Below, one piece after another: positions 1-60,899 of a DNA stretch of 60,899 nt (position 1 is the first letter of the stretch; each line of letters opens with the position of its first letter). The position numbers and the translations under genes were made by a program. Location of the stretch: contig DATLUO010000246.1 of assembly GCA_035533075.1 (NCBI GenBank), forward strand, positions 1 to 60,899, written 5' to 3'. The notes below the pieces were generated by a model that did not search any database, had not been told where the DNA came from, and saw only the letters and a program-made list of their open reading frames with translations. The DNA comes from Pirellulales bacterium. Its GTDB lineage: Bacteria > Planctomycetota > Planctomycetia > Pirellulales > JAICIG01.

Positions 1-107
1 GGTTCAGGGTTCAGGGTTCAGGGTTCAGGGTTCAGGGTTCAGGGTTCAGGGTTCAGGGTTCAGGGTTCAGGGTTCAGGGTTCAGGGTTCAGGGTTCAGGG
101 TTCAGGG
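1..107. repeat. GGTTCAG heptanucleotide tandem array
   Basis: Fifteen perfect copies of the 7-bp unit GGTTCAG plus two bases fill positions 1-107, and the array is cut by the window edge, so it probably continues upstream. There are no spacers, which excludes CRISPR. A second, imperfect 7-bp series (GCCTGAC, GCCTGGC, GCCTGAC, GCCTATC) follows at 118-145 and overlaps the stop codon of the neighbouring lipoprotein gene. It resembles a telomeric repeat in form only; nothing else suggests a chromosome end. Confidence 0.95.
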
Positions 108-140
108 CCGGCGCGGCGCCTGACGCCTGGCGCCTGACGC

Positions 141-1808
141 CTATCGCCCCTCTTTTTCCGCCAACCAACGTGCCCGGAGCAGATTCCCGTGCCGCTGGGG
201 CGACTCGATCTGGCGATAGACTTCGCGAGCATCCTCGGTCAGACCGAGCGCTTCCTCGGCCCGGGCCAGATTGTAGAGCGCTCCGGCACGCCAGGGGCTT
301 TGCGCGTCGACGTCGAGCGTGCGCTTGGCAAGGTGGTCGGCCGCCGTCTTGTAGTTCTCTCGTTCGTAGGCGATCAAGCCCAGCCAGTAGCTGGCATCGT
401 GCTTCGCCACGTGGGCCAACTGGATATAGCGGTTCGCCGTCTGTTGCCATTCTTCCGGCGCAACCTTGCCGCGCAAGCGTTCGCCCTCTTGCTGCGGAAT
501 CGCCGGCCCGTTGGCAATCTCGGACTCCGACGGGCGAGCGATCTGGTAATAATGCATCGCGCCCTCGTCGCCCGAAAAATGGCCCATCAAGTGGAGCACG
601 CGCCCCTTCCATAAAGCCGGCACGATCTCGGCCTTCTTTTTGAGCGTTCGCGGGAATGGCACAACGAACGGCTCGAAATCAGCAGCCAAACGCTGAAGCC
701 CTGTTTTGCCCAGCTTGGCCTGGCCGGCCAGCCGCTCGTAGGGCAAACTCCAAAGCTCCACGTCCTTCACGTGCTTGCACTTTTTCACACGTTCGGCGAC
801 TGCACTGGCGTCGACCGAAAGCACCATCTTTTGGTCGCCGGTCAACTCCGATTCCAACAGGGCCGCCCGCTGCGTCAGATAAATCGGCGAAGCCTCGATG
901 AGGGCCAGCATGTTTTGCACGCCCGCCGCGTCCATCTCGTAGCGGTGGTCGTCGTCGAGATCGAGATGCCGCAGCAGCGCCTCGTCGGCCGCGACCTGGG
1001 CCAGCGTGGCGATGCCTTCGCCGTTCGGTCCCGGCACCGGCAGCCCCAAGCTTGGCTCAAACAGATACAGCTCGCCCTTGTCGAGCAGGGCGGGCACCCA
1101 GGGGCGAGGCGAGGCCTCTTCGGCGTCTGCCGCCGCGGGGCGCGACAACATCACCACGTCGAGCCCTTGCTGCCGGGCCATCAAGATGAACACCCACGCG
1201 CGGTCGATCGCCGGGCCGCGCCCTAATAGCAGCGTTTGCCAGGCCAGCCGGGTCGGCGTGGCCGACTGGCCTTCGTCGGACGATTCGAGTTGGATGTTGC
1301 GGACGATCCAATCGAACAGCCGCCGGGCACGTTCCAGGTCGTTCTGCGTCGTGCCGGCTGCCCAGTTGGAGGCGTCCCGCATCCACACCGCCTCGCGCAG
1401 ATCGATGCCGTCAGCGCGTGCGAAGCCCATCGCGTCCAACTCTTGCAACTGCGGCAATTTCTTGAGCCGTTCAGGAAGACGCTCCAGCAGCGGCCCGCGG
1501 CGCCAATCGGCGAGCGGCGTTTGCAACGTCATCCACTGGTTCAACTGGCTCACCAAGGCCGGCGGCACGCCCGACTCCAACGCATGCCGCGCTGTTTCGT
1601 TCAGGTCGAAAAAGTCTTGAACGTCCGAATTGACGGCGTCGTATTGAGCGAGGCCGTTCAAGAGTCCGGAGATATAGGCCAGAATGTCGTTGGCCTGCTC
1701 GATCTTGGCTGTTTCTTCGCTGCCCGACGTCGGTGTGGGCAAGGGAGCTGCCGAATCGCAGCCCACAAAAACGGCCCAGGGTGCAAACCACAAGAGAAGT
1801 CTACGCAC
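141..1808 (-). CDS. Lipoprotein with degenerate transglutaminase-like fold and TPR-like C-terminus
   Basis: A 555-residue protein. The N-terminus has basic residues, a hydrophobic stretch and a lipobox ending VFVGC, so it is probably a lipoprotein anchored through Cys17. Around residues 150-215 the pattern ([13 protein letters not shown], then [20 protein letters not shown]) resembles a transglutaminase-like fold, but the catalytic Cys position is not a Cys, so it is probably not an active protease or transglutaminase. The last 100 residues ([32 protein letters not shown]) look like TPR helices. The GTG start lies inside the last codons of kdsA (8-bp overlap), which implies translational coupling. 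The 3' end runs into a 7-bp tandem series. The role is unknown; envelope protein binding is a guess. Confidence 0.8.
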
Positions 1809-2634
1809 GCAAGTTCTCCACCGTCTCGCGCAATCGCACCAGACGGGCTAAAAGGTTTCCGAATTCATCCAAGGGAACCATGTTGGGGCCGTCGCTGGGC
1901 GACTTGTCGGGATCGGGGTGCGTCTCGAAAAACAGGCCGTCGACGCCGATCGCCGTGGCTGCCCGTGCCAGAGGCTCGACCATGGCGCGGTTCCCGCCCG
2001 TCGAGCTGCCCAGTCCGCCTGGCTCCTGTACGCTGTGAGTGGCGTCAAAGATCACCGGCACACCTAAACTTTGCATTTGGGGTATGGCCCGCATGTCGTT
2101 CACCAGCCGGCCGTAGCCGAAAAATGTCCCCCGTTCGCAGAGCAGAATATCGCGACAGCCGGCCGACTCCAGCTTGCTGACGACGTGCCGCATGTTCCAA
2201 GGGGCCATAAACTGGCCTTTTTTTACGTGTACCGGCTTGCCGGTGGCGGCTGCCGCCGCAAGCAAGTCGGTCTGCCTGGCGAGAAAGGCGGGAATTTGAA
2301 GCAGGTCGCAGACGTCGGCCACCGCGGCGGCCTGGTGCGATTCATGCACGTCGCTGGTCACCGGCAGGCCCGTGCGCTCTTTGGCGCGGGCGAGCACGGC
2401 CAGCCCGGCATCGAGGCCGAGGCCGCGAAAGGCCTCGCCGCTGGTCCGGTTGGCCTTGTCGAACGACGCCTTAAACACAAGCTGGATAGGCAGTTCCGAC
2501 GCGATGGCCGCCAGTCGCTGGGCGATGGAACAGGTCAGTTCTTCCGTCTCGATGACGCACGGGCCGGCGATCACCAGCAGTCTCTGGCCGCGGCCGCAAC
2601 GGTAGTCCCCGATTCGGGCAGGATTGTTTGGCAC
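1801..2634 (-). CDS. kdsA: 3-deoxy-8-phosphooctulonate (KDO-8-P) synthase
   Basis: This cytoplasmic enzyme condenses phosphoenolpyruvate with arabinose 5-phosphate to give KDO-8-phosphate, the precursor of the KDO sugar of lipopolysaccharide. The 277-residue length matches the family. Visible motifs are IAGPCVIE near the N-terminus, [11 protein letters not shown] in the middle (phosphate/PEP binding), and [11 protein letters not shown] near the C-terminus. I chose the GTG at 2634 because an AGGAGAA ribosome-binding site sits 10 bases upstream and the protein then begins just before the conserved core; the frame stays open to 2841 but the extra residues are not family-like. The gene overlaps the downstream lipoprotein gene, suggesting a two-gene envelope operon. 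Its presence supports a Gram-negative type envelope with LPS. Confidence 0.95.
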
Positions 2635-2746
2635 GGTTCGTTGTTCTCCTTGGGTCTGCCTTCCGTCATCGTATCCTCCGCGAGCATCTTGTTGGAGGAT
2701 GGCCTTCCCAGGCCGTCCCGAAAAAACGTGGGCGCACCGCGAGGAC

Positions 2747-2777
2747 GTCCCAAAGCGAGACAATCTCGCTTTGGGAC
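2747..2777. repeat. Perfect hairpin palindrome upstream of kdsA
   Basis: Fourteen-base arms, GTCCCAAAGCGAGA and its exact complement, flank a 3-base loop (CAA). The hairpin lies about 115 bases upstream of the kdsA start. It looks like a REP-type intergenic palindrome; there is no T-run to make it a convincing terminator on either strand. Confidence 0.75.
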
Positions 2778-3030
2778 GCCGATTGCCGTCATGGTCGATT
2801 GAAGCGAAACGCCACACCAGCTTGCGGCGGAATGGCACCAAAAAAATGCGCGAATCTCGGCCTCCTTTGAATCGTCTCTAAATGAAACATCGCTACTTAA
2901 AGCTTATCGCAGCAACCGGTTGCGAATTGAGATCATCAGCGAAACGCCAGCGATGCCCGCAGTGGCACAGGGCGTGCTAATTAGGAATCGTGCTTGCTGA
3001 GGCAAGCACTTAAATTCTGACTGGCCCGCG

Positions 3031-3127
3031 GGGCCTCTGACGACTACCGGCTGGACGGTTGACTTGCCCCTGACCGTCCCGCACAAGCCAATGCGTATGT
3101 GGCGCGTCAGAGGCCCCCGTTTTTTTG
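3031..3127 (+). ncRNA. Possible structured RNA or complex terminator with nested stems
   Basis: Arms GGGCCTCTGACG (3031-3042) and CGTCAGAGGCCC (3105-3116) are perfectly complementary over 12 bases. Inside them lie a second stem, GGACGGT (3053-3059) with ACCGTCC (3073-3079), and a small GCA/TGC stem (3081-3095), so a three-way junction is possible. A run of seven T residues follows at 3120-3126, as in an intrinsic terminator read on the plus strand. No coding gene ends just upstream on the plus strand, so this could be the end of a small RNA. No known RNA family is recognised. Confidence 0.4.
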
Positions 3128-3252
3128 CGGACCTGTGTGCGCGGCGAGGTGTTTTTCCTCGGCTCGCCGCTTCTTATCACCGCTTACTCTAATGCGGCTC
3201 TACAATCGCGGCAAGTTTTTTGCGCGTCGTTTTCGCCCGACCCGCCATTTTC

Positions 3253-3405
3253 GGTGGCTGGGGCAGAAGCTGGCCGAGCGCGGTGCGGCAATCACCAAAA
3301 CGCATTGTCGGCCAGCGATGCCTCGGTGGTGGCACCGCCGGGGCATCGCCGCGACCAGGTGTTACGGTCAAAAATGGCTCCTGCGGCGCGGCTCTGCCCC
3401 AGCCA
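3253..3405. repeat. Copy A of a 155-bp MITE-like palindromic repeat
   Basis: The element starts GGTGGCTGGGGCAGA and ends with the near-complement TCTGCCCCAGCCA. An inner imperfect stem (GATGCCTC with GGGGCATC) lies in the middle. The same architecture and ends recur at 57627-57782, with the inner part in the opposite orientation, and a single right arm occurs at 55217-55233. There is no coding capacity, so it is a non-autonomous dispersed repeat. Apart from this repeat, the structured element at 3031-3127 and the kdsA-side hairpin, the gap 2635-3491 holds nothing I recognise. Confidence 0.75.
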
Positions 3406-3491
3406 TCGCTTTGGGTCTCAACGGCCGGCGCGTGCAGTATAATCTCGTCAAATCGCGACAACTGTCACATACCCATAAGAGCCTGACATCG

Positions 3492-4537
3492 ATGCCGACA
3501 ACAAGCCGACGATCCATCGCCTTCTTCTCTGCCGCATTCACCTTACTGGCCCCTGCGCTCTCTGGGGCCGCCGACGACCGAGCGCCGCAAATCTTTCGGG
3601 CCGGCTTTGCCGAGCGCGACATCACGCCCGACATCGGCATGGAGCAGCCGGGCGGTTACGGCAAAGCGTTCCATCGCACGCTTCACGACCCGTGCAAGGC
3701 CCGCGCGGCCGTGTTTGACGACGGGCGGAAGCGGGTCGCCCTCGTCGGCATCGACGCCCTGCTCATCCGCCGTCCCTCCGTCGAGCGCTGCCGCCGGGCC
3801 ATCCAGGAGCAATGCGGCATCGCGCGCCAGGCGGTGCTGATCAGTGCCTCGCATTCACCGACGTGACGCAGGTCGACAACCGCAGCCCGTACGCTCATCC
3901 GGCGGCGGAAGCCTGGGCGCAGCGCGTGGGCGGACGTGTGGGCGCCGAGGCGGCCAAGGTGCTGTTCTCGATGCCGCGCGGCAACCTGGTTCCGCTCGAC
4001 TATCGCACCCGTACGTTGCACATCAAGCGGCGCCTGCCGGGTGCCGCCCGTGTGGCCCGCTCGCTGGAAACCGCCCAAAAGGATCGCAAGAGCGTCGATG
4101 CCACCGAGTGGACCTTCGCCAAGGAGATCGTGTTGCTCGACGCGCGGCTTAAGAAGGAGCCGGCGGCTGACGTCGAGGTGCAGGCGATTCAGGTCGGCCC
4201 GGCGGTGTTTGTCGCCAACCCGGCGGAGTACTTCTGCCAATACGGCCTCGACATCAAGTCGGGCAGTCCCTTCCCGTTCACCTTTCCCGTGGAGTTGGCC
4301 AACGATTGCGTGGGCTACGTGCCGACCGAAGAAGCGTTGGGGCCGCGCGGCGGCGGCTACGAGACGCGGCTCACCTACTACAGCAACCTCGAACTGACGG
4401 CCGGCCGCCAGATCGCCGACGCCGGCATCGCCCTGGCCCGCGAGCTGACTCCCGGTCCCGTGCCCGAACCGCCTCCCGCGCCGCCCTTCAAAGCTGGTCC
4501 GTGGAGCTATGGCAACGTCCCGCCGGAGCTGGAATGA
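3492..4537 (+). pseudogene. Neutral/alkaline ceramidase-family protein, internally deleted and frameshifted
   Basis: The 5' part (3492-3855) encodes a signal peptide (hydrophobic stretch ending ALSGAA) and a typical neutral-ceramidase-like start: [28 protein letters not shown], then VLISASHS, where the family normally continues with the conserved His-Ser segment. It then jumps to [14 protein letters not shown] in another frame, which continues to the stop at 4537 with the family C-terminus (VQAIQVGPAVFVANPAEY, GYVPTEEALGP, YYSNLELTAGRQI). About 150 residues including most of the catalytic core are missing at the junction (3855-3860) and the two halves are out of frame. The full-length family hydrolyses N-acyl sphingoid or related substrates outside the cytoplasm. 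An assembly deletion cannot be excluded. Confidence 0.85.
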
Positions 4538-4546
4538 TAATCTGGC

Positions 4547-6121
4547 TCAGCAATCGGGCGGCTCCAGGGCGACGTCAAAGAACCAGTCGCCGACGCTGGC
4601 CGGCGGGATGCCCGTCATCGGGGCGCCACCGTTGTCTTTTCCGTCAGGGCCGACGCTGTAGAGCCGATAGCCTTCGTCATGCCGACGATAGATCAGCTCT
4701 TGACCGTTGAAGGGGTCGACCGGCGCCGCATCGAGATATTGCGGAGCCAACTCGTGCAGGGTCGCCGGATACCTGCCGTTGTGCAAACGATAGCGGCGCA
4801 GTGCCACGTGCGCCAGCAGCAGACGGGCGCTGCAAATTGTGCGGTTGCTTTGCCACTCGAATTTTTTTCGCTCCGCCGCCCAAGTATAGCCGAGCTGCGA
4901 CAGCGCAAGGCGTTCGTTCCAGGAACGCGTCATCGCGTTGTAGCGTTCATGCCGCTGGACGACGTCATCGAAGGGCTCTCGCTTCGTGGGATGCACTGCC
5001 GCTAAGCCAACGGAAAGCTGCTGACAACCGCGTTCATCAAGCCGGCCCACGAGCAAGCGCAACCCCTCGAGCCCCGTCCCCTCGCAGGCGCGTCCGACCT
5101 CGTGATCGAGGTAGAATCCGTCGACCGCCATCGCTTGGCCCAGCCGGACCGCGTCGAGATCGCTCTCGATGGCTTGACCGAGCTGACCATCGGCGGCACA
5201 CAACCGCCCTTGGGCGACAAACAGCCTCGTCAATTGCCGCAGAGTGCCGACCCGCTCGATTTGCTCGTCGGCATTGGGCCAGGGCGCGCTGCACGGGCGG
5301 CAAAGGCCAGTAAGGGCGAGTTCCAGCGCTGCCTTGTTGCTCGTCACGTAGTCGCGGAGCGGCTCACCCGCGAGCGTGTGGATATTCGATGGCTCGCGAC
5401 CAAGAAGCGCCGCCGCGCGCATCAGATCGTCGTAGCCGTTGTCGGCCGGCGATTCCGGGCGCGAGAGGAACCGCGGCCAGAGGATCCAGGCATAAAGCAC
5501 CGCGGTCGGCAGCATCATTGCCACAAGACTGATCGCGACGATTGCCCGAGGCCAGCGCGTTGTCGCCCTGCGCGCCAGCCAAAGCCAACCGGCCATCATC
5601 CAGGTGGGAGGCATTACAGCAACCGCCAACATCCGGACCCAGGGCCGCGCGCGTCCGGAGACCGCCCAATCGGCTAAAACCGTTAAGAATGCCAGTAGCA
5701 AGCCCGGCAGAGGGATCAGGTACCAGTCTGGGCGCACGTCGGCGGGCATCCGTATCGCAAGAGCAAAAACGACGCCGAGCATCAGTACCACGAGAAACAA
5801 ATCGCCTAATGAAAAACGCGCGCGTCCGCGCGGAGAGCTCGCGCCGGCCGACGTCGGCGAGTCTGTGGACCTGAGCGCCGTCGGCCCCAGGCACCACAGC
5901 ACGAAAAGCACCGCGAAGGTCTGCGTTAGGAACAGGAGCCAGAGCTGGTAATCGGGCACGAGCAACCAGACGCCGCACAGCAAGAACACGGCCACGGCCC
6001 GCGGGAACCAGTGTCCCGTCGTCGCGCGGCCGGCCCACACCGCGGCCAGGCCATACGCGCTGTAGGTGGATACAACGACGAGCCAGAAAATCAGCCCGAA
6101 ACAATCACGGAACCAAGTCAT
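4547..6121 (-). CDS. Membrane protein with pseudopilin-like C-terminal tail, function unknown
   Basis: A 524-residue protein. The first 220 residues contain about seven hydrophobic segments in pairs (positions 8-30, 40-62, 66-80, 105-125, 135-155, 163-182, 195-215), so it is an inner-membrane protein. The remainder is soluble and mostly helical, ending with PVDPFNGQELIYRR and YRLYSVGPDGKDNGG. That ending is very like the C-terminal calcium-binding region of GspG-type pseudopilins (DP...YSxGPDG). The pattern is common in planctomycetal hypothetical proteins. It lies 39 bases downstream of the DUF1559 prepilin-like gene on the same strand and may be co-transcribed. The ATG at 6121 is the only convincing start. 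No enzyme function can be assigned. Confidence 0.75.
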   Translation of the reverse strand: MTWFRDCFGLIFWLVVVSTYSAYGLAAVWAGRATTGHWFPRAVAVFLLCGVWLLVPDYQLWLLFLTQTFAVLFVLWCLGPTALRSTDSPTSAGASSPRGRARFSLGDLFLVVLMLGVVFALAIRMPADVRPDWYLIPLPGLLLAFLTVLADWAVSGRARPWVRMLAVAVMPPTWMMAGWLWLARRATTRWPRAIVAISLVAMMLPTAVLYAWILWPRFLSRPESPADNGYDDLMRAAALLGREPSNIHTLAGEPLRDYVTSNKAALELALTGLCRPCSAPWPNADEQIERVGTLRQLTRLFVAQGRLCAADGQLGQAIESDLDAVRLGQAMAVDGFYLDHEVGRACEGTGLEGLRLLVGRLDERGCQQLSVGLAAVHPTKREPFDDVVQRHERYNAMTRSWNERLALSQLGYTWAAERKKFEWQSNRTICSARLLLAHVALRRYRLHNGRYPATLHELAPQYLDAAPVDPFNGQELIYRRHDEGYRLYSVGPDGKDNGGAPMTGIPPASVGDWFFDVALEPPDC

Positions 6122-6160
6122 GATGCGGTGCTCGACGAAACTGCTGAACCGGAAACGGCA

Positions 6161-7483
6161 CTAAAAGTCGCCCTTGATCGCTTCGCCGCCCTGGCGCGTG
6201 TTCAGGCTGGCCCATACGGAGAAGGCGATGCCGTGGTAAATCTGGCTGGTATGTCCGTCGCCGAAAACGGCCATCACGACGCCCGGATGAAAGCTGTCGG
6301 GGCCGGGCCAGTTCGAGTTCGGGCTGTAGAGTGCGTTGTAGAGCGGTGCGATTCCGGCAATCGGCGAGGGACCGATCACTCCGCCGAATTCGAAGCCGGC
6401 GGGACCTTTGCCCGTCGCAACGCCGCACGGGCCGCCCTGCGCCGCCGTGTACATGCCGGCCGAGCAAGCCCCCGTACCTGTGACCGTTTCGGTAAATGCA
6501 ATCATCGATGCCCTGAACACCATCGGCACAGGGGTGGTGCTGCCCGGCGCGGAGAGCAGGTTCGAGCGGTGCTTGCCGGTGCCGCCGACCGCCAATGCGG
6601 GCGGCGACCAGGCGGTTGTGCCCGGCCCCGGCAGCTTCCAGTCGGGCGGAAGCGGTTGGGGCGCATCGGCCTCAAACACCAGGTCCGCATTCAAGCTGGT
6701 GTTGTAGATGTTGCCGCCCGAAGCGGTCGGCGCCGCGACGCTGCAAGCGGTCACTTCCGCCACGCAAATCGTGTTCGACGTGCCGTCTTTGATCATCGCA
6801 AAGCTGGCCGGCTCGTTGAAGGTGAAGAACCCCTTCGTGCCACGCGGGGCCGTTGTTTCACCTTCGCAGGGTTTGTCGGCCTTCGGCACGGCGCTGTAAA
6901 AACCGATGCCGGTGCTGCCGGCGTAATTCGTCCACATGCACGAGCCCGGCAATTCGCTTGGCCCGGTGAACGCGCTGTCCGACGGGCAGCGGTAGGGCGG
7001 AGCCTGATGGGATTGGGTATAGCCGAAATACGACGGTGGATTCATTGGCGGGACCCCGCCGGTGCCATACTGCTGGCTCTGGTTCCAGATCGGCAGCCGC
7101 TTGTTGATGGCATTGTAAAACGGCGCTCACATGAACTGAGGCAAGATGGCCACCGTCCAGGGGTAGTGATAGGTAAGCTGCTCCGTATTGCCCGCAACGC
7201 CAAACGTCGGCTTGTCAGGGTGCTGCCCCCACAATGCGTCGTAAGGAAAGCTCTTGTGGATGTCGGCGTAGGTCTGCAGGCCGAGCCCGATTTGCTTGAG
7301 GTTGTTGTTGCACTGACTGCGCCGAGCTTCCTCGCGGGCGGCCTGAACCGCTGGGATCAGCAGCGCGATCAAGAACCCGATGATGCCGATCACGACCAGC
7401 AACTCGATGAGAGTGACGCCGCGGCACCGACCGTGCGGCGACAGCCGCCGGCCACAAACCGATTGTCTCGACAACCACCACAT
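6161..7483 (-). pseudogene. DUF1559 prepilin-like protein interrupted by one in-frame TGA
   Basis: The N-terminal half (7127-7483) has the class III prepilin signature [20 protein letters not shown], followed by [20 protein letters not shown] and [10 protein letters not shown], all diagnostic of DUF1559 proteins, which are abundant in Planctomycetota. A TGA codon (complement of 7127-7129) then stops translation, yet the same frame continues without another stop as APFYNAINKRLPIWNQ through the usual C-terminal body (YRCPSDS, MIKDGTSNTICVAEV, VMAVFGDGHTSQI) to 6161. Total length with readthrough is about 440 codons, normal for the family. The simplest explanation is one nonsense substitution (for example GGA to TGA) or a sequencing error. 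Restarts at ATG 7045 would lack the pilin helix. Confidence 0.85.
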
Positions 7484-7890
7484 ATCACAGTCTCCCGCGA
7501 TCGGCCGCCAGTCTCAATCAGAGGGTGCTCCGATCTTGGCAGCAGTCGGTCGTTTTGCCGTTGTCGGCGTCGGCCTGGTCGGCGAAGGCCTCGCCCGATT
7601 TGTCTACCGCAACGCCAACCTTAAGCCTAAAACACTGGCCGCGATTCCGTCAAGCCGCGAACAGAACCTGCTGTGTCTTAAAGTGGTGTTGCTGCGGTGC
7701 GACGAGACGGAAACCCGAAGCGCCAGCCATACCGGCTACAACGTGTCGAAGGAGTTTGAGATTCTAGATGTTTTGCCAGGCGAGTGACCGCCAAAGAAGT
7801 CGAGACGAACGATGACTTTCGTAAGCGGTTCTGTTACTCTAGGATATCCGCCCAGGCAACCATCGCAGGCGGTTTCTCAGGAGAGCAGGA
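7484..7890. other. Intergenic region between divergent genes
   Basis: About 400 bases separate the DUF1559 gene (minus) and DUF1501 gene (plus). Overlapping reading frames here have no family-like sequence. The only clear signal is the ribosome-binding site AGGAGAGCAGG just before the DUF1501 start at 7891. Promoters for both directions should lie here, but I cannot place them with confidence. Confidence 0.5.
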
Positions 7891-9354
7891 ATGCCCGAAC
7901 TCTTATGCCAGCGATCGCTGCATCAGCGACACGCCTTTTGCAATTATTTCGGCGCCGAGCGCGAAGGGCTGGTGGTCGCCAGCCGCCGCAACATGCTCAA
8001 GGCCGGCCTGGCCGGTGTGGCGGGCATGAGTCTCGGCGAAGTGCTGCGGACCGAGGCCGCCGCCGTGCAGGCCGGGCAAACCAGTCCGCGGGCCAAAAGC
8101 GTCATCCTGTTGTGGATGGCGGGCGGACCCAGCCACATCGACACCTGGGATCCCAAGCCGGACCGCCCCTATCAAAATCGCGGCCCGTTCTCGACCATTC
8201 AAACCAGGCTGCCCGGCGTGGCCATCTGCGAGCATCTGCCCAAGCAGGCCTCGATGCTCGACCAATTCACGGTCATCCGCTCGGTCGATGCCCGGCACAG
8301 CAATCACGAGCCGAATGCCGTGTTTCAGACCGGCAACAGCGCGGCCGCGCCGCGGATCAATCCCGAGGGAAAAGATTACCCGGCCATCGGCTCGATCGTC
8401 TCCAAGTTTTGCGGGGGGCCGGATCCGGTCGTGCCGCCCTACGTCGTGTTCATGAAGTCGAGGACGCACATTCCGTTCGCCGGATACTTGGGCAAGCGCT
8501 ACGATCCCTTCGTGGCCGAGCAGGCGGCGCGGCTGCCGGTTTACGACAACGTCGGCGGCGACACCGGGCAGCAAACGGGCGCCGACCTGTTCGCGCTGCC
8601 CAGCGGTCTCAGCCAGGAGCGGCTGCACGACCGCCGGGCATTGCTGGCCGATTTCGATCGCCTGCGCCGCGATCTCGACTGCGACGGCTCGATGGAAGCG
8701 CTCGAAAGCTACCGCCGGCAGGCGCTGGAAATGGTCATCGGCCGCCGCGCACAGCAGGCGTTCGATATTTCGCAAGAGCCCGCCGCATTCCGCGACCGCT
8801 ATGGCAAGCACCTCTGGTGCCAGCAGGCCTTGTTGGCCCGGCGGTTGGTCGAGGCGGGCGTGCGGTTCGTGACGATCGACCTGAGCTATCATCCCGCGTC
8901 GGGCACCTGGGACACGCACGGCGACAACATTCCTCCCTACGGCGGCATCAAGAAAGGGCTGGGGCCGCTGTTGCCCCTGTTCGACCACCTGCTGACGACG
9001 CTGGTGGGCGATCTCGGCGCGCGCGGCCTGCTCGACGACGTGCTGGTGATCGCCATGGGAGAGTTCGGCCGCACGCCGCAGATGGGCACGCAAGGCAGCA
9101 CCGACGGCCGCAACCACTGGCCGGCCGTGATGTCGATGTGTCTGGCCGGCGGCGGCCTGCGGCACGGCCAGGTGATCGGCGGCACCGAGAGCGACGGCGG
9201 TTACATCCGCGAGCGGCCCGTGACGCCCGCCGACCTGGCCGCCACGATTTATCGCTATCTCGGTGTGTCGCTGGATGCCACCTATCTCGACAACCGCGGC
9301 CGGCCGCGCTACATCGTCGAGAACGACGGCCAGCCGATCGGTGAGCTGTTTTAG
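7891..9354 (+). CDS. DUF1501 family exported protein
   Basis: A 487-residue protein with a twin-arginine signal (SRRNMLKAGLAG, residues 31-42) preceded by an unusually long N-region. The body has the standard DUF1501 landmarks: KSVILLWMAGGPSHIDTWDPKP, VRFVTIDLSYHPASGTWDTH, VIAMGEFGRTPQMG, GRNHWPAVMSMCLAGGGLRHG and VTPADLAATIYRYLG near the end. The fold is related to alkaline phosphatase and sulfatase proteins, with the metal-site-like GEFGRTP and GRNHW segments. In Planctomycetota these genes usually stand beside DUF1549/DUF1553 (cytochrome-c-like) partners; none is present here, so this is a solitary copy. The biochemical role is unproven. The ATG at 7891 has a strong ribosome-binding site. 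Confidence 0.93.
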   Translation: MPELLCQRSLHQRHAFCNYFGAEREGLVVASRRNMLKAGLAGVAGMSLGEVLRTEAAAVQAGQTSPRAKSVILLWMAGGPSHIDTWDPKPDRPYQNRGPFSTIQTRLPGVAICEHLPKQASMLDQFTVIRSVDARHSNHEPNAVFQTGNSAAAPRINPEGKDYPAIGSIVSKFCGGPDPVVPPYVVFMKSRTHIPFAGYLGKRYDPFVAEQAARLPVYDNVGGDTGQQTGADLFALPSGLSQERLHDRRALLADFDRLRRDLDCDGSMEALESYRRQALEMVIGRRAQQAFDISQEPAAFRDRYGKHLWCQQALLARRLVEAGVRFVTIDLSYHPASGTWDTHGDNIPPYGGIKKGLGPLLPLFDHLLTTLVGDLGARGLLDDVLVIAMGEFGRTPQMGTQGSTDGRNHWPAVMSMCLAGGGLRHGQVIGGTESDGGYIRERPVTPADLAATIYRYLGVSLDATYLDNRGRPRYIVENDGQPIGELF

Positions 9355-9356
9355 CC

Positions 9357-9899
9357 ATGAAGAATCAACTCGCAAATTCGGAACTGGGAAAGGTATTACG
9401 TGCCGAGCCTGATTTTTCAGCAGCGTTCACCCGAAAGATCGAGGCGCTGAAAGGCAAGTTGTCGATCGACCTGCGGATGCCCGTTCAGCATGACGCGGAC
9501 ATGAATTACAGTTCTTCGCAGAAGCTCATCGTGAACTTCGATGCGAATGGGGAGGCGGTCCCGCCATCTTCGCCGGAATCGAAGTTTCGACTGTTTGTCT
9601 ACGTGAGCTCGAAGGGCCCTTATTTCGGGACAAAGCTTTTCGCGCTTCGCGCGATTGGCGGCGACCATTTGGAATATGGCCTGCCGAGCCCAGGCGATTA
9701 CTTGATTGAAGCAAAAGGCCAGGAGGGGCTTCCCGCAAAAATGTTGGACTCAATCTCGCAGATTAATCGTTGGATGCAGTTGCAGTCCTATCAGTTGATT
9801 GACGGCGAGGCAGCTTATGAACTCGCCGATGGGCATGACACTGAGCTGGACGGCCGTCCGGCGACGGTTTTCGATGTGCTGTTCAGTGAAATCGACTGA
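9357..9899 (+). CDS. Hypothetical protein, 180 residues
   Basis: The start codon lies two bases after the DUF1501 stop, so it is probably translated from the same transcript. The protein is soluble, with no signal peptide or membrane segment. Visible features are a basic N-terminal third, a beta-rich centre (KFRLFVYVSSKGPYFGTKLF, LFALRAIGGDHLEYG) and a C-terminal helix-strand pattern (MLDSISQINRWMQLQSYQLI, ATVFDVLFSEID). Base composition is noticeably less GC-rich than in the flanking genes, a hint of different origin. I do not recognise a family; a small immunity-type protein is possible but unsupported. Confidence 0.6.
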   Translation: MKNQLANSELGKVLRAEPDFSAAFTRKIEALKGKLSIDLRMPVQHDADMNYSSSQKLIVNFDANGEAVPPSSPESKFRLFVYVSSKGPYFGTKLFALRAIGGDHLEYGLPSPGDYLIEAKGQEGLPAKMLDSISQINRWMQLQSYQLIDGEAAYELADGHDTELDGRPATVFDVLFSEID

Positions 9900-9940
9900 A
9901 TCATCGTCGAGAAGCAGCTTCAGCCCATCGCAAGGTGTTT

Positions 9941-10336
9941 TTAGCGGTCGTCCATCTTGGACGTGACGAACCCGGTTGAGCGCGTATACCACGATCGCCC
10001 CTCGCGGACCCAGCGTTCCGAGAAGACCCGTCGCTGCCCGCGAGCGTCATCAAACACTGACTTGCCCAGAGCGAAATCACGATTCTCGTAAAGTATGTTC
10101 CGCTCGTGCAGATGAACGTCTAGGTCCAGATCAACCAGTGACAAGGAACCAACACGGTCGAGAAACTCAGCGACGGAGTTGGAGTACTGCAAAAGTGTCA
10201 CTGACTCCGGCTTATGACGAACGCGCGGGTCAATCATTTCGTGACAGCGCGCGAATTGTCGTTCGTTCAGCAGCTTATAGAATTGCCGAATCCTTCGACG
10301 GAGCGAAGATTGCGTAGTTTGCTGTTTCGTTTTCAT
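9941..10336 (-). CDS. Small protein, possibly NTF2-like
   Basis: About 131 residues from the ATG at 10336, which overlaps the stop of the upstream gene in an ATGA arrangement, so the two are translationally coupled. The N-terminus is basic (MKTKQQTTQSSLRRRIRQFY) and is followed by a helix (FYKLLNERQFARCHEMIDP). The strand-rich remainder (LSLVDLDLDVHLHERN, FSERWVREGRSWYTRSTGF) resembles the cone-shaped NTF2/SnoaL fold, in which a short helix pair precedes a curved sheet. The similarity is by pattern only. The frame stays open to 10375, but the overlap start is preferred. Confidence 0.55.
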   Translation of the reverse strand: MKTKQQTTQSSLRRRIRQFYKLLNERQFARCHEMIDPRVRHKPESVTLLQYSNSVAEFLDRVGSLSLVDLDLDVHLHERNILYENRDFALGKSVFDDARGQRRVFSERWVREGRSWYTRSTGFVTSKMDDR

Positions 10337-10605
10337 GGCCAAACTTGCGAAGACGATACGTGCGGATTGAACCACTCGCCGGTTTGCGGGTCGCGATCGG
10401 CGCTTACTTTGACTTTCGCGCCGTCCGGTGCTTCATACAAAAAATACCATCGTCCCCAGCCTGGGCGATTATTGGGTGGCGCCTTCGTCGGTCCATCGTA
10501 GTACGAATCTAATTCCGACCAGTTCCACGGCGCGTCGTCGAGTTCAAGGCCCGACGCGGGATCCGCGGGGTCGAGTCCGTCACGTGGATCGGGCCAAAGC
10601 TGCAT
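10333..10605 (-). CDS. Hypothetical acidic protein, 90 residues
   Basis: This small frame begins MQLWPDPRDGLDPADP and ends EWFNPHVSSSQVWP. It is rich in Asp, Pro and Trp, with the central segment RPGWGRWYFLYEAPDGAKVK suggesting a small beta structure. The stop overlaps the next start (ATGA), the main evidence that it is a real gene. No signal peptide or membrane segment is visible. No family is recognised. Confidence 0.5.
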   Translation of the reverse strand: MQLWPDPRDGLDPADPASGLELDDAPWNWSELDSYYDGPTKAPPNNRPGWGRWYFLYEAPDGAKVKVSADRDPQTGEWFNPHVSSSQVWP

Positions 10606-10685
10606 GCGCGTGGATCAATGCCTCCCAATCCTCCCTAAACATTTTAACGTCCAACGTTATTGCCAGCGAGGTTGAAACGCGATGC

Positions 10686-11765
10686 TCATTTTCCTCGAAC
10701 TTTGAGCACGGGGTCCGCTTTCAGCGGCAGCTTCACCGGTTTGCCGCTCTCGGCCGATTTGTAGATGCCCAGAATGATCTCCACGGCCCGGCGGCCTTCG
10801 CGGCCATCGATCGAGGGCGGGCGGTCCTTCTGCATCGCCTCGACGAAGTCGCGGAACTGCTTGGCGTGCGCCTGGTGCCCGATGGCGGCCGGATCGGCGG
10901 CGCCGCCGCCCGTGCTCTTGCGCTCGCTCATCGCGCGCAGGATGGCCGCGTCGCGGCGGTCGCCCTTGGCGAAGTCCCATTTTACGATGTCTTCTTCTTC
11001 GATCATGGCCGAGCCTTGCGAGCCGTGCAGCTCGGTCCGCTTGAGATAACCGGGCCAGGCGGCGGTGGTGGCCTCGATCGATCCCAAGGCGCCGTTTTCG
11101 AACCGCAAGCTGGCCACCGCCGTGTCTTCCACGGCGATCCGCTCGTGGGCCAAGGTCGCGGTGTGGGCGCAGATTTCGGCCACCGGACCCATCAGCCATT
11201 GCAGCAGGTCGACGCTATGGATGGCCTGATTCATCAAGGCGCCGCCGCCGTCGAGCTGCCAGGTGCCGCGCCAGGCGCCGCTGTCGTAGTAGGCCTGGCT
11301 GCGGAACCACTTCACATAGGCGTCGCCCAACGTCAAGCGTCCGAAACGCCCGGCCTCGACGGCCCGCTTCAGCTCCCGGCTGGAGTCGTGAAACCGCGAG
11401 GGAAAAATCGTGGCCAGCCGCACGCCGGCCTTGTCGCAGGCGGCGATAATCTGGTCGCAGCGTTTGAGCGTGATCTCCAGCGGCTTTTCGACGATCACGT
11501 GCTTGCCCGATCGGGCGGCGGCCACGGCCGGTTCCAAATGGGCCCCGCTGGCGGTAGCGATCGTTACGACATCGACCGCCGGATCCCGCAGCAGATCGCC
11601 AAGATCGTGATACGCACGGCAGCCTTGTTCGGCGGCGAACTTCACGGCTTTTTCCGGGGTGCGATTGTAGCAGGCGACGAGTTTGGCGCCGCGTACCTCG
11701 CCGATGGCCCTCGCGTGAAACCGGGCGATCATGCCACAACCGACCATGCCAAAACCGACTGCCAT
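10686..11765 (-). CDS. Gfo/Idh/MocA family NAD(P)-dependent oxidoreductase
   Basis: A 359-residue protein. The N-terminal Rossmann domain begins GFGMVGCGMIARFHARAI (dinucleotide-binding glycines) and contains VTIATASGAHLEPA and the family signature GKHVIVEKPLE with the catalytic-region Lys in EKP. The C-terminal substrate domain contains GGGALMNQAIHSVDLLQWL, the usual Gly-rich strand plus His/Asp pair. Family members oxidise or reduce sugars, inositols and related polyols. The substrate here cannot be read from the sequence, and the gene is solitary. There is no signal peptide, unlike many planctomycetal members exported by Tat, so it acts in the cytoplasm. Confidence 0.93.
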   Translation of the reverse strand: MAVGFGMVGCGMIARFHARAIGEVRGAKLVACYNRTPEKAVKFAAEQGCRAYHDLGDLLRDPAVDVVTIATASGAHLEPAVAAARSGKHVIVEKPLEITLKRCDQIIAACDKAGVRLATIFPSRFHDSSRELKRAVEAGRFGRLTLGDAYVKWFRSQAYYDSGAWRGTWQLDGGGALMNQAIHSVDLLQWLMGPVAEICAHTATLAHERIAVEDTAVASLRFENGALGSIEATTAAWPGYLKRTELHGSQGSAMIEEEDIVKWDFAKGDRRDAAILRAMSERKSTGGGAADPAAIGHQAHAKQFRDFVEAMQKDRPPSIDGREGRRAVEIILGIYKSAESGKPVKLPLKADPVLKVRGK

Positions 11766-14214
<2,449 letters not shown>

Positions 14215-14227
14215 GCGGCGCTCATGT

Positions 14228-14267
14228 GTAGGGTGGGGCAAGCGAGCTTGCGAGCGCGGGCCCACCG
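14228..14267. repeat. Single REP element (GTAGGGTGGG family)
   Basis: This 40-base element starts GTAGGGTGGGGCAAGCGAGC and ends GGGCCCACCG. It folds into an imperfect hairpin (GGTGGG with CCCACC). It is a lone copy of the family that occurs as inverted pairs elsewhere in the window (21.1, 26.5, 42.4, 52.1, 58.8 and 60.8 kb). Confidence 0.85.
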
Positions 14268-14303
14268 TATTGGGCGTCGCATCAGTCAGATTACTATATT
14301 CGG

Positions 14304-14341
14304 CCCGCCGGTCTCCCGCTGAGACCGGCGGGTTTGTTTTT
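14304..14341 (+). terminator. Intrinsic terminator of groESL
   Basis: The stem CCCGCCGGTCTC (14304-14315) pairs perfectly with GAGACCGGCGGG (14321-14332) around a 5-base loop and is followed by TTTGTTTTT. This is a textbook factor-independent terminator downstream of groEL. Confidence 0.9.
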
Positions 14342-14576
14342 GCGCCTTGGCGAGCTCTTCTCACGGATCTGCGATTGCAAGTCCGCGACAGATCTTGCGA
14401 GCCAAGACGTTCGGAATTTCGATATGAAGAGGCACAGCTTCTTGATCGCTCGTGCAGTCTGGCCGTAAGCTTTTCGACGGCTCAATAAAGTGCGCATATC
14501 TTCTCCATTACATTGGAGAAGCAAAACGCGTTTTGCTTCCCAAAAGCCAACTTCCCGCGTACGTGTTTGAAACTCG

Positions 14577-14701
14577 ATGAACTCGCCAGATTTGGAAAAA
14601 CTGAGAGAGTTTTACGGCCGGTTCCTGGCGGCGGGACTTGTCGTGTTGCGGCAGGCGGTGGACGCGAACGACCTTGAGTGGGCGGCGAGGTGCCGTGCGC
14701 T
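14577..14701 (+). other. Possible truncated gene start, unrecognised
   Basis: From the ATG at 14577 the frame reads MNSPDLEKLREFYGRFLAAG then LVVLRQAVDANDLEWAARC, which looks like real amphipathic helices, but the pattern collapses at about 14695, where the hicB gene ends on the other strand. This could be the 5' remnant of a gene cut by a rearrangement. No family is recognised. The rest of 14342-14576 shows only two short palindromes (TTCTCCA/TGGAGAA at 14502-14521 and GCAAAACGCGTTTTGC at 14521-14536). Confidence 0.3.
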
Positions 14702-14932
14702 TCATGCGAGTAGCAGCGTCTCGCGAATCGCCTCCGTGGGCACCCCGCGCAGGCCGTTCTCGCGGCGATCTTCTAAAATCAAGGCGCTCGCATCTCGCAG
14801 GCTTTCACGGCACTCTTCAAGTGTGCGACCTTGGCCATTGGCGCCGGGAACCTCCGGACAATAGCCAATATACCAGTCGTCGGTATACCAGTCGTCGGTT
14901 TGTTCGTAGACGGCGGTAAACTCGTTGCACAT
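14702..14932 (-). CDS. HicB-family antitoxin, orphan, with a 5-residue duplication
   Basis: The 76-residue protein reads FTAVYEQTDDWYTDDWYIGY then CPEVPGANGQGRTLEECRES, matching the HicB partial RNase-H fold (W-I-x-Y-x-P-E-x-P-G and QGxTxEE). HicB binds and neutralises the HicA mRNA interferase. A 15-base exact tandem duplication (14870-14884 and 14885-14899) repeats TDDWY within the first strand. A hicA gene would be expected next to it. The frame after its ATGA-overlapped stop starts MKR as HicA does but is otherwise unlike HicA, so the toxin seems lost or damaged. The frame extends upstream to 15058; the ATG at 14932 best fits the family, although no good ribosome-binding site precedes it. 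Confidence 0.75.
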   Translation of the reverse strand: MCNEFTAVYEQTDDWYTDDWYIGYCPEVPGANGQGRTLEECRESLRDASALILEDRRENGLRGVPTEAIRETLLLA

Positions 14933-15168
14933 GGAAAAAAGCGTCTCGCGACGGGTGAAGGTCAGAGCGCCGCTCGCGTATCGGATGGGCAAAGATAAAA
15001 AGACGATGCGACCTCTCGCCCACGTTATTGTAGCAAGAACACGAACCATCGTGGCCATCTGCCATTCTGCTCTTGTGTGTCGCGGTCGAACCGCCTATTT
15101 TGCCGCGCCGTTCGTGCGCGGAAGCCCGCGCATCTTCACCGGTCGTTTGCCCTTGGCAGGATTTGGCC

Positions 15169-16746
15169 ATGTACCGACTCGTGCGTCCATGCGTTTTCTT
15201 GCTGTTCATGTTTGCTCCCCAAGCCGCGGGCGATGCCGCCGAGCGGCCCGCGAAGTTGCCCGTTGGCAGCCAGGTGTTGGCGAAGCATCCCGGCGTGAAG
15301 TTCCGCATCAAGAACAACGATCAGGGCGAGATGCACGCCGGAGTGATCGAACGCGTGCAGAAAGTGCAGGGCGAATGGCTGTGGCTCGGGCGAGGCTGGG
15401 TTCCACGGCGCGACGTTGTCTCCCTCTGGGACGCCGTCGAGTACTTCACGGCGGAAATCGCGCGAAAACCGACGGCGTTCGCCTGCGTCGCCAGGGCCGC
15501 CGCAAAGGGCCGCGAAGGCGGTTTTGCATCGGAAATCGACAACGATATCGATCAGGCGCTCAAGTTCGATCCGGATTTTGCCGCGGCACATTACCTCCGC
15601 GGAGTGACGTTTCGCGAGCGGCAAGAATACGACTCTGCGATTGACGCCTTCGACGATGCCATCAGCTTTAATCCAACTCTAGCGGATGCGTACAACGACC
15701 GCGGTCGCGCCCGATACGACAAGGCGGCCGCATACAAAATACCTGGCCGCGCCTGGGATGACAGAAAGGATCTGGAGAAGGCGCTGTGGGACCTCAATCG
15801 AGCGATCCAACTCTGCCCGAGATTGGCGAAGGCGTACGCAAACCGCGCCACCATTTTCCTTGCCAAAGGCGAGAATGAACGCGCGCTCGCGGAAGCCCAG
15901 GAATCGCTCAAGCACGGTCCGGCCGCGTCGGCGGCGTACAGGCATATTGGCGCCTATTGGGTAGCCAAGGGCGATGACGAGCGCGCGATGGCGGCCTACA
16001 GCGAGGCCGTCCGCCTCAATCCCAAATGTGGGAAGGCGCGGTTCGAGCGTGGCAAGATCCATTCGCGACAGGGCGACCACGAAAAAGCCATTGCCGACCT
16101 GAGCCAAGCCGTCGAACTCCTGCCAAAAAATGCCGAGGCACTCGAAGCGCGTGGCTTTGCCTATTACCGCCTTGGCGCGACGGAAAAGTCGAACGCCGAC
16201 CGCATCGCCGCGGCCCGTTTGCAGCGGGCCGCATCCGCGGCAACGCTTCCAAGCACCAACTGCGAGAAGAACAAGAAACCCGCGGAGAACGAGGCCGACG
16301 TCGATCCCTGGCGGCTCTACAACGCCCTACATCAGACGGCGCCAGGTGCAAACGACGCGACAACCGCCAAATCGAACCCCGCACAGGCCGAGGCTCCTCG
16401 AAGCCGCGCCAGCACGCTCGACGCTTCCGCTCGGCGTTGCGCCACATCGACCGATGAGCGATATTTGAACGGTGAGCGGGCTGTCGAGGCAGCCACCGAG
16501 GCCTGCGAGCTATCGAAATGGAAGCGTGCCGATTACATCGACACGCTGGCCGCGGCCTACGCCGAAACGGGCGACTTCGACGCGGCCGTCAAGTGGCAGA
16601 CCAAGGCCATCGAACTGGCCATCGGCGCCGCGTTCAAGGCCGAAGCCGAACAACGGTTGCAATTGTATCGCGACCACCAGCCGTGCCGTGAGGATTCACA
16701 GGGCCGAGTGGCCCGCGGCAAGTCGGACGACGGCGAGCAACGTTAG
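15169..16746 (+). CDS. Secreted tetratricopeptide-repeat protein
   Basis: A 525-residue protein with a short signal peptide (MYRLVRPCVFLLFMFAPQAA). A planctomycete-type small beta domain follows (LPVGSQVLAKHPGVKFRI, ending WLWLGRGWVPRRDVVSLWDA), then at least six TPR units from about residue 130 to 350 (for example AAHYLRGVTFRERQEYDSAI, AKAYANRATIFLAKGENERA and GKARFERGKIHSRQGDHEKA). A linker rich in Ala, Asn and Pro precedes two further TPR-like helices near the end. TPRs are scaffolds for protein binding; the partner is unknown. The ATG at 15169 was chosen over an upstream in-frame start because it begins the signal peptide and has AGG nearby. Confidence 0.85.
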   Translation: MYRLVRPCVFLLFMFAPQAAGDAAERPAKLPVGSQVLAKHPGVKFRIKNNDQGEMHAGVIERVQKVQGEWLWLGRGWVPRRDVVSLWDAVEYFTAEIARKPTAFACVARAAAKGREGGFASEIDNDIDQALKFDPDFAAAHYLRGVTFRERQEYDSAIDAFDDAISFNPTLADAYNDRGRARYDKAAAYKIPGRAWDDRKDLEKALWDLNRAIQLCPRLAKAYANRATIFLAKGENERALAEAQESLKHGPAASAAYRHIGAYWVAKGDDERAMAAYSEAVRLNPKCGKARFERGKIHSRQGDHEKAIADLSQAVELLPKNAEALEARGFAYYRLGATEKSNADRIAAARLQRAASAATLPSTNCEKNKKPAENEADVDPWRLYNALHQTAPGANDATTAKSNPAQAEAPRSRASTLDASARRCATSTDERYLNGERAVEAATEACELSKWKRADYIDTLAAAYAETGDFDAAVKWQTKAIELAIGAAFKAEAEQRLQLYRDHQPCREDSQGRVARGKSDDGEQR

Positions 16747-16808
16747 CAGCTCCTTTTCGCGTTTTGAGCTTTGCGCCGCCTACCCCAAACCACTAAGATG
16801 GTTTGGTT

Positions 16809-17840
16809 ATGCCCGACTTGCGCAAAGACCCGATTGTCGGCCGCTGGGTGATCGTGGCCAAAAGCCGCGCCAAGCGCCCGCACGATTTTGTGAGCACGCC
16901 GCAACTCGTACCGGGGTCGTTTTGCCCATTTTGCGCAGGCCACGAAGCTTATACGCCCAGAGAAATCCTGGCCTATCGCCCGGCCGGTTCGCAGGCCAAT
17001 GGCGAAGGCTGGCGGGTGCGCGTGGTGCCCAACAAGTTCCCGGCCCTGGAGATCGAAGGCGATCTCAACAAACGGGGAGATGGAATCTACGACATGATGC
17101 GCGGCGTCGGCGCGCATGAGGTGATTATCGAATCGCCGCGGCACCTGCTGAGCAGCTCGGACCTGACCGAAGAGGAACTGCGTGAAGTCTTGTGGGTCTA
17201 TCGCGACCGGCTGGTCGACCTGAAGAAAGATCCGCGGCTCGTCTACGGCATGATCTTCAAGAACGTGGGGGCCGCGGCCGGCGCCTCGCTGGAACACACG
17301 CACAGCCAGTTGATCGTGACGCCCATCGTGCCGATCGTCGTCATGGAAGAGATGAAGGGGTCGCAGGAGTTTTATCGCTACCGCGGCCGCTGCGTGTTTT
17401 GCGACATGGTGCAGCAAGAGCTGGCCGGCGAAAAGCGGACCGTGCTCGACACGCCCGGCTTTGTGGCCTTTTGCCCGTTCGCCAGCCGGTTTCCCTTCGA
17501 GACCTGGATTCTGCCCAAGGGCCACGCCAGCCACTACGAGAACATCCAAAAGCACGGCGTCGAAGAACTGGCCCGCGTGTTACGGCAGGTGATCGGCAAC
17601 ATCGAGCTGGCGTTGGACCGGCCGAGCTACAACTATATCTTGCACACCGCGCCGTTCGACAGCCCGGAACTAGGCCATTACCACTGGCACATCGAGATCA
17701 TTCCACGGCTGACGAGGACGGCGGGCTTCGAATGGGGCAGCGGCTTTTACATCAACTCCGTGCCGCCCGAAGAGGCCGCGGCGTTTTTGCGCGACGTGGA
17801 AGTCGAGTCGCACGAGTTACGGAGCTTGCCGGTCAAGTAG
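16809..17840 (+). CDS. galT: Galactose-1-phosphate uridylyltransferase
   Basis: The enzyme transfers UMP from UDP-glucose to galactose 1-phosphate (Leloir pathway), or acts on a related sugar 1-phosphate. The 343-residue length fits. The zinc-site cysteines are in CPFC (39, 42), with His112 in RHL and His163. The active-site HTHSQ motif spans 163-167, with His165 the probable uridylylated residue. A second CxxC (195, 198) and the C-terminal [10 protein letters not shown] motif are also present. It is a histidine-triad superfamily member. The next gene is a GH57 glucan enzyme, and debranching-type and GT4 genes lie further on, so a role in sugar-nucleotide supply for storage glucan is plausible. 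Confidence 0.93.
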
Positions 17841-17886
17841 ACTGGCCGATTAAGTAAAGCAGTCAAGTTTTTGCGGACGATGATGA

Positions 17887-17911
17887 ACTGACCACGGACC
17901 ACTGACCACGA
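17887..17911. repeat. Heptanucleotide repeat (ACTGACC series) before the GH57 start
   Basis: The 7-bp units ACTGACC, ACGGACC, ACTGACC and ACGAACA follow each other directly, ending about 10 bases before the GH57 ATG. No purine-rich ribosome-binding site is visible there. A reverse-complement copy lies just upstream of the ctaE start at 56690-56712. Confidence 0.8.
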
Positions 17912-17921
17912 ACAATTCCAC

Positions 17922-20090
17922 ATGTCGAACACGATCCGCTTTGTCCTGGCCCTGCACAATCACCAGCCGATCGGCAATTTTTCCGGCGTGATGGAGCAAG
18001 CCTATCAGGAGGCCTACTCGCCCTTCCTGGATGTCTTCGAGCGCTATCCCACGCTCAAGATCGGCCTGCATACCAGCGGCTCGTTGATGGAATGGATCGC
18101 CGCGAATCATCCCGAGTATCTGGAAAGGCTGGGCGAACTGGTGGCCTCGGGACGAGTGGAGATCATCGGCGGGGCGTTTTACGAGCCGATCCTGGCGATG
18201 ATCCCCAGCCGCGACCGCATCGGGCAAATCCGCAGCTACACGCAGTGGCTCGAGCAGCGGCTGGAGACCAAGATCCGCGGAATATGGATTCCCGAACGGG
18301 TCTGGGAGCAGTCGTTTACCAGCGATCTGGCCGCCGCCGGCATTCAATATACGGTGCTCGACGACTTCCACTTCAAGAACGCCGGCCTCACGCAGGGCCA
18401 CCTCGACGGCTACTACGTGACCGAGGACGACGGGCAGCTCATCGCCGTCTTTCCCGGCAGCGAGCGGCTGCGGTATCTGATTCCCTTCGCCTCGCCGCAA
18501 GAGACGATCGACCATCTGCAATGGATCGCCTCGCAGCGGCCCGGCGCCGTGGCCGTGTTTGGCGACGACGGCGAGAAGTTCGGCACCTGGCCCGAAACGC
18601 ACACGCACGTCTACACCAACGGCTGGCTGACGCGGTTCTTCGACCTGCTGGTGGCCAACGAAAGCTGGATCAAGATCACGACGCTGGGCGAGGCCGTCGA
18701 CAACGTGCCGCCCTTGGGCAAGATTTACCTGCCCGACAGCAGCTACCGCGAGATGACCGAGTGGGCGCTGCCCACGGAGCAGCTCGTCGAATACGAGCGG
18801 CTGAAGCACGAGATGGAGCACGACGCGCGCTGGCCGGCACTGACCCAGTTCGTCAAAGGCGGCTTCTGGCGGAACTTCAAGGTGAAGTATCCCGAAAGCG
18901 ACGAGATGTATACCCGCATGCTGATGGTCAGCCGCAAGCTGGAGCAGGCCGTCGAGGCGGAGCACGATCCGGAGCTGGTCGGCTACGCTCGCACCGAGCT
19001 GTATCGCGGACAGTGCAACTGCAGCTACTGGCACGGGGCCTTCGGCGGCATCTATCTGCCGCACCTCCGCAACGCGGTCTATAATCATCTGATCGCGGCC
19101 GACAACCTGCTCGACCGGGCGGCCGACCGCGGCGAGAATTGGGTCGAGGCCACGGCCAGCGACTTCAATCTCGACGCCCGGCAAGAGGCGTTTCTGGCCA
19201 ACGACAAGCTGGCCGCGCTGTTGTCGCCTTATCGCGGCGGCATGATGTACGAGCTCGACGTGCGGTCGATCTGCTTGAACCTGCTGGCGACGCTGGCCCG
19301 CAGGCCGGAAGCCTATCATCGCAAAGTGTTGGCCGGGGCTGCCGGCACGAACGGGCACGTGGCCAGCATTCACGACCGCGTGGTGTTCAAGCAGCCGGGC
19401 CTCGATCAGAGGCTGCAATACGACACTTTGCCGCGCAAAAGCCTGCTCGACCATTTTTTCGACAACGAGACATCGATCAACGCGCTGGTATCCGGGCACT
19501 CGGCCGAGCGCGGCGACTTTGTGCAAGGCACGTACGAGGCCCGCGTGCGTCGCAGTCCGCACCGCATCCAGGTGCAGATGTCGCGTCAGGGCATCGCCTG
19601 TGGGCGTGCGGTGAAAGTGACCAAGGGCGTCACGCTCTCGTCGGGTAGCTCGACCTTGGAAATCGCCTATTTGCTCGAAGGGTTGCCGCCGGGCCAGGCG
19701 ATGCACTTCGGCATCGAGTTCAACTTCGCGGCCATGCCGTCCAATTGCGACGACCGCTATTTTCACGACGGCGAAGGCCGCCGGCTCGGTCATCTTGGCC
19801 GCCAGCTCGACTTGACCGGCGCGGGCGCGCTAGGGCTGGTAGACGAATGGCTGGGCATCGAGCTGGTGTGGCGTGCGAGCTGTCCGGCGTCGATCTGGAC
19901 GTTCCCGATCGAGACGGTGAGCCAGTCGGAGGGCGGCTTCGAGTTGGTGCATCAATCGGTGGTCGTGCTGCCTCGCTGGTACATTCAGGCCGACGCCGAC
20001 GGCCGCTGGAGCGTGACCATGAGCCTCTCGGTCGACACCTCGCGCGCCGAGAGCCGCATGGAAAAGCCGGCCGTGGCCGTGGCGCATTAG
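17922..20090 (+). CDS. Glycoside hydrolase family 57 alpha-amylase/4-alpha-glucanotransferase-type enzyme
   Basis: A 722-residue cytoplasmic enzyme acting on alpha-1,4-glucan. Conserved GH57 regions in order are HNHQP (12-16), GRVEIIGGAFYEP (78-89), IWIPERVWE (121-129, nucleophile Glu125), and FGDDGEKFGTW (213-223, acid/base Asp215 or Asp216). The Glu-Asp spacing matches the Thermococcus litoralis 4-alpha-glucanotransferase. The C-terminal half contains the beta-domains usual for the DUF1925/DUF1926 type (LSPYRGGMMYELDVRS, ITVVLP-like strands to the end). There is no signal peptide. It follows galT by about 80 bases and is probably in the same operon. Its last 90 bases are duplicated at 20957-21050, beyond the next gene. 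Confidence 0.92.
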   Translation: MSNTIRFVLALHNHQPIGNFSGVMEQAYQEAYSPFLDVFERYPTLKIGLHTSGSLMEWIAANHPEYLERLGELVASGRVEIIGGAFYEPILAMIPSRDRIGQIRSYTQWLEQRLETKIRGIWIPERVWEQSFTSDLAAAGIQYTVLDDFHFKNAGLTQGHLDGYYVTEDDGQLIAVFPGSERLRYLIPFASPQETIDHLQWIASQRPGAVAVFGDDGEKFGTWPETHTHVYTNGWLTRFFDLLVANESWIKITTLGEAVDNVPPLGKIYLPDSSYREMTEWALPTEQLVEYERLKHEMEHDARWPALTQFVKGGFWRNFKVKYPESDEMYTRMLMVSRKLEQAVEAEHDPELVGYARTELYRGQCNCSYWHGAFGGIYLPHLRNAVYNHLIAADNLLDRAADRGENWVEATASDFNLDARQEAFLANDKLAALLSPYRGGMMYELDVRSICLNLLATLARRPEAYHRKVLAGAAGTNGHVASIHDRVVFKQPGLDQRLQYDTLPRKSLLDHFFDNETSINALVSGHSAERGDFVQGTYEARVRRSPHRIQVQMSRQGIACGRAVKVTKGVTLSSGSSTLEIAYLLEGLPPGQAMHFGIEFNFAAMPSNCDDRYFHDGEGRRLGHLGRQLDLTGAGALGLVDEWLGIELVWRASCPASIWTFPIETVSQSEGGFELVHQSVVVLPRWYIQADADGRWSVTMSLSVDTSRAESRMEKPAVAVAH

Positions 20091-20860
20091 CCTTGAATTG
20101 CCCTGATTCGTTCCGCTGCCCAGGCTGCGGCGGCTGTGGACAGAGGCACGTCTGGCGGCTTCGAATAGTCGATGGCCACGGCGTAGGGCGACAGCTCGTA
20201 GATCGTGGAGAATGCTTGTTGCAGATCCAACGGAACGTCGGGGTCCGGCTCTCGCAGAGGTACGCGCACCGTCGGCAGACGATCGAACAGGGGAACCGGC
20301 CAAACTTCCGTTTCCGGCCGCCTGTTGGCGCGTGTCAAGAACACAAAATAGTCGGCAGCCGGCAACGGCTTCGTCATGGGAACTCGCTTCCCCTTGCGAA
20401 GCAAGTCGATCTCCAGCAGATGGGCCGTGCTCAGAAGAATTTTCTTGCGCTTCTCCAGGTATTCCTTGCGGCCGTCGCTGCGTTGATTCGTGGGCGAGAG
20501 GATCTCGATCAGCGTCACGAGCTCACGTCCGGATCGATCTCGTATCTCGACCCACGAATGCGGAACCCGCGAAGGCACCACGGTCGTCAGTTTGATCGGA
20601 GCCTCGGCCAGCGCGGCGCCGCCAATGGGCAATGGCGCCTGCCTCGCCTCAACCACGCCCACATCAGGGTAGACATCCGTTGCCTCGATCGAAACCTCCT
20701 CAGGAGTATCCGTTACCTGACGCTGGTTGGCAAAGGCGAGATAGCGCGGCAAGAGCCTGGGGGTCAACTGACGCGCAATTTCCACCGCCAACTGAATGTG
20801 GAACGTGGTCCACAATTCGCCTTCAAGATAGGGGTCCATGCCGGGAAATGGGCACGACAT
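20087..20860 (-). CDS. DUF4058 family protein
   Basis: From the ATG at 20860 (preceded by CGGAGGATTAC) the protein has 257 residues starting MSCPFPGMDPYLEGELWTTF, the exact family opening. The core reads VTLIEILSPTNQR, then EYLEKRKKILLSTAHLLEID, with Glu and Lys positions resembling a PD-(D/E)XK nuclease-like fold. DUF4058 proteins are frequent in Planctomycetota and cyanobacteria and have no established function. The gene is convergent with the GH57 gene (4-base overlap). It lies between the real 3' end of that gene and a second partial copy of the same 3' end, so it probably arrived by a duplicative insertion. A second, divergent family member occurs at 51202-51945. Confidence 0.9.
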   Translation of the reverse strand: MSCPFPGMDPYLEGELWTTFHIQLAVEIARQLTPRLLPRYLAFANQRQVTDTPEEVSIEATDVYPDVGVVEARQAPLPIGGAALAEAPIKLTTVVPSRVPHSWVEIRDRSGRELVTLIEILSPTNQRSDGRKEYLEKRKKILLSTAHLLEIDLLRKGKRVPMTKPLPAADYFVFLTRANRRPETEVWPVPLFDRLPTVRVPLREPDPDVPLDLQQAFSTIYELSPYAVAIDYSKPPDVPLSTAAAAWAAERIRAIQG

Positions 20861-20956
20861 GTAATCCTCCGAGTGACCTAAGCCCGACCTTTTCAAAGCA
20901 CGCCTCTTCTTATCATCCGCAAACATCGCGCAATACTCAAGTGCGACGCCCTTACG

Positions 20957-21050
20957 CCAGCGGCCGCTGGAACGGCGGCGATGAGCCTGTCGGTCGACAC
21001 CTCTCGCGCCGAGAGCCGCATGGAGAAGCCCGCCATAGCCGTGGCACAGT
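20957..21050 (+). pseudogene. Duplicated 3' end of the GH57 gene
   Basis: In one frame this stretch reads MSLSVDTSRAESRMEKPAIA, which is the GH57 C-terminus (MSLSVDTSRAESRMEKPAVA) with few changes; the nucleotide match to 19999-20085 is about 85-90% over roughly 90 bases. It has no start and its stop is missing, so the frame runs on into the adjacent REP repeat. The copy is in direct orientation about 960 bases from the original, with DUF4058 between. Confidence 0.88.
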
Positions 21051-21056
21051 CAGCTC

Positions 21057-21206
21057 ATAGGGTGGGACCAGTGAGCTTTCGAGCGCCGGCCCACCACCTT
21101 TAAGGCATTGGGCGTTAGGTGTTAGGCACGCGTAGAACGTCGCGCCTAAAGCCTGACGCCTCTTCTCGGTGGGCCGGCGCTCGCAAGCTCGCTGGTCCCA
21201 CCCTAC
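21057..21206. repeat. REPIN (GTAGGGTGGG family) with heptamer-containing spacer
   Basis: Left REP at 21057-21096 (first base changed, ATAGGG), right REP at 21167-21206 in inverse orientation. The spacer carries 7-bp series (GCGTTAG GTGTTAG; GCCTAAA GCCTGAC GCCTCTT). The right end supplies the TAG stop codon of the methyltransferase gene on the minus strand. Confidence 0.88.
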
Positions 21207-21838
21207 GGATTCCTCTTCTGCGCCACGACGATGATCTGCCGGGCGAAGTCGATGCCGATCAGGCGGAACAGCCAGCCGAAAACGTAGCGCCGCAAGATCA
21301 CCTGGTGCGGCGGATGATTGTAGATGCGGGCGATCCGGGTCACTTCCAGTCCCGCGGCTTCGAGCAGGCCGCCCAACTCGTCGTAGCACAGCGGCGTGCG
21401 GTGCGAGGCGTCGCGCAGATAGGCGGGCGGATAATAGGTGTTGGGCGTGCTCAGCACCAGGTGTCCAGCCGGCTTGAGCAGTTTCGCCAGTTGCCCGAGC
21501 CACTCGGGCAGCTCGTCGAAGGAAAGGTGCTCGGCGGTTTCCAGGGCGAAGATCAAATCGAACGAGCGATCGACGGCGTCGAGCGCGTGATAGTCGTGCC
21601 CGCCGCGCGGGTCGATGTCGAGCGAGCGATAGCGCACGCCGCGTCGTTTTTCGGCGAACATCTCGCCCATGCGGCGGTCGCCGGCGCCGACGTCGAGCAC
21701 GTCGTTTTCATCGCGCACCACGTCGAGCAGCACGTCGCGCGCGCGGCGCACGAGCGGCAAATCGAACACGCGGCCGAAGCGCGCGGCGACGGCGCAACGA
21801 AATTTGTATTGCTCCGACCAAGAATTCTGCTTGCACAT
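21203..21838 (-). CDS. Class I SAM-dependent methyltransferase
   Basis: A 211-residue protein with the Rossmann-like methyltransferase motifs: motif I NDVLDVGAGDRRMGEMFAEK (SAM-binding glycines), an acidic residue at the end of strand 2 (YRSLDIDPRGG), motif post-I/II FDLIFALETAEHLSFDELPE, and LKPAGHLVLSTPNTYYPPAY. The asparagine-tyrosine segment STPNTYYP resembles those in methyltransferases acting on small molecules or glycans, but the substrate is unknown. A short hydrophobic stretch near the C-terminus (YVFGWLFRLIGIDF) could touch the membrane. The stop codon TAG is the end of a REP repeat, so the original C-terminus may have been altered by that insertion. The long spacer 21839-22138 upstream holds no gene I can support. 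Confidence 0.88.
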   Translation of the reverse strand: MCKQNSWSEQYKFRCAVAARFGRVFDLPLVRRARDVLLDVVRDENDVLDVGAGDRRMGEMFAEKRRGVRYRSLDIDPRGGHDYHALDAVDRSFDLIFALETAEHLSFDELPEWLGQLAKLLKPAGHLVLSTPNTYYPPAYLRDASHRTPLCYDELGGLLEAAGLEVTRIARIYNHPPHQVILRRYVFGWLFRLIGIDFARQIIVVAQKRNP

Positions 21839-22138
21839 TGGCGCGAAATGCGTACTATATCTCAGTTATCGAGCATTGCTTCGACGTCGTTGGCGAAGTT
21901 GCTCGTCGATCCAACGATCGCGAGCCATTCTCTCCGCACGACGGCGAGGCAATCAAGATGAACGCGACCGATCATCCGATCGACCGAGGCACCGCGGGCC
22001 GGTTCGTTCGGCCCGCAAGTGAAGAAGCGACGGATGGTTGGGAGCAAACGTTTCCGTGGCGACGAACCTGTCGAGCTTCCGCCCCCAGCCCGGCAAGCGG
22101 CAAGGAAGTCGCCGTCACTCTCATTTGGAGGACGTACG

Positions 22139-22216
22139 GTGGCCAAGAAGAAAGCAGCCAAAAAGGCAGCTCCCAAGAAGAAGGCAGCTAAGAAGAAGAC
22201 CGCGAAGAAGAAGTAG
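22139..22216 (+). CDS. 25-residue lysine/alanine-rich histone H1-like peptide
   Basis: GTG start, with TTTGGAGGACGTACG upstream giving a strong, well-spaced ribosome-binding site, then AKKKAAKKAAPKKKAAKKKT and AKKK before a TAG stop. The peptide is nearly all Lys and Ala with one Pro, like the C-terminal tails of bacterial histone H1-like proteins that bind DNA non-specifically. A strong intrinsic terminator follows at 22355. The same frame stays open upstream to a GTG at 22019 (65 residues), but that part has no family character. It may be a genuine mini-nucleoid protein or a tail left from a larger gene. Confidence 0.6.
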   Translation: MAKKKAAKKAAPKKKAAKKKTAKKK

Positions 22217-22354
22217 CGCGCCTTTTGAGGCTAGCCACGTCGCCAGGACGTCTGCCGCCGGCCGCATTCGCGCGTCCGAGAGCAGAAGGCCCCGGAACTC
22301 GCTCACGCGAGTTCTGCCCTCGTCCACGGCGTCACAGAAACGACGAGAGAGAAG

Positions 22355-22386
22355 CGCCCGGTCGGATTGGCCGGGCGTTTCTGTTT
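22355..22386 (+). terminator. Intrinsic terminator after the lysine-rich gene
   Basis: CGCCCGG (22355-22361) pairs with CCGGGCG (22371-22377) and is followed by TTTCTGTTTT. It terminates plus-strand transcription from the small basic gene and sits next to the end of the convergent GNAT gene. Confidence 0.8.
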
Positions 22387-23556
22387 TCAAAGGGCATTCA
22401 AGTCGTACATGCGGTACTTCTTGTAGACCTTGGCCCCGCCCTTTTCCAGGCCCAGGCGGGCCAGGTCGTTGTCTTCCGAAATCCAGGAGAACTCGGCTTC
22501 GTCGAAGCCCAGCTCGATCCCCTTCGGCGAGAGCGCCTTCATCAGCACCAGGCCCAGGCCCCAACGCTGATATTCGGGCACGACGTTGATGCTCAGAATC
22601 CGCACGCGCGAAATGTCCTTCTTCTTGCTGAGCAGCCGGAACACGCCGAACGGAAACAGCCGCCCGCCGATCTCTTTGATGCGGGGGTTGTAGTCGGGCA
22701 GGCCGATGATCGCCCCCACCGGCACGCCCTCGACCTCGGCGATAACCGCCAGCTCGGGCACGATCAGGTGCTCCAGCGACGCCGCCAGCTTTCGCATTTC
22801 GCCCGGCGGCAAGGGCACAAAGCCCCAATTCACCGTCAGCGTGCGATTGTAAAGATCGACGAACGCCTCGACGTCGGCCTTGAACGTGCGGCGGGTCGTG
22901 TGGCGGATGACGGCGTTGCAACGGGCCTGGGCCTGGTCGGCCAGCGGGTTCAGCCGGGCGGCCACCGACGGCAGGTCGCCGCGCTCACCGAGATAGGCCA
23001 GCAGGTCGTGGCCCTTGGTGAAGCCATAGCTCTCGACAAGCTGCGGATAATAGGGCGGATTGTAGGTCATCATGAACGTCGGCGGACTGTCGAACCCTTC
23101 GATCAACAGCCCGCATTCGTAGTTCATCGAGGGGTTGGCCGGCCCGCGCAGCGACTCCATCCCGTGCTGCTTGAGCCAGCCGGCGGCGGCGGCGAACAGC
23201 GAGCGGGCCACGGCCGGGTCGTCCGTCGACTCGAAGAAACCGAAAAACCCGCGCCGCTCCTTATTGAAGTCGTTGTGTGCTCGGTTGATGATGGCGGCAA
23301 TCCGGCCGCACACCCGGCCGTTGCGCCGCGCCAGGAACGTCTGGCAATCGGCGTGGTCATAGAAGGGATGCCGCTTGTATCCGAGCAGCTCCTTCTGGTT
23401 GCCCAACAGCGGCGGCATCCAGTTCGGGTCGTCGCGATACAGGTCGAAGGGAAACTGCACGAACTGGCGGCGCTCGCGCCAGCTCGTCACGGGAGTCACG
23501 GCCACGTCGGCCATCGTTCGTGCCGCACGAACGCTCTTGCTCAATCCAGTCGTCAT
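22387..23556 (-). CDS. Large GNAT-type N-acetyltransferase family protein
   Basis: A 389-residue protein of the two-lobed GNAT type found widely in bacteria (YghO-like). Evidence: WRERRQFVQFPFDLYRDDPN and WMPPLL near the N-terminus, RNGRVCGRIAAIINRAHNDF, a middle motif FFGFFESTDDPAVARSLFAA, LRGPANPSMNYECGLLIEGF, and the C-terminal acetyl-CoA-like strand-loop RVRILSINVVPEYQRWGLGL (Q/RxxGxG/A variant). The substrate is unknown. It lies 35 bases downstream of an aldehyde dehydrogenase on the same strand, so the two probably form an operon. The ATG at 23556 has GAGGA upstream. Confidence 0.8.
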   Translation of the reverse strand: MTTGLSKSVRAARTMADVAVTPVTSWRERRQFVQFPFDLYRDDPNWMPPLLGNQKELLGYKRHPFYDHADCQTFLARRNGRVCGRIAAIINRAHNDFNKERRGFFGFFESTDDPAVARSLFAAAAGWLKQHGMESLRGPANPSMNYECGLLIEGFDSPPTFMMTYNPPYYPQLVESYGFTKGHDLLAYLGERGDLPSVAARLNPLADQAQARCNAVIRHTTRRTFKADVEAFVDLYNRTLTVNWGFVPLPPGEMRKLAASLEHLIVPELAVIAEVEGVPVGAIIGLPDYNPRIKEIGGRLFPFGVFRLLSKKKDISRVRILSINVVPEYQRWGLGLVLMKALSPKGIELGFDEAEFSWISEDNDLARLGLEKGGAKVYKKYRMYDLNAL

Positions 23557-23591
23557 GGGAACTCAATCCTCGTCAGGGGAAAGGCGGACTT

Positions 23592-25001
23592 TCAGTGTAC
23601 GACCACCATCTTGGTTTCGGTCATTTCTTCGACGGCATACCTCGGCCCTTCTTTGCCGAAGCCGCTCTCTTTCAGCCCGCCGTAAGGCATCAGGTCGGCC
23701 CGCCATGCCGGACCCCAGTTAATATGGATATTGCCGGAATCGACCTCGCGTGCGAACCGCAGTGCCCAGTCGATGTTCTGCGTGAAAATGCCGGCGCTAA
23801 GACCGTAGCGAGAGTCGTTCGCCAAGGCAATGGCTTCCTCCAGCGAAGCGGTGCGGGTGACGGCCACGGCCGGGCCGAACAACTCGTCGCAGCTTATCCG
23901 CATTTCGGGCTTGACGTCCGCGACCAACGTCGGCTCGAACAGCGATCCGTGCCGCCGGCCGCCGGCCAGCAGCCTGGCGCCGCCGGCCACCGCCTCATCG
24001 ACCCACTGGCCCACGCGCTCGGCGTCTTTTTCGCGAATCATCGGACCCATTTTCACCTCGGCGTCGAACGGATCGCCGGCCTTCAATGCGGCCACTTTGG
24101 GCCGTAGCGCGTCCAGCAGGTCACCGTAAACCTCGCCCATCGCGATCACGCGCTGCGTGCTGATGCAGGTTTGCCCAGCGTTGGCATAACCCGTCAACAC
24201 CGCCAATTCAGCCACTTTCTCCAAGTCGGCGTCGGGCATGACGATGAGCGGGCTGTTCGAGCCAAGTTCCAGGGTCACTTTTTTCAGCCCCGCCGCCTGA
24301 CATAGTTTTTCGCCCACCTCGCGGCTGCCGGTAAAGCTTACCTTACGCACACGGGGGTCGCGGACCAGGGCATCGCCCAACGTGCCGCCTGGACCGGTGA
24401 CGCAGGCGATGGCCGCCGGCGGCAAGCCGGCTTCGAGCAAGATTTCGACCAGTTTCAAGGCCGAGAGCGGCGTATCGCTGGCCGGTTTGACCACCACGGC
24501 GTTTCCCGCCGCCAGGGCCGGGCCGACCTTGTGGCAGACCAAATTGAGAGGGAAGTTGAAGGGCGTGATGGCGGCCACCACGCCGCACGGCACGCGCAGC
24601 GTAAAGCCGAGCTTGCCCGCCCCGCCGGGGGCGCCGTCGAGCGGCACCATCTCGCCGCAGATCCGCTTCGCCTCTTCGGCCGAAAGCTGAATCGTTTCGG
24701 TCGCGCGCTGGACCTCGGTCTTTCCTTCGGCAAACGTCTTGCCGACTTCCAGACTAATGGTCCGGCCCAATTCGTCGGTGCGTTGGCGCATCAGCTCGGC
24801 GGCCCGACTGAGAATTTGAGAACGGTCGTAGCCGGCGGTCCGCCGCATCAGCGCCGCCCCCTCGACGGCGCCTTCGACGGCGCTGGCAATATCGCCCGCG
24901 TCGCCCTCGGGCACCGTATCGACCACGGAGCCATCGAACGGATTGCGGACCTCGATCTTTTCGGATTTATCGGCCCATTGGCCGCGGAGGAACATTTTCA
25001 T
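23592..25001 (-). CDS. NAD(P)-dependent aldehyde dehydrogenase
   Basis: A 469-residue aldehyde dehydrogenase superfamily enzyme oxidising an aldehyde to the acid. Key residues are visible: oxyanion Asn149 in TPFNFP, Lys172 in VVVKPAS, the glycine motif FTGSREVG (223-230), general base Glu245 in LELGSNSP, and nucleophile Cys279 in GQTCIS. GFGKEGPRYAVEEMTETKMV closes the protein as usual. Nothing identifies the substrate; the context is only the downstream GNAT gene. An alternative start two codons later (MFLRG) is equally possible. Confidence 0.93.
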   Translation of the reverse strand: MKMFLRGQWADKSEKIEVRNPFDGSVVDTVPEGDAGDIASAVEGAVEGAALMRRTAGYDRSQILSRAAELMRQRTDELGRTISLEVGKTFAEGKTEVQRATETIQLSAEEAKRICGEMVPLDGAPGGAGKLGFTLRVPCGVVAAITPFNFPLNLVCHKVGPALAAGNAVVVKPASDTPLSALKLVEILLEAGLPPAAIACVTGPGGTLGDALVRDPRVRKVSFTGSREVGEKLCQAAGLKKVTLELGSNSPLIVMPDADLEKVAELAVLTGYANAGQTCISTQRVIAMGEVYGDLLDALRPKVAALKAGDPFDAEVKMGPMIREKDAERVGQWVDEAVAGGARLLAGGRRHGSLFEPTLVADVKPEMRISCDELFGPAVAVTRTASLEEAIALANDSRYGLSAGIFTQNIDWALRFAREVDSGNIHINWGPAWRADLMPYGGLKESGFGKEGPRYAVEEMTETKMVVVH

Positions 25002-25039
25002 GGCATACTTCAGCGATTTGAGAAGGCGTTAAGTTAAGC

Positions 25040-25150
25040 AGGCGTCAGGCGTCAGGCGTCAGGCAATTGCAAATTCGCAATTCGCAATTGCCTGAATCCT
25101 GGACCCCAAACCCTAATCCCCAAACCCTAATCCCCAAACCCTAATTGACC
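25040..25150. repeat. Cluster of three different heptanucleotide repeat arrays
   Basis: Three adjacent arrays, all with 7-bp periodicity: GGCGTCA x3 (about 25041-25061), CGCAATT-type units (GCAAATT CGCAATT CGCAATT, 25069-25090), and CCCCAAA CCCTAAT x3 (25104-25145). The middle array lies in an inverted repeat with 11-base arms CAGGCAATTGC / GCAATTGCCTG (25060-25070 and 25084-25094). They fill the spacer between divergent genes. Confidence 0.9.
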
Positions 25151-25158
25151 AAACCCCT

Positions 25159-26502
<1,344 letters not shown>

Positions 26503-26510
26503 ATTGGCAC

Positions 26511-26750
26511 GTAGGGTGGGACCAGCGAGCTTGCGAGCGCCGGCCCGCCGTAAGCGATGTCGCTTACCTGGAGAGAGACCTCCAGCGCGCTGGAGGTCTC
26601 TCCCAGCGAAACCATGTGGGGGGTGATCACCAGCGCGCTGGTGATCCATTCCGGAGAACCATGTGGGGGGTGATCTCCAGCGCGCTGGAGATGAAAAGCG
26701 CCGTCGCCAATGGTGGGCCGGCGCTCGCAAGCTCGCTGGCCCCACCCTAC
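26511..26750. repeat. REPIN enclosing three nested perfect palindromes
   Basis: Outer REPs at 26511-26550 and 26712-26750 (inverse). Between them are three perfect palindromes centred on CCAGCGCGCTGG: 30 bp at 26573-26602, 22 bp at 26625-26646 and 20 bp at 26673-26692. The second and third are each preceded by the same 18-base word (ACCATGTGGGGGGTGATC at 26611-26628 and 26658-26675), a 47-bp direct period. No protein is encoded. The right REP ends 9 bases before the next start codon. Confidence 0.85.
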
Positions 26751-26759
26751 AGCCTCAAT

Positions 26760-27359
26760 ATGAATCTCTGCCTAATTATTGGCACGGCGAACCGCAAGAA
26801 AGGCCAGGAACTGGCGGAACTTGTCGCGCCGCTCGGTGTGCGGGTGCGGACCTTGGCCGATTTTCCGCCGGCGGAAGTAGCGGAGACGGGCGATACCTTT
26901 GCCGCCAATGCGGCCATCAAGGCCACCGAGCATGCGAAGCGACTGGGCCAGTGGGTGTTGGCTGACGACAGCGGCTTGTGCGTCGACGCGCTTGGCGGCC
27001 GGCCGGGCGTGCATTCCGCGCGTTATGCCGGCCCTTCAGCGAGCGACGGCGACAACAACCGCCGCTTGCTCGAAGAACTGGCCGATGTGCCACTTGAGCG
27101 CCGCACGGCGCGTTACGTTTGCCATGCCACGCTGGCCGGTCCCGACGGCCAGGTCGGGGCCGAGGCCGAAGACGATTGTCATGGCCGCATTCTCTTGGCC
27201 CCCAGCGGAAGCGGTGGTTTCGGCTACGACCCGCTGTTTGAGATCGTCGAATATCATCGCACGTTCGGCGATCTCGGCCCGGAAGTGAAAGCGTGCCTCA
27301 GTCATCGTGCGCGTGCCATGCGCAAGCTGCTGCCGGCCATCCAGCGCCTGATCGTGTAG
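26760..27359 (+). CDS. rdgB: XTP/dITP pyrophosphatase (RdgB/HAM1)
   Basis: This house-cleaning enzyme hydrolyses non-canonical purine nucleoside triphosphates (dITP, XTP) to monophosphates and keeps them out of DNA and RNA. It has 199 residues, as usual. Motifs: GTANRKKGQELAE (phosphate-binding TxNxxK), ADDSGLCVDALGGRPGVHSA RY (DDSGL, metal/base recognition), GFGYDPLFEI and LSHRARAMRKL near the end. The ATG at 26760 comes 9 bases after a REP element and has no clear ribosome-binding site. The TAG stop is itself the second to fourth base of another REP, so the gene is bounded on both sides by repeats. Confidence 0.95.
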   Translation: MNLCLIIGTANRKKGQELAELVAPLGVRVRTLADFPPAEVAETGDTFAANAAIKATEHAKRLGQWVLADDSGLCVDALGGRPGVHSARYAGPSASDGDNNRRLLEELADVPLERRTARYVCHATLAGPDGQVGAEAEDDCHGRILLAPSGSGGFGYDPLFEIVEYHRTFGDLGPEVKACLSHRARAMRKLLPAIQRLIV

Positions 27360-27376
27360 GGTGGGACCAGCGAGCA
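27356..27376. repeat. Half REP overlapping the rdgB stop codon
   Basis: GTAGGGTGGGACCAGCGAGC, the first half of the REP consensus, begins one base before the rdgB stop and breaks off after 20 bases. It appears to be a truncated insertion. Confidence 0.85.
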
Positions 27377-27389
27377 ACTTCACGCGGCG

Positions 27390-28043
27390 CTAGTATCCAT
27401 AGGGCGAGCGAAGCGCGCCGCCCATGTAGCCGCCGCCGCTGGTGGCGTAGTTGAAGCGGCCCGTGTTGGCGATCACGCGATCGGGGTCGCAATCAAACAA
27501 CCCGTGCCCCGCCGTGCCGATTCGATAGTCGTAGGGAGTGATCATCAGCTTGTCGTGGAAGCGGTCGATCTGGCGCTGATAATCGCCGTCGTTCTTGGTC
27601 AGCGCTCCCTGAGAAGCGGAGCTGTTTCGCCAGCGCTCGACCGCGCGGCGACGCATGGCGTCGTCCTGAGACCCCGAATCGCTGTAACGGCCCGCGAATT
27701 GCTGCTGGCGCCATTCCTGATATTCATGGGCCTTCGGGCTGGGAATCGTCCATTGCTTGCCGTCCCAGAGCGCCCATTGGTTGTTCGGCAACCAGTACCA
27801 CCACTTGTTGTTGAACTTCCGATAACGCGCGTTGTCGCGGGAGCCAGCCTGGCTGGACGCTCGGTTCGCCGCGGACTGAGCGGCCGCATTTGGCACGCTT
27901 TCGAGCGGCCCTGGCGATGCTTGGATCGGCGGAAGCAATTCGATGTGTTCCTGTGCTGTAGCCGCCCCCGAAAGACAAGCCGCCACCAGGGCCGAAATGC
28001 CGAATAAGCCCGGAACCCCCATGCGGAATTGGTGAATTCTCAC
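27390..28043 (-). CDS. Exported hypothetical protein, planctomycete type
   Basis: A 217-residue protein with a signal peptide (hydrophobic LFGISALVAACLSGAATAQ). After an Ala/Gln/Asn-rich linker the core reads KFNNKWWYWLPNNQWALWDG then KQWTIP, an aromatic-rich motif typical of secreted planctomycetal proteins. The tail is also rich in Gly and Tyr (FNYATSGGGYMGGALRSPYG). It is probably periplasmic or surface-associated; no domain is recognised. The longest frame uses GTG 28043; ATG 28022 is a possible alternative inside the signal. Confidence 0.7.
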   Translation of the reverse strand: MRIHQFRMGVPGLFGISALVAACLSGAATAQEHIELLPPIQASPGPLESVPNAAAQSAANRASSQAGSRDNARYRKFNNKWWYWLPNNQWALWDGKQWTIPSPKAHEYQEWRQQQFAGRYSDSGSQDDAMRRRAVERWRNSSASQGALTKNDGDYQRQIDRFHDKLMITPYDYRIGTAGHGLFDCDPDRVIANTGRFNYATSGGGYMGGALRSPYGY

Positions 28044-28211
28044 GCTTACGCCCTCGGATCAAGTTTGGCCAACACGTGCGGGCTCGTTTGCGAACGGCGC
28101 GCCACGGCTGAACGACGCCGTTCGCGCCGTCATCTTCGATAATACCATTGCCATCGGTTTCTTCGCTACTCTCGCTTGAACCTTCCTACTTTCCTTAAGG
28201 AGAATCCCGCT

Positions 28212-29678
28212 TTGTTGACCGTGCTGATCGTTGACGACGACCGTAGCGTGCCGCACCTCTTCGAGCGCATCTTTGCCGGCACCCAAACGCGGGTCTGCAC
28301 GGCACGCACGGCGGCCGAAGGCGTGCAGTTGTTGGCCGAGTGCCGTCCCGACGTGGTGGTTCTCGACATCATGCTCCCCGACCAATCGGGTCTCGACACC
28401 TATCAACAAATTCACCGGCACGATCCCAAGTTGCCCGTCATCTTCATCACGGCCGGAGGCAGCAGCGAAACGGCGATCGAGGCCATGAAGCTGGGCGCCT
28501 ACGACTATCTGGTGAAGCCGCTCAACGTCATTGAGGTGCGCGATCTGGTGAACCGGGCACTCGACAACCGCCGGGCCATGCACGTGCCGGTGCAGTTGCC
28601 CGAAGGGCCGACCGCCGATGGTTCGGACGTGTTCATTGGCCGCTGCCCGGCGATGAACGACGTGTTCAAGCGGATCGGCCGCGTTGCCCCCCACAACGTG
28701 ACGGTCTTGATCCGCGGCGAGACGGGCACGGGCAAAGAACTTGTGGCGAGGGCCATTTACCAGCACAGTCCGCGCGCACACGCGCGGTTTCTGGCCGTCA
28801 ACATGTCGGCCATCCCAGACACCTTGCTGGAAAGCGAGTTGTTTGGCCACGAAAAAGGCTCGTTCACGGGCGCCGAAAACAGGCGGATCGGGCGCTTTGA
28901 GCAATCTTCCGGAGGCACGCTCTTTCTGGACGAAATCGGCGATCTTTCGCCGATGGTACAAAGCAAGCTCTTGCGATTGCTGCAGGAGCAGCGCTTCGAA
29001 CGCCTTGGCGGCAGCGAAACGATCAAGACCGACGTCCGGGTGATCGCCGCCACGAACCGCGATTTGGAGAAGATGGTCGAGGAGGGCGATTTCAGGGCGG
29101 ACCTCTATTATCGGCTGAACGGCTTCACCATTCAGCTTCCGCCGCTGCGCGAGAGGGGCGACGATTTGATTCTGCTCATTGGCCAGTTCTTCTCCCGCTT
29201 CGCTGCCGAGTTGGGCAAAGACGTGGCGGGCATCTCGCCCGAAGCGATGCAGATGCTGATGCGGTATCACTGGCCCGGCAACATTCGCGAGCTGCAAAGC
29301 GCCCTTCGCCAGGCGCTGTTGCACGCCAGCGGCCAGGTTTTGCTGCCGGAGTTCCTGCCCGAAGAGATCCGCACCGGCCGCAAAACACCGGCGTCGGCTC
29401 AGGCAGACGAAGGGCCCGGGTTCCGGCTGGAAGCGTTTATCGACGACGCCTTGGCCAACGGCGGCGAAGGCTTGCACGCGGCGTCGATCGCCGTCATGGA
29501 GCGTTACTTATTGGCGCGGGTGCTGGAAAAGACGGCCGGCAATCAATCGCAGGCGGCCAAAATACTCGGCATCACGCGGGGCAGCCTGCGCAACAAGATC
29601 CGCCAATATCGGATCGCGGTCGGCGCCGTCGTCAGTTCGGCCAACGGTGACAGCGACGATGAGGACGAAGGCGAATGA
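28212..29678 (+). CDS. NtrC-family sigma-54-dependent response regulator
   Basis: A 488-residue transcription activator. It has a receiver domain (IVDDDRS at 6-12, phospho-acceptor Asp52 in VVVLDIMLPD, Thr80, Lys102), a sigma-54 AAA+ domain (Walker A GETGTGKE 169-176, GSFTGA 216-221, GGTLFLDEIGDL Walker B) and a Fis-type helix-turn-helix (NQSQAAKILGITRGSLRNKI) followed by an acidic tail ending SDDEDEGE. The canonical GAFTGA loop reads GSFTGA, a known functional variation. I prefer the TTG at 28212, nine bases after AAGGAG, which puts the first beta strand at the N-terminus. No sensor kinase is adjacent, so its input is unknown. Confidence 0.95.
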   Translation: MLTVLIVDDDRSVPHLFERIFAGTQTRVCTARTAAEGVQLLAECRPDVVVLDIMLPDQSGLDTYQQIHRHDPKLPVIFITAGGSSETAIEAMKLGAYDYLVKPLNVIEVRDLVNRALDNRRAMHVPVQLPEGPTADGSDVFIGRCPAMNDVFKRIGRVAPHNVTVLIRGETGTGKELVARAIYQHSPRAHARFLAVNMSAIPDTLLESELFGHEKGSFTGAENRRIGRFEQSSGGTLFLDEIGDLSPMVQSKLLRLLQEQRFERLGGSETIKTDVRVIAATNRDLEKMVEEGDFRADLYYRLNGFTIQLPPLRERGDDLILLIGQFFSRFAAELGKDVAGISPEAMQMLMRYHWPGNIRELQSALRQALLHASGQVLLPEFLPEEIRTGRKTPASAQADEGPGFRLEAFIDDALANGGEGLHAASIAVMERYLLARVLEKTAGNQSQAAKILGITRGSLRNKIRQYRIAVGAVVSSANGDSDDEDEGE

Positions 29679-29718
29679 GCCGGCTTGCGGCCAGAGCGTG
29701 TGGGTTAAGCAAAACGTT

Positions 29719-29740
29719 GTAAGGTGGGGCAAGCGAGCTA
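29719..29740. repeat. Half REP between the regulator and aconitase genes
   Basis: GTAAGGTGGGGCAAGCGAGC matches the first half of the REP consensus (variant with GTAA) and then ends abruptly, 4 bases before the aconitase stop on the opposite strand. Confidence 0.7.
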
Positions 29741-29743
29741 GGT

Positions 29744-31717
29744 CTATCTGTTGACCGACGCAACCGCACGGCGAGGGGCGCCGGGCGAACGCCGCTTCGA
29801 CCAGTTGATAACCCCGCCGGCAATCAGAATCTCGATCTGCCGGTCCGACAACTGGTGGCGCGCCTCGAAGCGGTCGTGCCTGGCCGCGTTCTCCACGGTC
29901 ACGGTTTTGCCGGCCCGCAATTGCTCGGCGGGTTCGTCGATCGTGAGCACCGCCGCGTTGTTCAGCTCGTCGAACTGCGACTCGTCGCTGACGACCAGCG
30001 GTACAATGCCGAAATTGACGAGGTTCTGCCAGTGGATGCGAGCAAAACTCTTGGCCAGCACCAGCCGCAGTCCCAAGTAGCGAGGCGCCAGCGCCGCATG
30101 CTCGCGGCTTGAGCCTTGGCCATAGTTGTGCCCGCCGACAATCGCGTGATCGCCCCGCCGGCGAGCGCGCGAAACATACTCGCCGTCCACGGCGTAATAG
30201 ACGAACTCGCTCAATTTCGGCACATTGCTGCGATAGGGCAACACCTTGCTGCCCGCCGGCAGGATGTCGTCGGTCGAAATGTTATCGCCGACCCGCAGCA
30301 GCACGGGCAGCTCCAGCAGCTCGGGCAGCCCGTCGAACTCCGGCAGCGGGGCGATGTTCTCGCCTTGGATCAACTCCACCCGGCGGGCTTCGTCCGGCTT
30401 CAGTGGCGGCAAGAACAATTCGCGATTGAGCGAAGGCTGTTCGGGTTCTACGATGCGCGGATACGGCATATCGAGCGTGCGCGGGTCGGTGATTTCGCCC
30501 GCCAGGGCCGAAGCCGCGGCGGTCTCGGGGCTGACCAGGCAGACCTGGTCGTCGCCCGTGCCCGACCGGCCGCGAAAGTTGCGGGGCACGGTGCGCAGGC
30601 TCAGCTTGCCGGTGGCCGGCGCTTGTCCCATGCCGATGCAGCCGTTGCAGCCCGCTTGGTGCAAGCGGGCGCCGGCGTGAATCAACGACAGCAGATGCCC
30701 GTCGCGCACGAGATTTTCCAGAATCTGCCGCGACGTGGGGTTGACGTCGAACGAGACGCGTTCATGCACTCGACGTCCTCGGACCATCTCGGCCGGCACG
30801 GCAAAATCGCGATAACCGGGATTCGCCGACGAGCCGAGGTACGCCTGATAGATCGGCCGCCCTGCGACCTCGCGGACGGGCACCACGTTGTCGGGGCTGG
30901 AAGGCAGGGCGATCAACGGTTCCAGCTTCGCCAGATCCATTTCTTCCTCCAGGTCGTAGCTCGCGCCGTCGTCGGCCGCCAGTTCGGTCCAATCGCTCTC
31001 GCGTCCCTGCGACCGCAAGAACCGCCTGATTTCGCCATCGGAGGGAAAGACGGTCGTCGTGGCGCCCAGCTCGGTGCCCATATTGGCGATCACGTGCCGG
31101 TCCATGGCCGACAGCGACGCCAGGCCGGGGCCGTGGTACTCGAGGATGCGGCCCACCGCGCCCTTGACCGTGTGGCGACGCAGCATCTCCAACACGACAT
31201 CCTTGGCGCTCACCCAATCGGGCAGCTTGCCGGTCAGTCGCACGCCCCAAATTTCGGGCATCCGCACATAGAACGGCCGCCCGGCCATGGCCAGGGCCAC
31301 CTCGACGCCGCCGGCGCCGATGGCCAGCATGCCGATCGAGCCGGCGGCCGGCGTATGGCTGTCGGAGCCGAGCAGGGTTTTGCCGGGCTTGCCGAACCGT
31401 TCTTGGTGCAGCGGGTGGCTCACTCCGTTGCCGGGCCGGCTGAACCAGAGGCCATGACGCCGAGCGGCGCTGTACAGAAACAGGTGGTCTTCGGGATTCT
31501 TGTGGTCCTCTTGCAGCAGGTTGTGGTCGACATACTGCACTGAAACCTCCGTCTGCACGCGATCGACATCGAGCGCCTCAAGCTCCAGCATGACTGTCGT
31601 GCCGGTAGCGTCTTGCGTGAGGGTTTGATCGATTCGCAAGGCGATTTCTTCGCCCGGCGACATTTCGCCTTCGAGCAAATGCGACGCGATCAGTTTCTGA
31701 GCGACGTTCGAACGCAT
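29744..31717 (-). CDS. acn: Aconitate hydratase, short mitochondrial-like type
   Basis: The enzyme interconverts citrate and isocitrate in the TCA cycle using a 4Fe-4S cluster. From ATG 31717, with GGGAGGT upstream, it has 657 residues. Landmarks: HKNPEDH, GSDSHTPAAGSIGMLAIGAG, GCNGCIGMGQAPA (two cluster cysteines near residue 355), FRGRSGTGDDQVCLVSPETA, SHNYGQGSS-like GGHNYGQGSSREHAALAPRY and IVPLVVSDE. The place where aconitases usually have SCTN (third cluster Cys) reads LGSSANPGYRD near residue 296, without Cys; this may be a subfamily trait. The longest frame extends to 31816, but the extension is not family-like. Confidence 0.93.
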   Translation of the reverse strand: MRSNVAQKLIASHLLEGEMSPGEEIALRIDQTLTQDATGTTVMLELEALDVDRVQTEVSVQYVDHNLLQEDHKNPEDHLFLYSAARRHGLWFSRPGNGVSHPLHQERFGKPGKTLLGSDSHTPAAGSIGMLAIGAGGVEVALAMAGRPFYVRMPEIWGVRLTGKLPDWVSAKDVVLEMLRRHTVKGAVGRILEYHGPGLASLSAMDRHVIANMGTELGATTTVFPSDGEIRRFLRSQGRESDWTELAADDGASYDLEEEMDLAKLEPLIALPSSPDNVVPVREVAGRPIYQAYLGSSANPGYRDFAVPAEMVRGRRVHERVSFDVNPTSRQILENLVRDGHLLSLIHAGARLHQAGCNGCIGMGQAPATGKLSLRTVPRNFRGRSGTGDDQVCLVSPETAAASALAGEITDPRTLDMPYPRIVEPEQPSLNRELFLPPLKPDEARRVELIQGENIAPLPEFDGLPELLELPVLLRVGDNISTDDILPAGSKVLPYRSNVPKLSEFVYYAVDGEYVSRARRRGDHAIVGGHNYGQGSSREHAALAPRYLGLRLVLAKSFARIHWQNLVNFGIVPLVVSDESQFDELNNAAVLTIDEPAEQLRAGKTVTVENAARHDRFEARHQLSDRQIEILIAGGVINWSKRRSPGAPRRAVASVNR

Positions 31718-31899
31718 GCCTTTCACCTCCCGGCTCTTTGTTCGCATTTTTCGTGCCCAGGTGGCGGATATCCATTCATGGTCGTAGCGCTGTAGCGCTG
31801 AAGGAAATCCGTGCAAATCGGTGCGAGCCGCGGTAAACTAACAAGGGCCAACCGACGCCTTTCGGCGATCGACATCAAGAGAACCTGACTCTGAGGCGG

Positions 31900-32106
31900 G
31901 TGATCGAGGACGACCGCGCCGTACACGAAGCCCCGGAGCTGTTTTGCTTTGGTTTGCTGGAAGAGTTCGATACCGCGACGGTTCTTTGGCTCACGAACGC
32001 TCGCCAAGTGACGCTCCGCGGCGGCGGTCCGCCAGCGCGCGCCGCGTTCGCTGATTTAGGCGAGCGGTTTCGCGCCGCGGGCAAATCGCTCTCGATGGAG
32101 GACTAA
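31900..32106 (+). CDS. Possible small protein, 68 residues
   Basis: The frame from GTG 31900 reads VIEDDRAVHEAPELFCFGLL then EEFDTATVLWLTNARQVTLR, with a plausible protein-like pattern, and ends in KSLSMED. No ribosome-binding site at the proper distance is seen, and the frame remains open upstream, so it may be a fragment. No family is recognised. The gap between aconitase and the GT4 gene (31718-32127) holds nothing else. Confidence 0.3.
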   Translation: MIEDDRAVHEAPELFCFGLLEEFDTATVLWLTNARQVTLRGGGPPARAAFADLGERFRAAGKSLSMED

Positions 32107-32127
32107 GCGCCGCGTCGGACACAGATC

Positions 32128-33228
32128 TCAACGATTTGCGCCGGCGGGCGCCGCGGGCCGCGGGTTCAACGAAATGCACCGCGGTGATGTAAGGAACGTT
32201 TCCGGCTTCGTGGCGAGATTCCGGTAGATTCGCAAATAGGCGCGGGCCATGCGCGCGGCGGTGAACCGCTTTTCGAAGACGGCCCGGCAACGCTCGCGCG
32301 ACAACTCTCCCAAATGCTCGACGGCCCGTACCGCACCCTCCACATCCTCGACGATCAAGCCGCTGACTCCGTCGTCGATGATTTCGGGCACCGAACCTCG
32401 GCGCCAGGCAATCACCGGCAGGCCGCACGACATGGCTTCGATCATTACCAGCCCGAACGGCTCGGGCCAATCGACCGGAAAAAGCAGCGACTTGGCGTCT
32501 CCCAAGAAGCGCCCTTTGTCGCCTTCGCCGATCTCGCCGATGAACTCGATCAGCGGGTGGTCGAGCAGCGGGGCCACGCGGACTTGATAGTAGTCGCGAT
32601 CGGCGCGGTCGACCTTGGCCGCGATTTTCAACGGCATTCCGGTCCGTTTGGCAACCTCGATGGCGCGCTCGACGCCCTTCTCCGGTGAAATGCGTCCCAG
32701 AAAGGCCAGGTAACCGCCCGCCCCGTTGCCCGGCGAGTGCAGTTCGGGAGGCAACCCGTGATACACCGTCCCCTGCCAATTGATCCAGCTCAACGGTTTG
32801 CGCTGGTGGTTTGAGATCGAGGTCACAGGCGTCCCGCGGAATTTGCGATAGAGCGGCGCCAACTCTGCCAGGTCGAGCCGGCCGTGCAGCGTGGTCACAT
32901 GGCGGCACGACTGCCGTTGCGACACGGGAAAGTGCAGGTAATCGATGTGGAAGTGGATGACGTCGAACGAGTCGGCCCGTTCAAACACCTCTTCGATCAT
33001 GGTGATATGGCGGGCCAGTGGGTCGGTGCATCGCGGATCGAGCCGCAGTGCCTGCTCGCAGCAAGGCACGAGTTCTGCCCGTGTCACCGAATCGCCGCTG
33101 GCAAAGAGCGTCACCCTATGCCCTTGGCGAACAAGCTCCTCCGTCAAATAAGAGACAACCCGCTCGGTGCCACCATACAAACGCGGCGGCACGCTTTCGT
33201 AAAGCGGGGCAACTTGCGCAATCCTCAT
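32128..33228 (-). CDS. Glycosyltransferase family 4 protein
   Basis: A 366-residue GT-B fold glycosyltransferase. The N-terminal domain opens MRIAQVAPLYESVPPRLYGG TE, the acceptor-side loop typical of GT4, followed by FDVIHFHIDYLHFP. The C-terminal nucleotide-sugar domain has YLAFLGRISPEKGVERAIEV and the E-x7-E signature EPFGLVMIEAMSCGLPVIA. An AGGAGG ribosome-binding site precedes the ATG. Donor and acceptor are not deducible; divergence from a glucan-debranching gene suggests glycan or trehalose-type metabolism. There is no membrane segment. Confidence 0.93.
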   Translation of the reverse strand: MRIAQVAPLYESVPPRLYGGTERVVSYLTEELVRQGHRVTLFASGDSVTRAELVPCCEQALRLDPRCTDPLARHITMIEEVFERADSFDVIHFHIDYLHFPVSQRQSCRHVTTLHGRLDLAELAPLYRKFRGTPVTSISNHQRKPLSWINWQGTVYHGLPPELHSPGNGAGGYLAFLGRISPEKGVERAIEVAKRTGMPLKIAAKVDRADRDYYQVRVAPLLDHPLIEFIGEIGEGDKGRFLGDAKSLLFPVDWPEPFGLVMIEAMSCGLPVIAWRRGSVPEIIDDGVSGLIVEDVEGAVRAVEHLGELSRERCRAVFEKRFTAARMARAYLRIYRNLATKPETFLTSPRCISLNPRPAAPAGANR

Positions 33229-33404
33229 CAGAGCGTCCTCCTAAGATCCGTTCCCGCGCGTCCATTTTTTGTGGACGATGGCACTTGACGTGCAACAGCA
33301 AGCCGTGCTTTTTTGCGTGAAGCGGTAGCAAACCGCGCTCCAAAATTGGTGCAACATTAGCAAGCCGCGATCCTAGAACTGACCAGAGCACTTTAGGGAC
33401 GACC

Positions 33405-35684
33405 ATGACGACCGGCGAATCGGTGCGTGAGGTTAACCATCAGGCCAGCGACGGCGAGGAAGGCCCTTTTTATATCGTGGCTCCATCGCCTGGGGCCGAC
33501 GAACGGCGCCGCGTGCTGAAGCAGGGCGACACCTTTGCGGTGTTCGACCGGTTCGGCGATATCAAGCCCGGCGGGCACGGCGAAGAAGGACTGTACCATG
33601 AAGGTACGCGCCACCTCTCGGGCTTGGTGCTGGAATTGAACGGCGAACGCCCGCTCTTTTTGAGCTCGAACATCAAGGAAGACAACGCGCTGTTGGCCAT
33701 CGACCTGACCAATCGCGACCTGCACGACGGTCATCATGTCGCGCTGCAGCGCGGCAGCGTCCACTTGTTGCGCATCAAGTTTCTCTGGCAAGGACGGGCC
33801 TACGAACGGCTTCGCCTCCGGAACTTTGGCCGCCAGCCGGCGAAGCTGTCGTTCGCCTGGCGATTTGCCGCCGATTATGCCGACATTTTCGAGGTCCGCG
33901 GCACGACGCGCCACCGACGGGGCGAAAGCGAACGAGCGCGCGTTGCCGACGACCACGTCGTGCTTGCCTATCGCGGGCTCGACGGCGTCGTGCGGCGCAC
34001 ATGTTTGCAATTCTCCCCCGCCCCCCATCGGCTGACTCGTGCCCAGGCGGTGTTCGAGGCCGATCTCGCTCCCGGCGCCGATCTGACCTATTATCTTACC
34101 GTTTCCTGCGAGCACGACCGCCAGGCCCGTAGTGTAGGCGTCCCCGCTTGCACAGCGGCAGGCGAGACGCCTGCACCACAAAGCGCGGCTGGCGAGGCGC
34201 GTGCGCCACAAGCACTGTCGTATGACGCCGCCATGCAACGCGCCGTCGGGACGTTGAAAGCGGCCCGGCAGCAAGCCTGTGAAGTGACCACGTCGAACGA
34301 GCGGTTCAACGATTGGCTCAACCGCAGCATCGCCGATCTGGACATGATGATTACCGAGACGCCGTGGGGCGAGTATCCCTACGCCGGCGTGCCCTGGTTC
34401 AGCACGCCTTTCGGCCGCGACGGAATCATCACGGCGCTGGAATACCTCTGGCTGGCCCCCAGCGTGGCCCGCGGGGTGCTCACCTACCTCGCCCAGACGC
34501 AGGCCAGCGAGGTCCACGATGAGCGCGATGCGGAACCGGGCAAGATCCTGCACGAAACCCGCGGCGGCGAAATGGCGGCGCTCGGCGAGGTGCCGTTCGC
34601 CCGGTACTACGGCAGCGTCGACTCCACGCCGCTGTTTGTGCTGCTGGCGGCGGCCTATTACCAGCGCACCGCCGACCGCGAGCTGATCGAGTCGCTCTGG
34701 CCGCACATCGAGCGGGCACTTGCCTGGATGCGTTTTTTCGGTGACGCCGACGGCGACGGCTTTATCGAGTATGCACGGCACTCGTCGCAAGGACTCGTGC
34801 AGCAGGGCTGGAAGGACTCGCACGATTCGGTGTTTCACGCCGATGGCTCGTTGGCCAAGGCGCCGATCGCGCTCTGCGAAGTTCAGGGCTACGCCTATGC
34901 CGCCCAGCGCGGCGCCGCCCGGCTGGCCGCCGCCTTGGGAAAAGAAACCGAGGCCGCCGAACTGGCCCGCCACACGGAGCAACTGCGGGAAAAGTTCGAG
35001 CAGGCCTTCTGGTGCGACGAGCTGGGCACGTACGCCATGGCGCTCGACGGCGACAAACAGCCCTGCCGCGTGCGCAGCTCGAACGCGGGGCATTGCCTCT
35101 ACACGGGCATCGCCCACGCCGAACGCGCCCGACGCGTCGCCGCCGGCTTGTTGAGCGACGCGTCGTTTTCGGGCTGGGGCATCCGCACGATCGCAGCCGG
35201 CCAGCCGCGCTACAATCCGATGTCCTACCACAACGGCTCGGTGTGGCCCCACGACAACGCCTTGATCGCCAAGGGCCTGGCCCGTTTTGGACTGAAGCAG
35301 GACGCGTCGAGAATCCTGACCGGCCTGTTCGACGCCAGCTTGTTTGTCGATCTTTCTCGGTTGCCGGAGCTGTTTTGCGGCTTCCCACGGCGCCCGGACG
35401 AAGGACCGACGCTTTATCCGGTGGCCTGTTTGCCGCAATCGTGGGCGGCCGCCGCCGTGTTTTTGCTGTTGCAGGCATGCATGGGTCTGCGCATCTCGGC
35501 CCCCACGGCGCAAATCCAGTTTTTGGACCCGATGCTGCCGCGCTGGCTGGACGAGGTGCGGATCCGCAATTTGCAAGTCGGGCCCGCCACGGTCGACTTG
35601 CTGTTGCGACGCCACGCCGAAGACGTGGCCGTCAACGTGCTCTCGCGAAAGGGCGGCGCGGTGAGAGTGATGGTGGAAAAATAA
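33405..35684 (+). CDS. Amylo-alpha-1,6-glucosidase/glycogen debranching-type protein
   Basis: A 759-residue protein. The N-terminal beta-domain (FDRFGDIKPGGHGEEGLYHE, then GTRHLSGLVLELNG) is the usual glycogen-debranching N-terminal domain. From about residue 300 an (alpha/alpha)6 barrel like GH63/GH15 begins: YAGVPWFSTPFGRDGIITAL, GKILHETRGGEMA, WKDSHDSVFHADG and YNPMSYHNGSVWPHDNALIA. Family members remove alpha-1,6 branches or act on related glucosides. Residues about 242-269 (VGVPACTAAGETPAPQSAAG and so on) come from a repeat inserted in frame between the two domains. The gene is divergent from GT4. Confidence 0.9.
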   Translation: MTTGESVREVNHQASDGEEGPFYIVAPSPGADERRRVLKQGDTFAVFDRFGDIKPGGHGEEGLYHEGTRHLSGLVLELNGERPLFLSSNIKEDNALLAIDLTNRDLHDGHHVALQRGSVHLLRIKFLWQGRAYERLRLRNFGRQPAKLSFAWRFAADYADIFEVRGTTRHRRGESERARVADDHVVLAYRGLDGVVRRTCLQFSPAPHRLTRAQAVFEADLAPGADLTYYLTVSCEHDRQARSVGVPACTAAGETPAPQSAAGEARAPQALSYDAAMQRAVGTLKAARQQACEVTTSNERFNDWLNRSIADLDMMITETPWGEYPYAGVPWFSTPFGRDGIITALEYLWLAPSVARGVLTYLAQTQASEVHDERDAEPGKILHETRGGEMAALGEVPFARYYGSVDSTPLFVLLAAAYYQRTADRELIESLWPHIERALAWMRFFGDADGDGFIEYARHSSQGLVQQGWKDSHDSVFHADGSLAKAPIALCEVQGYAYAAQRGAARLAAALGKETEAAELARHTEQLREKFEQAFWCDELGTYAMALDGDKQPCRVRSSNAGHCLYTGIAHAERARRVAAGLLSDASFSGWGIRTIAAGQPRYNPMSYHNGSVWPHDNALIAKGLARFGLKQDASRILTGLFDASLFVDLSRLPELFCGFPRRPDEGPTLYPVACLPQSWAAAAVFLLLQACMGLRISAPTAQIQFLDPMLPRWLDEVRIRNLQVGPATVDLLLRRHAEDVAVNVLSRKGGAVRVMVEK
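34129..34211. repeat. GTAG-type repeat inserted in frame inside a coding gene
   Basis: The element begins GTAGTGTAGGCGTCCCCGCT and contains two imperfect 30-base units ending CACCACAA and CGCCACAA, with internal stems (AGGCGTC with GACGCCT). It lies wholly within the debranching-enzyme gene and adds about 28 residues rich in Ala, Pro and Gly between domains. Confidence 0.7.
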
Positions 35685-35717
35685 AAGCCCGTGGGCCGGA
35701 CGTGGCACACGGGCTTT
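35685..35717. terminator. Hairpin after the debranching gene
   Basis: AAAGCCCGTG (35685-35694) pairs perfectly with CACGGGCTTT (35708-35717); the first arm starts right after the stop codon. The A- and T-ended arms suggest a bidirectional intrinsic terminator, although the T-run is short. Confidence 0.6.
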
Positions 35718-36197
35718 GCGGATGGGTGCCCCAAGCGCGATTCGAATCAGCCGGTTTGCACGGCGATCCGAACAACGCCGCGGGCCCGGCGAGCTCGTGG
35801 AGTTCTCTGGATCCGATTGGCGCTCAAGTCTTTATGTTCAGGAAGCCTCGATCCAGGCCGCAAGACGCCGTTTCGATCGACTGCCGAATTGGCAGCCGCC
35901 TCAGCGGAACCCATGTGATTCGAACCTTAACGGCGGCGGTCTTCCGGTTGTTCTTAAATCCTTGCAGGATTTCCAGATTCGGACGACCGCCGCGGCGGAA
36001 GCGCGCATCGCGCTGCGGTGGCGCGCCAGTTGCAACGCGGCTCGCGCAGAAGCACCGAGATTGCACACGGCAACGCGGTCGGCGAACGCACAAGGCCGCG
36101 ACCTCATTTCCCCCGCCGGTCCTTGGCCGCGTTAAACTTACGCCCGCGGGCGGACGACCCGACTGGCGTTGCCGTGGCCTCAAGAGGAGGACGAACC
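35718..36197. other. Non-coding stretch with structured repeats
   Basis: I find no gene in these 480 bases. They hold a 25-base word at 35876-35900 that recurs with one mismatch at 39470-39494, and a structured segment at 35929-35996 (GCGGCGGTC with GACCGCCGC, enclosing AAATCC/GGATTT). A minus-strand frame (IRQSI, LQGFKNNRKTAAVKVRITW) looks vaguely protein-like but is probably repeat-derived. The AGGAGG before 36198 belongs to the next gene. Confidence 0.45.
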
Positions 36198-37268
36198 ATG
36201 ACGCCTATCCGCTGGACATTTCATGACTGCGACGAGTTGATCAAGGCCGAGGTCGAGGCCTATTGGAACAAGAAGGCCCCGCGCCTGGAACGTCTGCTGA
36301 AAACTTTTCCCGAAGGCCTGCGCGACTTGAGCGTTTCGGTTTATCACAACCGGCCGCGTGCCGTATTCGACGGCCGAGCGGTGCTCGAATTGCCCTCGCG
36401 CACGCTGGCGGCTGGCGCTAGCGAGAAAGACCTTCGCGCCCTGGTCGACCGACTGGCCGACGTGTTGGCGACGGAGATCAAGCGCCATCGCTCGCGCTTG
36501 CGGCACGACTGGGTCTATCGGCGAAAGAGCCGCCGCCGCGACGAGCTGACCGCCGCGGGCCCGATGCTGGAACAAGACCGTCGCGAACGCCGCCGCGAAG
36601 CGTTCTTCGAGTTGCTGATGCCCATCCTGCGGCCGCTCAAAGAGCACGCGCGGCGAGAAGTGCGGTTGTTGGAAAAACAAGGAACGATCGGGCGCGGCGA
36701 AGTCACGGCGGCCGACATCCTGAGCGAAGCCGTGCTGCGCGCCTGGGAAGAGTTCGATCAGCGTCCGTCCGGATGGCATCTCGATGTGTGGCTGATGGAT
36801 GTCATGGACGATTGTCTCGACAAACTGCGCAGCGAACCGAAGAGGGTGCCGCTGAGCAACCGGTTACTGGCCGAGATGGCCGAGGAGCGCGACGGCGGCC
36901 GCTGGTCGGCATCGGCCGTGACGATGGAAGACTTGATGCCCGGCGAGGAGAGCAGCCTGGCTTGGGACGATCTTGGGCGGGCCGAGCAACAGGACCGCGT
37001 CGATCGGCTGCTGGGGACCATGCCGGGGCGCCGGCGCGACGCCTTCACGCAGTTCATTCTGGAGGGCTTCGACGCGGCGGAGATCGCCATGATTCAAGAC
37101 CGGACCGAAGCGGAAGTGAAGGCCGACATCGAGGCGGCGCGCCAGGCGCTCAAAGAGCTGTTGCTGGGGCACGCCCCGAGCCAAGCTGACGGCCATGAGG
37201 CAGCGGCGGCGCGTGACGGGGCCGACGAGCCAAGCGGCAGGCCGGTTGAGGCTGCGGCAAATGGATAA
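36198..37268 (+). CDS. Fusion of an HPF/RaiA-like ribosome-hibernation domain to a sigma-70-like module
   Basis: A 356-residue protein; the ATG at 36198 follows GAGGAGGACGAACC. Residues 3-105 have the beta-alpha-beta-beta-alpha pattern of HPF/RaiA: a helix KAEVEAYWNKKAPRLERLLK, strand DLSVSVYHN, strand AVLELPSRTLAA, and helix LRALVDRLADVLATEIKRHR ending in the basic KRHRSRLRHD, as in proteins that sit in the 30S decoding site. Residues 130-212 resemble sigma region 2 (AADILSEAVLRAWEEFDQRP, WHLDVWLMDVMDDCLDKL), and residues 265-322 region 4 (LLGTMPGRRRDAFTQFILEG then FDAAEIAMIQDRTEAEVKAD). The region-4 helix-turn-helix is less basic than in classical ECF factors. The 5' end of the next gene is 18 bases away. 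Domain assignment is by pattern; function is inferred. Confidence 0.7.
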   Translation: MTPIRWTFHDCDELIKAEVEAYWNKKAPRLERLLKTFPEGLRDLSVSVYHNRPRAVFDGRAVLELPSRTLAAGASEKDLRALVDRLADVLATEIKRHRSRLRHDWVYRRKSRRRDELTAAGPMLEQDRRERRREAFFELLMPILRPLKEHARREVRLLEKQGTIGRGEVTAADILSEAVLRAWEEFDQRPSGWHLDVWLMDVMDDCLDKLRSEPKRVPLSNRLLAEMAEERDGGRWSASAVTMEDLMPGEESSLAWDDLGRAEQQDRVDRLLGTMPGRRRDAFTQFILEGFDAAEIAMIQDRTEAEVKADIEAARQALKELLLGHAPSQADGHEAAAARDGADEPSGRPVEAAANG

Positions 37269-37286
37269 GGAATAAAGGAGGGTGCC

Positions 37287-37793
37287 ATGACGTGGCCGGA
37301 TACACTTCGGCAATCGGGCGCAACCGCCGATGGGTCAAGGGCGGGGCAACGGGGCGAAGTGTCGAGGCGGACGCGCGGCGAACATGACGACCTGCTGGCG
37401 GCGATGCACCAACTCGAGGCGGCGCTGGCGTCGCCCGCTCCCGGACGAGCAGAGGCCTGGGCGAAGCGCGTCGGCCGCGACCTCCGGCTCATGCGCGAGC
37501 ACTTGCGCTCACACGTCGCGTCGGCCGAAACCGCCGACGGGCTGTGCAGCGAGTTAAAGGCGGCGCGCCCGGAGATGACCCACCGAATCGAGCAGTTGCA
37601 AACGGAGCACGGGCATTTGCTCGACTCCGCCGCGGCGCTAGCGGATTCGCTTCACCCGACTGAGACGGCCGCGGCTTTTGCCGCCGTGCGCCAGCAAGCC
37701 GCGGAACTGTTGGAGCTGATCCGCGCGCACCACGCGAAGGAAGTCGACCTGATCTACGAGTGTTTCTGCACCGATATCGGGGTCGGCGATTAA
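37287..37793 (+). CDS. Hemerythrin/HHE cation-binding domain protein
   Basis: A 168-residue four-helix protein with the HHE pattern. Candidate iron ligands are His33 (GEHDDLL), His72/His76 (EHLRSHV), His108/His110 (TEHGHLL), His148/His149 and Glu152 (RAHHAKEVDLIYECF). Hemerythrin-like proteins bind a di-iron centre and sense or store oxygen, or protect against nitric oxide and iron stress. An AAAGGAGGG ribosome-binding site precedes the ATG, and the gene is 18 bases after the HPF-sigma gene, so they almost certainly share a transcript. The first 30 residues are extra and low in structure. Confidence 0.8.
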   Translation: MTWPDTLRQSGATADGSRAGQRGEVSRRTRGEHDDLLAAMHQLEAALASPAPGRAEAWAKRVGRDLRLMREHLRSHVASAETADGLCSELKAARPEMTHRIEQLQTEHGHLLDSAAALADSLHPTETAAAFAAVRQQAAELLELIRAHHAKEVDLIYECFCTDIGVGD

Positions 37794-37862
37794 CGCCAAC
37801 AGCAACAAGAAGAGGGAACGTACAAAACGAAAATATAACAATAACATTATGATGTTTGAAAT

Positions 37863-38114
37863 ATGGACAAGCTATCGCTCATCTTATCTTTGCTGGCCGT
37901 AATCCTTGGTTCCGTGGCCTACTGGCGAGCGGGCGGCGAGCAGGACGTAACGACGGCCGGCAAAGCCCTGCGGGACGAGTTGACCGCGCTCAAGGCCAAA
38001 CAGGATGAGTTGCTCGATGATCTGGCGAGCGAGGTGCAAGCCACCTACGAGCGCGCACAAGAAGGAATGACCCATGCACGCCAGCGGCTGTCGTCGCTGC
38101 TCTTTCGGCCGTAG
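37863..38114 (+). CDS. Small membrane protein with coiled coil
   Basis: An 83-residue protein: one N-terminal membrane segment (LILSLLAVILGSVAYWRAG), then a charged helix (ALRDELTALKAKQDELLDDL) with heptad spacing that suggests a coiled coil, ending LLFRP. The upstream 70 bases are AT-rich (AAAATATAACAATAACATTA), so it may have its own promoter. It is the third gene in a row on this strand after the HPF-sigma and hemerythrin genes. Function unknown. Confidence 0.7.
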   Translation: MDKLSLILSLLAVILGSVAYWRAGGEQDVTTAGKALRDELTALKAKQDELLDDLASEVQATYERAQEGMTHARQRLSSLLFRP

Positions 38115-38286
38115 CGCCATTCGCTGGCCCGGGCCCCACGAAAGTGAGAACCACGCCACCAAGGCAGCAGGACCAGTTCTGTTCTTTTCATCCCCCTTGC
38201 AATTCTTCCCACGGGGCTAAAATAAGAGAGGGCATCCATCCCGCATCATCATTTCAGCGATGTCAACGTGGTAAGCAGCTACGGAT

Positions 38287-38625
38287 ATGAAGAAGGGCAT
38301 TCCGGTATCGCCGGGAGTCGCCGTTGCTCCCGCCTACTGCATCGAGCCGGTGCTGGCCCGGTACACCCCGCCAACTGGATGAAACCGCCTCCGCGAGCGG
38401 ATGACGGACGTCCGCGATGTCGTGGGCCGTATTCAGGCCCACTTGGAACCTTCCTGCGGCTCGAAGGGCCTCGACGTTGAGGAACCTGTCATTGTGGTGG
38501 CAGCGGAAATCCTTCCCTCTCAAGCGGCCCTTTTTGACCGGCTAATCGTGATGGGCATCCTCACAGAAACCGGCGGAGCCACCGGGCATGCGGGTATTCT
38601 CGCGCGGGCACGAGGGCGTTTTTAC
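38287..38625 (+). pseudogene. PTS enzyme I (ptsI) remnant with deletions and a stop
   Basis: The ATG at 38287 starts MKKGIPVSPGVAVAPAYCIE then PVLARYTPPTG, the opening of planctomycetal enzyme I. A TGA follows. In the same frame, LRERMTDVRDVVGRIQAHLE then EPVIVVAAEILPSQAALFDR and TETGGATGHAGILARARG match the segment around the phospho-histidine site (GG-x-T-x-HA), but roughly 100 residues between the pieces are gone and the phosphoenolpyruvate-binding C-terminal domain is absent. Enzyme I normally transfers phosphate from phosphoenolpyruvate to HPr. The piece is surely non-functional as an enzyme. The region 38115-38286 upstream holds nothing recognisable. Confidence 0.85.
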
Positions 38626-38661
38626 TGGCGGCATCCTCGCGTTCAGACCACCGCTGCACGA

Positions 38662-39096
38662 TTATCGACGTCTGCCGTCTTGCGGCAACTCTCGGTGGAA
38701 GACGGTGGGATCAACGCAAAAGTAATTCGCCAGCTTGGCGATCTGTGGGCGGGTGAGTTGACGCTTGTCGCTCAAGACATCCGATATCGTGGCAGCCGCG
38801 ATCTTGGTCGCCCGCGAGACCGCTATTTCCGTAACGCCTTTTGCCTCGATCAGGTGCCGCAGCATTTCGCCGTCCGACACGGGCTGCATCGGGTGTGCGG
38901 TCGATTCGTACTTCTCTACGAGATCGCTCAGCACGTCTAAGTACCCTTGCTCGCCGGGCGACAGGACCGGCTTGTCCAACAGCGAGTTGATCACGGCAAT
39001 GGCCCGGTCCAACTCCTCGTCCGACTCAATCGGGAGCAGAGGAAACGCCTTGATAAGCCGGAAATAAACGTCCGGTTCCGAGCCGATGATGCTCAT
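38662..39096 (-). CDS. higA: HigA-type antitoxin, XRE-family regulator
   Basis: A 144-residue protein. The N-terminal half (YFRLIKAFPLLPIESDEELD, RAIAVINSLLDKP) and the C-terminal helix-turn-helix (GVTEIAVSRATKIAAATISD, LSDKRQLTRPQIAKLANYF) match HigA antitoxins of the longer type. It binds HigB and represses the operon through its helix-turn-helix. The ATG at 39096 overlaps the toxin stop as ATGA, which I prefer to a start 12 bases upstream. Confidence 0.9.
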   Translation of the reverse strand: MSIIGSEPDVYFRLIKAFPLLPIESDEELDRAIAVINSLLDKPVLSPGEQGYLDVLSDLVEKYESTAHPMQPVSDGEMLRHLIEAKGVTEIAVSRATKIAAATISDVLSDKRQLTRPQIAKLANYFCVDPTVFHRELPQDGRRR

Positions 39097-39401
39097 GCGC
39101 AGCCGCACCCTTCCTTCCAGTTTCCCTCGTCGTATTCGCGATGGGTCAAGATATGCCGAACATACACCTTTTGCCGGCTGGCCTCAAAATGGATGACTGT
39201 GATGAGGCGATACTTATTGCCGCCGATATTGAAAACCACGCACTTGCCAACCAGATCCGCATGGGGGAACGATTTGCGCACATCGGCGAAATTGAGCCAT
39301 TGCGACTTCCTGGTGCGACGCACCCACGCGCGTAGAGGCGATTCCGCCTCGGTGTGGCGCCGCCAAAAGTCACGCAGCATTTTTTCGGAGATGATATGCA
39401 T
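39093..39401 (-). CDS. higB: HigB-type mRNA interferase toxin
   Basis: A 102-residue RelE-superfamily protein: MHIISEKMLRDFWRRHTEAE, LRAWVRRTRKSQWLNFADVR, VVFNIGGNKYRLITVIHFEA and VYVRHILTHREYDEGNWKEG. The final HREYD segment is the conserved catalytic-end motif of this HigB type. HigB cleaves mRNA in the ribosome. Order is toxin then antitoxin, usual for higBA. The pair lies between two pseudogenes, on the opposite strand to the island genes. Confidence 0.9.
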   Translation of the reverse strand: MHIISEKMLRDFWRRHTEAESPLRAWVRRTRKSQWLNFADVRKSFPHADLVGKCVVFNIGGNKYRLITVIHFEASRQKVYVRHILTHREYDEGNWKEGCGCA

Positions 39402-39639
39402 CCCAGCAAGATTATACCCCGCCGAAAGCGTTCATCGAAGGGCGATTGAGCTAGCCAGCTAACCATGCTATCGACTGCCGAATTGACAGCCGCCGCCACG
39501 AGACTGGAGCCCCAGCGAGCCGGGACTCTTTCGACGCGGGCATCGGCGCGCTGTTTGCAAAGGTGTCTTGCAGAAACCTTGGAGCGGACCTGTTTGGAGA
39601 TGTGTTTCGTGGCCAAAAAGTCAAAGTCAAGGAATCGTG

Positions 39640-40151
39640 GCAAAGCGGCATCCGCCTGTTGAAAGGTTGCGAGGTCGACATCCTGGAGGACGGTTCGCTC
39701 GATCTGGACGACTCGATCCTCAAAGAACTCGACATCGTCATCTGTTCCGTCCACTCAAAATTCAACCTCTCGCGCGAGAAGCAGACGGAACGCATCATCC
39801 GGGCGATGGACGATCCGTATACGAACATCATCGGGCATGCCACGGGACGGCTGATCGGCCGCCGCGAGCCGTATCAGGTCGACGTCGAGCGGCTGATCGA
39901 GGCGGCCCGCGAGCGCGGCTGTTTTCTGGAGCTCAACGCCCAGCCAGACCGGCTCGACCTGGCCGACAACTATTGCAAGCTGGCCAAGGAGCGGGGCGTG
40001 AAGCTGGCGATCTCGACGGACGCTCACAGCCGCAACGACTTGATGTTCATGCGGTTCGGCGTGGCGCAGGCCCCGCCGCGGCTGGCTGGAGGCCGACGAC
40101 GTGATCAACACCCGCGGCTGGCGCGGCCTGAAGAAGCTGCTCGAGCGGTAG
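39640..40151 (+). pseudogene. PHP-domain C-terminus of DNA polymerase X, truncated and frameshifted
   Basis: From about 39645 the frame reads IRLLKGCEVDILEDGSLDLD, DIVICSVHSKFNLSREKQTE, FLELNAQPDRLDLADNYCKL and LAISTDAHSRNDLMFMRFGV, the PHP phosphoesterase domain of bacterial PolX-type polymerases. At about 40070 a frameshift occurs; the other frame continues RRGWLEADDVINTRGWRGLK to the expected stop at 40151. The polymerase half is missing. The preceding 39402-39640 contains the 25-base word at 39470-39494 and no gene; 40152-40340 downstream also holds none. Confidence 0.85.
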
Positions 40152-40340
40152 GCCAGTGGTTAGTGGCGGAGCCGGTTACCGGCAAGAACATCGCTACGGC
40201 TTTCGGCTTCGACGCAGCGCCCGTTCTTACGGATTCGGGCTTTCCGAAATCTTTTTATGCGCCGGTGCCTTTTTTGCACGGCCCTTGAAACCGGTTTGTT
40301 CTTGGCGGGTCACCGAATCGACGAAAGGACAGATAGTGCG

Positions 40341-42095
40341 ATGGCCAAAACGACTGCGGATATCTTGATCGAGCGGCTCATGGACTGGGGAGTCGATACC
40401 ATCTTCGGAATCCCCGGCGACGGCATCAACGGCCTCATGGAAGCCTTGCGCAAAGTCAAAGACAAGGTCCGCTTCGTGCAAGTGCGCCACGAGGAAGCGG
40501 CCGCTTTCATGGCCTGCGCCTATGCGAAGTTCACCGGCCGACTGGGTGTTTGTTTGGCCACGTCCGGCCCCGGCGCCATCCACTTGCTCAACGGCCTTTA
40601 CGATGCCAAGCTCGACAGCACGCCGGTGCTCGCGCTCACCGGCCAAACCTATCACGACCTTCTGGGCACTCGCTTCCAGCAAGAAGTCGACCTCTTGCAA
40701 CTTTACAGCGGGGTGGCCTGCTTCAATCAACAAGTCATGGGGCCGGACCATGCGGAGTCGCTGATTGATGTGGCCTGCCGCAATGCCCTGTCGATGCGCG
40801 GCGTGGCGCATATCACGTGTTGCAACGACTACCAGGAGATGCCGCTCTCCAAGGGCCAGCAGTCCATGATGAAGGTCAAAGGCCACACTTCGGCCGCCTG
40901 GCATCCGCCCATCAGCGTTCCCCAGCACGACACGCTCGCGGCCGCCGCCGAAATCATCAACAGCGGCCAGAAGGTGGTGATCATGGTGGGACAAGGGGCG
41001 CTGGGCGCCGGCGATGAGGTGGAACAACTCGCGGAATCGTTGGCCGCGCCGGTGGTGAAAGCCTTGCTCGGCAAAGCGGTCGTCCCCGATGATTCTCCCT
41101 ACACCACCGGCTATCTCGGGCTGATCGGCACGACGCCTTCCAACCAGGCGATGGAGAGTTGCGATACGCTGCTCTTGATCGGCACGAGTTTTCCCTACAT
41201 GCAATTCTTGCCCAAGCCCGGACAGGCCAAGGCCGTGCAAATCGACCGCGACCCGACGCGGATCGGGCTGCGCTATCCGGTCAATGTCGGTCTGGTGGGC
41301 GACGCGCGCGCCACCTTGAGCGCGTTGATGCCCATGCTCAAGCCCAAGAACGACCGCTCGATGCTCGAACAGGCCCAAGCGGGAATGAAGGAGTGGCGAG
41401 AGTTGATGCTGAAGCGCTCCAGCCGCGACGACACTCCGCTCAAGCCCCAGGTCGTCGCCCGGCACGTGAGCGAGATGTTGGCCGACAACGCCATTGTGAC
41501 CTGCGATTCGGGCACCGTCACCACTTGGGCCGCGCGCCACATAAACATGCGGCGGGGCATGAAGTTCTCGCTCTCGGGCACATTGGCCACCATGGCGCCG
41601 GGCCTGCCCTACGCCAACGCCGCCCAGATCGCCTTTCCCGATCGGCAGGTGGTGGCCTTCGTGGGCGACGGCGGCTTCACCATGCTCGGTTGCGAGTTCA
41701 TCACCGCCGTCAAATACAAGTTGCCGATCAAGGTGGTCATCATCAAGAACAACGTACTAGGACAGATCAAATGGGAGCAGATGGTGTTCCTGGGCAACCC
41801 GGAATATGGCGTCGAGTTGGAGCCGATCGATTTCGTGAAATTCGCCGAGGCGTGCGGCGGCGTGGGCTACCGTTGCGAGCAGCCCGATGAAGTGCGGCCG
41901 GCCTTGGAAGCCGCTTTCGCCTCGAGAAGGCCGGCGCTGGTGGAAGCCACGGTCGATCCCTTCGAGCCTCCCATGCCGGCGGGCGCGACCGTCAAGCAGG
42001 CGGTGCATCTGGCCGAATCGTTGGCCCGCGGTGAACCGCACCGCGGCAAGATCGCCACCACGATCTTCCGCGACAAAGTGAGCGATTTGACCTAG
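40341..42095 (+). CDS. Thiamine-diphosphate-dependent pyruvate-oxidase/acetolactate-synthase-type enzyme
   Basis: A 584-residue three-domain enzyme. The N-terminal pyrimidine-binding domain has FGIPGDGINGLMEAL and the catalytic Glu in RHEEAAAFMA (51-52). The central domain contains VVIMVGQGALGAGDEVEQLA. The C-terminal pyrophosphate domain has the GDGGFTMLGCEFITAVKYKL motif (from about 441) closing at NN (about 469). It resembles PoxB-type enzymes more than biosynthetic acetolactate synthase, but FAD binding cannot be decided by eye. AAAGGACAGATA precedes the ATG. The following genes encode other redox enzymes, so oxidative decarboxylation of a 2-oxo acid feeding electrons to a membrane carrier is plausible. 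Confidence 0.88.
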   Translation: MAKTTADILIERLMDWGVDTIFGIPGDGINGLMEALRKVKDKVRFVQVRHEEAAAFMACAYAKFTGRLGVCLATSGPGAIHLLNGLYDAKLDSTPVLALTGQTYHDLLGTRFQQEVDLLQLYSGVACFNQQVMGPDHAESLIDVACRNALSMRGVAHITCCNDYQEMPLSKGQQSMMKVKGHTSAAWHPPISVPQHDTLAAAAEIINSGQKVVIMVGQGALGAGDEVEQLAESLAAPVVKALLGKAVVPDDSPYTTGYLGLIGTTPSNQAMESCDTLLLIGTSFPYMQFLPKPGQAKAVQIDRDPTRIGLRYPVNVGLVGDARATLSALMPMLKPKNDRSMLEQAQAGMKEWRELMLKRSSRDDTPLKPQVVARHVSEMLADNAIVTCDSGTVTTWAARHINMRRGMKFSLSGTLATMAPGLPYANAAQIAFPDRQVVAFVGDGGFTMLGCEFITAVKYKLPIKVVIIKNNVLGQIKWEQMVFLGNPEYGVELEPIDFVKFAEACGGVGYRCEQPDEVRPALEAAFASRRPALVEATVDPFEPPMPAGATVKQAVHLAESLARGEPHRGKIATTIFRDKVSDLT

Positions 42096-42109
42096 TACGG
42101 AGAACGTTC

Positions 42110-42385
42110 ATGCCTGAAACCAAAGCGGAACCGGCGGCCGTGCAAGATGTGATCGTCGATGTGATCGACGGCGTGCGACTCTATGGACGCCGCACGGCAA
42201 AAAGCACTTTGACACTCAACGCTTCGGACCGCGAGCGGGATGCCATCGAGCGGATCGCCGCCATGTTGCACCGCAAAGGCTATGCGGTGAAGCGTTCTAC
42301 CTTCGTGCTCGATGCCAAGACGCATTACGACCTGCAAGCCACCTGGGTTGGCCAGGGGGACTGCCCGTATCACGTATCGGACTAG
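42110..42385 (+). CDS. Small hypothetical protein, 91 residues
   Basis: The ATG is preceded by ACGGAGAAC and lies 14 bases after the TPP-enzyme stop, so it is surely co-transcribed. The first half has VQDVIVDVIDGVRLYGRRTA, the second AIERIAAMLHRKGYAVKRST FVLDAKTHYDLQATWVG, an alternating strand-helix pattern. No membrane segment or signal is seen. No family is recognised; it might be an accessory subunit of the adjacent enzyme. Confidence 0.65.
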   Translation: MPETKAEPAAVQDVIVDVIDGVRLYGRRTAKSTLTLNASDRERDAIERIAAMLHRKGYAVKRSTFVLDAKTHYDLQATWVGQGDCPYHVSD

Positions 42386-42401
42386 ACTTGTCGAAACAGG
42401 C

Positions 42402-42521
42402 ATAGGGTGAGATCGGCGAGCTTGCGAGCGCCGGCCCAGCGACCGTTGCGATTTGCAAGACTGGAATCCAGAATCACCGCGACGGCGGGCCGGCGCTCGC
42501 AAGCTCGCCGGCCCCACCCCA
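42402..42521. repeat. REPIN between island genes
   Basis: A left REP (42402-42440, variant ATAGGGTGAGATCGGCGAGC) and an inverse right REP (about 42484-42521) flank a 43-base spacer. It separates the small gene from the FAD/Fe-S dehydrogenase and could influence message processing between them. Confidence 0.8.
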
Positions 42522-42539
42522 CCACCGAATGAGGCATTC

Positions 42540-45500
42540 ATGAGTGTTCAAACCGCCACCCCGCCCGAAGCGAAAGAAATTCAACGTCACGACTTCGACT
42601 CGCAGGTCGATGCCAGGTCGTTGGAGGCGCGGCTCAGGACGGCGGTGCGCGGCGAAGTGCGCTTCGACGACGGTTCGCGGGCACTCTACGCCACCGACGG
42701 CTCCAATTATCGGCAAGTGCCGATCGGCGTGGTCATTCCCCGCAGCGCGGACGACGTTGTGGCCACGGTGGCGCTGTGCCGCGAATACGGCGCGCCGATC
42801 CTCGGCCGCGGCGGCGGCACCAGCCTCACGGGCGGATGCTGCAACGTGGCCGTCGTACTCGACTTCTCCAAGTACATGAACCGCCTGATCGAGCTCAACC
42901 CCGCGGGCAAGTTCGCCCGCGTACAGCCGGGCATCGTGCTCGACAGCTTGCGAATGGCCGCCGAAAAGCACGAATTGACGTTCGCGCCCGATCCGTCGAC
43001 GCACAATCACTGCTGCCTGGGCGGCATGATGGGCAACAACTCCTGCGGCATCCATTCGATTATGGGCGGCCGCACCGTCGACAACATCCAAGAGCTGGAC
43101 ATTCTAACCTACGACGGCCTGCGGATGCGCGTCGGCCCGACCAGCGACGAAGAATACGAGCGGATTGTCGCGGCGGGAGGACGAAAAGCCGACATCTATC
43201 GCCGGCTGCGCGATTTACGCGACCGTTACGGCGATCTGATTCGCCAGCGCTATCCAAACATTCCGCGGCGCGTGTCGGGCTACAGCCTTGATGAGTTGCT
43301 GCCGGAAAGCGGCTTTAACGTGGCCCGTTCGCTGATCGGCTCGGAGAGCACCTGCGTGCTATTCCTGGAAGCGACCTGCCGGTTGATCCACAGCCCGCCC
43401 AAACGCACGCTGGTGGTGGTCGGCTTTCCGGACGTCGCCACGGCCGGCGATCACGTGCCCGAGGTGCTGAAGCATGGCCCGTTGGGCTTGGAAGGGCTCG
43501 ACGATCATCTGATCAACGACTTGCGGGCGAAATCGCTGGAGATGGATTTGCTGCCGTTGCTGCCCAAAGGCGACGGCTGGCTGCTGGTCGAGTTCGGCGG
43601 CGAGACGCAGGAAGAGTCCGACGCCAAAGCGGACGCGCTGGTGCGGCAACTCAGTGGCCGGCCGCACGTCAAAGATTGGAAGATTTACACGGACAAGAAA
43701 GAAGAGCGGCTGGTCTGGGAGATCCGCGAGTCGGGGCTGGGGGCCACGGCCCGCATTCCCAACAGGCCCGATAACTGGGAGGGTTGGGAAGATTCCGCCG
43801 TACCGCCTGAAAAAGTCGGCGACTATCTGCGCGATCTGAGGAAGCTGCTCGACAAGTATAATTATCAATGCGCCCTCTACGGGCATTTTGGCCAGGGCTG
43901 CGTTCACACGCGGATCAATTTCCAGTTCAAGACGGCCGAAGGCGTGGCCATCTACCGGCGCTTCATGTATGAAGCCGCCGACCTGGTGTTGAGTTATGGC
44001 GGTTCGCTTTCCGGCGAGCATGGCGACGGTCAGTCGCGAGCCGAGCTGTTGCCCAAGATGTACGGCACCGAACTGATCGAGGCCTTCCGCGAGTTCAAGT
44101 CGATCTGGGATCCTGATTGGAAGATGAATCCGGGCAAGAAGGTCGACGCCTACAAGATTAGCGAGAACTTGCGGCTCGGCCCGAACTATCATCCGCTGCA
44201 AGTTGAAACCCACTTTACGTTTCCCGACGATCACGGCAGTTTTGCCTATGCCACAGAGCGGTGCGTGAGCGTGGGCACGTGCCGGCGCGAGAAGGGCGGC
44301 ACCATGTGCCCCAGCTATATGGTGACCAAGGAGGAAAAAGACTCCACGCGCGGCCGGGCGCACCTGCTGTTTGAAATGCTGCAAGGTGAGCCGCTCAAGA
44401 AGGTATGGAAAAACGAGGCCGTGCGAGACGCACTCGATCTCTGCCTGGCGTGCAAAGGGTGCAAAGGCGATTGCCCGATGCAGGTCGACATGGCCACCTA
44501 CAAGGCCGAGTATTTGTCGCACTATTATGAGGGCCGCTTGCGTCCGCGGCACGCCTACGCGATGGGTTGGATTTATTGGTGGAGTCGGCTGGCGTCGCTG
44601 GCGCCGCCTTTGGTCAATTTTTTCAGCCAGACGCCCGGACTCAGCACGCTAACCAAGTGGCTCGGCGGTGTGTCGCCCCATCGGCAGATGCCGCCCTTTG
44701 CCAATCAGCCGTTCAAGCAATGGTTTTTCCAGCGGCCGCCGCGCAACGTCGGCGCGGAACGGGTCATTCTCTGGCCCGACACATTCAACAACTATTTCCA
44801 CCCCGAGGTGGCCAAGGCGGCGGTGGAAGTGCTTGAAGACGTGGGCTGGCAGGTGGTCGTGCCCCGCGCGTCGCTCTGTTGCGGCCGCCCCTTGTATGAC
44901 TATGGGATGCTCGACACCGCCAAACGGATGCTGCGGCAGATCCTCTTGACTTTGCAGGGCGAGATCCAGGCGGGTACGCCGCTCGTCGGCCTCGAACCAA
45001 GCTGCGTGGCCGTGTTTCGCGATGAACTGCGCAGCCTGTTCCCTATGGACGAAGACGCCAAGCGCTTGCAGCAGCAAACGTTCACGCTCGCCGAGTTCAT
45101 CGAAAAATACGCGCCCGATCATCGCTTTCCGCTGTTGCGGCGCAAGGCGATCGTTCACGGCCACTGCCATCATAAGGCCGTGATGAAGTTGAAGGCGGAA
45201 GACCACGTGCTCACCAAACTGGGCTTGAACTACGAAGTCCCGCAGACGGGTTGCTGTGGCATGGCGGGGTCGTTCGGCTTTGAGAAGGAACACTACGACA
45301 TTTCCATGCAAGTCGGCGAGCACGCGCTGTTGCCGGCGGTGCGGGGCGTCGAGAAAGACACGTTGGTCGTGGCCGATGGTTTTAGCTGCAAGCACCAGAT
45401 CAGCGAAGGCACGGACCGGCGCGCATTGCACCTGGCGCAAGTATTGCAGATGGCGTTGCACGAGTCGCCCGCCGGTCCGCCCGCCGGTTATCCCGAGGCG

Positions 45501-45638
45501 CGGTATCCCGATGTGCGGCTCGACGGCCCCGAAAAGCGGCAAGCCGTCATCCGTTCGGCCATCGTCGCCGGCGTGGGCGTGTTGGCGGCGGCCGGCGCGC
45601 TATACGTAGTCAAAAAGGCGATCGAACGAAGAACTTAG
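42540..45638 (+). CDS. Fused FAD-linked oxidase/4Fe-4S dehydrogenase with CCG domains and a C-terminal membrane anchor
   Basis: A 1032-residue GlcD-GlcF-type fusion, like the D-2-hydroxyacid dehydrogenases of the YdiJ group. The FAD-binding domain (residues 25-260) has PILGRGGGTSLTGG and GGMMGNNSCGIHS. The FAD-oxidase C-terminal domain follows with GHFGQGCVHTRINF and LSGEHGDGQSRAELL. Two cysteine groups (CVSVGTCRREKGGTMCP near 574 and CLACKGCKGDCP near 634) suggest 4Fe-4S clusters. Two CCG motifs (SLCCGRP near 779, TGCCGMAG near 904) suggest a further cluster. The last 30 residues (IVAGVGVLAAAGALYVVKKA then IERRT) form a single membrane span with basic end, unusual for the family. It probably oxidises lactate or another 2-hydroxy acid and passes electrons to quinone. 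Confidence 0.9.
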   Translation: MSVQTATPPEAKEIQRHDFDSQVDARSLEARLRTAVRGEVRFDDGSRALYATDGSNYRQVPIGVVIPRSADDVVATVALCREYGAPILGRGGGTSLTGGCCNVAVVLDFSKYMNRLIELNPAGKFARVQPGIVLDSLRMAAEKHELTFAPDPSTHNHCCLGGMMGNNSCGIHSIMGGRTVDNIQELDILTYDGLRMRVGPTSDEEYERIVAAGGRKADIYRRLRDLRDRYGDLIRQRYPNIPRRVSGYSLDELLPESGFNVARSLIGSESTCVLFLEATCRLIHSPPKRTLVVVGFPDVATAGDHVPEVLKHGPLGLEGLDDHLINDLRAKSLEMDLLPLLPKGDGWLLVEFGGETQEESDAKADALVRQLSGRPHVKDWKIYTDKKEERLVWEIRESGLGATARIPNRPDNWEGWEDSAVPPEKVGDYLRDLRKLLDKYNYQCALYGHFGQGCVHTRINFQFKTAEGVAIYRRFMYEAADLVLSYGGSLSGEHGDGQSRAELLPKMYGTELIEAFREFKSIWDPDWKMNPGKKVDAYKISENLRLGPNYHPLQVETHFTFPDDHGSFAYATERCVSVGTCRREKGGTMCPSYMVTKEEKDSTRGRAHLLFEMLQGEPLKKVWKNEAVRDALDLCLACKGCKGDCPMQVDMATYKAEYLSHYYEGRLRPRHAYAMGWIYWWSRLASLAPPLVNFFSQTPGLSTLTKWLGGVSPHRQMPPFANQPFKQWFFQRPPRNVGAERVILWPDTFNNYFHPEVAKAAVEVLEDVGWQVVVPRASLCCGRPLYDYGMLDTAKRMLRQILLTLQGEIQAGTPLVGLEPSCVAVFRDELRSLFPMDEDAKRLQQQTFTLAEFIEKYAPDHRFPLLRRKAIVHGHCHHKAVMKLKAEDHVLTKLGLNYEVPQTGCCGMAGSFGFEKEHYDISMQVGEHALLPAVRGVEKDTLVVADGFSCKHQISEGTDRRALHLAQVLQMALHESPAGPPAGYPEARYPDVRLDGPEKRQAVIRSAIVAGVGVLAAAGALYVVKKAIERRT

Positions 45639-45650
45639 GGTGAAAGGACA

Positions 45651-46718
45651 ATGTTGAGGTCATCCAAACCAGAAGTCGTCGTCATCACCGGGGCTTCGGC
45701 CGGTGTGGGTCGGGCAACCGCGCGCGAGTTCGGCCGCCGCGGAGCGCACGTGGGGCTACTGGCCCGCGGACCCGACGCTTTGGAGGCCACGTGCCGCGAG
45801 ATCGAGCAACTTGGCGGCAAAGCGCTGGGGGCGCCCACCGATGTGGCCTTCGACGACCAGGTGGAAGCCGCCGCCGAACAGGTGGAGCAGTGCTTCGGTC
45901 CGATCGACATCTGGATCAATTGCGCGATGACGTCGGTCTTTTCGCCCTTCGAGCAGATGACGCCCGACGAATTCAAACGGGTGATCGATGTCACCTTCAT
46001 GGGCCAGGTCTACGGAACGATGGCGGCGCTGAAGCGGATGTCGCCGCGCAATCGCGGCACGATCGTGCAAGTCGGTTCGGCCCTGGTGTACCGCAGCATT
46101 CCGCTGCAATCGGCTTATTGCGCGGCGAAGGCGGCGGTGCGCGGTTTCACCGATTCACTGCGCACCGAATTGCTGCACCAGAAGAGCCGGGTACACCTGA
46201 CGATGGTCCAATTGCCGGGCCTCAACACGCCGCAATTCGACTGGTCGAAAAGCCGCATGCCGCACCGTGCGCAACCGGTGCCGCCGATCTATCAACCGGA
46301 AGTCGCGGCCGACGCGATTGTATGGGCGGCGCATCACCGGCGGCGTGAAGTATGGGTCGGACGGCCGTCGCTCAAAGCGATCGTCGGGGCCAAAGTTGCG
46401 CCTGCCATCGGCGACTGGGTGCTAAGTCGCGAAGGTTATTCCGCCCAGCAGACCCCGGAGCCGGAAGACCCCGATCGGGAATATAACCTCTGGGAGCCGC
46501 TTCCTGGAGACCACGGCGCTCACGGCCGCTTCGACCGGCGCGCCACGAGCTTCAGCCCGCAGTGGTGGCTCGACAAGCACCGTGGACTGATCGCGTTGGC
46601 CGCCGGTACTGCGGGCGTCACCTGGGCGGTATTCTGCGCGGCGAAGGAACGCCGGCATTTGCCCCCAACAGCGGCGAAGCCGCGGGTTCCCTCTCCCGTC
46701 CGGAGAGGGCGAGGGTGA
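45651..46718 (+). CDS. Short-chain dehydrogenase/reductase with C-terminal membrane tail
   Basis: A 355-residue SDR starting 12 bases after the FAD enzyme. Cofactor motif TGASAGVGRA (13-22), catalytic Ser143 in VGSALVY, Tyr156 and Lys160 in YCAAK. The position normally NNAG reads NCAM. Beyond the catalytic domain is an extra region with a hydrophobic segment (GLIALAAGTAGVTWAVFCAA) near the C-terminus, a probable membrane anchor. The last residues (PSPVRRGRG) come from a palindromic repeat (46689-46721, CCTCTCC/GGAGAGG), so the original C-terminus may differ. The substrate is unknown. Confidence 0.88.
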   Translation: MLRSSKPEVVVITGASAGVGRATAREFGRRGAHVGLLARGPDALEATCREIEQLGGKALGAPTDVAFDDQVEAAAEQVEQCFGPIDIWINCAMTSVFSPFEQMTPDEFKRVIDVTFMGQVYGTMAALKRMSPRNRGTIVQVGSALVYRSIPLQSAYCAAKAAVRGFTDSLRTELLHQKSRVHLTMVQLPGLNTPQFDWSKSRMPHRAQPVPPIYQPEVAADAIVWAAHHRRREVWVGRPSLKAIVGAKVAPAIGDWVLSREGYSAQQTPEPEDPDREYNLWEPLPGDHGAHGRFDRRATSFSPQWWLDKHRGLIALAAGTAGVTWAVFCAAKERRHLPPTAAKPRVPSPVRRGRG

Positions 46719-46721
46719 GGG
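46689..46721. repeat. Short palindromic repeat forming the SDR 3' end
   Basis: CCCTCTCCCGTCCGGAGAGG folds as a tight hairpin and is followed by GCGAGGGTGAGGG. It encodes the last residues and the TGA stop of the SDR gene. Similar CCTCTCC-type repeats are widespread in planctomycete genomes; this is the only copy I see here. Confidence 0.65.
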
Positions 46722-46749
46722 CGCGTGGGACGTCTTGGGAGAACGGAAC

Positions 46750-47877
46750 GTGTCAGGTCAACTCGCGCGAGTTCGTTGTGAGGCGCCGATTACGAGCGTC
46801 GAAGCCACCGCCTACGCAATTCCCACCGATCGTCCGGAGTCCGACGGCACGTATCAATGGGACAAAACGGTTCTCGTGCTTGTTGAAGCCCAGGCCGGCG
46901 GCGAACGGGGGCTGGGTTACACCTATGCCGATGCCTCGACGGCGACACTGATTCGCGACAAGCTGAACGGTATTGTCGCAGGCATCGACGCCTTTCGCGT
47001 GCCCGAAGCGTGGCACGCCATGGTTCACGCGATTCGCAACCTGGGCCGGCCGGGAATCGCAGCGATGGCCATTTCGGCCGTGGACAATGCCCTCTGGGAC
47101 CTGAAAGCGCGGCTGCTCGGTCTTCCCTTGGTCTTGTTGCTGGGCGCGGCGCGCGACGCCGTTCCGGTTTATGGCAGCGGTGGGTTCACGTCGTACTCCG
47201 ACGACGAGCTTCGCCGGCAGCTTGCCGGCTGGGTCGAGCTGGGCGTCCGGCAAGTAAAAATGAAGATCGGCCGCGACGCCGCCGCCGACCGCCGCCGCGT
47301 CACCGCTGCGCGGCAGGCAATCGGCGACGCGCCGGAACTGTATGTCGACGCCAACGGCGCCTACTCGCGCAAGCAGGCCCTTGCCCAGGCCGAAGCGTTC
47401 GTCGACGAGGGCGTGAGCTGGTTCGAAGAGCCGGTCTCGTCCGACGACCTCGAGGGACTGCGCCTCCTGCGCGGCCGTGCGCCGGCCGGTATGGACATTG
47501 CCGCAGGCGAATATGGTTACGACCTCGTCTATTTCCAGCGCATGCTTTCGGCGGGCGCCGTCGACGTGCTGCAGATCGACGCCACTCGGGCAGGCGGTAT
47601 CACGGGCTTCCTCCAAGCCGCCGCGCTGGCGGCGGCGTTCCAGCTCGACGTTTCGGCCCATTGTGCGCCTTTGCTGCACGCCCATCCCTGTTGCGCCCTG
47701 TCCAATATTCGGCCCTTGGAGTACTTCCACGACCATGTCCGCATCGAACACTTGCTGTTTGACGGCGCGCTTTCACCGGCCGCCGGGCAGCTTTGTCCCG
47801 ACCTGACGCGACCGGGAACGGGCGTGGAATTCAAGCATGCCGACGCCAAGAAGTTTGCGATCGGTGGTGTCCGGTAA
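46750..47877 (+). CDS. Enolase-superfamily, mandelate-racemase-type enzyme
   Basis: A 375-residue protein from GTG 46750 (GGGAGAACGGAAC upstream). Superfamily features: a capping domain (DNALWDLKARLLGLPLVLLL), the KxK catalytic pair in QVKMKIGRD, metal ligands in YVDANGAYS (Asp), WFEEPVSSDD (Glu) and AAGEYGYD (Glu), the Asp of LQIDATRAGGIT, and the His of SAHCAPLLHAHP. The KxK plus Asp/His dyad places it in the mandelate racemase subgroup, which dehydrates acid sugars or racemises 2-hydroxy acids. With a 2-hydroxyacid-type dehydrogenase upstream, acid-sugar or hydroxy-acid metabolism is a fair guess. Confidence 0.9.
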   Translation: MSGQLARVRCEAPITSVEATAYAIPTDRPESDGTYQWDKTVLVLVEAQAGGERGLGYTYADASTATLIRDKLNGIVAGIDAFRVPEAWHAMVHAIRNLGRPGIAAMAISAVDNALWDLKARLLGLPLVLLLGAARDAVPVYGSGGFTSYSDDELRRQLAGWVELGVRQVKMKIGRDAAADRRRVTAARQAIGDAPELYVDANGAYSRKQALAQAEAFVDEGVSWFEEPVSSDDLEGLRLLRGRAPAGMDIAAGEYGYDLVYFQRMLSAGAVDVLQIDATRAGGITGFLQAAALAAAFQLDVSAHCAPLLHAHPCCALSNIRPLEYFHDHVRIEHLLFDGALSPAAGQLCPDLTRPGTGVEFKHADAKKFAIGGVR

Positions 47878-48048
47878 CGAACTAATGGCTCGACGTTTGC
47901 TACCGTTCCGAAAAGGAAAAAAACTGGATCACCCCCATGATAGGAGGCAAGATCGGATCTCTGAACCCTCCCGGCATGCTGCTTGCACTATGCAGATTTG
48001 CGAACTTGTGTGGAGCCGTTGCCGATTCAGCAAGCAGGAGATGTTTTC

Positions 48049-48222
48049 ATGGCGAAGTACGGTGCCAAAGCGAAGAGCGAAGTGAAAAAGGCGGTCAGCA
48101 AGACGAAGAAGGGAACGCAACGCAGCGGCAAAAAAAGCAAGGCCAAAAGCCGCAAACAGGCGATCGCCATCGGCCTCTCGAAAGCCCGGAAAAAAGGCGG
48201 CAAAGTCGCGTCCAAGAAGTAG
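48049..48222 (+). CDS. DUF6496 small basic protein
   Basis: A 57-residue protein beginning MAKYGAKAKSEVKKAVSKTK and ending KQAIAIGLSKARKKGGKVAS KK. The RKQAIAIGLSKAR core is diagnostic of DUF6496. It is highly basic, so nucleic-acid binding is likely, but no function is established. CAGGAG lies at a good distance before the ATG. It is often found in stress-type gene islands in other bacteria (recollection, not checked). The preceding gap 47878-48048 contains nothing else. Confidence 0.88.
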   Translation: MAKYGAKAKSEVKKAVSKTKKGTQRSGKKSKAKSRKQAIAIGLSKARKKGGKVASKK

Positions 48223-48241
48223 CCGGCGGAAGGAAACAACC

Positions 48242-48679
48242 GTGAAATCGAAACTGCTTCACCAGGAAGCGAATGAAAAGACATACGTGATTGTTTTCGA
48301 CACGGGCGAAGAAGTGGCGAGTGGATTGCTCGATTTCGCCAAGCGGCAGCAAATCCACGCCGCCCGATTCACGGCCATCGGCGCGTTGCGCGAGCTGACG
48401 CTGGGTTACTTCGATTGGGAAAAAAAGGAATACGAGAAAATCCCGGTGCGAGAGCAGGTGGAAGTGTTGTCGCTGGCGGGTAACATCGTGTCGTCGCAAG
48501 ACGGCCCCAAGCTGCACGCCCACATTGTCGTCGGCAAGCGCGACGGCACGGCCCACGGCGGACACTTGATCGAAGCCATCGTACGGCCGACGATGGAGGT
48601 CATGCTTGTGGAATCGACGCCCACCGTGGTCGAACGGCGGCACGACGAAACCACCGGACTGGCGCTCATCAAGCTCTAG
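48242..48679 (+). CDS. PCC-domain (DUF296) protein
   Basis: A 145-residue protein with GTG start (AAGGA upstream). It matches the PCC/DUF296 fold seen in plant AT-hook proteins and stand-alone bacterial forms: GEEVASGLLDFAKRQQIHAA RFTAIGALRELTLGYFD, then LHAHIVVGKRDGTAHGGHLI EAIVRPTMEVML. The conserved His residues of HAHI and GGHL probably bind a metal in the trimer. Bacterial members have no firm function; some bind DNA. It lies 19 bases after DUF6496 and is likely co-transcribed. Confidence 0.88.
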   Translation: MKSKLLHQEANEKTYVIVFDTGEEVASGLLDFAKRQQIHAARFTAIGALRELTLGYFDWEKKEYEKIPVREQVEVLSLAGNIVSSQDGPKLHAHIVVGKRDGTAHGGHLIEAIVRPTMEVMLVESTPTVVERRHDETTGLALIKL

Positions 48680-48689
48680 GCATGCCACG

Positions 48690-49371
48690 GCCCGCTTTCA
48701 AACACCATCCGCCGAAGGCCACACGATCATCCTGGTCGACGACGGCTTGGCGACCGGTTCGACCATGCGGGCAGCGGCGGCGGCCGTGCGGCAACAGTCG
48801 CCGGCCCGCGTGGTGGTGGCGGCGCCCGTCGCCGCCGCTGAGACGTGCGAAGATCTCAATGGCAACATCGACGAATTCGTGTGTCTCTTGACGCGCATTT
48901 ATGGCCGTTGGTATGTGGTGCGAAGACTTTTCGCAAACGTCCGACGACGAAGAACGGACCCTATTGGAGGCGTCGGAGCGGCTGCACTCGGTTTCTTCGA
49001 GTGGTCAAAAGAAGAGCCGGCCACGGCCGGTCTGCCGCTGGGATGCTTCGGCGCCAGCACGGGCGCCGCCGCCGCGCTGACTGCCGCGGCCCAGCGTCCC
49101 GATCGCGTCACCACCGTCGTTTCGCGAGGCGGACGGCCCGACCTGGCGGGCGAGGCGTTGGACCGGGTCCGCGCGGCCGTATTGCTGATCGTGGGAGGAA
49201 ACGATTTTGGCGTGATCGAATTGAACGAAGCCGCCCAGCGGCGCTTACGTCAAGCCGCCGAAGCCCGGCTGGAAATCGTAGCATCTCTTCGAAGAGCCCG
49301 GCGCGCTGGAAGAAGTGGCCCGGCTGGCGGCCGACTGGTTTCAGCGGCACCTGAGACCCATTCTTGTTTGA
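48690..49371 (+). pseudogene. Phosphoribosyltransferase-alpha/beta-hydrolase fusion, decayed
   Basis: Piece one (about 48716-48890) reads GHTIILVDDGLATGSTMRAA then ARVVVAAPVAAAETCEDL, the phosphoribosyl-pyrophosphate loop and end of a type I phosphoribosyltransferase. After a frameshift a second piece (about 48898-48970) reads AVGMWCEDFSQTSDDEE, the next family segment. Piece three returns to frame with LGCFGASTGAAAALTAAAQR, VVSRGGRPDLAGEAL and LLIVGGNDFGVIELN, a dienelactone-hydrolase-like nucleophile elbow region. Piece four, again shifted, ends LFEEPGALEEVARLAADWFQ before TGA 49371. The start and the first part of the hydrolase domain are missing. Confidence 0.85.
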
Positions 49372-49431
49372 CACGCTTGCCCGCAGGCGGGAAAATGCGG
49401 GTGCCGGGCTCTCTTTCCACTTTGGTCGCTC

Positions 49432-50790
49432 ATGACACTCCCTGCTTTTCTCGCGCCGCTGGCGGTTGTGGCCATCATGGCGCCGTCGTTGTTCGCTGTA
49501 GACAAAGAACAAGACAAGGCCTTCCGCGCCGTGCAGCGAAGCGCGCTGGCCCAGATGAAAAGCAAGAAAGAGGACGTTCGCTCCGCCGTTTTCGAAAAGC
49601 TGAAAGCGTTTCCCACCACCGAATGCGCCAAGCTGCTGGTGCAACAAGGGCTGATCAGTAAATTTGCCGACGTTCGCAAAGAAGCGTACTCCACGCTGGC
49701 TTCGTTTCACGACAGCGACGAGGTCTGCGGCTACCTGCTTTCCAGCGTCGAGAAAGAGATGACGCGCGGCACCGCGGGCGAGACGGCGTTCGCCCTGTTT
49801 GCGGTGCCCCTGAGCTCCGACGTGGCCGAGATCGAAAAGAAAGCCTTCGACCTGTTCGACAAGACGGCGGGCCAGCGCAAAGGCGGAATGTTGTTCGTGG
49901 TTGCGCTGATCGACCAACTCGGCGAGCTGGCTGGCGAGACCGGCGTCGCCGTGCTGGCCAAGATTTCCGAGCGGCCGCTGTTCGAAAAGCAGTTCGGCGT
50001 GCGGCGAGCGGTGGTGCAGGCGCTGGCCAAGATCGAAGAGAAGTCGGCCGTCGAAGCTCTGGTGGCGATTCTCGGCAAGGTACCGGGAGAAGTCCGCGGA
50101 GACATCGTTCAGCACCTGACGGCCATCAGCGGCGAGCAGTTCGGACTCGATCCGCCGGCCTGGAAAAAATGGTGGAAGGCGAACAAGGACAATTTCGAGT
50201 TTCCCGCCGGTGCGGCGCGCGTCGTCAATCGTGCCGAAGCCGTTCAGTCGAGGTCGATGTATTACGGCCTGCCGATCTATGCCGCCCGGCTGGTGTTTGT
50301 GATCGACACGTCCAAGAGCATGCGCGGCCTGCGGATTCAGGCCGCCAAACGCGAGCTGGCCAGCGCCATCAACACCTTGCCCGAAGGCGTCTACTTCGAC
50401 GTGTTGGCCTTCGACCGCACCGTAAAACCTTGGCAGCCCGAGCTGGCCATCGCCTCGGCCGAAAACAAGAAAAAAGCGACGTATTGGGTGGGCGCCATCG
50501 CAGATACTCACCTGGGCGGGGGCACGGCTTCCTACGACGCTTTGGAGGCGGCTCTCGATTGCGACACCGAGTCGATCTATTTTCTTACCGACGGGGCGCC
50601 GGTGGGCGGCAAGGTGGTCGTTCCGGCCGAAATCGTGGAGGTCGTTTCGCGTTTGAATTTTACCCGCCGCATCACCATCAACGCGCTGGGCATCGGCGTG
50701 GGTCCGCAGTTCGTGACCAACCCCTTCTATGTGTTTCTTTCGACCCTGGCCGAGCGGAATTACGGCGAGTACAAGAGCGTCGATCATTAG
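49432..50790 (+). CDS. Exported protein with HEAT-like repeats and a von Willebrand A domain
   Basis: A 452-residue protein with a signal peptide (MTLPAFLAPLAVVAIMAPSL FA). Residues 35-240 are paired helices of the HEAT type (for example CAKLLVQQGLISKFADVRKE and GVRRAVVQALAKIEEKSAVE). Then comes a vWA domain from about residue 285: MIDAS DTSKSM, GGGTASYDALEAAL and the Asp of FLTDGAPVGG. vWA domains bind ligands through a metal ion. The architecture is frequent in planctomycetal secreted proteins of unknown role. It converges with the DUF2784 gene (4-base overlap). Confidence 0.88.
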   Translation: MTLPAFLAPLAVVAIMAPSLFAVDKEQDKAFRAVQRSALAQMKSKKEDVRSAVFEKLKAFPTTECAKLLVQQGLISKFADVRKEAYSTLASFHDSDEVCGYLLSSVEKEMTRGTAGETAFALFAVPLSSDVAEIEKKAFDLFDKTAGQRKGGMLFVVALIDQLGELAGETGVAVLAKISERPLFEKQFGVRRAVVQALAKIEEKSAVEALVAILGKVPGEVRGDIVQHLTAISGEQFGLDPPAWKKWWKANKDNFEFPAGAARVVNRAEAVQSRSMYYGLPIYAARLVFVIDTSKSMRGLRIQAAKRELASAINTLPEGVYFDVLAFDRTVKPWQPELAIASAENKKKATYWVGAIADTHLGGGTASYDALEAALDCDTESIYFLTDGAPVGGKVVVPAEIVEVVSRLNFTRRITINALGIGVGPQFVTNPFYVFLSTLAERNYGEYKSVDH

Positions 50791-51179
50791 TGCCGCTGCC
50801 GCCGGATGGGAACGAGCCGCAGCGTGGCCAGCACGACGACGGCAAAGAGAAGGTAGACGGTCGTAAAAACCCAGGGCGGAAGTTCGAAAAACAACACCGC
50901 ATGGACCGCGCGGCCGACGAACGTTCCCTCGGAAGGAGCCTCGCCGGCCAACCGCCGAAGCTCGTTCTCCCAGAGCGTGAGCGGGCAAACGATGCCCGCC
51001 GCGGCCTCGCAGGCCACGATCGTAATCGCTGCCAGGTGCGTCCAGCGAAACCAGCGGTTTCGCACCCACGACCATCGCCGCCAGGCGCCCACCAGGATGG
51101 CAAACTGGCCGAGCACGATGAAGCCCATATAGAGCAGGTGAATTACGACCACGGCGTCAGCCAAGAGCGAATACCACAT
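50787..51179 (-). CDS. DUF2784 membrane protein
   Basis: A 130-residue inner-membrane protein from ATG 51179: MWYSLLADAVVVIHLLYMGF then IVLGQFAILVGAWRRW, then WTHLAAITIVACEAAAGIVC PLTLWEN, and a last span WVFTTVYLLFAVVVLATLRL. The length, four spans and the CPLT-W-E-N motif identify DUF2784. Function unknown. A longer frame to 51293 exists but its start is not family-like. Confidence 0.9.
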   Translation of the reverse strand: MWYSLLADAVVVIHLLYMGFIVLGQFAILVGAWRRWSWVRNRWFRWTHLAAITIVACEAAAGIVCPLTLWENELRRLAGEAPSEGTFVGRAVHAVLFFELPPWVFTTVYLLFAVVVLATLRLVPIRRQRH

Positions 51180-51201
51180 CGTGTTGTCGGGAATGGTTTC
51201 G

Positions 51202-51945
51202 CTACTCCCGAGATCCTTCCAGCACCTCGCGCCAGTAAGCCGGCATGGTTTCCCACGCCGATTGATAGGTCGCTTCGAGCGGCACAGGCACATAAACGTC
51301 GGGTGACAGAAAGAGCGGCATGTCGGCCAACTTGCCGCCGACGGCGACCGGCTCGACGAACGACTCCGGATACGTGCCGGCTGCGTAAGCCGCTAAGGCG
51401 AGGCGTTTGTCTGGCGGCAGTACAAATTCGTTGTCCAGAAACTCGTCCCAGATCGCCTTGTGAATCCCTTCCGGATCGCCTGGGCTGGGCGGAAACAGGT
51501 CGACCACGAGCATGTGAACCCCCGCACGCAGTATTTCAACGGCTTTCTCGACGAACTGCTCCAATTCGCGGCGGCTGCCTTTGTTGCCGGGCGAGACGAC
51601 CTCCAACACGGCCACCACCCGGTGTCCGCTCACGTGCCGGACAACGATCACACTGGCTTTGGCCGCGTACAAATCGACCTCGGCCTTTTGCCGGAACTGC
51701 ACCTGATGAGGTGCCTCGGCCAGCATAACGCCGCCTGTCGGCTCGGGTTTGGACGGCTCCTCGCCGGCCGGTCCTTGCAGCGTAAGCACGTCGGGCCAAC
51801 GACCCCCGGCGACTTGCTCGACCAATGCGTAATAGTCTGGGGGCAGCCGGCCGTGGTTCAACGCGCGTTTTATCTCGGGCATCCACGTCTGATGGAAATC
51901 GTGGAAAATGCCCGCGTCAACGCGGGTCCAGTCGTGAATCGGCAT
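51202..51945 (-). CDS. DUF4058-like protein of the MPIHDWTRV type
   Basis: A 247-residue protein beginning MPIHDWTRVDAGIFHDFHQT, the opening of a common planctomycete/cyanobacterial group related to DUF4058. The core (VVAVLEVVSPGNKGSRRELE, HMLVVDLFPPSPGDP) parallels LIEILSPTN and LEID in the DUF4058 protein at 20 kb, with conserved Glu, Asp and Lys consistent with a nuclease-like fold. Catalytic competence is unproven. It stands 22 bases upstream of DUF2784 on the same strand. Confidence 0.8.
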   Translation of the reverse strand: MPIHDWTRVDAGIFHDFHQTWMPEIKRALNHGRLPPDYYALVEQVAGGRWPDVLTLQGPAGEEPSKPEPTGGVMLAEAPHQVQFRQKAEVDLYAAKASVIVVRHVSGHRVVAVLEVVSPGNKGSRRELEQFVEKAVEILRAGVHMLVVDLFPPSPGDPEGIHKAIWDEFLDNEFVLPPDKRLALAAYAAGTYPESFVEPVAVGGKLADMPLFLSPDVYVPVPLEATYQSAWETMPAYWREVLEGSRE

Positions 51946-52089
51946 GGTTGGCCTCGGCCTATGATTTTATCATCCGTGTAAGAAACGGGCGCGGCGGTGG
52001 TAGTCCTTATTATAGCGAGCCAAAAACTCCACCATGAGGAGAGTGCCGCTCGCCAAGGCGAGTGGGAGGCGAAAGCCGCCCAGTAAGGC

Positions 52090-52185
52090 GTAGGGTGGGA
52101 CCAGCGAGCTTGCGAGCGCCGGCCCACCGATAGCGGCGTCGTTTGCGGTGGGCCGGCGCTCGCAAGCTCGCTGGTCCCACCCTAC
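52090..52185. repeat. REPIN with minimal spacer
   Basis: Left REP 52090-52129 and inverse right REP 52146-52185, separated by only 16 bases; the two REPs are almost exactly complementary, so the transcript would form one long hairpin. It lies in the divergent gap 51946-52365 upstream of the ECF sigma gene; apart from it that gap shows no gene. Confidence 0.92.
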
Positions 52186-52365
52186 TTTCAATTCCGAAGA
52201 TCGCAGACACAACCCACCCAAAGCCCATGTCAACCCACCTTCGCGTCCCATCACCCGACAGTGCCCCTCGTCCAGAATGCCGCCAAGGCGTATTATGGGG
52301 ACTGATTCGGTCGAGGCGGGCCGCGGTCAACCGACCGCCGGCAAATCACACGTTCAGGTGGAAGC

Positions 52366-52974
52366 ATGTCCGTGGACAACTCCCCGCTAACCCGCGCCAG
52401 CTTGCTGGTGCAGCTTCGCGACGGCTCGAACCACCGCGCCTGGCAAGAGTTCCTCGATCTCTACGGGCCGATGATCTACAGCTTCGCGCGCAGCCGCGGC
52501 CTGCAAGACGCCGACGCCGCCGACCTGATGCAAGAGGTGATGCGGTCCGTGATGAACGCCATCGGCCGCTTCGACTACGACCGGCAGCAGGGAACGTTTC
52601 GCGGCTGGCTGTTCACGATCACCCGCAACAAGGTCTTCAATTTTCTCTCCGCCCGACGCATCCGGCCGCAAGCGTCGGGCGACACGGCCACCAAGCGCCT
52701 GCTCGACAACCAGGCCGACCCGAACGACGACACCGATCAGTGGGAGTTGGAATATCAGCGGCGGCTGGCGGCGAGGGCGATGGACCGCGTCAAAGGCGAG
52801 TTTCAGGAAAAAACCTGGCAGGCGTTCTGGCTGACGGCGGTCGATGGCGTGGCCGCGGGCGAGGCCGCGAAACAAGTGGGGATTTCGCCCGGGGCGGTCT
52901 ACGTCGCCAAGAGCCGCGTGCTCGCCCGGCTGAAGGAAGAGGTTGAGGCGATCGAAAGGCAGGAAGAGGCTTGA
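52366..52974 (+). CDS. ECF sigma factor paired with a Ser/Thr kinase
   Basis: A 202-residue sigma-70 family factor. Region 2: WQEFLDLYGPMIYSFARSRG, DAADLMQEVMRSVMNAIGRF (core-binding) and GTFRGWLFTITRNKVFNFLS (promoter -10 recognition). Region 4: TWQAFWLTAVDGVAAGEAAK then GISPGAVYVAKSRVLARLKE (-35 helix-turn-helix). It is followed one base after its stop codon by a zinc-finger/kinase gene, the usual planctomycetal ECF-kinase pairing in which the kinase is thought to control the sigma factor. AGGTGG precedes the ATG. Confidence 0.95.
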   Translation: MSVDNSPLTRASLLVQLRDGSNHRAWQEFLDLYGPMIYSFARSRGLQDADAADLMQEVMRSVMNAIGRFDYDRQQGTFRGWLFTITRNKVFNFLSARRIRPQASGDTATKRLLDNQADPNDDTDQWELEYQRRLAARAMDRVKGEFQEKTWQAFWLTAVDGVAAGEAAKQVGISPGAVYVAKSRVLARLKEEVEAIERQEEA

Positions 52975-52975
52975 T

Positions 52976-55207
52976 ATGAGTACCGCGACGACATGTCCTG
53001 AACCCGACGAGCTGCGGCAGCTTCTCGACGGCACACTGGCCGAGCAACGACTGCACGAATGCACCGAGCATCTCGGCGCGTGCGAATGCTGTCAGGCGAA
53101 ACTGGAGGATCTGGCTACCGAAGGGACGCGGCTGTCGCAAATCTGCAAGCGGCTTCAGCAGGCCGAGCCGGAGGCGACCTCGGCTTACTGGCCGGCCCTG
53201 AAGGCGCTGGGCGCCGCGTCGCCGGCCGTGGCCACGCCGCGCCCAGCGGTCCGCAGTCGCGAGCTGTCGCTCGACTTTCTGGCTCCCGCCGGCGACGCCG
53301 TCTATCTCGGCCGGCTGGGGCAGTTCGACGTGATGCGCGTCGTCGGCCGCGGGGGCATGGGCGTGGTGCTCGAAGCCTTCGACTCGCGGCTGCACCGCAA
53401 CGTGGCCGTCAAAGTGCTCGATCCGGAGTTGGCCGGCGACGACATTGCCCGGCAGCGGTTCTGCCGCGAGGCCCGCGCGGCCGCGTCGATCACGCACGAG
53501 AACGTGGTGGCGGTCCACCAGGTCGAAAAGTCGGGCGAGGGCGGCCTGCCCTACATGGTCATGCAGCTCGTCAGCGGCGAATCGCTGGAAGGCCGCCTGC
53601 AGCGACAGTCGCCGTTGCCGATCGGCGAGGTCGTGCGGATCGGCATGCAGGCCGCGCACGGCCTGGAGGCGGCCCATGCGCAGGGGCTGATTCATCGCGA
53701 CATCAAGCCGGGCAACATCTTGTTGGAATCGCCGCACGACCGCGTGAAGCTCACCGACTTCGGCCTGGCGCGGGCCACGCACGACGTCAAGCTGACCCAG
53801 TCGGGGTTTGTTTCCGGCACGCCCCTGTACATGTCGCCCGAACAGGTGATGGGGCAGGAGGCCGATCCGCGCTCCGACCTGTTCAGCCTGGGTGCGGTGC
53901 TGTACGAAATGTGCGCGGGCCGGCCGCCCTTCGCGGGCGATTCGGCGCTGCTGGTGCTGCGGCAGGTGGTGGAAGAGAAGCACCGCCCCTTGCAAGAGCT
54001 GAACCCCGCCGTACCAGGCTGGCTTTCGCACACGATCGATCGTTTGCTGGCCAAGAAGCCGGCCGACCGCATTCAGACCGCCGCGCACCTGGCGGAGCTG
54101 TTCGACTACGAGTGGGCGCTGATGAAGACCTCGTCGGAAGACGTGCCGACGGTCTGCCGCGAGGCCGCCAAGAAGCGCGCGACGCGCACGCGCTGGCTGG
54201 CCGGCGGCGTCGGCGCGGCCTTTCTCGCACTGGGGCTGTTGGGCGGCAAGTTCCTGGCGAAGAATCCCTCGTTGCCCGCCGCGGCCGTCTCGTCGGCCGA
54301 GCCGGTCCACGTGCTCAGCGCCAATCGCGGCACGGTCTGGTCGGTGGCGTTCGATCCGGCAAGCTCGTCGGTGGCCATGGCCGTCGAAGACGGACGGGTG
54401 CGGCTTTGGGATTTGCAAAGCGAGAGCGTCAAGGCGACGTTCGACGCGCACCGCGACCTGGTGTGGGCGACGCAATTCTCGCGCGGCGGCGAATGGTTCG
54501 CCACCGCCGGCGATGACGGCCTGGTCAAGCTCTGGAATCCGTCGCAGACCAATCCGATCCAGACGTTCGAGCACGCCAACGCGGTCCGCGGGCTGGCACT
54601 GGCGCACGACGACGGCCGTTTGTTTTCCGGCGACCGTCAAGGCGGGCTGCGCGCCTGGGCGATCGAGATCGGTAGCCCTGGCCCTCTCTCGGAGCGAGAG
54701 GCGACGTCGCAGCCCGTGCTCGAAGCACAGCAGCCCGGTGGCATCTATGCGGTTGCCATTTCGCCCGACGACGAAACCTTGGCCACGGCCGGCAGCGACA
54801 AAGCCATACGGCTTTGGAACGCGAAAACGCTGACGCAGAAGCTGCCTCTGGAAGGGCACACCGGGCCGGTCAACGGACTGTCGTTCAACCCCGACGGGCG
54901 GCGTTTGGCGTCGGCCGGCTGGGACAAGACCGTGCGCATCTGGGAGACCGGCAGCGGACAGCTCGTCAAATCATGGTCGGGGCACGACGGCGACATCTGG
55001 GCGGTCGTCTACTCGCCCGACGGCTCGAAGCTGGCGACCGGCGGGCACGACGGCGCGGTGAAGTTGTGGAACGCCGAGAGCGGCGAGCTGCTGGCGACCT
55101 ATCTCGGCCACAAGCTGGCCATTCACACGCTGGCCTTCAATCGCGACGGCACGCTGCTCGCCTCCGGCGGCCGCGACGGCGCGGTGAGGATCTGGAGAGT
55201 CAAGTAG
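52976..55207 (+). CDS. Transmembrane Ser/Thr protein kinase with zinc-finger N-terminus and WD40 sensor domain
   Basis: A 743-residue protein. The first 60 residues have HECTEHLGACECCQAKLE, the His/Cys zinc-binding pattern of anti-sigma (ZAS) domains. The kinase spans about 116-385: GRGGMGVV glycine loop, VAVKVL Lys, HRDIKPGN catalytic loop, DFGLAR, GTPLYMSPEQ. A membrane segment (WLAGGVGAAFLALGLLGGKF, about 405-427) leads to seven or so WD40 blades to the C-terminus (for example LATAGSDKAIRLWNAKT and LASAGWDKTVRIWETGS). WD40 domains bind partners; here probably a periplasmic sensor. The ATG is one base after the sigma stop (TGATATG). Confidence 0.95.
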   Translation: MSTATTCPEPDELRQLLDGTLAEQRLHECTEHLGACECCQAKLEDLATEGTRLSQICKRLQQAEPEATSAYWPALKALGAASPAVATPRPAVRSRELSLDFLAPAGDAVYLGRLGQFDVMRVVGRGGMGVVLEAFDSRLHRNVAVKVLDPELAGDDIARQRFCREARAAASITHENVVAVHQVEKSGEGGLPYMVMQLVSGESLEGRLQRQSPLPIGEVVRIGMQAAHGLEAAHAQGLIHRDIKPGNILLESPHDRVKLTDFGLARATHDVKLTQSGFVSGTPLYMSPEQVMGQEADPRSDLFSLGAVLYEMCAGRPPFAGDSALLVLRQVVEEKHRPLQELNPAVPGWLSHTIDRLLAKKPADRIQTAAHLAELFDYEWALMKTSSEDVPTVCREAAKKRATRTRWLAGGVGAAFLALGLLGGKFLAKNPSLPAAAVSSAEPVHVLSANRGTVWSVAFDPASSSVAMAVEDGRVRLWDLQSESVKATFDAHRDLVWATQFSRGGEWFATAGDDGLVKLWNPSQTNPIQTFEHANAVRGLALAHDDGRLFSGDRQGGLRAWAIEIGSPGPLSEREATSQPVLEAQQPGGIYAVAISPDDETLATAGSDKAIRLWNAKTLTQKLPLEGHTGPVNGLSFNPDGRRLASAGWDKTVRIWETGSGQLVKSWSGHDGDIWAVVYSPDGSKLATGGHDGAVKLWNAESGELLATYLGHKLAIHTLAFNRDGTLLASGGRDGAVRIWRVK

Positions 55208-55240
55208 GCCGCCTGCGCTCTGCCCCAGCCACCGGCAGCA

Positions 55241-55765
55241 CTACTTGGCGTCGTCTGCGGATTGCTCGCTTTCCTTTGCCGGCACGGGCTCGCTCGGCGC
55301 CGCGTGCTCGGCGCTGCCGTGCGCGCCTTCATGATGGACCGCTTCCAGCGAGGCGCCTTTCATCAGCTTCACGTCGGATTCACGGCCGATGTGCTCCTTG
55401 CGCTCCTCCGAATAGCGGCCGTGATAGCCGAACAGGCCGTTCATGCGGGCCCCGATGTCGGGCACCAGCGCCAGGCAGAGAAACACCGACATGATCGACG
55501 CCGGGATCGTCAACACGTATTTCCAGTTGGCCTCGTACTTCACGTGCATGAAGAACAAGATCACCAGCATCGCCTTGGTGCAGGAGACGGCGGTCATGAA
55601 CATCCTGCCGACCGCCGGGGTATCGTGCCAGGGCCAGTAGCGGGAGTACGTGAAGAACGACATCGTCGTCAGCACGCACAGCGCGAGAAAGACGTAGATG
55701 TATTTGGCGATCCCGCCGTGATCGTCGTGCCCGGCGTGGTCGTGGTGCGTGGCTGCGTGTGACAT
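55241..55765 (-). CDS. ctaF: Cytochrome c oxidase subunit IV (CtaF-type)
   Basis: A 174-residue membrane protein with His-rich N-terminus (THHDHAGHDDHGG), then three spans: YIYVFLALCVLTTMSFFTYS, GRMFMTAVSCTKAMLVILFF and WKYVLTIPASIMSVFLCLAL. Prokaryotic COX4-type subunits have this three-span pattern and help assemble aa3/caa3 oxidases. The charged tail (HEGAHGSAEHAAPSEPVPAK) is longer than usual. ATG 55765 lies 4 bases after the subunit III stop; a longer frame to 55819 is less likely. Confidence 0.85.
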   Translation of the reverse strand: MSHAATHHDHAGHDDHGGIAKYIYVFLALCVLTTMSFFTYSRYWPWHDTPAVGRMFMTAVSCTKAMLVILFFMHVKYEANWKYVLTIPASIMSVFLCLALVPDIGARMNGLFGYHGRYSEERKEHIGRESDVKLMKGASLEAVHHEGAHGSAEHAAPSEPVPAKESEQSADDAK

Positions 55766-55769
55766 AAGT

Positions 55770-56684
55770 TCAAAACAGGTACAACAGGGGAAACAAGAAA
55801 ATCCAGACGAGATCGACAAAGTGCCAATAGAGGCCGATGTTTTCGATCGCCCCGGCCCAGGCGGCGTCGAGCAGCTTCGTGGCCAGAATGCCGAACACGA
55901 TCAGCCCGATCAGCACGTGCAGGGCGTGAAAGCCGGTGAGCAGAAAGTAGGTGCTGGCCCACATGTTGCCGCCGGGAATCACCACCGGCATCTTCAGCCA
56001 GGAATGCTCTTCGTTCATGCCGCCGGCGTGCGGCGCGCTTTCGTCGACCGGCATCGGCATGATTTCGGCCGCCACCAAGGCCAGCTTGTGCTCGTCGGCC
56101 GAAATGGTCTCGTTTTGCAATCGTTCCAGCAAGGCGATGTCTTCGCTGTGCTTGGCCGCCTCGTCCGGGTCGGCCTTGATCTCGGTCAAGAGCGCGGTGG
56201 CGCGTGCCCGTACCGCCGAGCCGAAATAAATATCGGGCTTCTCATAGACGCGGCTGCGGGGATACCACGGGTAGATGCCGTGGGCGAACTTGGCGTTGTA
56301 TTCGTACATCTTCACGCCCAAAAAGACGCCGCCTAATGCCAGCGTGACGACGATCCAAAACTTGGCGTTGGCGGCGTTGTTCGTTTTGGCCGCTTCCAGG
56401 GCCAACACCACGCTGACGCTGGAGCAGATCAACACGAAGGTGTTGAACGCGCCGATCGGCTCGCTGAGGTGGACTTCGTGCGTGGCCGGCCACACCGGCG
56501 CCCCGAAGCGGATGACGATGTACACGCCGATCAAGGCGGCGAAAAACATGATCTCGGTCGAGAGAAACAGCCACATGAAGAGCTTGCCATTGGAGATCGG
56601 CAGGCCCGGATGGTATTCGAGCTTGGGCGGATGACCGTAATGTCCGCCGGCGTGGAGGTCGTGCGTGGGGGCCGCGATTGCCAT
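55770..56684 (-). CDS. ctaE: Cytochrome c oxidase subunit III
   Basis: A 304-residue subunit III. Spans include [82 protein letters not shown] and [20 protein letters not shown]. The conserved [11 protein letters not shown] and WHFVDLVWI motifs identify it. Between the third and fourth spans there is an insertion of about 95 soluble residues ([20 protein letters not shown] to [11 protein letters not shown]) that is absent in ordinary subunit III. The ATG is directly preceded by a 7-bp repeat that contains the ctaB stop. Confidence 0.92.
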
Positions 56685-56689
56685 TGAAT

Positions 56690-56712
56690 TGTCAGTTGTC
56701 CGTGGTCAGTAG
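56690..56712. repeat. Heptanucleotide repeat at the ctaB/ctaE junction
   Basis: Read on the minus strand: ACTGACC ACGGACA ACTGACA, the same 7-bp family as before the GH57 gene. It contains the ctaB TGA stop and ends a few bases before the ctaE ATG. Confidence 0.75.
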
Positions 56713-57611
56713 CGAAAAGGTCCGGCGGTCAGCCACAGGAGCAGCGCCGGCAGGTAAATCAACGATGCCCGCAATAAGGCCCGCGCCGTCTGCTCGTTCA
56801 TCCACAGCAGAAACGCCGCGGCGCAAGCAAGCTGCCCTAGGCTGAGCAGCAAGGCCCACACAAAATACGTCGGACCGGCGAAGCTGATCAAGGCCGGCAG
56901 CAGGCTGACGGGCACCAGGGCCAGGGCCGCCAGCACGGCCTGGGCGCCTGCCCGCAGGCCGCTGGGATCGACGACCGTCAACATCTTCAGTCCGGCGGCC
57001 GAGTATTGCCGGCGGTAAAGCCAGGCGATGGCCATGAAGTGCGGGAACTGCCAGAGAAAGACGATCGCGAACAGTGTGGCCGCGGTCAGGTTCAGCCGAC
57101 CGCCGACCGCGGTCCAACCCATCAACACCGGCATGGCCCCGGCGACCGCGCCCACGGCGGTGTTGCTCGGCGAGCGCGACTTGAGCGGCGTATAGACGCC
57201 GACATAAAGGAACCAAGTCAAGGCGCCCAGCGCCGCGGTGAGCACGTTGACCAGGAGTGCCAGATAGGCCGCCCCGGCCAGGCTGGCGAGGGTGCCCAGC
57301 AGCAACACCTCGCGGCCGCTCAACCGCGCGGCCGGCAAAGGCCGGTCGGCGGTGCGCTCCATCAAGGCGTCGCTATGCCGCTCCAGCCACTGGTTCCAAG
57401 CGCTGGCTCCCGCGGCCACCAGCACGGTGCCCATTACGGCGTGAGCGAGCAGCCACAGGTCGGGCACGCCGGCGCTGGCCACCACGGCGGCCACCGCCAC
57501 CGTCACCAGTTCCATCAGCACGATCTTGGGCTTGGTCAACTCGATGTAGTCGGCCGCGCGCTGCCAGCCTACGGCACGTGCGGGAAGATACGAAGCAGTC
57601 GAAATGCTCAT
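56706..57611 (-). CDS. ctaB: Protoheme IX farnesyltransferase (heme O synthase)
   Basis: A 301-residue multi-span enzyme of the UbiA family that adds a farnesyl group to heme b to make heme O, the precursor of heme A for this oxidase. Motifs: YIELTKPKIVLMELVTVAVA, AGASAWNQWLERHSDALMER TADRPL (prenyl-diphosphate Asp/Asn motif variant) and FLYVGVYTPLKSRSPSNTAV GAVAGAMPVLMG. The ATG overlaps the ctaA TGA as ATGA, so the two are coupled. Confidence 0.95.
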   Translation of the reverse strand: MSISTASYLPARAVGWQRAADYIELTKPKIVLMELVTVAVAAVVASAGVPDLWLLAHAVMGTVLVAAGASAWNQWLERHSDALMERTADRPLPAARLSGREVLLLGTLASLAGAAYLALLVNVLTAALGALTWFLYVGVYTPLKSRSPSNTAVGAVAGAMPVLMGWTAVGGRLNLTAATLFAIVFLWQFPHFMAIAWLYRRQYSAAGLKMLTVVDPSGLRAGAQAVLAALALVPVSLLPALISFAGPTYFVWALLLSLGQLACAAAFLLWMNEQTARALLRASLIYLPALLLWLTAGPFRY

Positions 57612-58783
57612 GCCATCGCCCCCGTTGGTGGCTGGGGCAGAGGCTGGCCACGTAGCGGTCGAGAATGCTCAAAAACGCCGCGGCCAGCCGATGCCCCAGT
57701 CGCGTCACCACCGGGGCATCGCTGGCCGGCAGCGTCTGTTGGCAATTGCGAGTCGATTCCGGCCAGCTCTGCCCCAGCCACCGCGAATGTGTCGTTGCCG
57801 ACCGCGTGCAGTATAGTTGACGCTTCCCGCCAGGCTCGCAGGGCCAGCACCACCGAGACAGCCAGAATGAGCGACCCCGTCGCCACGTGCCCGGTGGTCA
57901 CGGCGGCCTGCAAAAAACTCTCGCGGCGGACGACGTAATTGGCAGCCCACGGATAATCAGCCAGCCAAGCCGGCCAGCCGTAGTTGACCACCCACGCGCC
58001 GCAGCCGAGCGCGAGTTGCACACCCACGAGACCCAGCAGCAGTTCTGCCGGCCGCCGCAGCCAGGCGTTGCCGGCCGCTTCGCGCCAGGTTCGCAGCCGG
58101 AGCATCACCACGTGTCCGACGACGGCCGCCGCGACGAGCAGGTGAAACCAAACGGCGATGCGAAACAGGCCGGCATCGGCCGTTACCTGCACATGCCGCA
58201 ATTGCGAGCCAAGCAGGAGTTGCACGTAGACCAGCGCCGCCGTGGTCGTGGCGAGATTTTGGATTTTGGATTTTGGATTTTGGATTGCAACAAAGCCTTC
58301 CCCTCTTCCAAGCCATCGTCTTGACGTTAGCGTTGCCAGAGCGGCGGTCAACGCGAAAAACGCCGGGCCTACGCAACCGTGTATCTGAGCCAGCAGTCGC
58401 TCGTCGAGCACTACACGCAGCCCGCCGAGCACGCCCTGCAAGATCACCCCGCCGACGGCGATCGAGGCCATCCAACGCATCCAACGGCGAGCGTCTTTCT
58501 TCCAGATGGCCCCGGCCAAAGCGATGGTAAGCAGACCGACCGTGGCCGCGAGCAGCCGGTGGCCGTGCTCGATGAATCGATCCCAGGGGCCGAAAAGCCA
58601 CGTCTGCCAGGGATAGAGAAAGAGGTTGTAACCATAGGTCGTGGGCCAGTCGGGCACGGCCATGCCGGCGTCGTAGGTGGTGACCAGTCCGCCGACCCAG
58701 ATCAGTGGGAACGTCGCGCAGGCCAACAGCACCGCAAGTCGATGCGGCCACAGGCTCGGCGTTGGGCTGGCGGTCTGGGTCAT
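57608..58783 (-). CDS. ctaA: Heme A synthase (COX15/CtaA)
   Basis: A 391-residue membrane enzyme that oxidises heme O to heme A. Family features: CATFPLIWVGGLVTTYDAGM AVPDWPTTYG at the first span, FIEHGHRLLAATVGLLTIAL (heme-ligand His), VILQGVLGGLRVVLDERLLA and QIHGCVGPAFFALTAALATL (second His), then VWFHLLVAAAVVGHVVMLRL and further spans ending at about residue 330. Residues 170-185 (NPKSKIQNL) come from a 7-bp ATTTTGG array inside the gene. The last 55 residues are encoded by the MITE-like repeat 57627-57782, so the native C-terminus seems replaced. The gene ends with TGA overlapping ctaB. Confidence 0.93.
   Translation of the reverse strand: MTQTASPTPSLWPHRLAVLLACATFPLIWVGGLVTTYDAGMAVPDWPTTYGYNLFLYPWQTWLFGPWDRFIEHGHRLLAATVGLLTIALAGAIWKKDARRWMRWMASIAVGGVILQGVLGGLRVVLDERLLAQIHGCVGPAFFALTAALATLTSRRWLGRGEGFVAIQNPKSKIQNLATTTAALVYVQLLLGSQLRHVQVTADAGLFRIAVWFHLLVAAAVVGHVVMLRLRTWREAAGNAWLRRPAELLLGLVGVQLALGCGAWVVNYGWPAWLADYPWAANYVVRRESFLQAAVTTGHVATGSLILAVSVVLALRAWREASTILHAVGNDTFAVAGAELAGIDSQLPTDAAGQRCPGGDATGASAGRGVFEHSRPLRGQPLPQPPTGAMA
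57627..57782. repeat. Copy B of the MITE-like repeat, forming the ctaA 3' end
   Basis: The element begins GGTGGCTGGGGCAGAGGCTG and ends with TCTGCCCCAGCCACC, 15 bases exactly complementary to its start. The inner stem GATGCCCC/GGGGCATC is in the reverse order of the copy at 3253-3405. It lies entirely in the ctaA reading frame just before its stop. Confidence 0.8.
58255..58286. repeat. ATTTTGG heptanucleotide array within ctaA
   Basis: Four perfect copies of ATTTTGG plus ATT, in the coding region of ctaA, encoding on the minus strand QNPKSKIQNL-type residues. The array is AT-rich against a very GC-rich gene and lies at the junction between the two four-helix halves of the protein. Confidence 0.9.
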
Positions 58784-58810
58784 TTTTCAGTGTGCTGAAC
58801 GGAACAATCT

Positions 58811-58969
58811 GTAGGGTGGGACCAGCGAGCTTGCGAGCGCTGGCCCACCATCGTAAGGCGACAGGCATCAGGCGTCAGGCGTCAGGTTGTTTGTCCTGAC
58901 GCCTGATGCCTGAAACCAGACTCCTTAATCGGTGGGCCGGCGCTCGCAAGCTCGCTGGTCCCACCCTAC
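58811..58969. repeat. REPIN with heptamer palindrome in the spacer
   Basis: Left REP 58811-58850, inverse right REP 58930-58969. The spacer contains 7-bp series GGCGACA GGCATCA GGCGTCA GGCGTCA and its near complement (GCCTGAT, GCCTGAA), forming a nested inverted repeat. It separates ctaD from ctaA in the oxidase cluster. Confidence 0.9.
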
Positions 58970-58971
58970 AC

Positions 58972-60777
58972 TCAATGCTGCGCCGGCGGCGGCACGTAGC
59001 CTTCGGGCGGCGGTTGGGTCTGGGGATAATCATCGGTCTCGACTTCCGGCGAGCCGTATTCATAGGGCCCGCGGTAAACAATCGGCTGCATGTCGAAGTT
59101 GCCGTGGCCGGGCGGGCTGGGAGCAAACCATTCCAGCGAGTTGGCGTGCCACGGGTTTCGGCCGCACTTGGGGCCGAAGAAAATGCTGTAGATGAAGTTC
59201 GCCGCAAAGATGATCTGCGCCGCTCCCATGCCGAAGGCGCACATGCTGATGAATTGGTTCATCCCTTGCAGGTGGGCGAACGTCTCGTAGTGATAAGGAT
59301 CGGCCAGGCGCCGCGGAAAACCGCCGGCGCCCAGAATGTGCATCAGGTAGAACGTGCCGTTGAAGAAGATGAACGACAGGAAGAAGTGAATCTTGCCCCA
59401 GAACTCGTTCATCATCCGGCCGAACATCTTGGGAAACCAGAAGTAAATGCCGCCGAACACGCCGAACGCCGTGCCGCCGAACAGCACGTAGTGAATGTGG
59501 GCCACGATGAAATAGGTGTCGTGGATGAACACGTCGACCGGCGTGGCGGCCATGAAAATGCCCGACAGCCCGCCGATGATGAACATCGACACGAACGACA
59601 ACGCGAACAGCATGGCCGTGGTGAATTGCAGCTTGCCGCCCCAGATGGTGCCCAGCCAGTTGAAAACCTTGATGGCGCTGGGCAGGGCGATCATCATCGT
59701 CGAAACCATGAAGGTCATGCCCAGGGCGGGATTCATGCCCGACATGAACATGTGGTGCCCCCAAACGATGAAGCCCAGTCCCGCGATGCCGGCGATGGAG
59801 TAGATCATCGGCTTGTAGCCGAACAGCGGCTTGCGCGAGAAGCAACTGATGATGTCGGAGACCATGCCCATCGCCGGCAGGATCATGATGTAGACGGCCG
59901 GGTGCGAGTAGAACCAGAAGAGGTGTTGCCAGAGCAGCGGCTGGCCGCCGCCCGCTCCGGCCGACACGTTGTTCACGATCAGCCCTTCCGGCACGAAAAA
60001 GCCGGTGTGCAGCAGGCGGTCGAGCACCTGCATGAACAAGGCGGCGGTGAGCACCGGCAGGGCGAACGCCTGCAAAATGGCCGTGATGAACATGGCCCAG
60101 ATCGTCATCGGCAGGCGGAACATCGTCATGCCGGGCGCCCGCATCTGGATGATGGTGGTCATGTAGTTGACCGAACCCATCATCGACGAGATGCCGACGA
60201 AGATCAGCCCGATCAGCCAATAGGTTTGCCCGTTCAGGCTGCCGGGCGAGGCGGAATCGACCGCCGACAAGGGCGGGTAGCCGGTCCAGCCGGAGTTCGA
60301 GGCCCCGCCGGGCACGAAAAAGCTGGCAATCATGCAGACGAACGCCGGCCACATGAACCAATAGCTGAGCATGTTCAGCGTGGGAAAGGCCATGTCGTCG
60401 GCGCCGATCATGAGCGGAATCAGAAAGTTGCCGAACGCGCCGGCCAGGATCGGGATGATCACGAAAAAGATCATCACCGAGGCGTGCATGGTGAAGAGCA
60501 TGGTGTAGAACTCGGGCGAGATTTGCCCGCCTTCGCCCGCGAACAGCCGCGCTCCGACGATCGGCATTTCGGTCCAGGGCCAGGCCAACTGCCAGCGCAC
60601 GGCGAGTGCCAGCAGCCCACCCACCACAAACCAGAGCAGGGTGGAAAACAGGAATTGCAGGCCGATCACCTTGTGATCGAGCGAAAAGACATAGGTCCGC
60701 AGAAAGCCGGCCGAGTGTTCGTGGCCGGGCGCGTGGGCCGCATCGTGGGCATGCGCGCCGAAGGTAGTCGAGCTCAT
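58972..60777 (-). CDS. ctaD: Cytochrome c oxidase subunit I, A2 type
   Basis: A 601-residue catalytic subunit of the proton-pumping heme-copper oxidase. From ATG 60777 (GGCGAGGATTG upstream) it starts MSSTTFGAHAHDAAHAPGHE with a His-rich leader. Heme ligand His in TMHASVMIFF; Cu(B) and tyrosine region FWFYSHPAVYIMILPAMGMV; IVWGHHMFMSGMNP (Cu(B) histidines); and YFIVAHIHYVLFGGTAFGVF (heme ligands). The YSHPAV motif, lacking the Glu of HPEVY, places it in the A2 group, where a Tyr/Ser pair replaces the D-channel Glu. Twelve or more spans are present. The genes for heme A synthesis follow in the same direction. Confidence 0.97.
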   Translation of the reverse strand: MSSTTFGAHAHDAAHAPGHEHSAGFLRTYVFSLDHKVIGLQFLFSTLLWFVVGGLLALAVRWQLAWPWTEMPIVGARLFAGEGGQISPEFYTMLFTMHASVMIFFVIIPILAGAFGNFLIPLMIGADDMAFPTLNMLSYWFMWPAFVCMIASFFVPGGASNSGWTGYPPLSAVDSASPGSLNGQTYWLIGLIFVGISSMMGSVNYMTTIIQMRAPGMTMFRLPMTIWAMFITAILQAFALPVLTAALFMQVLDRLLHTGFFVPEGLIVNNVSAGAGGGQPLLWQHLFWFYSHPAVYIMILPAMGMVSDIISCFSRKPLFGYKPMIYSIAGIAGLGFIVWGHHMFMSGMNPALGMTFMVSTMMIALPSAIKVFNWLGTIWGGKLQFTTAMLFALSFVSMFIIGGLSGIFMAATPVDVFIHDTYFIVAHIHYVLFGGTAFGVFGGIYFWFPKMFGRMMNEFWGKIHFFLSFIFFNGTFYLMHILGAGGFPRRLADPYHYETFAHLQGMNQFISMCAFGMGAAQIIFAANFIYSIFFGPKCGRNPWHANSLEWFAPSPPGHGNFDMQPIVYRGPYEYGSPEVETDDYPQTQPPPEGYVPPPAQH

Positions 60778-60814
60778 ATCAATCAATCCTCGCCTTTTTT
60801 TGTTGGCGTTGGGC

Positions 60815-60899
60815 GTAGGGTGGGACCAGCGAGCTTGCGAGTGCCGGCCCACCGTAATCGACGTCACTATCGGTGGGCCAGCGCTCGCAAGCTCGCTGG
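60815..60899. repeat. REPIN cut by the window end
   Basis: Left REP 60815-60854 and an inverse right REP from about 60870, with a 16-base spacer; the right copy is truncated by the end of the window. It lies just upstream of the ctaD start, possibly between ctaC and ctaD if subunit II is the next gene. Confidence 0.88.

Follow-up and report, generated by a model that had tools for sequence, protein, structure and literature searches.

Heptanucleotide tandem arrays with a common strand rule in the genome of a Pirellulales bacterium

The 8.54 Mb draft genome (296 contigs) of a bacterium of the order Pirellulales (Planctomycetota) is rich in tandem arrays of 7-bp units: 191 heptamer arrays were found in 1.496 Mb under a strict call, whereas the remaining periods up to 20 gave 15 arrays combined. 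This genome-wide excess is not due to chance, and neighbouring arrays of many different words obey one strand rule, with the G/T-rich strand first. On balance, the arrays are probably dispersed, effectively neutral palindromic elements made of heptamer blocks, whose length changes by 7-nt slippage; no cellular function is needed to account for the observations. The repeats were initially noticed in contig 246, a stretch of 60,899 nucleotides referred to below as the window.

Materials and Methods

The histogram of repeat periods was built from 1.496 Mb of the source genome, with some stretches picked for holding a GGTTCAG match. In the strict call, arrays were perfect, with at least 2.57 copies, a length of at least 18 bp and periods up to 20. 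The Markov null was run on a 775 kb subset, for which arrays of at least 2.5 copies were called. Placement in genes or intergenic regions was assigned by a crude gene finder. An array is designated '+' if its G/T-rich strand lies on the + strand.

The relatives compared were 58 sampled genomes of the order, including the only genome of the same family (G001) and a finished genome consisting of a single 6.65 Mb contig (G005). A 372 kb sample of the Blastocatellia genome SSF51, an acidobacterium, was also analyzed.

Results

Repeats of the Window

The window contains the following repeats:

1..107, + strand: GGTTCAG array of 15.3 perfect copies, truncated by the start of the contig
117..148, - strand: CGCCTGA block (GCCTGAC-type), C/A side, facing the GGTTCAG block
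17887..17911, - strand: imperfect ACTGACC/ACCACGG block (period-7 identity 0.78), just before a predicted start codon
21058..21205, no strand: REP doublet, its loop carrying a decayed GGCGTTA/TAAAGCC heptamer hairpin
25039..25064, + strand: CAGGCGT array of 3.7 copies, with the G-rich strand leading
25072..25089, - strand: AATTCGC array, 2.6 copies
25104..25145, - strand: three copies of CCCCAAACCCTAAT, that is (CCCCAAA CCCTAAT) x3, two alternating heptamers with period 14
56690..56712, + strand: imperfect GTGGTCA-type block (period-7 identity 0.75) between ctaE and ctaB
58255..58286, + strand: GATTTTG array of 4.6 copies within ctaA, where it encodes AIQNPKSKIQNL in frame, in a variable loop
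58812..58968: REP doublet between ctaD and ctaA, with a TCAGGCG/CGCCTGA heptamer hairpin (conserved core TTGTTTGT) in its loop

The initial annotation had assigned a 7-bp period to all simple tandem repeats of the window. Periods 7 and 14 indeed dominate, accounting for 6 of the 8 perfect arrays of at least 2.5 copies, but Tandem Repeats Finder also returned periods 3, 6, 8, 9, 10, 12, 15, 18, 30, and 47, mostly with about two copies. Among the positions named there, the repeats at 1-107, 118-145, 25040-25150, 58255-58286, and 58861-58915 (the last belonging to a CGTCAGG-type array at 58852-58915) were confirmed, whereas those at 17887-17911 and 56690-56712 are imperfect. The sequence at 21112-21165 (period-7 identity 0.49) is no tandem array but a decayed hairpin. 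An Rfam search of the window gave no match.

Extent of the Period-7 Excess

In the 775 kb subset, 110 arrays of period 7 were observed, where the Markov null gave a mean of 1.0; for period 6, there were 19 arrays against 8.25 in the null, and the remaining periods were near the null. An excess of the kind known from cyanobacterial short tandemly repeated repetitive (STRR) sequences, which had been suspected for this planctomycete from the window alone, is thus borne out by the unit-length histogram of the sampled stretches. It is genome-wide and occurs in several assemblies, one of them finished. The whole genome would contain roughly 1,100 arrays if the sample is representative, and the true number may be lower because some stretches were chosen for holding a match. 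Intergenic positions are occupied by 145 of the 191 heptamer arrays, although only about 16% of the sample is non-coding.

GGTTCAG x3 is matched 497 times in the source genome, 37 times in G001 and 26 times in the single-contig genome G005, so that the arrays are not peculiar to one assembly; this pattern is present in 8 of the 58 sampled genomes of the order. The pattern GATTTTGGATTTTGGATT, with 297 matches across the source genome, is present in 6 of the 58. The reversed-pattern controls are practically absent genome-wide, with one match for the former and none for the latter. With one genome taken per species, at least 119 stretches with a GGTTCAG-type match were found in many phyla, one archaeon included. 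At the loci found in this way, period 7 dominates again, beyond the query word itself. Plasmids of Trichormus and Planktothrix, used as positive control, show the same peak, period 7 accounting for 9 of 16 arrays in one case and 12 of 16 in the other.

Two minor observations concern the array counts. The SSF51 sample contains 15 nonamer arrays beside 125 heptamer arrays, forming a second peak at period 9. The window (1-107), contig 17 of G000 and contig 10 of G058 open within long heptamer arrays; therefore, such arrays are a probable cause of assembly breaks, and the number of long arrays is probably underestimated.

Vocabulary and Phased Ends

The repeat sequences had been described as unrelated to each other. 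This is only partly right, because a small vocabulary recurs among the 167 arrays, beside about 30 other words, many of which occur once: the AACCCTG (GGTTCAG) class with 61 arrays and the AAAATCC (GGATTTT) class with 29 make up 90 of the 167, about half. Arrays of these classes have phased ends at unrelated sites, since 28 of 35 GGATTTT arrays end in ...TTGGATT and 55 of 65 GGTTCAG arrays start with AGGG or GGG. The GGATTTT arrays can be read as a seed (ATT, GATT or GGATT) followed by n units of TTGGATT, with a sharp inner end, and at several of these loci a variant unit, TTCGATT, adjoins the array. GGG tracts are present in the GGTTCAG class, while 107 of 213 arrays have none; therefore, the array set as a whole is not of the G-quadruplex heptamer type.

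Strand Rule

The arrays are short directional blocks, frequently combined in pairs into palindromes in which the G-rich strand is on the 5' side of either strand. The G-rich strand of the arrays lies downstream of stop codons and the C-rich strand upstream of start codons. Neighbours of opposite orientation within 300 bp are arranged as '+ then -' in 34 cases and as '- then +' in one case in the source genome, which also contains 20 tight opposite pairs, none of them reversed; in 28 of 29 gaps with both orientations, every '+' precedes every '-'. With reference to the nearest gene, the rule is followed by 125 of 167 arrays (p = 9e-11), and by 12 of 13 in convergent gaps, which have no start codon nearby. 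The p-values overstate the evidence, since arrays that belong to a single dispersed family do not count as independent. In the 372 kb of SSF51, with partly different words, the corresponding figures are 37:1 for pairs, 97 of 120 for the nearest gene and 29 of 32 in convergent gaps. Orienting the arrays by G over C gave the same outcome, and the same-word families with opposite pairs, four each in the source genome and SSF51, all have the same sign. The cyanobacterial plasmid control contained one opposite pair of each sign, too few pairs for a comparison.

Composition around translation starts was rejected as the cause of this polarity: array-free gaps of the same genome are only weakly skewed, their G+T fraction being about 0.50-0.52 over the initial 40 nt and 0.47-0.49 over the final 40 nt, and the rule also holds in convergent gaps. 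Neither is G-quadruplex formation needed as a common cause, as the rule holds just as well for pairs in which a word lacks GGG (20:1 and 24:1 in two genomes).

REP Doublets and Hairpin Families

REP palindromes of the TAGGGTGGG type are represented by 134 copies in the sample, and all 44 of their 44 opposite pairs are outward-tagged doublets. The loops of these doublets are either plain and empty, with a length of 33-39 bp, or longer, in many cases with a heptamer hairpin, G-strand first; only 14 of 213 heptamer arrays are located within REP pairs. The filled loops group into families with similar cores. The core TCAGGTTGTTTGTCCTGA (58882-58899 in the window) has 32 genome-wide copies at up to 2 mismatches, and four sampled copies, all in REP doublets, carry 2/4, 3/4, 4/3, and 5/4 heptamer units per arm, as counted by eye. 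In another hairpin family (L029, L013, and L217), the left blocks extend for 16, 23, and 37 bases to the shared core, in steps of 7 and 14, again by eye. One other REP-loop core pattern, probably too strict, matched a single site. The short GGATTTT hairpins, on the other hand, have unrelated loops of a few bases. Among spacers between paired blocks, 12 similar pairs were found among 35 in SSF51 and 3 among 15 in the source genome, the related spacers pointing to putative dispersed units in SSF51.

The ctaD-ctaA gap, the only one obtained from synteny with the G001 sample, contains a REP doublet with a heptamer hairpin in the source genome, other repeats in G001, GAAGGCA x5.4 in G034, and none in most of the other relatives compared; as far as can be judged from these sequences, this shows a lineage-specific gain. 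For the gap between the aldehyde dehydrogenase and helicase genes (25002-25281), the sequence upstream of the orthologous gene yielded no array in G001, G055, and G050, a weak comparison, as the helicase gene was not found beside it there.

The REP-associated RAYT/Y1 transposases were considered as a mover of the arrays and rejected: the source genome has 12 Y1_Tnp matches, but Y1 genes do not track the arrays, and G005 has arrays without a Y1 match. Reverse transcriptases were uninformative as candidates, with few RVT_1 matches in array-rich and array-poor genomes alike.

Some REP loops have other fillings. At 26512-26749 of the window and at L226:12988-13269, the loop contains 47-bp repeats (CCAGCGCGCTGGAGATC...CCATGTGGGGGGTGATCA), a non-heptamer filling. 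At L022:3947-4129, L028:3093-3280, and L040:17791-17958, purine-rich GGAGAGA-type repeats face pyrimidine-rich ones, G-strand first and with a degenerate period.

Arrays Inside Genes

Arrays of the AAAATCC class are stop-free in all frames of both strands, and such arrays lie in frame within ctaA (57608-58783, minus strand), an AAA ATPase gene and genes for Ser/Thr kinases. In CtaA, the array takes the place of about 12 residues of a variable loop, where G001 has unrelated residues and the same length, so the resident sequence was replaced, in one or several steps. The last 70 or so codons of the ctaA frame (57611-57826, minus strand) match about 30 other places in the genome; the CtaA C-terminus thus seems to be overlapped or provided by a dispersed element. 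A Cas1 gene (L222:1206-2468) contains both GGTTCAG- and AAAATCC-type heptamers in frame in its C-terminal part.

Discussion

A common mechanism with a 7-nt step, as proposed in the initial annotation, is consistent with the whole 7-nt differences among homologous copies, but sequence-blind slippage alone is insufficient: words recur at hundreds of sites, array ends are phased, one loop core has 32 copies and a strand rule is followed, so dispersal or directed synthesis is needed beside slippage. In the account preferred here, a mobile process or one of templated insertion would copy existing blocks or hairpins elsewhere in the genome, where they would then gain and lose length by 7-nt slippage. 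They would survive because the sites are neutral, namely gene gaps, REP-doublet loops and tolerant protein loops. The array in the CtaA loop, with no net length change relative to G001, the presence of both empty and filled REP loops, and the arm differences of whole units were counted in favor of this account, along with the period-7 excess itself, the recurrence of words and of the loop core, the phased ends and the gain in the ctaD-ctaA gap. Against it, the arrays could not be linked to any transposase or polymerase, only the small fraction noted above lies within REP pairs, and the unrelated short loops of GGATTTT hairpins would not be expected from transposition of one hairpin.

It is rather unlikely that the arrays arose by the healing of DNA ends, in which both 3' ends at a break or nick would receive G/T-rich heptamers copied from a fixed-end template, with 7 nt added in each cycle, and would then be joined, giving head-to-head blocks as in telomere fusion. 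This would explain the polarity of neighbours (34:1 in the source genome and 37:1 in SSF51, with no reversal among the 20 tight pairs), its persistence in convergent gaps (12:1 and 29:3), the structure of the GGATTTT arrays, with a seed, n units of TTGGATT and a sharply defined inner end, the short and unrelated loops of GGATTTT hairpins, and the replacement of resident CtaA sequence. However, many templates would be required for the more than 10 words of each genome, the conserved cores of several hairpin families point to dispersed ready-made units, and there is no candidate enzyme, the RVT_1 matches being few and uninformative. The chance is slim that a telomerase-like or otherwise templated process puts G/T-rich heptamers on both 3' ends of broken DNA in several bacterial phyla, the head-to-head blocks being its scars.

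Polymerase slippage by 7 nt, blind to sequence and acting at independent sites, is unlikelier than end healing as the sole origin. The sharp period-7 excess across very different genomes and the whole-unit differences between homologous copies are consistent with it, but not the repeated use of a few words at hundreds of sites, the phased ends, the strand rule joining neighbouring arrays of different words, or the in-frame array in a loop where homologues carry unrelated sequence.

Selection for nucleic-acid structures at gene borders, either hairpin terminators or G-quadruplexes, is improbable. The G-rich strand does follow stops and the C-rich strand does precede starts, as in the placement reported for Xanthomonas and Nostoc (PMC4692102). 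Nevertheless, the 107 of 213 arrays without GGG include words whose pairs obey the rule (20:1 and 24:1), arrays are mostly absent from the orthologous ctaD-ctaA gap of relatives, and they occur between operon genes and within genes as well. Finally, an assembly or binning artefact has a negligible chance of being the explanation: the window and some other contigs do start within an array, i.e., arrays break the assembly, but the single-contig genome G005 has 26 GGTTCAG x3 matches and ordinary genes flank the arrays throughout.

The dispersed-element account has to be seen against several known systems. In most bacterial genomes, the longer repeats are most often heptamers according to earlier work, as cited in PMC4679880 and PMC4692102, and the same citations credit an already published proposal that a 7-nt polymerase contact is the reason for heptamers. 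Convergent G-rich pairs with the same gene-relative placement, in single words, were described in Xanthomonas and Nostoc by Rehm et al. (2015; PMC4692102). Within the Planctomycetota, G-rich patterns are over-represented in Isosphaera (PMC4060949); a literature search covering few subscription papers found no account of heptamer arrays in this phylum, in agreement with the initial annotation, which had been aware of none. The 7-nt excess, the intergenic placement and the convergent G-rich pairs are therefore already known from cyanobacteria and Xanthomonas. What is added here is a single strand rule for numerous words in two phyla, the phasing of array ends, the occurrence of REP loops in both empty and filled form, and whole-unit hairpin differences.

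The GGGAATC and GGGGA(C/T)T heptamers of Xanthomonas and Nostoc (PMC4692102) likewise form convergent pairs with the G-rich strand first. Unlike them, the arrays described here comprise many words, half without GGG yet obeying the rule, and include copies in genes and REP loops and homologous hairpins differing by whole units. The TAACTGA repeats of Beggiatoaceae (MacGregor 2015; PMC4679880) are similar in having many intergenic copies of a heptamer, but one word dominates, chiefly upstream of starts, and no palindromic pairing rule is described in the accessible part of that report. GTAG-tagged REP sequences and their RAYT transposases (PMC3733652) may be matched here by the TAGGGTGGG-type palindromes, arranged as outward-tagged doublets (44:0), and by Y1 transposases; these REP sequences are, however, a separate repeat from the heptamers, 14 of 213 arrays of which lie in doublets.

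Any mechanism proposed for the dominance of 7-nt units among bacterial tandem repeats has to accommodate the regularities found here in two repeat-rich genomes of different phyla: plain slippage does not suffice, and selection for G-quadruplexes is not required.

The STRR sequences of the heterocystous cyanobacteria Calothrix and Nostoc resemble the present arrays in their 7-bp unit, several words per genome, and dispersed, mostly intergenic location, and differ in host phylum and in most of their words. On plasmid A of Trichormus, whose main words differ, the word AATTCGC of the window array occurs four times.
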